Below are positions 1-64,000 of a stretch of 64,000 nt of DNA, piece by piece; the stretch's first letter is position 1, and the number at the start of each line of letters is the position of its first letter. Below the pieces are notes generated by a model. That model ran no database searches. It saw only the letters and a list, made by a program, of their open reading frames with translations, and had not been told where the DNA came from. Source of the DNA: Antedon bifida (Eukaryota; Echinodermata; Crinoidea; Comatulida; Antedonidae); NCBI GenBank assembly GCA_963402885.1, contig OY727094.1, forward strand, positions 7,442,501 through 7,506,500. The letters run 5' to 3'. Position numbers and translations under genes: made by a program.

Positions 1-51
1 ACATCACACTTTTTTTGTCAAACTAGTTTGATCGTGTAGACAGAGCTTTAA
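1..51. mobile_element. MITE family 1, right end cut by window edge
   Basis: ACATCACACTTTTTTTGTCA is followed by AACTAGTTTGATCGTGTAGA and CAGAGCTTT, the right half and terminal repeat of the palindromic family described at 45930-46090. The left half lies before base 1. Confidence 0.7.
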
Positions 52-336
52 ACTGCACTTCAACTGAGACTGTATATAAGTCTATTTAAACAGTCCTCTT
101 CACAATAATCTTGTTTAAATAAAACAAGAGATATTATTGTTATTTTAAGAGATATGAAAGATATGATATTGTGCTGCTTTCGTGGTTTTAAATTATGCTA
201 TCGTTTGTTACATACAATTTTGATTAGTAGTATGATTATGATAATAACGGACCGAGTTTCATTAGTATTTTTTATTATTCAATCTTAAATTAAATTAACT
301 TATTTTACTTTTTAAATACAGTAGTATCAGAAGAAC

Positions 337-470
337 TGCTTAATATTAAGGACACCTTTGATACCCAACAAAGTGTCCCCTTAATAGGGGTGTCCCTAGT
401 GACATGCATATCTCTTCATTTGATTTCACAAGAAGGTATCCCCCATATAGGGATCCAAAAGGAGGGGTTA
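337..470. repeat. Dispersed repeat family 3 copy
   Basis: Contains AAGGACACCTTTGATACCCA then ACAAAGTGTCCCCTTAATAG and a partial complement further on. The same GTCCCCTTAATAGGGG core recurs near 3.4-3.66, 43.3-43.55, 50.7-51.0 and 53.1 kb. Confidence 0.6.
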
Positions 471-3389
471 ACTAAATACAGTAATTATGAATCATATATT
501 TCAATAGGACTACTCTGTTATTAAAAAAAAACTCATACAATGTAAATGCACAGATGATGCTTTATATAAGAGAATATAAATACTTTAATAGTAAAAGGTG
601 GGAGTAAAGTGGGAGTGTACACACATATATTATTTTTGCTATAGGAAAGTTGATTTAATTATATTCATTGTTTACATTTCATACTACTCTACTATCTATG
701 TCGGAAAAACGCTCTAGCTTAATTATTGTTTACCAATCGGCGAATCAGGAAGTTGTATTTAAAATACAAAAGCACTTACACTAGATGATATTATAAATTA
801 ATCATTATTCGTACTGAAATTTAAATTATTCATACTGTATAGAAAAATAAGCCATTTAGAATGCATTCTGTAGCTAGTATAGTAGATTAAAAATAACGTG
901 TACATAATAAATAAAACACTGTAGGGTGAATTTTTATTATTCATGCTAGTAGACTCGTAAAAGCATGATATTATAATCATGCCATTGATAAATCCACAAC
1001 ATTCAATTGTTATTGTTTACAATTTCGTTTCATAACAAATGGTTGTAGCCTAGAGTGTAGTAGTACTACTACACACTACAACTGCTACACACTACAGTAC
1101 TACTACTACAAATGTAAATAACATTTAATATTAATATAACAACATGGCAGTCAAAATGGACAGGTCTTAATTATTGTAAAAAAATACTACGGTGTTTAGT
1201 AGTAGCTCGGAATGATAATTATGCATGACGTAGACGGACACACCTTCTCCGTGCCTCTCTGTGTCCACTCCGCCAAAGAGCAATATGGACAGGCCTAGCT
1301 AGCCTCTGTTCTTTTTCTTCTTCATTCATGTGCAAGATCATTGATTATTGCATGTTGTATACAACTATTCAGCCAGCACAATTTTTACGACCTCTCATAC
1401 GTTTTTTTTTCACATAAAACAAATCTTTTATCGTATATATAAAGGAGGTTTACAATTTCACCACACACAGAGCGGTGAAAAAAAATTAAAACGTGGTCAC
1501 TGTCTCGATTTAACACTACACACACGGGGCCGCGCGGGGCGATGGAAGTAGTATTTGAAATGCATGCATCATAATATATGTGAAAAGCGTTAAATAAAAC
1601 TAGTTGAGCACATTGGGCACTAATAACAACACATTAAATTACCTTATGTAATGTTGGATAATTCTCCCGTTGTAAACACAGTCACGTTTTTCATTAATAA
1701 AAAAATCGTACGATATGACACACAGTCGATCACACAGTGTATTGATTTTTTACCATGGATGGATGGCCGCCCATAGAGGGCGATACGAACGTAAAATAAT
1801 TGCATGCTCTGATAATTGAAAGTCCGATATACAGTATTGCCGATTAGTAAATTAAAATACAAATGTATTTATGTCCCCCAACAACATGACAAATTAAAAA
1901 GTAGGGCATTTTGTAGTTTTAATAAAGTTATCACTTCCGTAAAACGAAAACAAAATAATTTTTGGTGCAGCTGATGATGACGAGGATAAGAAAGAAGATG
2001 ATAATTAAAAAGACAAAACAGATGTTTAAATTCAACCAAAAATACATTGTCTGACAGACAATTTGACTATTACAGTTGATAAATCAGTAGAAATTTTGTA
2101 GTTTTAATGAAGTTATCACTTCCGTAGAAAATATAAAGAAAACAAAATAATGTGTTCACTATTATGGTGTAGCTGGTGATGAGGAGGCAGGATAAAGAAG
2201 ATAATGATAATTAAAAAGACAAAACAGACGTTCACATTTGACTAAAAATAAATTGTCTGACATACAATGACTATTACAGTTTTTTCATGTACCAGTTAAC
2301 GCAAGATCGAGTCATGAGATGGTAAATATTAAAAGACGGCCATGGAAAAAATGGAAGCCAAGGGAATAAGGACGGCCATAGTTGTATTTTGTAAACAATT
2401 AAAAAATTAGTAGCCTAGTACTGTTTGCTTTACAACGTTTTCCATTAATTTTGATTTTTCTTTTGTATGTACAGTGTACAACAGTATAGTGTTTTTTATT
2501 TAAAAGTGTAAATATATCCAAATAAATAAATATAAAACAATCTAAAAAGTGGAAGAGGTACCATGCCATGCTTAAGAAATTCATTCACACCATCGTCCAC
2601 AGTGTGTTAATGATAATTAGTTCTATTCATGACATGTATTTTATACACACTCGACATGATACATTAATTTGCTGTGTATGGCTCCCCGTATCAATGAGCA
2701 TTAATAATATGTATACCATTTCAGTAGGTCGAGCATGGTCGACTGACTACTGCACTATATTGTTTTATTTTCGGGTCAATTTCCAAACTATTATGAACAA
2801 ACATTTTAACACACATGAATTCTTGTAATTTTAGTTATCTGTAATATTTATTCAATTAAAATGTTACTGATGCAATACAGTCAAAAGTGTTGGTGTACTG
2901 AATACAAGACTACGACTTCCGTGTATCGAGTACTGTGGGTACAAATATCTTTGATAAAAAGCTAAGGAGACCTTTGAGGTGGACAGTTGGAATGGAGGCG
3001 GGGCTTTCAATTAGAGAATCAGTAAAGAACGTTTAGACGTAAATAAATAATGAGTTTAAACAGAGTAAATTTTAATTTATATACGTCAAAGAATATAAAG
3101 TATTCACCGTGTCCCCGACTATAAATAAGTATAGTAATGATAATGTCCAGCGCATTGAGAGCTGCTTTATATGCGCTATTTAAGAATGAACTATTATTTT
3201 TATTAAGTACTGTGTATAACTGACGTTATAGAATGACGCATTTATTTCTACCCGTTGTGTGCACTGATATCAACTCCTTCAGATCATACCGATTACAAAA
3301 GTGGATCACAGAATAGGCATATAGCCTGTACAACTGTACATTGTATACTATTTTTTAATAAAACATAAAACGATATAGGCCTAGTACAG

Positions 3390-3660
3390 CCCCTCATTTG
3401 GGACACCCTTCAAAGGAGAGATTGGGAGTTTTTTTAACACGACCACCCACTATCACACACATGAGGTCTAAGGGGACACATTCAGACTAAGGTGTTCCTT
3501 TAATATGGGTTATATTGACAGTATTAGCCTATGACTGATGTCTATGGCATTTACGACAATAGAACCCCTATTAAGAAAGGAAGACACCTTCGGGACCCAT
3601 TATAATTGTCTCCTTAGCGTGTCCCCTGAATAGGGGTACCCATTCAGAGGATACGTTAAA
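3390..3660. repeat. Dispersed repeat family 3 copies (two, adjacent)
   Basis: Two blocks: CCCCTCATTTGGGACACCCT to GGTGTTCCTTTAATATGGG, then AACCCCTATTAAGAAAGGAA to GTGTCCCCTGAATAGGGGTA. They share the cores of the family 3 copies elsewhere. Confidence 0.55.
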
Positions 3661-4260
3661 AAATGATACTCTCCCATACAATTAATCTATACCACAATGA
3701 ACACTAACTGATCTGGACTGAAGAATTAAAACTGTAGCAGTCAACGTTCCACCAATAAAAAGCCAGAGAAAAGTATCATAATTATTCATGATAATCCATT
3801 TTTGAATTTATATATAATATTGTTTTGGTGATGAAAACAATATTGTTCCCTGAATCAACCATTTGGCACACTTAAACTATCCCCTATAAAGTAGTATCCT
3901 AAGATACCAAACAAAAGAGTCATACACAGGGCAACACAAATCATTTGCATATCATTATCGAATGATCCAATCAAATTGTATTATCGTCGTCATTAACACG
4001 TTTTTAATTTAAATGAAACGTGTGAATCTGGTTCAAATGCATACCAACAATTAGATTGTTTCATACCTCAGTTGGTGTTTGCCGGATGTGGAGAAGAAAC
4101 GAGCCTTTGTCGAGTTATACAGGGTTTTGCAGTAGGTAAGTATTTTAAGAACTCCGCTATTATTAATAAAATTAATTTCATATTTGTTAATAGTTGTATT
4201 TAGCTTAAAATTCGCGGGCATGTACCTCCGCAAACAAATTTAGTGGGCCGTAATGACCAA

Positions 4261-4288
4261 CCATGGATTAATTATTCATTAATCCATG
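4261..4288. repeat. Short perfect palindrome
   Basis: CCATGGATTAAT, a five-base loop, then ATTAATCCATGG. Confidence 0.85.
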
Positions 4289-4615
4289 GACTAACTGCCG
4301 CTGTAGAATAAGTTTCCCATCACGATGCTTTGCTTTTAGTGCGGCTAGAATATTATTTTATTACTTTATTTATCAACTTACAATACTTTAGTTTAACTTA
4401 TGTTAATAGACAACTACCTCATGTTGGCCTAATAAAGCAAAATTCGATACATTTATTTTGCTCTCCTATATTTCCGATATGACCAACTAACCACTGTAAA
4501 ATAGTGTATATTGTAGGCTATACATAAAACTATGTTTTCTTTATACCATTTGCAGGTTTAAGTTAAGTTTTCAGTAATCCAATTAGGCAACATTTATTTA
4601 GACATATAGAAAAAC

Positions 4616-4744
4616 CCCTGTCTACACTATCAAATTAGTTTGACAAAAAAAATGTGATGTGCCCAAATTATGGTAGTAATAATATGACGTCATCGTGTCC
4701 ATATTATGGGCACATCACATTTTTTAAGTGTAAACAGAGCTTTA
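4616..4744. mobile_element. MITE family 1 copy
   Basis: The left end CTGTCTACACTATCAAATTA and the right end AAGTGTAAACAGAGCTTTA are near-inverted. Between them lie ATGTGATGTGCCC and its complement GGGCACATCACAT around a central TGACGTCATCG. The whole unit is about 129 bp. Confidence 0.8.
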
Positions 4745-4794
4745 GCTTATAAATTCTCACAAAAACATTACGATACTTTAGTTGTTCATTTAAG

Positions 4795-4954
4795 CTATGT
4801 TTCCACCACTTGGACACAATGCTAAGACGTAAGCAGCACAACGCAAAAAATTTAACCAATCACAAGCGATGGGTTATCCGAACTGCTGCTTGTCATTGGT
4901 CAGCTACGATAGGGTATTTCACTCTGTTCCGTATCCTTACGATATAACGTTCCC
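4795..4954. mobile_element. MITE family 2 copy, diverged
   Basis: TGTTTCCACCACTTGGACAC then AATGCTAAGACGTAAGC, AACCAATCACAAGCGATGG and CTTGTCATTGGTCAGC. The order matches the family, with weak right end. It lies 50 bases after a family 1 copy. Confidence 0.6.
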
Positions 4955-5199
4955 CACACATAGACGAAAATTAATTACCTTCTCTTCTTCTTTTCAGGTA
5001 GCTGTGGGTGGGGGTTAGTGATCGATTCTTAATTCAATGAAAATAATCAAAACAAAATTTAAAATATCCAAATTTTACATCCTACTGTAAACCCTTACTG
5101 ATTTTCATCTGGATCTGATTTTTATATCAAGAATTTCGTTTGTATGTTTACGTTTTGTTGTAAAAAAAAGTGATTCAATTTCAACAAACTTTTATATCA

Positions 5200-5640
5200 A
5201 GATTTATTGCGTTTAATTAACTACATCAAGATTTGTGGATTCTAATGTATATCAAAGATTTTCAAATTAATTTATTTATACAAATTAATTTATAAAATGA
5301 TCTTTTGATAATTAATTTATAATATCATGATTTGTGGATTTCAAATTATGAAGATTTTTGGATTTTAATTTATGATATCATGATTTGTGGATTTTAATTT
5401 ACGATATCATGGTTTGTGGATTTTAATTGATATCATGATTTGATTTGAATATCAAGATTTTTGACTTGGATATTTTTTATCAACATTTTTGTTTTGGATT
5501 TTTCTACATCAAGATTTTTGCCTTGGATATAATATTTTTGATATCAAGATTGTTGTTGCCTTGGATATATTATTTTTGATAGCAAGATTTTTGCCTTGGA
5601 TATATATTTTTGATATCAAGATTTTGGATGTACCGTTGTC
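5200..5640. repeat. AT-rich degenerate minisatellite
   Basis: Irregular tandem repeats of TATCAAGATTT and GATATCATGATTTGTGGATT type, passing into GATATCAAGATTTTTGCCTT units. Open frames here are by-products of the repeat. Confidence 0.75.
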
Positions 5641-6169
5641 ATCAAACATAGTAAGAGCTAACATGGAACTAAAAAATTGATATAGAATCATATATTTATT
5701 TTTTGGTTCAAATTATTAACATACTAATAACAGGGGAAGACTTAAAGATGTCAACGCCATTTTTTTAGTTATATAATTATCCCAAATATATAGGTTGTAT
5801 CATGCATTAATGTTTTATTGTGTTTATACAATTTCTATGCTATTTTATGTAGGTTTATATTTAATGATATTGCAATCTTCTCGAACGAGGATGAGTTATT
5901 AATATCACGTGATGATTATTACGTAATAAGTACAGCTCCGTTTGCGACCACATTTTTGGTCATTAATTAAGTCTGTAAATAAGAACATGTAAGATGTAGT
6001 TAAGATATCTGTTGGAGCTGTACAATACGATTGTAACTTTTCGGACGTACTGTAAATATTATGTGTTTTTTCTCCATACTAACTAATTTTTTACAGATCA
6101 TCGGACCACCGTGTGAACAGTAGTTATAAGAACATCATCACGCCACAAGAATACAGTAGATCTTTACGA

Positions 6170-6403
6170 ACATCATCATATCACGTGAATAGTAGTTAAG
6201 TTGGCCTTACGTCATCACAACGTCGTCATTATACAAATATAATATGGCGTAATTATTGTATAAATACAATTGTAAGTTAGTTTAAAACATCATCATATCA
6301 CGTGAATAGTAGTTAAGTTGGCCTTACGTCATCACAACGTCGTCATTATACAAATATAATATGGCGTAATTATTGTATAAATACAATTGTAAGTTAGTTT
6401 AGA
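6170..6403. repeat. Two tandem 117-bp copies
   Basis: The segment from CATCATCATATCACGTGAAT to AATACAATTGTAAGTTAGTT occurs twice in a row, almost unchanged. The near identity indicates a recent duplication. Confidence 0.85.
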
Positions 6404-6889
6404 TCGTTATTTTTAGTACTGTTTTAACACTTAGGCATGCATGATACAACCGCCAGTGTGCAACTTAAGTATCCTGATGCGCACTGGTTTTATTATGGTT
6501 GGTGCGCATGAACATTTTTCTACGAGTTTTCGTTAATTGTGGTGGCACGATTAACGTTGATGCGTAGAATTTGTTTGTGCGTATCGGCCAGTCCAAATGG
6601 ATATGATCAGTCCAAGGTAGGTAAATATACTAACACGTCAAGACCCAAGAGGAAAAAACAAAGCAAGTCGTAAGATCGCATAGTCAGGATTTAGGACGCG
6701 GTTAGAGTAGGTTGCATAAGTGCAGTTATGTTGATCAGATGTAGTGGAAAGTATCAACTAACTGATTTACCTGTCTGTCACTTTATACAGACGCACCATG
6801 TAAAAAAAAACCGTGGCATTGATATCATTCAGTACTCGGGTGATTGCCACAACCAGACACATCATCAACATCACATCACTACCACGAAA

Positions 6890-7330
6890 TCCCTTAGAAT
6901 GCAGTTATGTTGGTCAGATGTAGTGAACAGTATCGGCTTACTGTTCTCGGTTTCAAAGAGACTGAGAACAGTTCGTTGATGCCATGTTCTGAAGAGACGA
7001 TGTCTCGGAAGAGACATCGTCTCTTTGGAAACATATTGTATGTGTGAAGTTTTGTTGCTGTTTGCTGTCTCTCATAACCAATTCTGATTAGATGTAGTAG
7101 TCGTGTAGTGTCGTTTTCTTTCTATTATAATCAAGGTCTTATAGTCAGTATGTCTCTTAAGAGACGTTGTCTCGAAAGAGACATCGTCTATTCGGAGACA
7201 TTTGTGCAGTTTTGTTGTTTGCTTTCTCTTATCAAATTCGTCTCATTCTGATTGGATTTTAGTGGTCAGTATGGCTCTGAAGAGATGATATCTCGAAGAG
7301 ACATCGTCTCTTCGGAGACATAGTAAAAGT
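6890..7330. repeat. Three tandem units, each with a perfect-type hairpin
   Basis: Inverted repeats occur at 6992-7025, 7159-7192 and 7280-7312. Each has an AAGAGACGATGTCTC-like arm, a 2-4-base loop and GAGACATCGTCTCTT. Between them are related spacer sequences with TTCTGATTAGATGTAGTAG or TTCTGATTGGATTTTAGTGG and TTTGTTGCTGTTTGCT. Confidence 0.75.
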
Positions 7331-8089
7331 TAGGTTTTACGCGACATAACACAATTCCAAACAAAATCAAAGACATTCAAAACAAATTCATCATCAATAA
7401 CCACCCGAATAATTCACCCCACCCAAATATAATGATATGCTCTAACAATACATTCCTTTTCAGGGTAATGAATGTATTTTTATCTTTCCAGAGTTAGAAG
7501 AATAACCTTTTCTTTTTGTCTTTCAGATACTTATTTATTTATAAATGTGTATTATAATTATGCGAGTAAAATGGCAAGATGTTCCATAATATTAAGATTT
7601 AAAGTCTAACCAATAATAATAATAAATTAAAAAAATCTGTTGACTTTGTTGAAAACTTTATTTATTTTTTGTTTTGCAGAACTGAACTGTGCTTATCTGG
7701 AAACGTACCATTATGGCAAATTAACGTTCTTCACTATTACGTTCACTAAAATTGATGACCGCCGTCTGGTTTTAGTAATGGAACAACCCCTTTCCTTTTA
7801 TAATTAGTTTTTTTTTGCAGAACTAGACCTCTGTTGCCAAATGTTACCAAGAGACTGATTGATAGAGGGCGTCCTATTTATATTTTTCTCATATTAAAGA
7901 CGGACTCGAGTCACAAATATATCGATTCTTTTACTACGATAACTTGAAAATTGTAAACGTTATCGTACAAACAAATATTTAAATGCATTTATTCAGGCTA
8001 TTAAAGATGTACAAAAAACATAATTCAGGCTATTGAGAACGTACAAAACTACGTTCCTTGTCCAGATCAATGCGACAATCCCTAAAAAT

Positions 8090-9332
8090 AGAGAATGATA
8101 AAGGTTCTTACCGCTGTCGCCATGGACACCAAATTTTATGAAGAGGAGTCCCTAAGACAACTAAACGTCTTCCTTATAGTAAACCGATCCCACTCTGGAA
8201 ATTGCGAATCTCTAAGAAGTTGAAAAACAACATCGATCCATTTTTTTTCCAGATTTATGACCTCGTTTGACACAATCCAGTTCCAGACAGGTTTTAATGT
8301 TTATAGATTATTTATATGTAAATCCACAAAGCAGGCAATTCTGGTTGACCCATCATTTCGGACATCGGCACTGCTACAAAACCTAATAATGTTGATGATT
8401 ATCTTAGCCCATATGTGATCTCCTCTCATATATTCAGTACTCTACGGACTTTATCCGCAAAATTAACTAAATTCAAAATTTACATAACACAGTTATGGCA
8501 CTATGGCAAAAAAGTATCTCTTACAAACTTATTATGGCAAATTGTCTGTCTCTTTAACCAAATAATCACTTTTTAAAATGTAGATATATCTCCTCGTCAG
8601 GATATCATATGAAGATAATCTGGACATGAATTTCTTATTGAATATCAATTCGAACCACCAAAATTTAGGCCTACAAAGATATTTTAAATTTGTACATTAA
8701 AGTGACCATGGAAAATGGTATACACTTAAAACTCAGCTATTCCGTAACCACACGGATAGACATACGGCCATCCCCGAATTTCGTATCAAACGTTGTTTAT
8801 CAAATTTAGATTTTGAGAGTCGTACAGAAGAACTAACCGGACCGGAAATTACAGACGAGAGAATTATATCCAAACTGCTAAAAAGAAAGCATATATTATT
8901 CTTTGCTGTTAAACGCAAAGAAGGTTTTATAAAATCTCTTTGTTCTGACGTACAAACCACGCCAGCCAAATTGGACTGCCATTGGTCACAATATATCGCC
9001 TTAGGTTGGCTCACAGAGAGACACATGCCCATTCTACCATCCACTGGACATCTCAAAGACTACCCATATTGTTCAATTTCGTAGACCTTACATGTCATAC
9101 TTACTCTAATGACATTCAACATTTGGGCAGTCACCCTTTTGGTCAATCTTGCAAAACTTGTTTATTAGTCCACTCTACTAACAAAAATTGGCCTCATTTT
9201 GAAAGTCTAACCAAAAATGTTGTTTATCTCGTATACAGTAATATTTATGGTAAACAGTACATCGGAGAAACCAAAAACATTCCATTCTCTATTAGAATGA
9301 TGCAACATAACAGTCGACAATCAAAACATTGA
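8090..9332 (+). mobile_element. Decayed retroelement with RT motifs and GIY-YIG domain (Penelope-like)
   Basis: Several short frames on the plus strand, broken by stops and frameshifts, resemble Penelope-like elements. Near 8115-8165 one frame reads AVAMDTKFYEEESLRQLN, like the conserved start of these reverse transcriptases. Near 8325-8410 another reads GNSG, a stop, then PIISDIGTATK and DDYLSPYV, like the RPIIS-x-IG-T block. At 9150-9332 an open frame gives CKTC, then NVVYLVYSNIYGKQYIGETKN and an R-x-x-x-x-H, which is the GIY-YIG nuclease core. The reverse transcriptase is clearly dead. Element ends are not defined. Confidence 0.72.
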
Positions 9333-9408
9333 TGCTTGAACAACCTGCAGCCTAACATGCTAACTCAGCTAGTCACTTTGATGCAAATTTCATAGTTTCA
9401 ATAGATGG

Positions 9409-9444
9409 AGCATGGACCTATAAATCAAATTTATAGGTCCATGG
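9409..9444. repeat. Short perfect palindrome
   Basis: CATGGACCTATAAAT, a short loop, then TTTATAGGTCCATG. It lies just after the GIY-YIG remnant. Confidence 0.85.
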
Positions 9445-10479
9445 ATGGAGCGAAAAAACTTGCAAAGACAAAGAAAACCACTTGGATTTTTTTTTTTTTT
9501 TAAGAAACCCTAAAACCTTTTAGACTTACTGATGAACATTTTCCCTATGTTGATAGAGAACCTTTCGTTTTAACATTAGGAACATACTTCCAAATCGGTA
9601 AATTTATTCCTTGTTTGATATTCTCAATTTAACCCCAAAATTGATTGTCTCTATGCCAACTGTCTGTGTTTTGTATCGTATACTCGCCACCAATCATGTA
9701 CATCTTCTATTATACTTTGTTTTATTCCAATCTACTCTCAGCAGCTTATATTCTAGCTAACCTTCACACTCTCTGCACCAAGGAATTCTCTGCTCTGCAA
9801 TTTATTTTTTGGCTGTTTTACTTTATAATTTTTATTGACCTTTTTTCATTTTTTATTTGTATCTATATATTAATGAGATCCAGCCATTAATATCACAGTA
9901 TTGTCATTTTTCTATTGATTTGCCTTTGAATTTATAAATACCTAAAGAATTAATATCCTTGGAAAATACTTGATAAGTTGCCAAATACTAGGAATCTAAA
10001 AATATCCGTCTTGTACTGTAGTTTTGACGTACGGCCTAAAGTTAGTATATAATAAAGAGTGGTTCAGAATTGGGGTCCTAGTCCGGATTGCCTCCATATT
10101 TAATGGAGTCGTCCGTGACCACATAATCTATTTGTGGTTTAAATTTGGTAAAAATCCCTCTTTTAGTTTTGGCGTTATATCCTGCTAACAGACAAACACA
10201 CGCACAGATATCTCAATCACAAATATAACCTTCTATAATAAGTAATAAGGTAATAAGTTATAAAAACTTACGTTGTTTGCAGTATTACGGTACGGTACTG
10301 GTCATTTATCAGTTATTTTAACGTTATAGTCCTACCTATTATACTAAAATACAGTTATCTCTCCTCTTATTAATTAATAATACTTAGGACATGATTGTCT
10401 GCGATTTTAACGCATGTTCAATTGTAGGCCTACTCGCAAACGAACTGTGTAGTACGATTTTAGAGTAGGCCCTAAAGGC

Positions 10480-10568
10480 CTGTCTACACTTTCAAACAAG
10501 TGTAATGTGCCCAAATTATGGTAATGATATGATGTCATCGTGTTTTTTGTCACAAAGTATACAGAGCC
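10480..10568. mobile_element. MITE family 1 copy, internally shortened
   Basis: CTGTCTACACTTTCAAACAAG, then GTGCCCAAATTATGGTAATG, GATGTCATCG and TTTTTTGTCACAAAG before ACAGAGCC. The order matches the family, but the right arm has lost most of its terminal repeat. Confidence 0.65.
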
Positions 10569-13500
10569 TCACTGAAAACCCCGTGTAGGAACTAGTTCCT
10601 CTGGTTCTTAGTATAGTAATGAATTAACATTTTCTCTTGTTTTTTATTTTCCGCAGTTACTGGCATTACATCCAGCTAAATGTCTTGATTAGTTCACGAC
10701 CTGTACATACTCCATACTTGTGCAGAGAATCTTGTGTTTTGTTCCTGTGAAATGGATTTCCAGCTCTCTGGAGAAACACAATTGTTTTTGTTTACATAAT
10801 AAGTATAAATATTAGGGTACTGTAAATACATTCATTCAAATGCAATGTAATCGTACGTACATACCTTACATACAAACGGTAAAATAGTTCTGTATACTGT
10901 AAAAGAATCCTTTTCAATTAGCGAACTTTTGCACTGTGGTAATGCATGGCTAAACCCTTGTACGAAACACTGTTTAATTCAAAGATAGTTCATTATTTTA
11001 CAAATACCGGTTAAAAATTACGGTGTTACGGATATGATACTGTAAATATAAGTATACTGTAAGGCATCCGCGCACAAAAAAAGTTTTACAAAACGGCGCG
11101 CCTTTTGACACGAATGTATTCAGTTGGATGTCTTCCGTACTCTCCGAGGTTTCATTTCCAATAACTTATTTAATAAATACCGGTAGGCCTACCATTAACA
11201 CTCATCATTTTCTTATATACTAATTTTTTGTTTTGTTTTCAGGTCCGATCGAAAGACAACAAACGCGCGTTCATTTTTTTTCACATTTTACATAATTTGA
11301 TTAAACTCGGAGGGAAACGGAAGTCAGCAATTAAATACGATTATTTTGCGCCTAAACATTTCAATTCATGTTCACATGTCAACCTTGGTCGTGAGCTGCT
11401 CATGACGAATCGATATTGTATATGAAAGTCCGTCTTCAGACGAATGCACGCGATGTTTAACTGCCAACTGTTAGAGAATACTAAATTATAAAAGTGTAGA
11501 AATAATTTTTCTTCGGTTTTAAATAGATTTGTGACTATTAACGTGTTCACACCAGTATCGTATGTTCTAAATATAAAAACTGAGAACAAAAGTAGAACGT
11601 CTTAAGACACGCCGATATGGTGTCGAATACCCACAGAATCTACTTTATTCTTGTTTAGGCCTATATTAATAGATTAGTAAAGTTTAACACCAGCATCGTA
11701 TAGTTAAACTGTACGGTATCAAATAAGCCAAGTAAACTAGGAACAAAAAGTAAAACGTCTAATACACGCCGATACGGTAACTGTAAAATATCCACAGAAA
11801 CTACTTCGTTATTAATTTTTTTATATCCATAGATTGGTGGCGAAAGAATTGTCAAAGGGGAACGATTATTAAACCAACAAAATTACGTAAAAGGCTTACT
11901 AAGTGCACATGTGGTATGTTGTTGTCAGTCTATTTCTATCATTGCTAAGAAGTTTACCGCGTGAATTACCAATTGGCTGCTACCACACAGTAAAGTCATC
12001 AGAAGATGACTAGCAATACTTACATTGCCTTTCTACAAGTTGGTTGGCTAGTTATATATAATATATCGATCGATTAGATATAATATATCGACCATCCCCG
12101 CTGAACCTTGTGCATTTATTGAATTGTATCATGTTTCTCATAGATTGAATGTGACCATGTACTGAAAGCACCTGATGTGGTTTCGACAAAAGTGGTGATC
12201 CGATTTTATCAAAGTAAATTTATATGGTAAGGTACACGGTGAAATACCGACGCAACATCACATACAAGGTAAGTATGGCTCTATTGCAATTATGATACCA
12301 TGGATGTAAATGTAAAGTTTGATGGATAACCTGTTCTGACTAGGCACAGTGTGAACGTCTCGTGCCACTAGTTTCATCTGCCCTAAGGATCTTCAAGATC
12401 TTCTCTTTCCACATCGAGAGCCTAGATGGCCCAGTATACCTATCTATACTCTTAACACAGCGTTAATTAAAGTGTACACGAACCATATCATGGTCGAGAA
12501 GAGCATTGAACCTGGGCTTTGGCGTTTCCTTACCTGTCACTCGACTGGATTGCAACCGCCCTCTTATATCTAGTAAACCGTACGAAATTCCATATCTGCC
12601 CTTAAAACATTTGTTGTCATACTGGTAACCATTTTGTATTTGTATCTTATTTGTTTTTCCGATATCAAGAACTCTTGAACATCATCACATCGACATCACC
12701 TGACTAGCGCCACTCCAGCAGAAATACGATTTGTAAATTATAAGAGGACAATCAGCTTTCTGTAGATAGGTAAAACGACAATTAGATACACTAACTTGTC
12801 AAATATAAAATAAATATAATATATACAAATTTGTACCTAATAAAATGTCTGTATATTATGAAAAACATGAAAAACAAACAACAATTTTATTTTACAGATT
12901 AAAATGTGTGTTGCAAGACATGATAATGCCTTCAATTACGAATCATGATGAACCAACAGTCCTTTAATCTTTTGTCTGGCTGCGACAAATACCAACAGAA
13001 CTGTACTACACATATTTTGTTGAGGGACGTTGAACTGATTATGAAAAATCATTTGATCTCCGGAGCACAGAATCCTGTTGGATTGCCTTGGATAAACTGC
13101 CTAGGTGATATAGCCTACTTTATAGTTCAGATTTCGTATTGGTGATGCGGGACTTTATAATTTAGACTAGAGCCAGTACAACTTGTACAGGAAAAAAAAA
13201 ACAATACTTAAATTTCGCTTCCGTTATGTATTATTGAAATCGCTATGGTACGACCAACACCAAACATTTTATTGACTTTTATTTTCCACATTGAGATTTG
13301 GAAAACTTTACTCAACGTTGTGTAGAGAACAAAATGGTACAGAGAAGACAAACTGATACTGCCCCCAATGCCAACATGAATGAAACCAATCAAATTAAGT
13401 AGGTGATGTTGTATAATTCAGAGTATTCACAATGCGGAGTTTATGTTAGGCCCTAATGTTGCGTCTTGAAGAGCCGGATATCTAGAGGAGTCGTATATTG

Positions 13501-13849
13501 CCTACAATCTCTTTTTTTATCTCTGACGAACAGTTACGTATAATCCTCCTCTCACTCAAGTCCGAAGCAAAAAAAAGATTACTAATCCATCCAATAAAAA
13601 TCATTTTTATTGTAATCAAATTTTGTTTCAGGTTCAATACCGTCAAACGAGTTTATGGACGTACACCAGTAACACAAAATGCACCACCTGGCACCAACCT
13701 ATAATGTCCGAACCAGACATACGCCGAAACAAGTACGTTGGAGTAGATACCTAGAGAGCACAAGAGAAAACCGATGTCACCGGACAACATATTGATTGAT
13801 GGCTACCACTATAACGACGTGGAACCAGTGTCTAGCTGCTACTATGGCA

Positions 13850-13975
13850 GCGTCAGGAACCGGATACCCACCAGGACCAGACAACATGCAAGAGTGTGGT
13901 ACTACTAGAGCAGCAGTCAGGAACCAGACAGCCACCAGGACCAGACAGCCACCAGGACCAGACAACATACAGGAG
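13850..13975. repeat. CCACCAGGACCAGACA direct repeats
   Basis: Four close repeats of CCACCAGGACCAGACA, in a locally GC-richer patch. They give proline-rich open frames on both strands, which I do not accept as genes. Confidence 0.65.
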
Positions 13976-14117
13976 TGTATGGCTACTATTATGGCAGTGG
14001 TCACAAGATATTGTGATATACGAGGAGTCGCGTCTACGACGACGTGGAACCAGGCAGCTACCATCATGCAAAAGTTACGGAACTTATACGAGTATTCGAG
14101 TGTGAAGGAAGGGACTA

Positions 14118-14282
14118 TAAAACTTGGTTCCCACTCGGATGCAACGCAACGACAGAGGTGTTATGCAAGTGAGTTGACCAATCACAAGCAACAGTTTGAA
14201 TAATCCATTGCGTCATGATTGGTCAAATTTCTTCCGGTGGTCTTACGTCATTGTATTGCGTCCAAGTGGGAACCAAGTTTTA
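14118..14282. mobile_element. MITE family 2 copy
   Basis: AAAACTTGGTTCCCACTCGG and CCAAGTGGGAACCAAGTTTT are inverted ends. Inside are GACCAATCACAAGCAAC and ATGATTGGTCAAATTTC. Confidence 0.78.
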
Positions 14283-14576
14283 TGAGCGAGACGACGAAGG
14301 ACTGGACGAATTCAATTCAGTTATGCAATTATGATAAAAATATTGACAATACTGTACTAATTATCTGGTTTCAATTTAAAATAAATAAATAAAATGACCA
14401 TATTATTCTTTTATATAATACTAACTAATAATTAACTAATCTAAAAACATCATTTCACTATCTGTTCTACTTCTATATTTGTATCGACTGGCATGTGATG
14501 GTAACTATGTATACCTCTCCATATTCCTCGCATCTCCTCTTAACTAGGCCCTCCCTTTTAGTATGTAGCGGTATTA

Positions 14577-14795
14577 AGTTTGGTGTAAAGTATATAAGTA
14601 GGCCAGTTATATAAGTGTGGTGTAAGGTATATAAGTAGGCCAGGTATATAAGTATCCCAAAGTTTGGTGTAAGGTATGTAAGTAGGCCAGATATATAAGT
14701 TTGGTGTAAGGTATATAAGTATCCCAAAGTTTGGCATAAGGTATGTAAGTAGGCCAGGTATATAAGTTTGTTGTAAGGTATTAAGCAGGCCAGAG
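14577..14795. repeat. Minisatellite with AAGTAGGCCAG units
   Basis: About seven irregular units of GTATATAAGTAGGCCAG and AGTTTGGTGTAAG. They account for the minus-strand open frame rich in tyrosine and leucine. Confidence 0.8.
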
Positions 14796-14799
14796 TATG

Positions 14800-16234
14800 T
14801 CAGTCGGGTTGATAGTTAGAAGGTGAGAAACTATACTGCCATTGCATGCCTGTTTATTCTTAATGTATAACTGTACTTTTTGCTTCTACTTATATTTTAC
14901 TCTGCACTTCATATCATTTTCATATCATTTTCATATCTCATTAAATTATACTTTTATTTATTTATTTTATTTTATTTATTTAAATAAAACAAACAAACCA
15001 ATTTGCAGCAAATCTGCTGAATTACATGGTAAGGAACAATATACATTCAAATGACAAGAAAAGTGTAATGGTCGTCATTAAACAAAAATTATCGCAATTA
15101 CAAAAAAATATGTAAAAATATTGCTAAGATATAGTATTTACATAATTGCTTACTATATTACTACTATACTATATATATAATTTATATTAAGTTGCATTAT
15201 TTACATTTATTTCTTAATGAAATATTATTCCATTTACTTTTAATAAAACTACTGCATATATTGTTCTTTATTTGGTCATAATTGCATTACTGAAAAGAGG
15301 ACGAAACACAGACAGAAAAAAACATTTACATGCCGTCTATATTTCAATGGTTGCTTATGGATTTGAAATTTACATTTTTAGAAATATTTTGATTTTATTA
15401 TTTGATTGAAAATAAATAAAAGTGTATTCAACAATCAATTTAACTGTTTTTATTTGTATAATTGTTGCTGAAGAGGACAAAACATTGTGTACACAGTATT
15501 TAAAATTTCTTGGATCTTAAATAATTCAATGTAATTGTTCTTTATTATTTGTATTGTATGTTCTTTTATATTTGCATTACTGAAAAGAGGACGAACTGGC
15601 CATCCCGTAATGGTTGCTTATAATTTGAATACAAATAAATTATAAACTGGTTATTTTTGTTTATCATGTAATTTGTATTAAATTTCTGAAATATATTTGA
15701 TTGTGCCAATTCTTTCTATACCAGTCACTAAAGATTCTAGAAGTTCTACGTCTCCAGAGTTTACTACAATTTTCCCTTACGTAAATGTATACAATAAATA
15801 ATCCCGTTCATTGTTAGCCTACTATACCCCGGACTAGAAGCAGCTGGTCTTAATGAAGGTCTAGGCCCTAAATCACCGAACCGACTTATATTTTAGAAAC
15901 ACTCAGCAGACTTGGAACGCCATATTTTATTGTAATTTATTCATCAACTAAAAACTCTACCATCCAATCAGAATTCCATAATGATATAAGCCCTCTAAGC
16001 TAAGTTAATGATAAACGTACGAGTAGTCTTCTCACCACAGACGTTATATATGGTGAAAAGCAATCTTGGCCTACCTACCAATTTGGTATATTTTATGTAC
16101 CTCCATCAAAACAAAAACCGAGCTGACACATGGATCGATTTTCCATGGATTGTTGCTGGCAAAAATAATGGTTTATAAATTGTATTTTCATTATTTTATT
16201 CTGGTGCAAGATTTAAAATATCACCTATATTAAA
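14800..16234. other. AT-rich gene-free stretch upstream of MFSD8-like copy A
   Basis: Low-complexity T- and A-rich DNA with AAGAGGACGAA near 15,295 and again near 15,590 inside a diverged direct repeat. The promoter of copy A should lie here, but I see no distinctive element. Confidence 0.5.
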
Positions 16235-19200
16235 ATGTTGAGGTTTGCGTTGGATACACAAAAGAAACTGACAACTGTAGCTACTTGGTTGTTCTGTTTA
16301 TTTGGTGGTATTGAATACGGTAGGTACGGCACGGGCGGAAGGTACTGCGGTCCGGTTGTGTGGGGTGGGATTACAGTGTTGTGTAGGCTTAGCTCTAGGC
16401 CTAGCCAGGCATATGTGTTCTTGCTTTGTACAAACTCAGTAATGATGCCCTAGAGTTATTTATGACATGAAATAAAATAAGAAAAAAGTTTACATTTCGG
16501 ACGCTTGTTCAACCTTGCCAGAGAAACTTTTATGTAGCATGGCTGACCGTCCCAAAAAATCACTTCTCCACTTTTTCTTGTTTTCAGCGGTCATCATTCC
16601 AACACTGAACCTATTCCTTGAGGATCTAGGAGCTCCGCAATATTTCCTTGGAATCGTTTTATCTGCTTTCAGTTTCTCTGGACTTTTTGCAGCTCCAATA
16701 TTCGGAATATGGCAGGACAGAACATCAAAGACCAAATCAATTATTCTTTTTGCAAATATGTTTGAGATTGTTGGTATGTTTTTTTCACAGTTTTAACTAA
16801 TTTATATCTTACATTTTGTGTTGTGATATAAAAGGTTGGCAAAATAAACATAAAATATAACAGTACTGTACCATAGTTTACAGATAAATATCAAAATGCT
16901 GACTGGAATAATATTACAACATAAAAAATAAAAATAGCCTAACTTGTGGCAAGTCTATTCTTTTGGTTAGCAGTAGATTAAACTTGACCTATTTATTATA
17001 GTCCTCAAGTGGTGTAGGGCTTACCACTACCAGACCTTCTGGACAACAACTTAAACAAGTAACCCTTCTAAAACTATAATTTTGTTCATTCTTGTACTGT
17101 ACCTGGTCAATGCACATCCCTCCCCTCCCTCTAAATTCACTCAGGCTGAATTTAGTGATAAAAATAGAATATTTTACGTATATTTTACTCTAAAAAATAG
17201 GATAAACAATAACAAACAAAATAGATAATATAATTTTAAATACACATATTATCTCTGATACAAATAAGATGTAGAGCCTACCAAAGCATGTTTTCTTGTC
17301 TTGACAGATTTAATAGTGAAATACAATATACAGTACTTAACTTAGGGCAGTAATGGCCACTACACCATTGTTTGTATTCCACACTCATGAGGTCATTTAG
17401 TTTCGGTTTAGGCCTACAATATTGAACTACATATTTGTTGTTAATGCATTAGACAACAAAACAATATTAAAAGTTATAACTTGCCTCTCCTTTGCTATTT
17501 TTAAAATACATAAGTGATCTCAGTATAAATAACAAATGTTGTAGAGCGTGGGATATTTGACGGTCTCTGATGATTTTCAGTTAACGGACACTTTTAAAAA
17601 AGTTGACATCATCAAAACGTGATCGTCACATGGGCACTGCATGCACATTATAATGTTTATAAATTGTTTTTTATACATCTCATATTATTATTAAATACAA
17701 TTACAATGAGAATTGGTGCAAATATAGTTACAATAATTATGTTCGTTTTTTCGTATTTTCCTTTCCATAGCATTTTTATTTTAAAATTAATCAGGCAATG
17801 AAAATGCAATTTTAACCAACGGTATTAAATTATTTTAAAAACGTTTCACAAAATGATCAATCTTCTGAACATTGTTAGAAGTGCTATAAAATGCCCTTTT
17901 TCTATTCATTCAAGTTTAGCTGTGCCATTTTGATATATTTTGCAAAAACGATTATTACTAAAAAAGGAGAAAGTTTAGTTTATACAACATAATATGAACG
18001 TGATGGTTTTACTTTATTGAATACACATGTCGTGTTTGTAAATTTTGCATACTTTTTTAAAATTGATTATCTTGAAAATGCAATAATACAGACACGTTTG
18101 AAACTTTGTTTACATTTATCTAAAGAAAATGTAGTTATTAACTAACGTTTTTTCGAAGTTTTATTTCTCTTTAGTTATTTTTCCTATGTGTATTTATCTT
18201 TTGTTTGTGATGATATATTGATAAGTGAATAAATTAAAAGTGGTAGTTTTACCACAAAAGAAAAGTTCTGAAATAAAGGCCACAGACAATTGTTGTATTA
18301 TAGATTGGAATGACTGTTTTAGGAAATGATCCAGTCATATGATGTCTATAGTACAATCTGAATATTGTCTCAGCTTAAACATGAAGTGCTTAATTTAAAT
18401 GCATTATTAGTTTTGAATAACATTGTGTGTCCTGATAGATAGGAGATTGTTGCAACCATAGTCAACTTTCTATTGACTAGGTTGCATCCGTAGTCAACTT
18501 TCTATTGACTAGGTTGCATCCATAGTCAACTTTCTATTGACTAGGTTGCATCCATAGTCAACTTTCTATTGACTAGGTTGCATCCATAGTCAACTTTCTA
18601 TTGACTAGGTTGCATCCATAGTCAACTTTCTATTGACTAGGTTGCATCCATAGTCAACTTTCTATTGACTAGGTTGCATCCATAGTCAACTTTCTATTGA
18701 CTAGGTTGCATCCATAGTCAACTTTCTATTGACTAGGTTGCATCCATAGTCAACTTTCTATTGACTAGGTTGCATCCATAGTCAACTTTCTATTGACTAG
18801 GTTGCATCCATAGTCAACTTTCTATTGACTAGGTTGCATCCATAGTCAACTTTCTATTGACTAGGTTGCATCCATAGTCAACTTTCTATTGACTAGGTTG
18901 CATCCATAGTCAACTTTCTATTGACTAGGTTGCATCATATAACTTATTTATAGAGTACAGTAGAACCATAGGTTACTATTCGAGTAGTGGGTTATTATTA
19001 TAGATTGACTTATAAGGTGGGTTACTGTTATAGATTGACTTATAAGGTGGGTTACTGTTAGAAGATTTACGGAATTAAGGACACACTTTCCTGTGAAACA
19101 AATATGGGGCAATTATAAAAGAGTCAGGGACATTTCTGTTAATGTTAAATTATTTTGGGTTCCAAAGGTTTAATTCCTTTTCAACAATAATAATATCCAT

Positions 19201-22200
19201 TAAATTTACTTTTTATATTAAAAACTATGTTAGCTACCTGCCTATATGTTTTATTTCTATGGTACTGTATTCCAAAGTCTAGTGGGATTATGGTTAATAG
19301 TGTCCACTAAGGATGACTTTTGACCCCCGGCTAGAATAAACACATTACTGTAGATGTATAGATGATTAGTAGATGTTAAGTACTGGGCCTGGTATGCCTT
19401 TCTTGATAAGATGATAAGATTAAAATGATACTTTCAGTAAACTTTTAATTATTAAAAATATCTGACATTTTCATTTAATAACCTAATCTCTTTCTGATGC
19501 CCACTGAAGCAGAACAACCTTTGGCAATAATATATCCTTTTAATAAGTGGTGGTACTCTTAATATTGCTAAATCTTGGATAGGAAATACAGACATGTAAC
19601 AGGAAAAGTCTAGGTGGTAGCTGAGGTAGCTTTGTCTACACTATAATGTGATGTGATTACACTATAATATAATTGTGACACATAAATGTGATGTGCCCAT
19701 ATATGGACATGATGATGTCATATCACTACCATATTTGGGTACTACCATTTTTGTCAAACTAGTTTGATAGTGTAAACAGAGCTTTAGAATATGTTGATGG
19801 GAAATGATTTAAAAAAAAAAACAGCCTGTGCTTATGTATTTAAATTGTTTTTGTTTATATATTTTTTTTTTTTTAGGTAACTTCTTATACTTTGTTGGTA
19901 GAAATGAATATTTTCTGTTAGCTGGTAGATTATTAGCAGGTAAAGTATGCATTTTCATTGTCAATTGTTTAATACATACACTCCTTTGCTTTAAAGTACC
20001 TTCAGAAATGAAACAAGGAAAATGTGTTTCTCTTGTGCACCCCTGGACACCCCTCTCATCATGGGCCCTTCAACAACAATTAATTTTAAATTTTTATAAA
20101 TTTATAAATTAAATTTAAATTACAGTATACTACTACTACTACTGTTTGTTTATGTCTCTTTGCAATATCATAAAAACCTACCCCTTGAACAATTACACTA
20201 CTCAGGGCAATTACATCCTACTCCATCCCAATCATCCTGTCGTGGTACAGAAGATTTCACCCCGTTTTTTCACTTTAGCTGCCTTAATGAGGCAAGATGT
20301 GCTCATTGAAGCGTATCTTCTCTAACGCAAGCTACGCAAACATGCATGTTAATTATCGAAATGCCTAAGCCAAGGTTATTACAATTAATTTTGTACCTTT
20401 CTTTTTAGGTGTTGGTGGAGGAGTAATGTCCACTATCTTCGCACAAATTTCGCGCACAACACCCGTCAATAAACGTACAGCAGTGATATCAATGGCCATG
20501 GCTTCTCGTCAGTTTGGTCTTCTTTTTGGTCCTGGATTTAACATATTTTTATCTAAGCTTGATTTCAAGATTGGCCCATTTGAAGTCAATGATTTTACAT
20601 CGCCAGGGGTAAGGATTATTTACATGTATATCTTTACAAATACCATCAACATTTAGAGGCTAGAGCACAATACCAAAATGTTGTTTAATTGGGACCTGGT
20701 ATGCTCTCCCTATTGCCTTGATCTTTTAATAGAAGATTTTCATGCTACGGAAGTCATCTTGCAGAGATGACAGTCGTGAACAACAGAAATAACATAGCGT
20801 TTTCAGAGGATTTCAGGACACCATATTAATTTTAAAAATCGTACCTCCTGAATGGAGTTACTGTAAAATGATTGAACGTATCACGAAAATCGTCTATGAA
20901 ATTGGACTGTGTCCAAATGTTTCTACGTTATATTTAGATTCCAGTAATAATAAGTATCATTCCTGTGCAGTTTTGAATTAAATTTTATTCCAAAAACAAA
21001 ATGCCCTGATTTAATATTTTATTTTAATCGAATCAAAAGTAAATTCATTTCAATTTCTTTTCAGTTGTTTATGATGATCATGTGGATCCTACTGCAGATA
21101 CTAATGATTTTTATTTACTTTGATCTCCCATTGGTCAGTGATGAGACAAATTTTGATGAACCGGTCAAAAGTCAATCATCAACCAATGACGTAGCCAAAG
21201 GAACACTTACAAATAATGATTTGTATGAGAGAACTCAAACACCCACTAAATTAGACTCTGCCATTGAGCACATGTCAATCACTGTTAGCGGCAGCTATGA
21301 AGAATCTGACGCAATAAAAGCGCAATTATCCGCTGCAAAGAGAAGGCGACCGGTCGTATCACCAGTTGGTTCTACAAGATCGATGTCTCCACATTCCAAC
21401 GATGAAAAAAGATCCGATATTGATGAAATTAAATCGATTTCAGATTCAAATAGTGTTTTAAGAAATGGAGGGGTTCAAAGTTCCGATTACGGAACAGTTA
21501 CTGTGAATAATGAGAAAGAAGTAAAGAATAAAGAAGAAGACATGGAACTGTCACTTATACTTAAAATGAGATACAAGGATATGACATTTTTTCAAAAGTT
21601 AAATGGTAAATTATTTTATATTTCTTGCAAAAGTGATGGTAAAAGGCTTCATCTCAGTTCATGATTCCCCCTTTGAGGAAAAAAAAGAACCCTCTAATCC
21701 TGGCTACGGAGCTAATTTGTGAAATTTACTGCCCTTTACATTAATATGCACGTAAAATAGTTAATTTATGTTAAAGATGTATTGTCTCCCAAAAACATGA
21801 AATATAAAGATTAATAAAACTTTGAATAGATTATTTATTAAATTTAATCACTTTCATAGAAAAAATTAATGTTTTCACTTACAAAATAAATGGTTAAATT
21901 CAACCAAAAACCCATTGGCTGGCAGCCAATTTGACTATTTTTTGCTTTAAATTACAGTTTTTTAGGTAAACAAATGTTTTTTACGATACAATTTTTGGTC
22001 AAAGTGGATAAAGATTATACATTAAAATGGCATATTCAACAGGGGGACAAACATCTAATATATTTTAATTGTGGGTTTTATCTAACAATGTTATTGCTGT
22101 GTTTTTTTTTGCTTAGAATTGATACGAGAAGAAATCGTAGTAATTTTGTTTGCTCAGTTTGTGTTTTTGTTCAATCAAACAGCTCTTGAGGTAAGTGAAA

Positions 22201-24074
22201 TACTTTAAGAGTTTAGTTTACTGAGGTATAACCACACTTTAAAGTATACATTAAACCTACTATAAAGCACTCTATTCTTAAAGTCCACCTTGTGGTATGA
22301 GCCCATCCCGAGTCCCTATTTAGTACGATTTTAAAGCAAGGTAATAACATCATGTCATTGTTTCTTATAGGCTGCCCTCACACCACTTACACAGAAATAT
22401 TTGTCATTTGGAGAAATAGCCAACAGTCTCTTATACTGTGGAGCTGGTATTGAGGTACAGTGTTTATGCATTAGAATAATAATATTAATAATAATAATAA
22501 ATGTAATATTTAATACATAAGAACATTCTATAAAAATTATAAGATTGCTCAAAATCAGTAGATTTAAAATAGTACAGTAAACTTTCCCAATACATACTTT
22601 TTACCATTAAAAACTGAATACCAGAAAACCAGACATTTGGCCAGCACAAAGGTGTCCGGTATTGGGAGTAATTGGTCAGTTACATATAGAACATTACGAT
22701 GTTCCTTGTTAGATTTCATTTTTATATTTGCGTGTCTATTATTTATAGAGATTTGCATATTGTCTAATTTGCATATTAATATTCTACAGGTGATTGCTGG
22801 ATTCTTTCTTGTTCGATACATGAGTCGACGATGTCAAGATAGAACGTTGTCGGTTATTGGCTTACTCAACGAAATTGTCCCCCTTGTTATCTTGCTATAT
22901 TTTTTACCAAGGGCAGTACCAGGTAAGTTATTTCATAATTTATATTACTTTTTTTTCTGTTATCTTGTAATATATGTTTTGAAAGGAAAAGGGAAGGGGT
23001 TCCCAAACTTTTAACCAGAAGGTTTTTGGTACAAATCTATTCAGTATCCATACTATCATTGAAGAGCACACAAAAGACTCAGCATTTCATTCCAGTAGCT
23101 TACCATTTAAATGTATTTAAATCCAAATTCTTGATGCCCTTTGACATTGTCTATTGTCACGTTATACATTAAACCTTTTAATTGGACCGTTTTGAAAATC
23201 CATCATTTCTATTGTCTGTTTCAGGTGATTTTGATGGCAATGTGGTTTGGATGAGCATATGCCTCTTTATCCAAGTCTTTGGACTTCCATTTATTGCTGT
23301 AGCATCCGTAGCATCATTTTCCAAAAAGACGCCTTTAAAAATACAAGTTATTGTTACTTTAAGTTATTTAACATTACAGTCAGAGGAGGAAAGCTTCCTA
23401 CTTTCTAGGAGTTTTATGTGGTTATAAGTTATCAAGATAGTCTATATAACTGTTTACACAGTTCCTTAGTAATATTGTGTCTTGTGAATATTAATATTTT
23501 ATTCTTCTCAAATTATTGCAGGCTTTGGTCAAGGTATTCGTAGAGCTGTTGGTAACATAGCAACCATCATGGGACCTCTGTGGTCAGGTGGTGCTGTAAA
23601 CAAACCGTACATTTTGTTGTCCGTTTTACTTGTAATTCTTGTGTTATGCTTGGTAAGTACCATAAACCTTTGAAACCTGTACTCTCCCAAAATGTTGGTT
23701 ATTTAATTGACCTTGAGTCAACTACTGAGCGCATAATATATATAACGTATTTTATCGATCAACACTCACTGATTTAAGCGGCAATTGGCCATTGGCTTTC
23801 CCAATGACTTTGGCTTTCCCAATGACTTTGGCTTTCCCAATGACTTTGGCTTTCCCAAGGACTGTCTCCACTCTTTGGAACCAAAATTATAATTTCTCTA
23901 AAAATTATATTACATTCTTTTGTCTTTCTGTAGTGCATGACATTTTTATCGTGGAAACATCTTAAAATGCCCGAAGAGTCATCTCTACCATCGTTAGTCA
24001 AGACACAGAAATCATGTCAATTTGAAGATGAAGAAACTCGGCCACTTTTATCCGGTGAAGGTATAGATGCTTAA
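16235..24074 (+). CDS. MFSD8: MFSD8-like (CLN7-like) transporter, copy A
   Basis: Major-facilitator transporter of the MFSD8/CLN7 family; vertebrate MFSD8 is a lysosomal membrane protein linked to chloride/organic anion transport. Coding exons: 16235-16319, 16588-16773, 19877-19939, 20409-20608, 21065-21605, 22117-22190, 22371-22454, 22790-22922, 23225-23362 (end uncertain), 23522-23652, 23934-24074. Phases agree throughout, giving about 591 residues. The ATG opens MLRFALDTQKK, directly before the first helix. Family landmarks are APIFGIWQDRTSKTK (MFS loop 2-3 motif), GRLLAGVGGG, SMAMASRQFGLLFGPGF, NQTALE joined to AALTPLT, and GQGIRRAVGN. A large hydrophilic loop fills exon 5. The C-terminus has ETRPLL, a dileucine sorting motif. 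The exon-9 donor present in copy B is missing here, so this copy may splice differently or be impaired. Confidence 0.87.
18449..18936. repeat. 32-bp minisatellite, about 15 copies, in copy A intron 2
   Basis: The unit GTTGCATCCATAGTCAACTT then TCTATTGACTAG is repeated head to tail with hardly any change; only the first copies differ (CAACC, CATCCG). It contains an internal inverted repeat, TAGTCAA with TTGACTA. It lies inside intron 2 (16774-19876). Confidence 0.95.
19629..19786. mobile_element. MITE family 1 copy in MFSD8-like copy A intron 2
   Basis: TTGTCTACACTATAATGTGA opens it and TTGTCAAACTAGTTTGATAG then TGTAAACAGAGCTTT closes it. GATGTGCCCATATATGG and CCATATTTGGG form the inner arms. 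It ends about 90 bases before exon 3. Confidence 0.7.
23785..23862. repeat. 18-bp tandem repeat in copy A intron 10
   Basis: Four units of TGGCTTTCCCAATGACTT between exons 10 and 11. Confidence 0.85.
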
Positions 24075-24589
24075 GTAAATCAGTCATGACTATACAGAAT
24101 ATGTATATTCACCATTTATGTAGTGTGAAAGCCTTTACGGCATAAAATCAAGCATTATAGTATGCTTATGGAGCAGGATGTACTTACAAGGAAATGTCCT
24201 TTCTTTTTTTTTAATATAACTGAACGTAACCTTTTTCACCCTCTAAATAATCTTTCTTGACTATTTATAAAAAGGACATTAGGTTCCGAATTTCTCCTGT
24301 AGTTAAACAAATAATTACATGTGCAGAAACTTACAAAATCACAATCAAATTTAAGTACTTACTAAAGATTTAATTACAGTCATTTTATAGGCTTATCATA
24401 AATTTGTTTTTAAATGTTATTGGACAGACAAAATATTTTTACAAATTTCAGTTTAAATCAAATGTGTAATATAAGCTCAAACTGTTAAAAAGCTTTTTTA
24501 ATTATATATGTGTTCTTTTATTTAACACCTTGAATATAAACACATTTATTTAAAATGCTACATTAATATAATACAATAAATCCAAAGGC

Positions 24590-24754
24590 AAATTACTGAA
24601 AAAATGACAATGCTGTGGGTATCAGTGGCTGGATCTCAATGGAGATACAAAATAAAAGCGAAAAGCTAAATCAAAACGAGAAGTAAAACAGCCAGAAAAG
24701 TTAGCAGAGCTTTCGGGCAACACTAGCCCTTCATCAGTGCAAGTGAAGGAATTT

Positions 24755-24790
<36 letters not shown>
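24590..24790. mobile_element. Retroelement-like fragment ending in an (AT)n run
   Basis: The stretch GCAGAGCTTTCGGGCAACAC, followed by TAGCCCTTCATCAGTGCAAG, is a sequence type often seen at ends of Penelope-like and related repeats. It is followed at 24,755-24,792 by an uninterrupted (AT)n tract. It lies just 3' of MFSD8-like copy A. Assignment is by pattern memory only. Confidence 0.35.
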
Positions 24791-24795
<5 letters not shown>

Positions 24796-25560
24796 GTAAA
24801 TTTTTAAAATTTAAGTACATATAAGAAGAAAAGAGATTAATCATTCGTTTAATTAATTCTTCATTTTGTTATTATTTTGAGTAATTTTCATTCTATATTA
24901 AAGATTAAGTGTATATTATTGCTACAAATAGATTTATTTTATACAAATTGTTGTATATTTTATAATATAGATGTTTTTTACAAATGAAATAAAAATGATA
25001 ATTTAAACTTCCTACAGTATTTGTATTGTTTTCTTAAATATTACATTTTAATTATTGATAACAATTGATAGAATTGGCCTACAAGGGTTAAATAATTGAT
25101 GTATAATATATACCTCCATAACATGCATATTTGTAAATTGTACTTGTATATATCATGAAGACCAAGTTATGTCGAAAAATAGGTCAAAATTTTGCCATTT
25201 AAATGCACTATTTCGATGTACAGTATGTGCATTATGGTGTCATAAAAGCAAATCATGTTATAATGAAGACATTTGTGGAAAATCCCGTCTTAGATACATA
25301 CTGTAGAGTACCAGAGTGACTTGTTTCAGATGCTTCAGCAAAACAAAGATTTAATTACATATTTCGTAGTATTATTACATACAAATATACATGTTTTCAT
25401 ATTTGTCTCTTAGATAAAAAATGGATTTTCAATCGCAATCTTTCACTTTCGTGGCTATAAGACACAGATAAACTATAACAGTCACTTCCAGATTATGATT
25501 ACATAATTATTAAAAATATACCCACCAGTGGCCATTATTACTATACTAATACCACTTCCT

Positions 25561-25703
25561 ATCACACTTTATGTGACAAAAAAATGTGATGTGCCCATAT
25601 ATGATGATGTCATATCACTATCATATTTGGGCATATCACTACCATATTTGCGCACATGAAACTTTTGTTGTCAAACTAGTTTGATATTGTAGACAGAGCT
25701 TTA
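25561..25703. mobile_element. MITE family 1 copy between the two MFSD8-like genes
   Basis: It contains ACTTTATGTGACAAAAAAAT and GTGATGTGCCCATATATG, inner repeats of TATCACTACCATATTTG, and the end TCAAACTAGTTTGATATTGT then AGACAGAGCTTTA. The first bases of the left terminal repeat are lost. Confidence 0.7.
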
Positions 25704-25954
25704 GGCTAAAGAAAACAACCAACTGGACTACATACTGTATATTTAACATGTACTGTAGCTCCACTGAAGTCGCACATTATCTTAGCTGTAATCACAGATA
25801 CATGCAGACTATTTGCATAGTTGTCATTGTCACTGTAACTGATTATTACAAAAAATAGGTTAAGCATTGTTGTCCTAGGTGGACCAACTTTTCAAAGGCA
25901 AGCAAAAATGAATTGTTACGTTTAAAAAATAACACATAATTTGAAATTTTGAAG

Positions 25955-28900
25955 ATGGAGTTGGATACAAAAAAGAAACTGACAACAGTGGCTAGTTGGT
26001 TGATATTTTTATTTGGTGGTATTGAATACGGTAGGTACAGTAAACGAGGTCCCAGTGGTGCCATATGACATAATAATACTCTACTATTAGCTTCTAGCTA
26101 GGCTTATTTTTACTTTTATAAAGTGAGGAGGAGTGTGGGAAGCTACGGACTATAAGGTAAAGTTTTCAATTATTTATGTATAAATTGTGTGATAAATCAA
26201 ACATCAATATAAGGCAAGACTTACAAAAAGAAAGCCAAATATTTTACAGTACCTCTCCTTGCAGACTTTATTATTGTCTTTCTGCAGCGGTCATAATTCC
26301 AACACTAAACCTATTCCTTTTGGATCTGGGAGCTCCGCAATATTTCCTTGGAGTGGTTATATCTGCTTTCAGTTTCTCTGGACTTTTTGCAGCTCCGATA
26401 TTTGGAATAGTGCAGGACAGAACATCAAAGACGAAATCACTTATTCTTTTTGCAAATATGTTTGAAATTGTTGGTAAGTTTTCTTCGCATTTTCTTTTTC
26501 TTTGCATTTTCTTTTTCTTTGTAACATTTTATGATAAAATAATAATTCTTCTTTTTACTATTTAACCTATTCTTACATTTACCAATTTGTACAGGAAATT
26601 TAAAAAAGTGGGCTAAGTCAGTATAGTTTAAAAATATCTACTATTAAATATGTTAATAGCCTACGGGTACTTTTTTTTCAAAGATGTATTTGACAGCATG
26701 CATTTGTAAATCTTCCTAGCTTCCAGTTGACAAATTAATTGACCAGGCATGACTGTTCACAATTGTTCACTTCCTTTTGTTTTATGTGTGAAAGCAATAA
26801 CATTTCATATAAAATTACATTTTTAGTCCTTTATTTTTTTTAAACTTAAGACCAAACTTGACTTATTTGTGTAGTCCCCGACGTCACAACGAGAGGCCAA
26901 AGTTTCTTTTTTTTAAACATGAGCAAAATCATAGTTTGGCAAGAAAGCTTTCTAAAGTTTGACTGTGTAAAGTAGACCAGGTGCAAAAAATACTACACTA
27001 CAGTTATATAGTATGCAACAATGAGAAAAGGAAAAGGGATTGTTAATATTGTGGACTATGGATGACCTATGACCCCAGACTGAGTAAACACATATTGCTT
27101 AGTTGTAATCACAACCAAACTTCACAGACTGTTTGCAAAGTGATTTTTAATCTGGTACCCTCCAGTTTAAAATGTCTAGTGCTGATGAAACTTTAAACAT
27201 TGCAATTAATAATGTCACCTATTTTTCTCACATGCATAGCCAACTGACTTCGTTTAAATAAATAAGTTCGCTACATTATTTGTAAAAGATAGGAGTTACT
27301 GCTCTTGATTCATTAACTGGGTCAAAATAATAAATCTGCAGGATTGTAAATTTCGTTCCTTCCTCTAGGAATATGAAATATGGAACAGATTCCAATTAAT
27401 TTTTAATAATTTAATAAAAATCAATGTTCTTATATTTTTTCTTTATATTTTTTAAGGTAACTTCTTATACTTTGTTGGTAGAAGTCAGTATATTCTGTTA
27501 GCTGCTAGATTGTTAGCAGGTAACGCATTGCTTTTTTTGTACATTCATTCATTTGACAATCGGATAATTATCATTTTTATTATTATTTGTAGAACTTTCA
27601 ATTCCAGTACTTACATTGTATTTCTGTGTTTTCCTTTTTAGGTGTGGGTGCAGGCGTAACAGCAACTATCTTTTCGCAGATTTCACGCACCACACCCGCC
27701 AATAAACGTACAGCAGTGATATCAATGGCCATGGCTTCGCGTCAGTTTGGAATTGTTTTCGGTCCTGGATTTAACTTATTTTTATCTAAGATTGATTTCA
27801 AGATTGGCCCATTTGAAGTCAATGATTTTACATCACCAGGGGTAAGGACTATTGAGTTTATGTCTGAATTACATGTGCATGTTACTACCAACAATTAGAG
27901 GCTAAAGGAAAATCCTGAAATCTTGGACAATTTGGAACCCATTTTTTCATTTCTTTTCAGTTGTTTATGATGATCATGTGGATCCTACTGCAGATACTAA
28001 TGATTTTTATTTACTTCGATCTTCCATTGGTCAGTGATGAGTCAAGTTTTGATGAACAGGCCAAAGGTCAATCATCAACCAATGGCGTGACTAATGAAAA
28101 ACTTACAAATAATGATTTGTATGAAAGAATTGAAGAATCGGATGAAATGAGAAGGCAACCAGTTGGTTCGACAAGATGTGATATTGATGAAAATAAATCG
28201 ATTTCAAATTCAAATGGTGTTTATAAAAACGGAGGGGTTCAAAGTTCAGATTACGGAACAGTGAATAATGAGGAAGGAGTGAAGAATAAAAAAGAAGAAG
28301 ACATGGAACTGTCACTTATACTTAAAATGAGATACAAGGATATGACATTTTTTCAAAAGATAAATGGTAAATTATTTATAATTCTTGCATCTCATAACCT
28401 TTCATGGAATTTACTTCCCAGTTTGTTGTTGTTTTTTGTTTGCTGGTGTTCATTTTTATCTGTCAATTGTTTTCTTTACTTAGAATTGATAAGGGAAGAA
28501 ATCGTAGTAATTTTATTTGCTCAGTTTGTTTTTTTGTTCAACCAAACAGCTCTTGAGGTAAGTGTGAAACATTTAATGTAGGCTGCTGTGACTCGGTAAG
28601 GCCATCCTGTCGTATAAGCCACCCCTGGTATAACCCCACACCTGGTGGTTGTAAGCCCACTCCTTACTGAATCCTGAGCTACTGTATAAACTCATCGCTA
28701 AGTGTAAGCTTACTCGATCTAATTTTAAACCAAGATAATGTGCTAAAATTATGTCAAACATTGTTTCTTATAGGCTTCACTCACTCCACTTGCAGAAACA
28801 TTTCTTTCATTTGGAGAAATACCAAATAGCCTGCTGTACTGTGGAGCTGGATTTGAGGTAGAGAATTACTAGATTAAAGACAGGAATACTGGACTGGTTT

Positions 28901-31072
28901 ACAGGATTAAACACTGTTTCACTGGATTATAAACTGGCATACTAGAATGACTGGTTTACTATTATTATTGACTGAGTTACTATACTAAATTAAAGACCGG
29001 TTTAATAAAGACCGGTTTACTAGATTAACAATCCGTTTACTAGAATTAAGAACGGTTTGCTAAATTCAATACTCTGGTTTCCTTGATTAAAAAACTGGTT
29101 TACTGAATTAAAGACTGGTTTACTGAATTAAAGACTGGTTTACTGAATTAAAGACTGGTTTACTGAATTAAAGACTGGTTTACTGAATTAAAGACTGGTT
29201 TACTGGATAATTGACAGCTTTACTGCTGCAATCACTATTCATCACATGGAAGTGTTTTTTCTGATTAGGATTTTCTGTTCCTGGTAGGATTTAAATTTTT
29301 TCTTTTTATTTGTTGTGTAATTTCTGATGTTTGTCGTTAAATCTAACTTGCATATTATTAATATTCTGCAGTTGATAATTGGATATTTCTTTGTTCGATG
29401 GATGAGCAAACGTTGTCAAGATAGAACTTTATCAATTATTGGGTTACTTACAGAAATTCTACCATTAATTATATTGCTATATTTTTTACCAAGGGCAATA
29501 CCAGGTAAGTGCCACTGTTAAGTAATTCAAATAAACATTTATTTCTTTCATTATAAAATTAATACATTATAAATTCTGAGATTTTCTTGTTGAAAAAAAA
29601 AATATAATAAATCATAATGTATAAAATGGTGATTAAATTATATAACAATGAAAGATGTAAATAACACAAGAAGTATGAATCAATTGAGAAAAAAATCCAA
29701 TTGAAAAACTTCTGTTTTTGTATTTTGAGAAGCCATCTAATAATAAATATACTATAGATACTATTCATACTATTTAATTTGGACCACGCCCCCCCCCCCC
29801 CCCCACCCTTTAAAAAAAAAAAAAAAAATTCAATTCGAAGAGTTTCCAAAACGTATACAAATATATTTTTTTTTAGTATAGGGTCCTCTAAAAACCAAAA
29901 CCTTTATAAGGTTAAAGATAGAATTGCAGATAGATTGCTAAAGTTACTACCAAAAGCTCCGTCTATACTATCAAACTTTATGTGACAAAAAACGATGATG
30001 GGCACATCACACTTTTTTTGTCTATTTATTTTCAGGTGATTTTGATGGCAATGTTGCTTGGTTCATCTCATGTCTCTCTATACAAATTTTGGGATTTCCA
30101 TTTATTGCTGTGGCATCCATAGCATCATTTTCCAAAAAGACACCTCTTAAAATACAAGGTATTTAAATTAATTAGTAGTATAATAGTATTGTAGCAACAA
30201 TTTTATTAACAATTTGATTAAAAATTGCTTTTTATATGTTCATGTGTATTGCATTTTAACATTCTTGCATATCCTTTTACTGTCGCCAATGTTTCACATC
30301 CATACAGGGCAACATCTATTTTGTAAAAAATTACATTTTATTTAAATGTTCTTTAATTATTTGGCTATTCCTCTTCCTCCTCAGGCAAATATATTGCTAT
30401 TATGTGATATGGAATCGCTTGTGACTTGCATTTTTCAAGAAGTAGATAATCTATAGAAGGTTTTATTTATAAATTGTTGCAGGCTTTGGTCAAGGTATTC
30501 GCAGAGCTGTTGGTAACACAGCAACCATCATTGGACCTCTGTGGTCAGGCGGTGCCTTAAATAAACCATATATTTTGGTGTCAGTTCTACTTGCAATCCT
30601 TGTGTTATGCTTGGTGAGTATAGTATAACATACTATAATTTTATTAATTACTCTTCCACAGGTTGGTTCTAAATTTCCAGTCACGTTAAAAAATATTTTC
30701 ATAATTCATTATATTATTCCTATTGGGATATACATGTAGACTTGGAAATGGATTGAAAATGATGGTTTTGAGGAAGTTTTCTATTTTCAAGAGGAGTGTG
30801 GTATCTTAATTTTACAAAACGTTTCAAGGAGAATTCTCTACTGATTTATGTATTTGGTAGTGGAATCATATCTATCATTTTACCTTATTTTAGAAATTAG
30901 CAATACATTCTTTTTTGTCTTCTTGGACTAGATTATGACATTTGTATCCTGGAAACAACTATATATTCCTAAAGAGAAGTGTCTGCCATCGTTAGTCAAC
31001 ACACAGAAATCATGTCGACTTGAAGATGGAGAAACTCGGCCACTCTTGTCAGCAGAAGGAACATACGCTTAA
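25955..31072 (+). CDS. MFSD8: MFSD8-like (CLN7-like) transporter, copy B
   Basis: Tandem paralogue of the gene 1.9 kb upstream, in the same orientation. Coding exons: 25955-26030, 26288-26473, 27457-27519, 27642-27841, 27961-28366, 28484-28557, 28774-28857, 29372-29504, 30036-30158, 30483-30613, 30932-31072. Every boundary is GT-AG with matching phase and the product is 538 residues. The start MELDTKKKLTTVA aligns with copy A after three residues. Conserved parts include APIFGIVQDRTSKTK, GRSQYILLAARLLAG, MAMASRQFGIVFGPGF, ELIREEIVVILFAQF, MSKRCQDRTLS and GQGIRRAVGN. Exon 5 is 135 nt shorter than in copy A, with the loss confined to the hydrophilic central loop. The tail keeps ETRPLLS. This copy looks fully intact. 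Confidence 0.9.
28870..29215. repeat. 20-bp tandem repeat in copy B intron 7
   Basis: Units of GACTGGTTTACTGAATTAAA, perfect over the last five copies (about 29,095-29,210) and diverged to the left. Confidence 0.9.
29955..30022. mobile_element. MITE family 1 fragment abutting a splice acceptor
   Basis: GCTCCGTCTATACTATCAAA, then CTTTATGTGACAAAAAACGA and GGGCACATCACACTTTTTTT. The right terminal repeat is missing. The element stops 14 bases before the 3' splice site of exon 9 of MFSD8-like copy B, and its T-run forms part of that site's pyrimidine tract. Confidence 0.7.
30235..30335 (-). mobile_element. Short LINE remnant in copy B intron 9
   Basis: The minus strand reads KIDVALYGCETLATVKGYARML, matching the remnant at 31740-31945 over about 100 bases. 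It lies between exons 9 and 10 of MFSD8-like copy B. The two fragments probably come from the same LINE family. Confidence 0.6.
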
Positions 31073-31104
31073 ACCAGGAATATGTTTATGCGTCTTCTCC
31101 TGGT

Positions 31105-31254
31105 TAAAGCGTGGTTCCCACTAGCGACGCAACGCAAGGACGTAACGCAACGCAAGTGAATTGACCAATCACAAGCGATGGCTTATTCGCTTGCGTTGCG
31201 TTTACGTCCTTGCGTTACGTTCTAGCGTTACGTTCTAGTGGGAACCAAGCTTTA
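31105..31254. mobile_element. MITE family 2, best copy, just 3' of MFSD8-like copy B
   Basis: A 150-bp palindrome. Left end AAAGCGTGGTTCCCACTAGC then GACGCAACGCAAGGACGTAA. Right end TTACGTTCTAGTGGGAACCA then AGCTTTAA. The centre is GACCAATCACAAGCGATGG. It is non-coding and begins 33 bases after the copy B stop codon, so it may lie in the 3' UTR. Confidence 0.8.
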
Positions 31255-31739
31255 AACACCTTTACGGCATGAAATCTTGCCATCTGCCATTCGAACAGTC
31301 TTTTTCCATACATTTTTATTTAGTTACTTGTTACTTACTTGTTTGCATAGCTATCCCCATTATTGGGGACATTTCGCCGTCATTGACATTATGTTGTCAT
31401 AGCATAACAATGAGAGACATTAATTTTGATGAGAAGATGATGGAACACTAATTAATTTAAAAACTAACAACCTGGGACCTTTAGCGGATACTTTCCCTCC
31501 GGGTCAAAGGGATCCCGAAACTCATCGGTGGGCAGGGGCGCCCATCTCCCTGTTCAGGACTATTCCTGATACTTCCCTTTTTAGTTCAGAATAACAATAT
31601 TATTAGCTATTCTTCCCATTAATCTTGTTTACCATTCCTTACTCCTCTTTATCTTTATATTCTAAGCCCTATTCATTGATGCTGTTGCTGCTCCACACTA
31701 TCCTTGTCATTATTTTCCTCGCCTCGTGCCTTCTGTGTA

Positions 31740-31945
31740 GTATCATGTGTATTGCATTTTAACATTTTCCTCTAGCACCGTCTCAAAAGTTTCATTCTTG
31801 CATATTCTTTCACTGTCGCCAATGTTTCACATCCATACATAGCAACATCTATTATTTTATCATATAGGCCGATGTCCTTAAAACTGTAAAAATACCTTTT
31901 CTTTAAATGTTCTTGTGTGTAATTATTTGTCTATTCCTCCTCCTT
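31740..31945 (-). mobile_element. LINE reverse-transcriptase C-terminal remnant
   Basis: Read on the minus strand this gives KIID, a shift, VAMYGCETLATVKEYARMKLLRRC and then a stop. YGCE-[TL] followed by a basic R-x-x-LRR segment is the usual signature near the C-terminus of non-LTR reverse transcriptases. Stops and shifts show it is dead. A second, closely similar fragment lies at 30235-30335. Confidence 0.6.
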
Positions 31946-32199
31946 CTACCATTTCTGTGACACTAATTTTCTATAATAGCAGAATGTATATAATTATTTC
32001 TAAACTCTGCATGTAACTCAATTATACTCCTACGGGGGTCACGACTTAAAGTTCAGTGAACTTACTGTGACCTCCATCCACCCACATTTAATATGTATAC
32101 TCATGTTTGTTCAAATTATATATATAAGTGAGTGGAAAAATAAACGAAACGAAATGAAACTTCAAGTACCAAGCACACTATATGGATTTTTGGCCAAAA

Positions 32200-33990
32200 T
32201 GCCGACTTTTCAGTTTGAAATTTATCAATTTTTCGAAAATTTCCCTGTACTATTTTTTTGAAAAATGGCGAAATATCGACATTTTAAAATATTGATGAGG
32301 TAACATGTGCAGTAACCAAAAATATAAAAGGGTCGAAATTTGGCTATATTTAGAAAAAAAAAATTGAAAAATGGCAAAGTACATTTTAAAATAAATTATA
32401 TTTAAGTGACATGCAAAGAACACAGCACATGTCAATTAGGATATCCTACCCAGTTATGACAAAATATAAAAGGGTCAAAATTTGGCTATTTTTTTGCAAT
32501 TTTACACTGGGATTTTTTCGAAAAATTTACAAAATATAGGCCTAGACAAAATATGTTGAGGTAACATGCGCAGAATACATTGTACGATTACGCGCACGTC
32601 AATTATGACATCCTACCCAAAATATAAAAGGGTAAACATTTGGCTATTTTTATAAAATTTCTAGAGGGATTTTTTGCAAAAAATGGAAAAATATCGGCAA
32701 TTTAAAATATGTTGAGGTAACATGCGCAGTAACCAAAAATATAAAAGGGTCGAAATTTGGCTATATTTAGAAAAAAAAATTTTGAAAAATGGCAAAGTAT
32801 TGACATTTTAAAATAATTATATTTAGGTGACATGCGAAGAACACAGCACATGTCAATTATGATATCCTAACCAGTTATGTCAAAATATAAAAGATTCGAA
32901 ATTTGGCTATTTTTCGAAAATTGATCGAAAAATCATAATATAGACAATTTTAAATATGTTGAGGTAACATGTGCGTAAAACATTATACGATTATGTGTAC
33001 AGTATATAGTACCCAGTTGTGTAAAAATACAAAAGTGTCAAAATTTGGCCACTTTTCGAAAACTAGGTACTAGGTACAAAAATTCCCTTCCTTTTGAAAT
33101 TCAATTATTATGCAATAATAATAATATAGTTATCGAAGCGCATATATTCCTTTGTATCATCTTCTATAACCCTATTAAATCACAGTTTTTTTATAGAAAA
33201 ATGCCCAAAATATCGATCGATCGATCGATGCCCGAAATAGCTATATATGCACATATATTGCTTTGTATCATCTTATAGAGCCATTAACAAGGTTTGTCGA
33301 AAAATAAAAAGGTCGTAATTTTGCCATTTTTTGAAAAAATCCATGTACTATAGGCCTAGTACAGAGATTTTTATAGAAAATGCCCAAAATATCGACCTTT
33401 TAAAATTCAATTATTATGCGATAATATGGCTATATATGCGCATATATTGCTTTGTATCATCTTATAGAGCCATATTAACTATTTTTGTCGGAAAATAAAA
33501 AGGTAGAAATTTTGCTTTTTTTCGGAAAACGTCCTGTACTATATAGTACAGAGATTTTTATAGAAAAATGCTCAAAATATCGACTTTTTAAAATTCAATT
33601 ATTATGCGATAATATGGCTAAATATGCGCATATATTGCTTTGTATTATCTTATTAACTATTTTTTGCGGAAAATAAAAAGGTAAATTTTGCCTTTTTTCA
33701 GAAAAAATCCTGTAGGCCTACTATAGTATAGAGATTTTTATAGAAAAATGCCCAAACTATCGACTTTTTAAAATTCAATTAATAAGCGATAATATGGCTA
33801 TATATGCGCATATATTGCTTTGTATCATCTTATAGAGCCATATTAACCAGGTTTGTCGAAAAATAAAAAGGTCGAAATTTTGCCATTTTTGGAAATTATG
33901 CGATTATGCCATGTCAATTATGATATAACCAGTTATGTCAAAATATAAAAGGGTCGAAATTTTTTCCATTTTCAAACTTTTGAGCGCAGA
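32200..33990. repeat. Degenerate satellite-like array
   Basis: Two related blocks. The first (about 32,200-33,050) repeats AAATATAAAAGGGTCGAAAT, TTGAGGTAACATGCGCAG and CACAGCACATGTCAATTATG. The second (about 33,100-33,900) repeats TATGCGCATATATTGCTTTG then TATCATCTTATAGAGCC and AGAGATTTTTATAGAAAAAT with a spacing of about 180 bp. No coding signal. Confidence 0.8.
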
Positions 33991-34302
33991 CTATCCACAT
34001 TATATGATTGTTCGCAGATAATTATGATACGCAATATTTCTCATAAAAAATTAAATTTCAAAACAAAATACCGTATTATCAATTATTGTTCCCTATGATA
34101 ATATTGCTAAAATTCTTTCAAAACAAACAACTAGATTAATCTTGATAGGTTTATACCATTTTTACACACAAAAGTACCAAACTAGTATTACACAATGTTC
34201 ATCAATATAAATACGATACAGAAACCCTGCAGTTTAATTTTTTTAAAGAAAGAATATATAATCATGTAAATACAAAACACCAAATTTATCTTAATAAACG
34301 TA

Positions 34303-34540
34303 ATGGACGGAAATCACTGATTGGACGGAAATCACCGATTGCACGCGGAAATCACTGATTGGACGGAAACCATTGATTGGACGGAAATCGCCGATTGCAC
34401 GCGGAAGTCACTGATTGGACGGAACTCACTTGATTGGACAGAAATTACCGATTGCACGCGGAAGTCACTGATTGGACGGTAATCACTGATTGGACGGAAA
34501 TCGCCGATTGCACGCGGAAATCACTGATTGGACGGAATTA
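34303..34540. repeat. GATTGGACGGAAATCACT minisatellite
   Basis: About thirteen units alternate between CTGATTGGACGGAAATCA and CGATTGCACGCGGAAATCA, giving a higher-order period. GC content is well above the surroundings. Confidence 0.9.
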
Positions 34541-36570
34541 AACATTACAAATTTTTTTTTTTTTAAATGCGTTCCAATGTTTGAAAAAAAAAAAAAAAAC
34601 AAAAACGGTAAGGCATACGATATACCTCCGACGGGCTTAGCTTATGTTAAATTCTGAAACGAATGTACTTCTAAAACATATCGGAGGTATAATCAGAGGT
34701 AATTGGAGATAACAGAGTTGAGCATTAAGAACGTAAATGTATCAATTTTTTGTTAGATGTCTAGAAGAATAGAAAGAGGTTCAACTTTGTATGTAATGTA
34801 GGCCGAAGGAAGGAAGAAAGATCACACGAGGAATTAATACGTTGGATGTAATTCAGCTTAAGCGTGCATAGAACTGATTGAACTAGGCCTATTAGTCCGT
34901 GTAAATAAATTGTAAGTAAAACCAGGGTAATACTACAGTGTAGTCAGGACCAGTTGATAATACTGTGTTGAGAAACTTCTCAAAATAAACTCCCTGAGTT
35001 GTTTTGTTGGTATTGGTAATATGGATTTCTGACTTGTTCGAGTTGAGGCAAGTGGACTACGTGTATAAAAAAGACCGAGATAATACATCAATAAAGAAGA
35101 GAATTCCACAATAATACTATTCGTCTGAAAAAAAGTATCTCTCCTTTATATCGCTATACTAATTATGGCATAATAATATGCCAGAGAAGCACAGTGATTG
35201 GATTATATGGACAAGGCGAAGCACAAAGGAAAAGGAAACTTTAAATCACCATAAAAATCTAAATCTCTCACTCCATTACTTTAGGTATAATTTTTAACCT
35301 TTCGTACAATTTTTAATCATTATTATTATTATACGAAGCCAAAAGTAAAAGTAACTGTACATGTTTGTGCGTGTACAAGTTACACCATTTTCCACAGGAG
35401 ATGTTTTATGCGGATTTACAAATACTTCTTAAACTTAATTATTATACTATACCCGTAATAATTATTTCTACTAGAACGATTTCCAAAACAAATTAAATGT
35501 TAGAGCCTTGTTTCATCAATATCTTTAGGCCTATTAGAATAAAGCGAGCTGGTGGTTTTATATGATTTTAAACCGGTTTTCACTTGGCAAATTTATTCAC
35601 GCGAATCGCCAGTGAACTAATGGGCATGCGTATTTGTAATTCCATCACATTTTTATAAGACTATTTAAGACGAAACATTAAATGAAATAATATTTAAATT
35701 TACAGAAAACACTATTCTACTACAATATAATATTATACTAATACACATTATATTAATCTATACCAATATACACCAAAAAAAACCGAAAAAACTTCAAAGA
35801 CAATGTCAAAAAAACCATAATAAAATCTTCAAAGTGATATAGATTACATTATTTTTACAAATATTATATTTTATATCTTTACTCTATAATTTTTTTATCT
35901 TATAAATCATTTCAAAAATATATTAATTATTCTTCATTATATCACAATTTTTTTCGTTTATTTTAATTTGTTTTTTTTATTAACCTGAATTTTGTTTATC
36001 TCAATGACTATAAGATTTACTTCTGATTGGAAATTCACAAAACTGTTTTTATTCCACTCTCGCTAAACCTCAAATGAGACTCAATTTTTATTTGGCGAGT
36101 TACTTTCTATGTAACGAAAAACAAAACCTAAAAATACATATTAAATTTCTTTTCTCTTTTTTTAACAATATAATATAAAACAAAACAATGTAATCCGCTA
36201 TCACATGTCACATAAAATACTTAATTTACAATATTTCAGTAAAATACACCACTATATCAAAATCATTAAAAATGAGTATAATCAAATCACATTGCAACCA
36301 GTCCACTACAATATAGCTTCCATGTATGTTTGTGGAATATTTTCCATACAATGAAAAGAAATTAATTAATTATTAAAACTAGTTGATAAATGATTCACTA
36401 GTATGTTAGTTTAAGTTAAATTGAAAATTAGTTTTGGAGTTTTTTTGTGTGAAAAATCGCCTTATATGCATATTCGTAAATATTATCTAAAAATTTAGTT
36501 AGAATAGAAATAAGAATTACTTTAAAAGGTCACCTTATATTGTGATCAATCTACCACCACCTTTTTCAAC
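34541..36570. other. AT-rich stretch 3' of the MYND exon
   Basis: No coding signal. On the minus strand this is the 3' flank of the fibrocystin-L gene; AATAAA-type signals are present (for example the complement of TTTATT near 36,087), so polyadenylation could occur here. Confidence 0.45.
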
Positions 36571-36779
36571 TTATGGATAACTAATCGGAGGGGAATCCTT
36601 TCGTTCTTTCTCATTATAAAGCAAACTGGAATCTGGTGATTGGTCTTTCCCACTGTTGCACGTTTCAATATGTTTCGCCCAATCCCCCGACTGGCATTGA
36701 GGACTGCAATAGACCTGTGCATGACAAAGCGAACATTCGAACTGACCAACCAGACCACAAACACAAAGCTTATCAATAT
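36571..36779 (-). other. MYND zinc-finger exon, probable last exon of PKHD1L1
   Basis: After a textbook acceptor (CTTTTTTTATTGGCAG) this exon encodes IDKLCVCGLVGQFECSLC, HAQVYCSPQCQSGDWAKH and IETC, then a polar tail ending PPISYP and a stop. Seven cysteines and one histidine sit in MYND order: C-x-C, C-x2-C, Y-C-x3-C-Q, W-x2-H-x3-C. The first pair is one residue closer than the usual C-x2-C. MYND fingers bind proline-rich peptides (PxLxP type) in partner proteins. The exon starts with two bases that complete a codon, fitting the phase-1 donors at 37731 and 37674 and also the donor of exon 38511-38363. No other upstream exon or start codon is evident in the 0.8 kb before it, so it is best read as part of the fibrocystin-L gene. 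A separate small gene is possible. Confidence 0.65.
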
Positions 36780-39700
36780 CTGCCAATAAAAAAAGACATG
36801 GAAAGCGTTAGTATACACAAATACAATTGTTATTGTTATATATTATATTTAATTACATCAAAACTTGTACAATTTTTTAGGGAATTGATAGCAGATCTAG
36901 ATAGGTGTGTGAAAAAGTTGTTAGATATAACATGCAATAGCGAGTTGTCCATTTGAAAACACACAGATGAAAACAGTCACTTATTGACTATGATGGAAAC
37001 AACAAGCAATTCTGTAGATTGTAAACATGTCATGTTTCCGCAGCCATAATAAAAGTTGATATCAGTTAATTTTGTAACCAATCAAATAATTAATAATAAA
37101 ATAAAGTGTGCATGATCAGTCATTACCGAACAACCAAGTGCCCAATTAAAATGCAATAATTAGTCCTCATCAAAGGTTAAAATTATCGCAAATTTTCCGT
37201 TAATTATCTGATTTGAATGAGATATTTCCTCGGTTACTTTTTCTCGAGCGGAATCGGTTAAACCCTGTTTTCACAAGAAACTTTTTTTGTTAATTTTTAA
37301 TTTCATTTTTCGCTGTGGAAAACATGCTTTTCATAATGTTGTCCATTTTGTGAAAGCAATGAAACCCTAATTTATTAATTTGTTTTGGCAAAAGCGAATA
37401 ACTTTATTAAAATTACAAAATGGCACATTCAATGTTTAATTGTTTCATGTTTTGGGAGAAAACAAAACATCATTAACTACATACATTTAAATACGTAATC
37501 AATAAAAAAAAATGAAAAAAAAGAAATATAGACAAATGTGTTTCATAAAGAAATATGGTATCCAAACTCCAGTTTGTTAATTTGAGAATTATAATTCTTA
37601 CTAATATTTTTTAGTTTTCATTTTGGAGGTGGAGTATTGAAGGAAACAGCTTTTTTCACAAGTTTATCATCACCATCCCGTTTAAAATATACAAAATCTG
37701 GCTTTGTATTCGGGGGTGTAAGTGTATTACCTTTATCATCTAGGAAACGAAGGAGGATGCTATCGGAGGCATACACCTCGTGTACGATCTGTCTCTTCTC
37801 ACTCGCTCCGTCGATGTCTTTCAAAGTTTCTGTGAGTAGCACGAACGGCTGGTCTAACTTGAGACTGGCCAGTTTCGGTTTAAGCTCTGCACGCATGTTA
37901 CTGAGCGGTCCAACGAGATTCACATTCATTTCACCCAACTTTGTGAAACTTCTGTTTGGCATTAGCTGCATAATGAACATGCTAGCGCGGTCTTCTTTCA
38001 CTGTTGGCAAAAACATGAATTTTGTCAACTTGCAATCGATACCTCAAAAGTAATGATATTCTAGGCCAGCTTTATTATATAATACTTAATTTGCAGAGTT
38101 CATCATGGAAAAAATAATCGGGCTTTTTAACAAAATTCTATTATTGTATTCTATTTATTGTGTGTTTAGAAAGTTTCTTGATGTGGTTCCGATATTTCTG
38201 TTCTGTTTACATCAGTTAAAAATAACTCATAAATTTCCTGGGCTAAGCTTCATTTTAGCCCAGAGCTGGGATTTGTAGAGAGGGTTTATTTTCCTCTTGA
38301 GTTAGGCTAGTTAGGCCTATACTTTCTTTGCTGATCGCTAGTTCAGAAGGGCTTGTACTTACCATGTTCTTCCGAACCCTGTGCAAATCCGGGTGGCAAG
38401 GCTGTGGAGACAATCTCTGGTGTCCTGCTTGGATGGTTGAAGCCGGGTGACTTACTTCGACTGGACGATGGGCGAGATGTGTCATCTTTCAACGGCTTGG
38501 TTTCATCAAAGCTGAAATGTGACAAAAATGAAGCAGCGATTATAATAATATGTTAATCATATTAATAAGTAAAACATTTTAAAATTAAACCTTATATTGT
38601 CTACGACCTACCTGTATTATCTAAAGGCAAGTCATTAAGTGATTTAATTTATAAAGGCCCATTATTATAGTTTGTTTTTAAAAAATGTGTATAATTAGAT
38701 TGAAAATATACGAGAAAATAAATATGCCATGGTTGTGCAACATTCTATAATCCATTTAAAAAAGTGGAAATCAAGTTGGGTATTCTCTTTTAGCATTTAT
38801 GGGTCTTCATACATAATGAAACATTAACTTACTCTCCTTCTGGAGTTTCTATAGTGAACACCGGTGTGTTTCTACCATGCAAATCAGCACGACTAGATAT
38901 TCTTGGTGCTTCTTCCTTCTCTGTCAAATGCATCGTTTCAACTGCCGCCAGTTTGTTGTCTGAAATACAAACACAACATTTTTAATCAATTTGTTCTGGA
39001 AGAAAAACATCTTACTTACTTAATTGGACTGTCCTATCAATTCAAAGACAATGTATATTTTGATTTACTGTATATAAGCAGTATATCACTAACTTCTATG
39101 TACAGTTTTTACATTTTCTTGGACTCTCTCATTTTCCTTGAAAGGGGTGTCGATTGTAAGATAATGGTATGGTTTGGTTTATATATCTCCCCCATAAAAT
39201 AATTACTACACTATATACGTATTTGACATATTTTGTAACCATCCCATTTTCCATTTGAGGGGTGTTCTTTCTAAAATAGCAGTTTTTTAGTTATTACAGG
39301 CATGTATTTGTAACTCCCTCTTCCCTGATACAGGCAAGTATTTTATGCGTTTTCGGTATATATGTATGAAAATATCGTATCTTTTATTGGTTAAACTTAA
39401 ATTTAACTTACTTTGTTTATTGCAGAAGAATTTGTAAATGGTGAAAATCATGACGATGACCAAAATCAGTAAAAATAATACCAGTAGAACTATAGCCCAC
39501 GCAGGTATCCCAGAATCCTCTTCATCCTTATAAAAAGAAGTGTTTCAAGTAGATTTATATAAGAGTTATTAAAGGCAGTCCTTGTATTGGCTTACAATAT
39601 ATTTAAAAGTGTGCATCATGAGATTTGTACATACAACTAATTGAAAACAATAGATACACTCGCAAAAGTAGTTGCCCTCAGTATCAGGGAAACCAAATAT

Positions 39701-42700
39701 ATGTAGGGCAACTAAAAATGTAAATTGTTGGTCCCAATGGACAACCACGTAAAATATAAAAAACTATTACAACAATGTTTTACATCAATTGTGGAATACA
39801 ACAGTCCAGTCTCGATATAATTAGTTGCCCTCAGTCTAGGAGCAACCAAATGTATGTAGCAGGGCAACTAAAAATTAAAACGGTCGGTGCCGATGGACAA
39901 CAATGTAAAATCTCAAAAAAGATTGCAACATGTTTTGCATCAATTGTGGAATACAACAGTCCAGTCCAGTCTGGATATAATTAGTTGCCCTCAGTCCAGG
40001 GGCAATCAAAAATGTATGTAGTGCAACTGAAAATTAAAATGGTTTGTGCCGATGGACAACCATGTAAAATATAAAAAAATATCACAACAATGTTTTGCAT
40101 CAATTGTGGAATACAACAGTCCATTCCAGTCTCGATCATTGTTTGATCATTTTGGACACTATATGTTGAGGCCCAAAAATCTGATCTTCAACATTATTTA
40201 AGGATAAAAGTGGAGTAGGTTTGTTATAAAAACAAATACTGAATGTTTTGTATTTGTTGCATAGGGAGAAAATTTCCATTTTTTAAAAGCCTAACTTATT
40301 TGTATAATGTTTACATACAAATACAATTACATTAATACAATTAGATGTTGTAGTGTCTGCATGTGATATTACTTTTCTTTTTTTAATTATTTAACAATCG
40401 CACCAGAAAAAATATAGAAATTTAATCCAAAATAGACATGAAAATGTGGTAGACTACTTACATCGGAAGGGCCATACGACTCTCCATTCACTTTCATGTA
40501 GTACTTGTCAGCTTCAATAATGAAGCCATCAATGAACAAGGTAATACGTCCAGCTTGTAGATCATTGTACATAGTAGCCACAGTGCTATCCACATTCCCA
40601 ACCATGGTGAAGTCAATTCTAATTGAACCTATAAGGATTAAATACAATCATGCAAATGAATAGGAGTTCAGAGTTAAAAAAAAAATAAGGTGGGGTGAGA
40701 CGAAACTAGTAAAATAGGTATTTAAAGATGCTTGAAAATTGAAATCCTAAAATAGGCCGTGTTTCCACAGCCATGTGACCATTAATCACAATGCAATGAT
40801 TTGTCCTTCAGGTCAAATGTTAAAAATTATTGCATTTAAGATAATTATTTGATTTGAATGACTCAGATAGTTAAGCTCTGTTTCTACAGGAACTTTATCG
40901 GTTAATTTTTGTCAGTGGAAATACAGCTTAAATGTCCAATGGAGGATTGCTAATGAGCAATGTGAGAAGCAGAATCTTAAACAATAATTATGCTGCTTTT
41001 AACCTTTAACATGATAAATGTACTTATGTTAAAAGTATGTACTCAAATACAAGCGTCTGTTGCGATTTTTTGTGGTTAAAAAAAACTGTACTATTTGTAA
41101 CACCAAGTATAATATTAAAATGGTCTACAGTAAAAACAAACTTTACAATAGTCTATGCTTTTTAGAATATATTGAAATTATATCTAAAAAAATGGTGAAC
41201 AAGAAAAATTATAGAAATTTATATAATAAAATAAAATTATAAATCTAACCTTCATATATACGCTCAACGGTAAATGTGACATTTGTGTAGATATTTGAAA
41301 ATTTGTTAAGAAAGTTGATTTTCACATTCTCTTCCTTGCCGGATGCAAACGAGCCGTAATTCGCTAAGAAACTTAAAGTAACTTCCATTGGCTCTCCTGT
41401 GTGGACGACCATCGAGGCAGGGACAACATCAAACGCAGTCAGTTGCTTTGTTAACAGGTAGGAGCTGGAGGTTGTGGTTGTCAGTGTGATCTCCAGAATG
41501 TACTGGAAGCCAGTTCCGTCAATGGAGAGGTCTGTAAAAATGCCGTTTGCAAGTGCCAAATCGATTACAGTAGTTTTGTTGCCCGTCAGAGACCCAAAGT
41601 AATTATCAGGTTCATACAACTCGATACTTGCGGTCCAATTGTAACCCTAAAAGCAAAATTATTACACAAATTTAATTATATAAATTAATATTAATTATGC
41701 AAAACAAAATTATCAAATATAACACAGAATACTTTGATTTATCTTGTATCAAGGTTATACTCATTTTTTAGTGGCTTAGGGACATTAAAATTCACTTTAG
41801 AATTTCCAGTTTGGTACTACCAACCATGTGGAGCTAGGTGATAGTATTGAAAGGGTAAAAGATACCTCTAAAAGTAGACTGTTAATGCTAAATAAGCAGG
41901 CCTAGGTTAGGCATGGCTGCCGTAGGCCTATAACTAGATTTAATTGAATGAGTATAATAATACTTACATAAGATGCAAGATCTGTAAGCTGTAATCCACT
42001 TAAAACATCAGCCAGGCTAAATCCTACAGTAAATTTCTCTCCAACTGTTACACTGACATTAGGTTGCGAACCAACGGCAACTTCAAATTCTCGTTCTGCG
42101 ACCGAGAATGCCTGGCTACTGACAGGTGCTAGAGTCGAAGTATTTGGATAGACGATGGCAAAGTCCAAGATGTATCCTGATCCTGCTGTGTCTAGCATCG
42201 CTTCTGTGAAGCTGGCGACGCCATTGACGATGCTAACGGTTGTGTTGCCAGTAAGCATAGATCCTTCTGGTCCAGTTCCCGATCTCAGACTTACTTCCAT
42301 CTTCCAAGGATTTGATGAATGTCCAAGATTCAGTACAAGCTCACCCTATTAAAACAAAATATAAATTTGTTGAACTATAATTTGAAGTGTAGCTTTTTCA
42401 TCATCGGTAAAGCATAATGACTGTTGTGAAATAACCATTTTGAAAGTGTTTGTGACCATTGACCTTTTGTGACCTCAACCATTGACATTTTGTAACCTAC
42501 TAATAGACAGACTGGATATATATTAAAATAGGATGAAGCAGTCAAAAACTGTAAGACTTTTTCCTTTTGAATTTATTTTACGACATTTAGAGTTTCTCTT
42601 TAACCATGACCTTTTGTGACCAATGACCTTTTGTGACCTCAACCTATTTATAACCACATTAGAGTAAGATTTTCTATCTTTCTTTACCTGTGCATCAAGA

Positions 42701-45700
42701 ACAGATACTTCAACGACAAATGGCCATGCTCTACTGGCGTCAGACGGTTGTTGTGAAACCAGTAAGTTGCTAGGAAACTGGTAAACAACCTCTACAACTG
42801 GTTCCTCCTCCTCACTATCAACTTCACCATACCTGTGTATAAAAGAACAAGTAATAAAAAAACAGATACTTTACTGTAGACTATTACATTGTAAATCTAA
42901 GCTCTGTCTACACTATCGATGTGACAACAAAATGTGTCCATATATGGGCATGATGACATCATTACTACCATATTTGGGCACATCACACTAGTGTGATAGT
43001 GTAGACAGAGTTGAAGACTATGTAACTAGCAAGGACTACTCACGGCGTGTCACCGCTGTCTGGTCCACCAGTTTCATTAGTTGCTCTTTCACCTCCTGTG
43101 GGATCGGTAGCTGGTTCCACAGGATCAGACATAGCTAATGATTGCACTTCCACATCAAGACTTTCAGATAGCTCTCCAGTTTGGGCAGCGTCAGCGATTT
43201 GTGATTGGATATCAAGCAGGTCATCATAACCAAGAGACGAATTGCCTGCTGTATAGTTTCCTGTTTTAGAAAAAAAATGAATAGATGTTTTAAATTAGAG
43301 TCATGTAAACATGTTTTAATTTAAAGGGGCTGAATATAAAACAAGTACTAGAGTAGAAGGGCTTTTGGACCTAACAAAGTGTCCCCTTAATAGAGTGTCC
43401 CCTGTATAGAGGTTGGCCTTGTGTGAAAACACATTGACTTTTGATTCATTTGATTTCTCATTCAACAGGACAGTGTCCACTTAATATGGTTTTGGGAGAC
43501 ACCCAAGAGGACATTGTGCTGGCTCCCTAAAGTGTGCCCTTAGGGGTTAAACTTACCATATGATGCGTCTGTAACATTGCTGTTGGAAGTAGAATTGCCT
43601 ACATCTATGTTTGTCGCAGGTTGGTCACCGATTTCAATTTCTACCGTTACCTCATCAGAACGCCTTCTACGACGAGTACTTCCCTCCCTGATGACATCCA
43701 CAACCCGTATTCTGTCACTAGAAATTCCCAGAAGATTTGCCAGATTCTGTACAAGATTCTCCTCAAAGAAATCATCAACAGAAACTGCCGGAACTCCGAT
43801 AGCGACCATGACTACAGGAGTCGTGATAATGTCAACAGAATCTCCACCACGCACTAGAACCCAGAGAGTTTGGCGCTCGCGGTCAAAATAGTTGGCCCCG
43901 TAAATATTTGAAGTTGGTGTGGGCTGAAATTGGTCATCGGGAAGGTTTGGATCTTTATCAACCCAAATAAAGTTACCAGACCTGTCAGTGCCACCATTGT
44001 TTGGCATCACATAGCGGCCTTGATGATATACATCTAAACGTTGAGGATTGGCGTACCAGATACCGACAACAACCTTTTGATCGTCATTAGAGTTTAGAAG
44101 ATGCAGACGGAGATGTTGAGGGTTTGTACTGCTCATATACATCTCGTAAGTCTTCCCTGTTGCCACAATGGACATGAACGTACTGATACGCTCCTGACAT
44201 GTGTAGCCGTGGCACCAGCCGTGATCTTGTGGTCCGTTGATGAGATCTACAGTGTCTTCTGAACACATAGCAATTGGTGACAGACGACGTACCTCAGTAT
44301 CTGGGTCCATGCTCTCTATGATCATCATAGCATGATCCAACTCGTGGCATTTATACGCATTCCAGTTTGCGTCCCATTCACACTTGTCCGTTCCTACTCC
44401 TACAATACCTACAAAGCAAGCATCAACCAAAGTTTAATCCCATTCACACATACAAAAACAAGTAATTTTTACTCTCCAGGAAAATGGATGACAAAAATAA
44501 TTAAAAGGTTGTTAACAAATGACTATCCATGTCAAGATTATCATACATTTGAAAAATAAATATTGACAAAAGAAAAAAAGCCCAAAATTTTACTATGGTA
44601 CAAATGTGTGAAAACGTTATCATTTTATCAATGTAAAACCTCAGAAAGTAATTTTTATAGATAATTTTTACAGATTATATCAATGTTTACATTAAGGAGT
44701 AAGTAATGTTAATTCACTGTTTGCATGCTTTGGGACACAACCTCGATATATCGTTTGGATCCGACCGACGACACATTGATTGACCTGATTTAGGTAGTCG
44801 CAAATCAAAAGCTCTCTATTGATGTAAGAGAGTACAGTATTTAACAAACTATATTATTATATAATTAGTGGGTCAACTTCAACACAATCACAGTTAAAAA
44901 AGCGATACACACCATGGAGAAGGACCATCGAATAAGGCTGCGTCACACATTTTGAGGAGTCCATGCCCTGTTCGCATCACTTTGTATCTGCCTAGTTGAA
45001 TCTCTAGGTATATACAGGTAATACCTCTATGGTTTCTCAGTACAAAATATTATAAATATTAGATAGCATTTTTGTACAATTTTATCCATGTTACCTTTAT
45101 TTGGAAACTTTTCGCTGGCCGAAATTTTCGAACCATCAGTGTTTGTAAGCGCCATCTTAGGAATTCTGTAATCTCCAAGACCATACCTTGGATCGCCATC
45201 CCATTCGTAACCAGAGTTTGCTACGATTGTTCCTGGTCCATTACCGACAAATGATCCATCTTTGTCTGTAATCATTATTTTCCGCATCGCATCACAGGAC
45301 ATATCAACGCAATCAGCTGGGTTTGCATGACTGTAAATGAACAATTATTATTTTAATAAACAGACAATTTTATTTGTTTTATGGTACTAAATTTCGGATT
45401 ATGTAAATAAAACATTATTGATTTGATTTGTAGTGTCAGAGAAAGAGAGATATTGAGGCATGACATAGTTAATTATGATTTATAAACATCACACAATAAT
45501 TAATATGCAGGTTAAATGGAGGAATACAAAAACAGTAAAAAAAATAGTATAATAGAATGTATGAAAATCCCATTGCAACCATGTAGAAATGTTATACTGT
45601 AACTTTGTATGCATAATGTCATATGCACAACACAGCCGCACAGAATTGATTTCTCACATATGGAAACACTATTGGAAGGGCATTTCCTTATGTTCCTTTC

Positions 45701-48700
45701 CTCTTTTATGGGAATCCAGCTTAAAGCTCTGTCTACACTATCAAACTTGTTTGAGAACCAACAAAGTGCTAATTTTCATTCCCTGAATAGTGTTAAAAAG
45801 ACAATGTATTCCCCTTGTTCATTTAATATAAAAGTGCCACAAGTGACGTCACTACATCAAAAAAGTTCATCATTTATCTTTTCAAAAAAAACATGATTTG
45901 CATATTATACCTAATACTATAGGGCTTTTAGCTCTGTCTACACTATCAAACTTTATGTGACAAAAAAATTAAATATGAAAGTGATGTGCCTTAATATGGT
46001 AGTGATATGACATCATCATCATATATTCGTCCATATATTGGCACATCAAATGTTTTTGTCACATAAAGTTTGATAGTGTAGACAGAGCTTAATAATGGCC
46101 CTCAAATATCAACTCACCTAACATCAGGGTTAAAGATGAAGAGTTTATTAGTTTCAACAACATTAGCAAAACTTGTTTCCTCCACCGTTGTTGGATGAAT
46201 ACCATCTTGGTTGCCAGGGTTAGGTGCCATGGCATAATCACGAGAACCGGAGCAGCCTTCTCGGAAATATGCAAATTTGACATCTAGGTTGAAATAAAAG
46301 AAAAACAAATCAATTAACCTTTTTAGTTTACTGTGTTTTACAAATGATGTTTACCAAGTGAATTGAACATGTAAAAGTACTAATAAACTAACCATACTAT
46401 AAAGGTTGGAATAAGCACTGCCAGAGTCATTTGGACTTAACATTTTTGACACCATGGAAAGCATAACATTCTCCCAGAACCACTGATAATACAACATACC
46501 TTGTAGTTGGGTTAGACCAGCAATGGCAGGGTAGTTTTTGATACCATGGAACGCTTTAACTGGAGCATTGTTTGACCCTGACATAAAATTTGTCATCATA
46601 AATCCAATCTTGCCTCCACCAGGGGGATTTGGAGGCGAGTGTACAGGATTACACTGGTCTTCATTCTCCGGTGCATTCTGAAAATGAAATCATAAATGCT
46701 GAAGTGCTAATGCTACCATAAACACAAAATTACAAATACACAAACTAAAACTAGTTTTAACAACACTTTCATAAATTTCAGTGGGTTGTATGAGCTATTA
46801 ACCATTATATTGACTGTAATCCTATTCAAATTCTTCCCTGGATTCAGCCTCAAACATTCAACAAGGCATACTGGGCAAAATAGTTTGTTTTACCTGCAAC
46901 TCTGAACAGCTGAATGATGGGCTTGTGCCAATAATAGTAGAGCTCTCTATTGTAAAGGTCTTCGATGAAGGTTCATGGCTGAGTGCAGGTGGTCTATAAA
47001 TGTATGGTAATATTCCTATCTTGTTATCAGCCAGAGTTACATCCGACACCACAAGAGAAGAAGTTGTCTCTAAATAAATCCCATAGTAGTAATTCTTCCA
47101 GAGGAAGAAGCCGTTAATTCTTGAGCAGTGATGTTGAGAATCGGTTGGTAATATCATAACTCCTGCTAATGCAGAGTGGCCCTCGTTGTTTACCCATAAT
47201 GCATCTTCAAAACAATCTTCTCCACCCACACGGTACAGGAGTCTTTCTGATCCCGCAACAGTGTTGTTAGCTATGACCGTGCTAAAGGCGTTTTGTATTT
47301 CGATACCAGCTGGCCATGTTTTGTCTTCTTTCAAGAAGCGTTCTTGATACGTACCAGGGAACACCGTCAAAGATACTAGATTTCCTGCGATGACATGCCT
47401 TGAACCCCAAGCAGAAATACCTAAGAAAATATTCAGGTTTAGTTAATATTTGTTTTTACTGCCTCATTTGCATACATAACACATGGATAAAAACTATAGA
47501 GAATGATACGAAGGGAAAAGTCTATAATGCACACTTTGGCCAATAATCGCTCCGATTGGAGAAATCTTGTTGAGTGCGCTATGTAGCAAGACGTTCAGCG
47601 ATCGTGATGATGAAGGTGTACATACAATAGCGATGTAATTGTTTCATGACGACAACAAATAGAATATATTTTATACTATTAACCATACATTTACCCTTCT
47701 TTGAAAGATATATAATATAATACAGGGTGTGATTACATAGGAAAACAATCGTTTTGTTGCATTAATTGTTGGTGAGAGATAATTTTACAGTAGTAAATGT
47801 TTTTCTGGGCATATAACCTCACCTGCTCCAACTGTGTGGTGAATGACGTTGTCTTCAATATGGACACCAAAAGCACCAAACACACCAATAGCAGGACTGA
47901 ATCCATGATGGAAGGCGCATTCACGTACATACGAAGGGTTCGCTACAGTGACCTCTCCAGTATCAAGAAAAGCAACAGAGTACCGCGGATCGTAGTTGTC
48001 TGGCCAACCTTCTTGCCCTGTATGGTAGAACTCTACATTCGAGATTCGGGCATAGCCTAGGAAAGAGAACAAAGATAAGGAATATGTGTAATGTAAACTG
48101 TACACTATACACAAATATAACAAAATATCTGTTATAATATCATATAAATTGGAAGTATATTTCGGTTAAGTAAATTTTTGGGTCAGAATCATGATATAGG
48201 AGGAGGGTGTCGCCATTCCTAAAAATTCTGTCACTTCTTTTCATATTCAACATAACTGTGCAACATACATTGTATTAGTTATTATTCTACATACATTGAC
48301 CAAAATTTAAATTCATGATAAAACTAATTATGGAATCTATGGACAACTACTTACCTTTGTGTTCATTACCATCCTGTTGAAATTTGCCAATAAGTACTCT
48401 AGCTCCAAATGATTCTTCATATAAATCATTGTAGTCAGCCCCAATAATCTTGATGTTTCTCGACAGGAGACCAACCTCAGCAGCTTCTGTGTACATTAGT
48501 CCATCCTCGATAGTGGTTGTTTCAGCTGCATTCAAAATAAAGTTCAAATTGTATTTTTACGTTATAAATAAATAACTACAAATTAAATTCCATTCTGGTT
48601 TTGTGTAATATATATTTGGTTAGTGGTAGGCTCAGTGGAAAATTCAGGCACTTTCAGCTTTAAATAGAATGCAAAGCTATCAGAAAAAATGTTGAAACCC

Positions 48701-51700
48701 TACTGTATATGACGTGCAGCCCTTATTTGGCTATTTTAAATGTGGGAAATAATATCTGTGCTTTGCAGTCTACTAGACTGCACTCCTCACAAGTGTAAAC
48801 AACACATGCAACAAATTCCATCTCCCAGGGGACCAGAATGTGGTCTAGAGGCGGCTTAGACTATGACCACGCTGCTAATTAGGCTCAGATTTCATATTTT
48901 AATTGTACGACCATTCTTGGGATTAAGGCCTGGCTTAAGACCTTTATTGAACGTACTGTGCCAATTTTATGATTAAGTTTTGTGATGCCTCTGCCTTAAA
49001 CACTAGACCATGGAATAGCTTGGAAATAAGTTTATACTATGAGCTTCCTTTGCACTACTGAACTGATACGATAATCTAATAAAAGGAGAGAGAGAGAACT
49101 AACAAATAAAACCAACCTATATGTTTGAATCTCACTGTGTCGTTAAGTTTTAATGTTTTTGCGTTAATGACCTCGGTTATTTTAAATGTCTCGGTTTCCC
49201 ATGCCTCGTACGACGTAGCTGTTATAACTATCTCTTGCTCAACAGCCCAATCGACATCATGAACCAGAGTAATAGTGTCACTACCGACATCTGCTGTTGA
49301 TGCTAGTTTTGTCCATGGTACATTTGGTGCTTGACCGTGCAAATCCAAACGTCCAAAAACACCTAGAAATAAAATGTAGCACTTTACTACACCTTATCAT
49401 ACCACATATCTAAATTAGATCTCTTAAGCTGCCTAGAGTCACATGTTAGCACTCTATACGAAACAGTAGAAACAAACCTAAGACTTTTGATCCCATATTT
49501 GGTCCACTTGGAAGAGGAAGATCTTGAGTAAAATGGTTGCCATGCAAGATTATTTCAACGCTATCCTCAAATGGCGTCGCTTGTCTTCCAATGATAAGTG
49601 CACCGGTGACAAGAATATATTTTGCTTCAATTCTATGTGATTGACCTGCTTGAAGTTCTAGCGCTCCATAGATGTATAATTTATTCATAACTGGCGTTTC
49701 TGTGTCTACAAAAACATATTTATCTGAAATGAAAAGTCATCAATATTTAATATGCCTTCCAAGAAAGTGTTGCAGACGTCTCAACTCTCTCCCAATTCCC
49801 GCTCTCCCATTAAAATGCAATTTCTCTAGATTTCTAGGATAAAAAAACAAATATCCTGATATTGTATAAACAAATTCTAATTTCTATTACTTACTAGACT
49901 CTGATAAAAGACTCATAGTCTGCCGAATGGACAATGGATGTTCTTGCTTTCTTTCTCATTAAAAATGTAGTGTTATATTTTCGTGCAAACAAATAATTTC
50001 ATTCGGTGAAAGATGAAAATTTGTTTTATTATCAACTAATGAGATTATTTGTACCGTTGCACTCATAAATTATTCATTATTTGTATAATATAGCATAAAG
50101 ACCACAGTTAAATTAATTCAAGTGTTGCAGTGATGGTAAGGGATTCTATAAACACAAAGTGATTATGACAGAACCTTCAGGGATCATTACATCTTCACCA
50201 TCAGCAGGCAAGGCAGCACTACCACCATCAACATTCCATCCCCAGCCTTCTTCAGCATCTTCCCAAGTTGATACATCCGACCACAACACTGAATCGTCTA
50301 AATCAAATTCTGGTGGAGGTGTAGGAACAGGTTCAATGCAGTTGTCATAGTAACAGCGGTACACCCGAAGTTGTACATTCAGGTTGGCTCCTTCCACTTC
50401 ATTAATGTCTTTACCAGAAACTGTGGAAATATAGTATATTGGATAACGTTAATTTGATACCAATGAAAGTAAATTACAAATTATTGACACCAACCACCTC
50501 GTTTCTAACCTTATAGGTTTACAGCAGGTAACAGAAATCCAGATATAAAAGTCTGGTAATACAGTATAGTATTGGAAACAATGTCAGTATGCAAACAGTG
50601 CTAAACATACATTTAAAAGTTTTACACTGTAAAATTAAATGTTATTTTTTGTATAAACCCTATTTAAAAAATTATTTAACATTTTGTATTGTTGGAATGT
50701 GGACTATATAGATAAAAAGCATGACACCTTAGAGGAACCAGCCAAGTTCCTCTTTATTAGGGACACCCCATTTTTTTGGATCTCCTTAATAAGGACACCT
50801 GTATGCTAGGGTTAGCTCATTTATTTCCACTTTATGGTTTCACAGAGAAGTGTCCGCTTAATTACGCTAGACGCAAGCGCAATGGATGGATTATTCAAAA
50901 TGTTGCTTGTCATTGGTCAACTCACTCGTCATTGCTTTGCATCTCTAATGGAAACCAAGCTTTAGGGGTGTCCAAAAGAAGGTTATACCACTTACCTAAA
51001 TAATATAGGTCATTATTTTCATTGTCAAAATGCCAATCCCCGAACGCATTGTTGCTGTACGTAATCATTTGCTTAGAGTTGTTCCTGCTAACACCAGCAG
51101 TTTCAAAGTGGTCTGGACTTTGTGTTAGATTATGATTCAATATGACGAATTCACCATCGTTAAAACCATCAAATCGTGCATTATACGTGATGTTAGTAAC
51201 ATGGTCAGAAAACTCAAAAAACATGTTATAAGTTTCTCCATCAATGAGGGTAACCATCCATCCTTCGGGGTGAGTAATTCGTTTCAAGTGATAAGGAACA
51301 CTGCTGGTTCCGTATGCGTTAGTGAAAACAGCATCTTTGTACTGGAGAGACGACGGTGCAACTTCATTGAACGACATCCTGTGTAGCTTAATGGTGTCAT
51401 CGCAAGAAGCACCTGGTTTTCCAACGCTGTACGCATCGTCTTCTGTACAATGATCTGACGGCAAGTTGCCACTATGCGGGGTCACTATGCTGTTTGCGGA
51501 TCCAGTCAATGTTCCATCTAGATCCTCATACCAGAATTCATGTTCCCACATGAAGAATACTTTATTTGGTGAATTGGTAAATTCTAGATTTTTAATACGG
51601 GCTTCAAATCCCCCTTGATCTGGTTTACAATGCGCACATGAACGGAATGCTGCACAGCATTTCTGGTCGAAGTTAATGAACTTAACTCCATCAATTGTCA

Positions 51701-54700
51701 AACCTTTACTCTTTGGAGCGTGCACGCCAGCTTTGGTGCAAGACGTATTCTTTCTACCTTCTGTCAGTTGGCTATAACCTATCACTACAGAGTCTTTGAT
51801 AAGTGCGCCATCCTCGTCAAATGGAGTACCGCTTACAACCTTCTGATACTCAATACCGGCTTGGTCAGCATCTGCGATCAGAAAATTATGCAATTGAACA
51901 CCACCAACATCGATGAGCTCTGCTCCTCGTTCAACATTCCAAGCAGTAAAGTCATAAAACTTAGCAGGTGCTGGAGTAGTTGAGTCACACTGTCCACCAA
52001 CCATTGGTGTGTAAACTGGGAAAATCCAGAGTCCATACCAGCCTTGGGAATGAGCAGTGTTGTTAGTGAATTCGCCCATAACCATTTTACGTGGACATAT
52101 ATCTGGGGTGTATGATGGGCCAGCAGGATGTTCAAACAGCTGGTACCAAAACCCAAAATGTGAACCACCAGCAGCTGCGTTGTGTCGTATAGTATTGTTA
52201 GGATTTGTCAACCAAAATGCTGCAGGAGTGATATCAACGTTGAGCAGGCTAGAGCTACTTTTGACAAAAACTGCAAGATTGTATTGGATAATGTTTCCCA
52301 TCTCAATACCATCTTCCATAAAGTAAGCGTGTCCCATAATATCGAACGCAACATTATGCTCTACTAACAGGTTGTCAACGGCGTGAATCGTGACTGCACG
52401 GTTAAATGTATGATGGATTCCACATCCACGAACATAAGATCCACTGACGTCACCATTTAAATGAAAGTGGATTGGATAACGTCCAAGACGGAATGCTTGA
52501 CCTGCGTGTGTCACCTCTACGTACTCAATACGGCCTGTTACAAGTTGTTGGTTCTTATGCTTTCCAAAGAGCATAATCTGAGAACCAAATTTGTCACTAC
52601 CTATCTCCACACCAAATCGACCCTGGTAGCATGTTTGTGTTGCAAATTGATCTATAAACAACAGATAGATAATGTTATTAAAAACCAACAAACTAAAATT
52701 TAAAAAGCTAAATTAACAAAATTCTTAAATATGCTATGCTTCACTAACATTTCATGATTATTTTACAAAAAATGTAATATTTATTAATACTTACTGGTAT
52801 CAAATTCGGCATCGCACGCCTCAATAGTTTCAGTCCATTCACTCTGGACTGAACCCTGTACAACAACATTGCGCGTTAGTACACCAACCTCTGCTTTCGT
52901 TGACAGTAAAACACCATCTATTGTTTGCTCTATAGAGATGTGTTCGTACTTCAGAGCAGGATCTATAGTCAGTTGTGTACCGTCATTTGATATAGCTATA
53001 TGTAATAAGGATAAAATCAGATATTAATTACAAATATGTAAATTTATTATGTGCCAGTTCCAAAATTATATGGTTTGTCACCAAAACAACAGCTTTAAAC
53101 AATAACCATTTACAGAAGAGCCCCTATTAAGAGTACTCCTTCAGGATCCCACAAAGTTTTCCTTTAATAGGGGTGACCCAGAATAGGGTTAAAATATTTT
53201 TGAAAAATACCTGTTATTTCAACCATTTCGTTTTCTCTCTGGCTATGTCTTTCTCCGGTTGATGCAATAACAATCTGGTCGCCAATATTCCAAGAGACAG
53301 GTTTCTCCAAATCAAGTGTTGTTGCTCCGACTACAGCAGTTTCTGCAAGGTAGGTCCAAGTGACTGGTATTGGAATTCCTGAGGTAAAAACAATTATTTG
53401 TTATCATTAGATTTTATTATGTGTGCTCCTTATCATTAATATGTCAATCAATTTTGCACATGGTAAGAAACAATACAATCTTGATGAAAGAAAGTATTTA
53501 TAGGCAAATACAGGATCACATGTGCAGCACATGTACAATGTATTATGATTAACAAGATTTAGGGTTATGACCTATCATACAGCAACACATGTGATACACA
53601 TATGATGCTGTATCCCACAATTTGTCTTTTAACTGAAAAATTGTAGATATATCAGTACGAAGATAATTCAACAGTTTGGACCCAATTTTAAGAAAAAAAA
53701 ACACTGTATGTTTTAAAAACGATGGAGTTACGGAAGAGAAAGTACCAGAGCAAAATAATTTGTATTATTTATTTAAATGGCTTACAGATAAAGAGAGTGT
53801 GTCTTATGCCCTATGCTAGATCAGTCACTTGTCACATATGTAATTAGGTTCTTTCTAAAATTTGCTTCTTACCGTGAAGATCCAAGGTTCCGTTTCTTAC
53901 GGCAAGAGTCTTGGCACCATACAGAGGGATTTCTAGTGACCTCTGGTGGCCATGCATCATAATGGTAGCTTTGTGCTGGAATGGTTCTTGTTCGGTACCG
54001 ACCTGGAGCAGTCCTCCATCCATTATAAGAATGTTCTCGGCATGTAGCTCAATATCGGCTTCATCAAAAATGAAACTGCCACCTGAACAAACATAATAAA
54101 TGTATTTAATTGAAATTTAATATAATGGTAAAAATGTTTTTTTATAACATACAGTAGTAAAAAGAACCTTTTAAATCACATTTTGTTAGTTTGTAATCTA
54201 TTCTGGTCAGAGTACCAGTATCGGCAGTGCTAACCTTAAAATAAATGTTCACACCTTTAATCCAAGTTAATTTCCCCTTTCTGTTTCTAAACTAATAATA
54301 CAACTGACTGACTTTTCTGGATATATCTACATCATACCTTGAATCAAAAGCATTGCAAGTACAGGTGTTGTCACATCCAGTAAGAGAGTTTGTCCAGCTG
54401 GAACAATAACAAAATCTCCAGCAATTGGTGGATCATGACCTCCCCAGGTCCATCTTGAGGACCAGACATCCACGTAGTAGTACTCAGCATTATCCTAATA
54501 TTGATTATAAAAAGTGTACTATTAGCAAATAAGTAATAACCTCTAAAGATCTGTCTACACTATCAAACTAGTTGATTAAAGAAAAGGGGGTTGTGACCAA
54601 ATATGGTAGTGATATGCTCAAATATTGTAGTAATATGACATGTCCATATATGGACACATCAAATTTTTTGCCACATAAAGTTTGATAGTGTAGACAGAGC

Positions 54701-57700
54701 TTTTATTATTTATTTGTGTTGATTGATGCGCTCAATTTCATAAAAAATGTACAGTATTAAACACCTATGTGTCATGAGTGCTTATAAATACTTTAATAAC
54801 ATTTTGGATGGTCAATCTCAGGATATCGCCTCATGCCACCTAGACCGCCCTCTACAGAGTTATATATATATATATATATATATCTCTATGAGAAATGAAT
54901 ACCTGTGTTGCGATATTCTCTTCATTATCTGTCACTACACGAACATGTGTTTTTATGGAACCATCGTGACCTTCCGTTGTGCACACAATACTGGTTGCAC
55001 TTTCAGAAGAAATAACACATGCAGAGCCAGTAATTGTTACCACATTACCAGATGACCTATGACACAAAACAGGAAATGACCATATTAGTTTTCGCAAAAG
55101 TAGGAAACTAATTCCAATGAGGTGAAAAACTCAGGGAACTAGAATTTATTACTGAAAGAAATTTGTAAGACTAAAATAAGAATATGAACTCACAGTACCA
55201 CTTAGGAGTTTATACGTTGTATTTGTGTGATATGACAAAGGTGTATTCAATGAAATAAGGAACAATGATACAATTTTGGAGCCCCAAAGGATGACCTGGT
55301 TTTCACTTTTACAACATACATTCGTCCTTTACTTGAGTATGCCAGTCCTCTTTGGCATAGCTCGATCACCAATAAACAGAGTGATCAACTTGAATTCATC
55401 CAAAAGCGTGTTGTAAAACTTATTATTGGATATCAAAACTATGTTAGTTACGCAAAATCACTTGAAACCCTCAAGTTAAAGACATTGCAGCATAGACGTC
55501 AGGTTCTTCTTTATAACTTTGGAAAGGGGCTGCTAAAGTCGGATCGTTTTAAGGAATGGATCCCTGAAAAAGAAAAGCCGACAAGGTGTTTGCGTAAAAG
55601 TTAATAAGTTTGATGTGCCACGATGTCGGACTAAAAGACTTGCTGCCTCAACAATTCCAAGTGTTATTGGACTCTTAAATAATGAATAGATTTGGACAAT
55701 TAACCTTTAAAGACATTTCGGAGAGTATGAATGTGATTAAGATTCAATTTTTTAAATTTGTAAATATATATGAATTTGTAATTATTAATATCATCCTTTG
55801 AATTTGATCTTTGTGCAATTTTTATAGTAATTTTTTAGTTTAAATGAATTATACATATATATTATTGGTGTATAAAAATAATGTGATTAATAATATTAGT
55901 CTCTATTTTTTAAAATTGTAAATATTTAAGAATTTGTAATTATTAATCTTATCTTTTGATCTTTAAGCAATTTTTATAGTAATTTTAAGTTTAATGAATT
56001 ATACAGTAATTATTACTGTATCATAGGCCTTAATGTGTTTTTTCTTCGTTTAACTTTGTTTTATGTGAATTATCATTTTCATATGTAAGCTCTTCATTTT
56101 AACTATGAGTTGTATTTTGAGTCTTTTTATACCGATTAAATAAATAAAATAAAATAAAAAATTAGGAATTTAAACCTTTTTTTTCAGAACATTTGATTTG
56201 ATTTCTTGTACAACACCAGTGAATTTGTACATATAAATGAAGTAGTAGTTGAGTTTTACCCGATTACTGTTTAAGTTATAATAAAAGACTTACTTAAAAC
56301 CTGTTCCAGAAATAGTGATTTCAGTTCCACCTGCAGTTCCACCTCTGGCTGGACTAACACTGGTTATTGTCGCAGTCAACGATTGTTTATATGTGAAACC
56401 ATTTGACTGTGTCTCCATGGTGTCATCACTGACACTAACCACAACATCACAAGCAAGTTCAGAAGCTGCCGTATACAAAACAGAATATAAATCATAGAAA
56501 GATTGTCTATTATACAAATTTATGCTACAGGACATATCCATACACATATGGTATCAAAATGACTAGAATTGGGAAGGTTTGAGTGTTATACGTCATCTTG
56601 GGTGGCAGCCAAAATGGTGTCTGAAATCTCTACTTACTGTAGGCTGTTTTTATGTTTGTATGTTATACACATTTTTGTCAACCAAACGTATAAGGCCCGA
56701 TGGCTGTCACATTTAATACATGGTTGAAGAAAAAAACGGGTTGACAAACTAAAGCCCAAATATGGTAGTGATATTCCCAAATATGGTAGTGATATAGTGA
56801 CAGAGCCTTAGGAAAGGCTTGACATGTTGGAGATGGATACAAAACTACTTCTCGTAACAATTAAACTAAAAGTATAAAATTCTATGTTATTTTCAAATAG
56901 ATTATGACTTTAACTTACCAATATTTTCATTTGCTGGCAGCAAACAGACAAGGGAGGTAAATGTCCCAGACAGAACTTCGCAAGGATTTCCACAAACGGT
57001 AACTGTTGAACTGTCACCATTAAACCCAGAGCCTGTGATTGTTAGGTTTTTCTTTCCAGCAAAACTACCTACAAAGAAAATAATTAAGACAATTTTAGTT
57101 TGTTTTCCTCCAAAGAAATATAAATCATTTGAAACATAATTTCCATTCATTATTGTATTAATGTATATAATACAAAATATATAGAAACGTTTCAAGAGAG
57201 ACTTAGATATAGAAACTATGCTCAATCTGAAACACAAATACATAAATAAAAACAGGGCAAAGAATGTTCAGGAACCCAAATAGCAGCTGAATAGAATTTG
57301 TTGTGATACCTAAAAATGATTATGGATCAGTATAACATTCCGCTACATAAAACTTACAAAGTTGTGTAAGAGATGGGTTGAATTTTGCAAAATAGAATGA
57401 TTTTTCTTATTTTATTGTTTATAAAAAAATAGATTCAGTATATAAATAACAGTTACATATACCGTAAAACTTTTTAAATAAGCCCAGGGGCTTCTTTTCA
57501 AGGTTTTACGGAAGCTAAAAACTTACCATCGTCTGGTGAAATATCAGTAATAGTAAGGTTATATGCGAAGGTATGTGGAGTTGATGTCACAGCACTGCCA
57601 AGATTGTAGACAGTAAGGTCAACATCATAAACACCAGCTGGTTGAGATGGCACATCACACTGGATCTCAGTTGCTGAAATCGAATTAACATCACATTTCT

Positions 57701-60700
57701 CATTACCAATTTTGACGACAACGCTTGCTGCATCAGTACCAAAGAGTGTTCCGGTGATCGTGATAGTGTCTCCAGATGCTCCTGAAGAAGGTGCTACAGC
57801 TGTAATCTTTGGCGTATAGTCATTGTCGTAGGTATACCCGTCTACTTGAACCGGAAATTGTACATCATTTGATGTCACAGTGAAGTCTATTGTACCAGCT
57901 GAATGGTTTTCCGTGATGCAGACAATAGTTGATACGTTCACGGATTGAACCACGCAATTTTTATTGTCAAACCTAACTGAAGTAGAATCTTCATAAAAAC
58001 CACTTCCAGTTATGGTGATCACAGTTCCTCCATATCTACTACCCTGAGCAGGACTTACACTGTCAATGACTTTGTCTGCCCAGATGGTGCCATCTGTAAA
58101 GTTAGCCAGACCACTGCCATCAAGTTTGACACTCACTGGTTTAGTTCCAAAAGGAACATAACCTATATTACATGTGATTTGAGTATCAGACACAGTATCA
58201 ACATTGCAATCAATGTCACCAATTGTGACAGAAATGTCCCCGACATCTGTTCCAAACCCACTACCGGTGAAGGTGACAGTACTAGAAGAACCACTAATGC
58301 TTGATGGCGATAGTCCGACAACATTTGGTGTTTTACTACTACGATACGTAAACATAAAGTCTTCGTTTGAATCCTGATAATTTATCGTAACCATGATTGG
58401 AAAAGAAGCTTCGTCTTGCCATTGTGCTGGAGTAGTACAGATGATTTCTGTGTAGGTGAATGTCTGAATGACGCATGTTCTGCCCTGTCCAATAGTAACC
58501 CTTATTTCATCAGCATTATCGACAGAGAACCCATCACCAGTTATAGTTAGTTCTGTGCCACCAGCTAAAGAGCCTGAAGAAGGGCTGATGGCAGATATGC
58601 TTGGTGTAAGTAAAAAGCTTTGGTTTCTTGGTATTTTTATTTCATTCAAAGCCAATCCTTGGTTTTTGACATTTACAGATACTTCGTGAAGATATCCAAC
58701 TTGTAGTGTTTCTTCTGTCTCTATAGTACATTCGATTGAAGATTTGGTGCTGGAGGTGACATCGCAAACATGTGATCCCACATGGACGTCATTATCGCAA
58801 TTCCTCGGGCTAAACCCAGAGCCACTAATAGTGATAGTTGAATCAGCGGAACCAGATATTGGTCCAATATCTGAGATTGATGCCGTGCTGCATATTCTAT
58901 ACTTGAAACAAAATTTATCAGAAGATTCGCAATCAGGTTCAGTATCACTGCAAGGAGTGATTAGGTCATCATCTCCGGGACAGTTGCTGCTATCGGTCGG
59001 AGCAGAAGGATTTGCAGACGTGTCGTAAAGTGCTTCTATGTCATTTAATGACACCTTTAGGTTCTTTGCTTTCGATTGTGGATGTTCGACCCTGATGACA
59101 CCATGTAAAGAGAATTGATCTTCTTCATCCACATTACTATTCACAAAACCACTTGTGTAGTAGAATGTCCCATTAGTTGAAAATGTAAACGAGAAGGAAC
59201 CTGATGAAATAAGGATTTAAAATAGGATATTGGTATACAAATAAAAAAAATTTTTTTTACAATATTTTATGAGTGACTGAAACGAGTTAGATAGAACAAT
59301 CATTCTTTGAACATATAAGATATTCCATTCAACTAATACTGCTTTCATTTTCTGACGGTAGAAAAAGGAGACAGGAATATCAAATAGATGTTAAAATTGT
59401 CACGATTTGGTAAATTACCGTCTGCCGTAAAAAAAAAACAAAAGCTTGCCTTTTTTCACTAAATCGTTTTTAGGGTGTTGCTCAAATTATTTGCTGTGCA
59501 ACAACTTTTAGTAAAAACTAAAAATTGATTAAAAGTAATAACAAATTTAACGATTTTTTTAACATATAGGTCAATCCAAACATCTGAGTTGTTGGAAATA
59601 ATGACATCACTGGATCAAGTTAAAAAATTTACCTTTCTTTGAGCTAGCTCCTGCGTAAAAACCTTGTCCATCGTAGGCCTCTGAATCTTCGTCACCTGTT
59701 TGCTGTACAGTGTAACCTACACCTTCCAGTAGGCTTGGTGTAGACCACGTCCATTCAACCACATCGCCAGCAGTTATAGACAGGGATGGTTGGGTCCAAG
59801 CATAACCAACACCATAATCTTGAGAGAAAAGACATTGAAAGACAAGTCATTATCAAATACAAAAGCCAACGTTTGATTGATTAAAATGCTGGAAGAGGTC
59901 TCATCCACACACTCTTTATTTTTTCAGTGCCAAATTCTAGTTACATGTGCAAATACTCAAGTGTAAGGTTGAAATGATGAACTTTTGATGCATCGACATG
60001 AAGGAGGCACTACATTGTCTTTTTAAAAATATTCATATAATAAACATTAGCACTTTGCACTTAGCACTTTGTTGGTTCCCAAAGGTGTTCCCTCAGTAGG
60101 GCAGGTGATGCAGTTGGACGTTGGACTACTGATTGTGAGATTGTGAGTTCAAATCCAATGCTCGTCGCATAATCGCTTGTATCCTTAGGCAAGACACTTT
60201 TATATATGTTTGCCTCTCTCCACCCAGGTGTACAAATGGGTACCTGGTAAACGTCAAAACACAACTGAATACTAGCAACAACATTATGGGAGTATGATTG
60301 TGTTTGATTAAAAAATTCCCGGGGTAAAAATGTGAAACGCTTAGATTATTTTTGCATTAAGCGCTATATAAGAACAATGTGTTATAATAGGGCGTTCTAC
60401 TGTGACTATCTACATACCTTCGTGTTTTCCATTATTACTTATTTGATGGGTTGTACCAGACGGACCACTTATGCATTCAATCAGATCATCTTGAACGTCT
60501 GTAATTTCGCATTCCGTCTCGCCAAACTCAACGCTTAGAATCGTACCATTTGTACCGAATCCCGATCCTGTAATGAATACTTTGGTGCCACCTTGGAGAG
60601 AGCCGTGGTCAGGAAACACACCGGTCACTTCAAGGTCATAGGTTAGAGTCAAATCACTGAAATTTATATAAAGAAAATAAGAATGCTCTAATAGAGGATA

Positions 60701-63700
60701 ATCTATGATACTGTACCTCATTATGATATAATGCCTGACTTTATTCAGAACTGATCATATCAAAATAAAATCACAGACATTTTAGGATAACACGTAAAAG
60801 TCCTCTAAAACTCAAAAATCAAATATATATATTCAATGTTAGGCCTATAAACTTTATTAAAAATGTAAAAAAATGTTTAAACGCTTAACAATACATACTT
60901 AATACTGGTTTTATGAGTGATTGGTGATTATTACATTGTTTTGACACCTCTAAATTTAAGTAAATAAAGGAATATAAATATATACCTACTATAATACTAT
61001 AACAGGAACCCTTTTCCAGACCCTAGGATGTACACTTTACAGGAAAGTCCAGCTGTATTATTATTTTGAGGATGGGTAAATAGATAGTTGTGTTATATTG
61101 TAATTTCTTTACCTGTCTATATCACCTGCTGGTAAAGTCACTGTTACTGTATACTCTCCAGGATCATTAGCAGGAATAGTACACTGAATGACGGTGTTGG
61201 TTTGAGATGTAACAACGCATGCATTTCCGTTTATCTTTACCTCAACACTATCACTTCCGAAATCATTACCATTGATTGTAAGAACGCCGCCACCTGTGTT
61301 AAAAAGAAAATGGAAAGAAAAATTCATTGGAGTACTTGTAGTGTCTTTGAACTTTGAACTTTGCACTTTCCTATTATTTATGTACAATTATTTGGTTCAT
61401 GATATACATTCCCGCCAGTGGTTTTGTTGGGATCTGCAGAAAAGATGTAACTTTCTCATGATGGCAATTTGATGGTACAAAATCAAGGTTGTAGGCTGCA
61501 GATGCATCCTCCCGTTGAGGCACTGCCAAGCTTAAAAGAACACCACATCAAACAATTAATCTTGATCTCTGCCTCTACACAATACTGAGTAACAGATTCC
61601 TGTGTTCTGATTTTTTAAACCTTCGTAAGACGTGCACCTCCCCATGGCCAAAAACCGTGTCCATTTAATAAGGGTTCTACTGTACTTTGATTTAGCTTAC
61701 CTGTTACTGAGCTTGTTGTTGGGGCTAGTGATGCTATTGTGGCTGAAATTGTTTCCTCTGTAAATTCATTCTCTTCATCTACTTCCTGACCACGAGTACC
61801 AATATTTATATCTAATTCGTTTGATGAACGTCGTCTACGACGCGATTGCTATAAAAAATTGATATTATATAAATAATTTATACCGGTAGTAGATGAAATC
61901 GCTTTATTTGGTGACAACTGAAAGCTTGGCTCCCATTGGAAGCAACTCAGCGACCTAAGCCCACCATAAGTAATTAACAAATCACAACACAATAGATCAT
62001 TGGAACTGTCGCTTCTGATTGGTCAACTTATTTGCAATGCATTTAAGTGGGAACCAAGCTTTTGAAGAGATGAAAGTTGTTTGCCTGTGTATCTACACAT
62101 GTTTCACAGGTTTGAATACAGAGCTTTAATAAGAGAATAATATTGTCTTATTAAAGCTCTGTCCACACTTTATTTTACAAAAAAATGTAAAGTACCCATA
62201 TATGGGAAGAGTGAAATTACAATTTAAAATTTCACTATTACCTGATTATATGTCACACATTTTTTTGTCAAACTAATTTGATAGTTTAGACAGAGCTTTA
62301 CATTTAAAAGAGGAATATTAATCATACATACCTCCTGATGGCCGATTGTACAATTGATTTCATCGTATGTACTTTGAGACACAATACATTCATTATCACC
62401 AATATAAACTGTGTTTTCATCTGGAATATCACTGAATCCATACCCAGTAATTGTAACCTTTGTTCCTCCTGTATACAAAAAAAAATTAATTTGATTCACT
62501 GAGTTCAAAAACCTCTTTGTCAAGAAAATGCACAGCTTAACTTCTACAAACTATTTTTTTCAACGCACAGCCATCAGAGATGAAAACCTTCACATAAGCT
62601 GTCTACACTATCAAACTAGTGTGATGTGCCCAAATATGGTAGTGATATGCCCAAATATGGTAGTGATATGATATCATCATGTACATATATTGGCAAATCA
62701 CATTTTTTTGTCACATAAAGTTTGATAGTGTAGACACAGCTTAACAGACTGAGATTTCAACTGGTACACTTACAAACATGACCAAACTGTTGTTTGCAAA
62801 TTTTTCAAACCCTGAATTTTCCATTGTTTGGCAAACTTTGTGGCACCTGTCTACACCAGTTGCCGGAGGCCATCATTCTGCAGAAGCATAAAACTCTGCC
62901 AACTAATTTGTCAACAATATATACAGCTTAACTTCTGAAAACTAGTGTTTTGTTGTTGCTAAAGTTTGTCAACTTGTCTACACTGGAAAATTGAATTTCT
63001 TCTTTCAGAGTTTGCTCATGGGTGTCTAAAGTTTTAAAGATGAAGACAAGTTTACAAACATACTAACCGGCAGTGCTTCCACTTGAAGGATTAATTGAAA
63101 TAAAACCCACAGTATAATTAAATGAAACATCAACTGCAAGAAAAATATAAATACAAAAATAATGTATATAAGATTATAAATATAGTTTCATTATATAGTT
63201 ATTATATTATTATACAGTTTTGTCCTTCGTATATATGTATTTTTATGAAACATGTTTTCCGGGGATTTAGGATCAAAGGTCAGGAAGGAGGGTTTTTTTC
63301 TTCTTTTTTTTTTGGTGTATAGAAAAATTAATTACTGGACTGATTTGCATATGACTGGTATCTCTAGTTTGTCTTTTTATTCAATGTTTAATAGTGTATT
63401 TTTATAAATATCGCTATGCTAATTTTGTACTATCATTATTGTTTTTTTTTGTATTAACATTTTTTTTAAGGAGTCTATTTATTATAAGCTTTGCTTTCTA
63501 TAGGCTCCTCAATTTATTGTAAATTATGAGTATTGTGAAATAAAATGAAATGAGATTTTAATATATACATGCAATTTGTCTCATTGGACCACCATTCAGA
63601 AAATTATTATTATCATTATGAACATACCATCATCACTTAAAGCATATCCATCCGGCGCAATATAAACTTTGACTTCATATTCGCCAGCAGGATTTTTTCC

Positions 63701-63837
63701 AACATCACACACGATTTCTGATGACGTCAGTGATGTAATTTCGCAGACTGCTTCATCTATAGTGACCTCTACATCACTTTGATCGGTACCAAACCCACTT
63801 CCGGAAATCGTAATCGAAGTACTGTCATAGTTGGATC
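36571..63837 (-). CDS. PKHD1L1: Fibrocystin-L (PKHD1L1) homologue, 5' end beyond window
   Basis: Very large single-pass surface protein; in vertebrates PKHD1L1 is part of the hair-cell stereocilia coat. Exons, 5' to 3': 63837-63628, 63133-63068, 62468-62332, 61848-61701, 61293-61113, 60656-60418, 59818-59633, 59200-57527, 57068-56919, 56465-56294, 55056-54903, 54494-54338, 54082-53873, 53378-53211, 52995-52795, 52651-50996, 50420-50175, 49723-49478, 49362-49117, 48525-48355, 48056-47823, 47420-46894, 46677-46500, 46283-46118, 45330-45095, 44408-43557, 43260-43044, 42832-42688, 42345-41968, 41646-41250, 40628-40462, 39526-39412, 38959-38833, 38511-38363, 38000-37731, 36779-36571. All introns are GT-AG by eye and every exon length agrees with its flanking phases, giving about 3,660 residues. 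If exon 35 instead reads through to the stop at 37618, the product is about 3,628 residues. Human PKHD1L1 is about 4,240 residues, so roughly the first 600 are off-window. Domains run IPT repeats, G8, beta-helix, G8, beta-helix, SEA-like, membrane helix, cytoplasmic tail. Family assignment is secure; single splice sites are hand calls. Confidence 0.92.
37025..37330. repeat. Dispersed repeat family 4 copy
   Basis: Starts GTTTCCGCAGCCATAATAAA, contains AATTATCTGATTTGAATGAG and ends near TTTTCGCTGTGGAAAAC. A shorter relative is at 40757-40932. The ends are complementary, suggesting another MITE-like element. It lies between the fibrocystin-L exon ending at 37618 and the MYND exon. Confidence 0.5.
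37618..38959 (-). other. Cytoplasmic tail exons of PKHD1L1, with ubiquitin-like pattern
   Basis: Exon 38959-38833 encodes a charged linker (AAVETMHLTEKEEAPRIS, TPVFTIETPEG). Exon 38511-38363 is Ser/Pro-rich (DDTSRPSSSRSKSPG, NHPSRTPEIVSTALPPG), with several S/T-P sites. The exon starting at 38000 encodes a compact segment: strand MFIMQLMPN, strand GEMNVNLVG, helix PLSNMRAELKPKLASL, strand PFVLLTETL, then EVYASDSILLRFLDD. This beta-beta-alpha-beta-beta order is that of a ubiquitin-like (beta-grasp) fold, an inference from pattern alone. The open frame runs on to a TGA at 37618, adding 37 residues, or may splice out at 37731 or 37674 to the exon at 36779. The whole tail exceeds 220 residues. 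Confidence 0.75.
39412..39526 (-). other. Transmembrane exon of PKHD1L1
   Basis: This 115-nt exon encodes DEEDSGIP, a run of about 23 hydrophobic residues starting AWAIVLLVLFLLIL and ending IFTIY, then KFFCNKQ. Acidic residues before the helix and Lys/Cys after it fit a type I membrane protein with the C-terminus inside the cell. The acceptor (poly-T, then ATAAG) and the donor (A|GTAAGT) are canonical, and the phases (0 in, 1 out) match both neighbours. Confidence 0.9.
39660..40140. repeat. Three tandem ~155-bp units in a PKHD1L1 intron
   Basis: AGTTGCCCTCAGT recurs at about 39,669, 39,822 and 39,982, with AGGGCAACTAAAAATTAAAA, GATGGACAAC and ATCAATTGTGGAATACAACA between. The array lies in the intron before the transmembrane exon. 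Confidence 0.85.
40757..40932. repeat. Dispersed repeat family 4 copy
   Basis: GTGTTTCCACAGCCATGTGA, then AATTATTTGATTTGAATGAC, and TTTTTGTCAGTGGAAATAC. It matches the copy at 37025-37330 in order. It lies in a PKHD1L1 intron. Confidence 0.5.
42899..43014. mobile_element. MITE family 1 copy in PKHD1L1 intron
   Basis: AAGCTCTGTCTACACTATCG and CACTAGTGTGATAGTGTAGA then CAGAG form the ends, with GTCCATATATGGGCATGATG at the centre. It lies between exons 43260-43044 and 42832-42688, ending about 30 bases from the upstream exon's donor. Confidence 0.8.
43320..43548. repeat. Dispersed repeat family 3 copy in PKHD1L1 intron
   Basis: CAAAGTGTCCCCTTAATAGA, CAGTGTCCACTTAATATGG and GTGTGCCCTTAGGGGTTAA. 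It lies directly upstream (on the plus map) of exon 44408-43557's donor. Confidence 0.6.
45721..45756. mobile_element. MITE family 1 solo terminal repeat
   Basis: TTAAAGCTCTGTCTACACTA then TCAAACTTGTTTGAG is one end of the family without its partner. Confidence 0.5.
45930..46090. mobile_element. MITE family 1, best full copy
   Basis: A 161-bp palindromic element. Left end AGCTCTGTCTACACTATCAA then ACTTTATGTGACAAAAAAA. Right end TTTTTGTCACATAAAGTTTG then ATAGTGTAGACAGAGCT. The two arms pair for about 37 bases. The centre holds ATATGACATCATCATCATAT. It has no coding capacity, which fits a non-autonomous DNA transposon. It lies between PKHD1L1 exons 46283-46118 and 45330-45095. Confidence 0.85.
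48355..50420 (-). other. Second G8 domain of PKHD1L1
   Basis: Exons 50420-50175, 49723-49478, 49362-49117 and 48525-48355 encode the second G8 module. Landmarks are VLWSDVSTWEDAEEGWGW, GEDVMIPE joined to KYVFVDTETP, IYGALELQ, the IIGRQATPFED turn, GRLDLHGQAPNVPWTKLA, VEQEIVITATSYE and AEVGLLSRNIKIIG. For the first of these exons I chose the donor at 50174/50173. It makes the strand before V-D-T-E-T-P exactly as long as in the first G8 domain, whereas a later in-phase donor (50153) would insert seven residues. The exon before the G8 start carries two cysteines (RCYYDNC), also seen in family members. Confidence 0.87.
50715..50990. repeat. Dispersed repeat family 3 copy carrying a nested MITE
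   Basis: Outer parts AACCAGCCAAGTTCCTCTTT, AGGGACACCCCATTTTTTTG and GGGGTGTCCAAAAGAAGG are family 3. The inside (50860-50964) is a family 2 MITE. Confidence 0.55.
50860..50964. mobile_element. MITE family 2 copy, left end missing
   Basis: AATTACGCTAGACGCAAGCG, TTGCTTGTCATTGGTCAACT and the right end ATGGAAACCAAGCTTTAG. It sits inside a family 3 repeat, so it inserted later. Confidence 0.65.
50996..52651 (-). other. First parallel beta-helix (PbH1) region, one 1,656-nt exon
   Basis: A single exon encodes about 552 residues. It opens with a Cys-containing TCYQGRFG and continues with the right-handed beta-helix typical of the family: EYVEVTHAGQAFRLGRYPIHFH, then repeated turns such as GCGIHHTFNRAVTIH, VDNLLVEHNVAFD and IGYSQL. 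Histidine and asparagine ladders recur about every 22-25 residues, as expected for PbH1 coils. A Cys-rich stretch (KCCAAFRSCAHCKPD) follows, then beta-sandwich-like sequence leading to LVSGKD in the next exon. There is no intron inside, although the flanking region is cut into 150-250-nt exons. Confidence 0.85.
52795..54494 (-). other. First G8 domain of PKHD1L1
   Basis: Exons 54494-54338, 54082-53873, 53378-53211 and 52995-52795 encode a G8 domain, a beta-rich module with eight conserved glycines found in fibrocystins, CEMIP/TMEM2 and related proteins. Visible landmarks are W-S-S-R-W-T-W-G-G near the start, DFVIVPAGQTLLLDVTTP, the LQVGTEQEPF turn, GTLDLHG followed by P-V-T-W, a hydrophobic WNIGDQIVIAST strand and the closing AEVGVLTRNVVVQG. 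The domain is complete. In CEMIP and TMEM2 the G8 plus beta-helix unit is associated with hyaluronan handling; that activity is not shown for fibrocystin-L and I do not claim it here. Confidence 0.9.
53110..53195. repeat. Dispersed repeat family 3 short copy
   Basis: AGCCCCTATTAAGAGTACTC, GGATCCCACAAAGTTTTCCT and TTAATAGGGGTGACCC. Confidence 0.55.
54544..54703. mobile_element. MITE family 1 copy in PKHD1L1 intron
   Basis: TAAAGATCTGTCTACACTAT and GTTTGATAGTGTAGACAGAG form the ends. The inner part has two runs of AAATATGGTAGTGATATG type and TCCATATATGGACACATC. It is full length, between exons 55056-54903 and 54494-54338. Confidence 0.8.
54855..54882. repeat. (TA)n microsatellite next to a PKHD1L1 exon
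   Basis: About eleven TA units, starting some 20 bases downstream of the donor of exon 55056-54903. Confidence 0.9.
55308..56160 (+). mobile_element. 3' end of a CR1/Jockey-like LINE inside a PKHD1L1 intron
   Basis: Plus-strand frames read YIRPLLEYASPLWHSSI, DQLEFIQKRVVKLIIGYQ, KTLQHRRQVLLYNFGKGLL, then after a shift of frame near 55,590 NKFDVPRCRTKRL and IPSVIGLLN followed by a stop. This is the conserved C-terminus of non-LTR retrotransposon reverse transcriptases. A non-coding 3' tail follows, ending in TAAATAAAATAAAATAAAAA at about 56,160. The fragment lies in the intron between exons 56465-56294 and 55056-54903, opposite to the host gene, and is 5'-truncated. Confidence 0.82.
56740..56812. 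mobile_element. MITE family 1 core fragment
   Basis: Contains CCCAAATATGGTAGTGATAT twice in tandem and then GTGACAGAGCC. Both terminal repeats are incomplete. Confidence 0.5.
58900..59818 (-). other. Cupredoxin-like insert between IPT blocks of PKHD1L1
   Basis: Exon 7 and the start of exon 8 encode a non-IPT segment, about residues 328-450 of the visible protein. It contains AGDVVEWTWSTP, a middle loop ending in GQGFYAGASS, and SFSFTFSTNGTFYYTSGF. Such a strand pattern, with W-x-W and a late F-Y-Y strand, resembles the cupredoxin/plastocyanin-like fold reported in the same place in fibrocystin-L. The copper ligands of true cupredoxins are not evident, so a structural rather than redox role is more likely. 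An acidic Cys-containing linker (PGDDD, DTEPDCESSD) follows before the next IPT repeat. The fold is inferred from the strand pattern only. Confidence 0.55.
60085..60385 (+). mobile_element. tRNA-derived SINE in a PKHD1L1 intron
   Basis: A pol III A-box-like stretch (GTAGGGCAGGTGATGCAG) is followed about 40 bases later by a B box (GAGTTCAAATCCAAT). The body contains TCCTTAGGCAAGACAC, CACCCAGGTGTACAAATGGG and TACCTGGTAAACG, and it ends in GCGCTATATAAGAAC. This layout (tRNA-like head, conserved body, LINE-like tail) is that of a SINE. It sits in the intron between exons 60656-60418 and 59818-59633, antisense to the host gene. Confidence 0.75.
61921..62062. mobile_element. MITE family 2 copy in PKHD1L1 intron
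   Basis: AAAGCTTGGCTCCCATTGGA and TTTAAGTGGGAACCAAGCTT are inverted ends, with TCTGATTGGTCAACTTATTT inside. It lies between exons 62468-62332 and 61848-61701. Confidence 0.75.
62153..62300. mobile_element. MITE family 1 copy in PKHD1L1 intron
   Basis: AAAGCTCTGTCCACACTTTA and AACTAATTTGATAGTTTAGA then CAGAGCTTT are the ends, with TACCCATATATGGGAAGAG inside. It ends 32 bases before the donor side of exon 62468-62332 and lies downstream of a family 2 MITE. Confidence 0.75.
62596..62743. mobile_element. MITE family 1 copy in PKHD1L1 intron
   Basis: AGCTGTCTACACTATCAAAC and AGTTTGATAGTGTAGACACA then GCT are the ends. CCCAAATATGGTAGTGATAT occurs twice in tandem, as in the copies at 54.5 and 56.7 kb. 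Confidence 0.8.
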
Positions 63838-64000
63838 CTAAATCAAAAACATTTTAAAAGGCATTTTTATAAAAATAATTTCAAAAGCATTTATTCGAAT
63901 ATACCAATAAATACACAAAGTTTTAAAGCTTAGTTCTTACTAGAATGAAATTCCAATCAAAAGTAACAAATTAGCAGAAACAAAGACTAGAAAAATGAGA

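Follow-up and report, generated by a model that had tools for sequence, protein, structure and literature searches.

The minus strand of the 64-kb stretch of Antedon bifida DNA analyzed here (the whole of it is called the window) carries the 3' portion of a gene of very large size, which by its domain set is a fibrocystin-L (PKHD1L1-type) gene and whose last exon, near certainly, adds a MYND zinc finger to an unusually long cytoplasmic tail. Two paralogues in the same genome share this arrangement, and the tail would probably serve as a docking surface that couples the ectodomain to the cell interior.

Identity of the gene and its ectodomain

The assignment is based on the combination of TIG repeats, G8 domains, CEMIP-type helices, and a transmembrane segment. 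Part of the ectodomain, exons and introns included, lies between positions 46858 and 63793 (minus strand, as are all features of this gene given below), was recognized by Pfam, and is collinear with a paralogue. A Pfam search of the window frames gave TIG/IPT repeats (PF01833, 247.1 bits, five stretches within one frame) and CEMIP/TMEM2-like beta-helix regions (PF24606, 191.4 and 42.8 bits). With the exon blocks joined end to end, G8 domains were recovered twice, at 111.4 and 77.3 bits. In the genome scan, the G8 of this gene appears as three pieces at two places. One frame with an ectodomain exon (43540 to 44433) resembles CEMIP domain X with a score of 19.3 bits, below the cut-off of 27.6. 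It also contains RRRRRS, a polybasic site of the furin type that precedes the transmembrane exon by several exons. The site is common to the two copies compared, being GRRRRS in the paralogue L009. By eye, repeats with a unit like ACTGGACTGTTGTATTCCACAATTGATGCAAAACAT can be seen in the intron just upstream of the transmembrane exon, at about 39700 to 40150.

The vertebrate PKHD1L1 is alike in its TIG repeats, G8, CEMIP/TMEM2-type regions, and single transmembrane segment near the C-terminus, and this is also the domain set of the human protein. The window gene has the single transmembrane segment near the C-terminus but not the very short cytoplasmic end of the human form. That this end is short in vertebrate PKHD1L1 had been stated in the first-pass annotation and is borne out for human, where it measures 8 residues in the available text of PMC11043200 and 9 in the accessible part of the review PMC13424714, compared to ca. 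258 residues in the window gene, where the tail includes a further domain and a MYND finger.

Exons of the tail and the join to the MYND exon

The transmembrane exon (AWAIVLLVLFLLILVIVMIFTIYKFF, 39412 to 39526) matches the transmembrane exons of the paralogues (E values of 1.1e-4 and 7e-4) and is followed by a first cytoplasmic exon (38833 to 38959), for which similarity to the paralogues is weak (E values of 0.9 and 2.3), and by a linker exon (38363 to 38511) with the conserved motif SSSRSKSPGFN-PSRTPE--TALPPGFA, 65% identical to the paralogues over 48 amino acids. Next comes the tail exon (37731 to 38000), which encodes a 90-amino-acid cytoplasmic domain found at four genomic loci. These three exons after the transmembrane one are all mutually in phase. 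An intron of 951 bp (36780 to 37730) separates the tail exon from the last coding exon (36571 to 36779), which comprises the MYND finger (ligands, first to last, from 36765 to 36658), 28 more residues, and a TAA stop. As delimited in this way, the cytoplasmic part is ca. 258 amino acids long, compared to 231 in L009, and its conserved pieces are the linker motif, the 90-amino-acid domain, and the MYND.

The join between the last two exons uses the donor AAAG/GTAATA (the slash marks the junction), with 37731 as the last exon base, and the acceptor TTTTATTGGCAG/AT, with 36779 as the first. It is a phase 1 join, and the product reads ...FLDDK-DIDKLCVCGLVGQFECSLCHAQVYCSPQCQSGDWAKHIETC... through to the TAA at 36571. 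This in-phase connection of 37731 to 36779, leading into a MYND and a stop, had been proposed from the sequence and is confirmed by the joined frame, by Pfam, and by the same place and phase in two paralogues. The two sites had also been described as a strong donor and a textbook acceptor; they are indeed present, but by a rough matrix built from the estimated sites of the window gene itself both are ordinary: 37731 scores at least as high as 12 of the 32 donors of the gene, and 36779 at least as high as 15 of its 26 acceptors. The alternative donor at 37674 is weaker than that at 37731 (4/32). In codon usage, the MYND exon scores close to neutrality (-1.8), with its other two frames scoring worse.

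In the MYND frame, a stop is present at 36810 and an ATG is lacking ahead of the acceptor; translation from an ATG therefore requires splicing to an upstream exon. In both paralogues (L009 and L010), the splice sites, AAG G/GTAAGT and ACAG/AT, fall at the same residues and in the same phase, for which chance is no explanation, and the intervening introns measure only 308 and 299 bp. We consider it near certain, on this exon arrangement, that the fibrocystin-L gene truly ends with the MYND exon. A small separate gene adjoining fibrocystin-L would be the other way to account for it: the join is predicted from genomic sequence, and the introns do hold combinations of an ATG and a GT that reach the MYND frame (11, 3, and 2 in the three introns). 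None of these combinations has a GT[AG]AG donor, however, the paralogue introns leave only 299 to 308 bp, and there is no in-frame ATG in the window. We regard a separate gene as extremely improbable and reject it on the phase, identical at three loci, together with the missing ATG and the paralogues.

Copies of the tail in the genome

The MYND scan of the genome gave 26 places at an E value of ≤0.001 (50 candidates scored), and for each of them outside the window a surrounding stretch of 3 to 10 kb was searched for the tail domain. It was found at two, L009 and L010, which lie in tandem on the same chromosome and strand as the window gene, ca. 0.9 Mb away. The exon order transmembrane, linker exons, tail, and MYND recurs in both. 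Identity between the window gene and the paralogues is 53% over the 90 amino acids of the tail and 74% and 69% over 42 amino acids of the MYND. When L010 and the adjoining 18 kb were compared to the window gene, leaving out cross-matches between repeated domains, 33 collinear blocks were obtained, from the TIG at 63.8 kb to the MYND at 36.66 kb; the transmembrane exon is outside these blocks at that cut-off and was matched separately. Collinearity with the window gene also holds for L009 in the ca. 3 kb upstream of its transmembrane exon. The identification of the gene, of the splice, and of the MYND, which had been made within the window, is supported by paralogues located beyond it.

A scan with the MYND exon gave three strong places and then a DEAF1-like locus at an E value of 2.6e-4. 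For G8 (10 best candidates scored), nine pieces were found, all above the cut-off, forming three clusters: one in the window gene, one at 8.372 to 8.378 Mb, upstream of L009 (to which it was assigned by position), and one at 8.424 to 8.428 Mb, upstream of L010. A MYND exon is thus present at all three G8-bearing loci found, among the best candidates that these scans score.

The tail domain itself was detected at four places, all on the same contig (C7) and with E values of ≤1.1e-19, followed by one unrelated place at 0.57; three of the four have a MYND. The fourth copy (8.327 Mb; L053/L063), with its tail exon at about C7:8327364-8327618 within L063 (C7:8324000-8332000), shares 76% identity with L009 across 87 amino acids and ends three codons past the domain. 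No MYND was found within 3.3 kb downstream, nor any G8 between this copy and L009 among the best candidates of the genome scan. It could be traced upstream to the linker exons and is apparently a partial copy that lost the MYND.

This fourth copy is naturally without a MYND and would favor the production of two isoforms by the window gene, one with the tail exon spliced to the MYND and another in which it is read through to the stop at 37618 and ends by intronic polyadenylation. There are 37 open codons past the donor (37618 to 37730) and then AATAAA at 37408 and 37376, and the read-through, with a codon score of -1.5 (again the best of its frames), does about as well as the MYND exon. The read-through frames of L009 and L010, by contrast, stop after five codons, and neither intron contains AATAAA or ATTAAA. 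On these signals, the window gene might have an isoform that lacks the MYND, a feature that is not conserved, and we think it quite unlikely that both forms are made; equally doubtful is the switch that they would provide, adding or removing the docking module.

Pattern searches outside animals retrieved 22 stretches in viral contigs and 53 in GTDB genome contigs, none of which was confirmed as a relative, in collections that are not meant for animals. In the A. bifida genome, other MYND-bearing frames of ca. 550 to 580 amino acids form clusters (L022, L024, L018, and L023, at 11.01 to 11.03 Mb of C7, 15.32 Mb of C15, and 5.53 Mb of C16). Several of these frames have a second MYND-like motif 0.45 to 1 kb away, and some include one internal TAG. 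These contigs belong to the 11 large ones of the genome (C1 and C7 to C16, 19 to 37 Mb). Another contig, C27 (15,844 bp), is mitochondrial. Its cox1 was aligned with the cox1 chains of solved structures (best, 7o37_a) and has Asn and Ile at conserved positions under genetic code 9 where code 5 would give Lys and Met, so that AAA codes for Asn and ATA for Ile. The genes, which apart from cox1 were named by reading, are arranged as cox1, cox2, atp6, cox3, nad3, nad4, nad4L, nad5, nad6 (on the other strand), and cob, with nad1 and nad2 also on the other strand; both the code and this arrangement are consistent with an echinoderm.

The tail domain and the MYND finger

The tail domain together with its read-through had no Pfam match up to an E value of 1. 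Among PDB sequences, the L009 tail had no match up to an E value of 10, and the matches of the window tail joined to the MYND (up to an E value of 1) were confined to the MYND part. A single-sequence AlphaFold2 model of 89 residues has a bb-a-bbb arrangement with low confidence (mean pLDDT, 59.3). Foldseek against the PDB gave no match at an E value of ≤0.001 and mixed unrelated folds in the best 50 rows, and no fold is claimed for this domain.

The ligand spacing of the finger in the window gene is C-x-C-x7-C-x2-C-x5-C-x3-C-x7-H-x3-C, and all eight Cys/His ligands are present in the window gene, L009, and L010, the first pair being C-x-C. Against zf-MYND (cut-off, 22.7), the window exon reaches 25.6 bits with Pfam and 31 when the genome is scanned, and the paralogues score 29.1 and 29.8 bits. 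In none of the three copies does the Pfam match cover the whole of the first zinc pair, the profile starting at 4, 9, and 13 (the window exon at 4 of 39). In the usual MYND this first pair is C-x2-C, and the alignment to DEAF1 shows C-x2-C where the window MYND has C-x-C.

Among solved structures, the best sequence matches to the window MYND (phmmer against the PDB) are the MYNDs of DEAF1 (E values of 1.9e-4 and 4.7e-4) and of the ETO type (ETO/CBFA2T, 0.004 to 0.012); ZMYND10 was also matched (0.008 to 0.014). The window MYND shares with DEAF1 and ETO/CBFA2T the zinc ligands and the signature CQ--DW--H---C, and differs from them in the C-x-C of the first zinc pair; besides, these are not known to be membrane proteins. 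MYND fingers bind short proline-containing peptides, and the residues of the ETO MYND that contact the peptide are Ser, Gln, and Trp. This set is incompletely retained in the window MYND: in the phmmer alignment, Gln and Trp are kept and Ser is replaced by Pro. The finger had at first been called a transcription-cofactor-type reader, which is too narrow since some MYNDs belong to proteins of the cytoplasm, one example being ZMYND10, whose role is cytoplasmic and whose MYND was one of those matched.

Selection on the tail and the MYND

The window gene differs from L009 at the first, second, and third codon positions by 12, 7, and 25 nucleotides in the MYND (41 codons) and by 28, 28, and 66 in the tail (89 codons), and neither aligned stretch contains an indel. 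These changes translate into 11 amino acid differences out of 41 in the MYND and 42 out of 89 in the tail. When the same number of nucleotide changes was placed at random, under a simple uniform null (2,000 trials), the mean was 26.5 (minimum, 17) for the MYND and 66.6 (minimum, 57) for the tail. With the NG86 method, dS between the window gene and the paralogues was saturated; YN00 gave a dN of 0.33 and a dS of 1.13 for the MYND of the window-L009 pair and no value for the remaining pairs. The substitutions indicate purifying selection on both exons. It should be noted that L009 and L010 arose by a recent duplication and count nearly as one copy, which leaves, in effect, two lineages within one genome as the basis for conservation. 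Their tail exons are identical (267/267 bases), and their MYNDs differ at 3 of 123 bases, giving two residue differences, one of them Gly to Ser beside a ligand Cys.

A docking tail in a fibrocystin-L

The family of this protein is known, and its architecture with a MYND tail was not found in the literature searched. The literature search, judged from titles and the beginnings of abstracts, gave nothing on a MYND in PKHD1L1, fibrocystin-L, or fibrocystin, and no literature was found on an invertebrate receptor with a transmembrane segment and a MYND cytoplasmic tail. The predicted product spans the membrane once, with a huge ectodomain outside and ca. 258 residues inside, the latter formed by a serine/proline linker with the SRSKSPGF-PSRTPE motif, the domain of ca. 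90 residues, and the MYND zinc finger. We propose that, on the cytosolic side of a ciliary or apical membrane, the MYND and the adjoining domain would most likely hold a partner whose motif is proline-rich or hydrophobic. The tails of the window gene and L009 contain no PxLxP motif, and the SPPISYP with which the window tail ends is absent from L009, which makes a ligand in trans likelier than self-binding. As for the membrane concerned, the proteins that mass spectrometry of sea urchin embryos showed to be specific to apical tuft cilia included a fibrocystin L (SPU_023486), according to the available text of PMC3812683. A docking surface of this kind is probable in our judgment, given the domains and their constraint. 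The incompletely retained peptide-contacting residues, the C-x-C of the first zinc pair, and the near-neutral codon score of the MYND exon weigh against this reading. A long inner tail with a protein-docking finger suggests that signals may be passed into the cell, and direct signaling by the tail, as had been suggested from the sequence, is a reasonable possibility.

The vertebrate fibrocystin (PKHD1, also called polyductin) offers another comparison, with a related ectodomain and a long cytoplasmic tail, and cleavage of the ectodomain is at least possible in the window gene. In the accessible part of PMC13424714, the fibrocystin tail is given as 192 amino acids and called unique among vertebrate proteins; a MYND goes unmentioned there, which would set the fibrocystin tail apart from the window tail. 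The review also describes a Notch-like processing of vertebrate fibrocystin, in which ADAM, gamma-secretase, and a putative proprotein convertase take part, and a nuclear tail. The main rival to a docking platform is modeled on such a route, and release of the tail after ectodomain cleavage had likewise been raised from the sequence: a Notch-like release, in which the ectodomain would be cut at the polybasic site, the remaining stub cleaved, and the MYND tail sent to the nucleus as a cofactor reader. The presence of the polybasic site in both the window gene and L009 fits this, as does the mention of fibrocystin among the humoral proteins of holothurian coelomic fluid in the available text of PMC12119288. 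The distance of several exons between that site and the transmembrane segment speaks against it, and the nuclear end point is disfavored because simple patterns detect neither a monopartite nor a bipartite NLS in the window or L009 tail. Release is possible, though unlikely, and docking at the membrane is preferred.

In published descriptions, human fibrocystin-L is a coat protein that hardly extends into the cell, and fibrocystin is its disease-linked relative. A conserved tail with a docking finger in an invertebrate fibrocystin-L suggests that the family has the capacity of a receptor. Tentatively, and with a probability well below even, the MYND tail might be old in echinoderm or deuterostome fibrocystin-L and have been lost in vertebrate PKHD1L1; the ancestor would then have been a signaling receptor, and the vertebrate fibrocystin tail would either have evolved again or keep a derivative role. 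The tail is a concrete module for the pull-down of partners, and the question of fibrocystin signaling becomes testable in a ciliated echinoderm embryo.

Other features of the window

Elsewhere in the window, between about 20954 and 28581, similar plus-strand frames (20954 to 21664 and 27919 to 28581) suggest tandem copies of a membrane transporter, of the major-facilitator type by eye. At 8701 to 9332, there are overlapping plus-strand frames, one of them with a YIGETKN-type stretch, perhaps (also by eye) the remnant of a retroelement.
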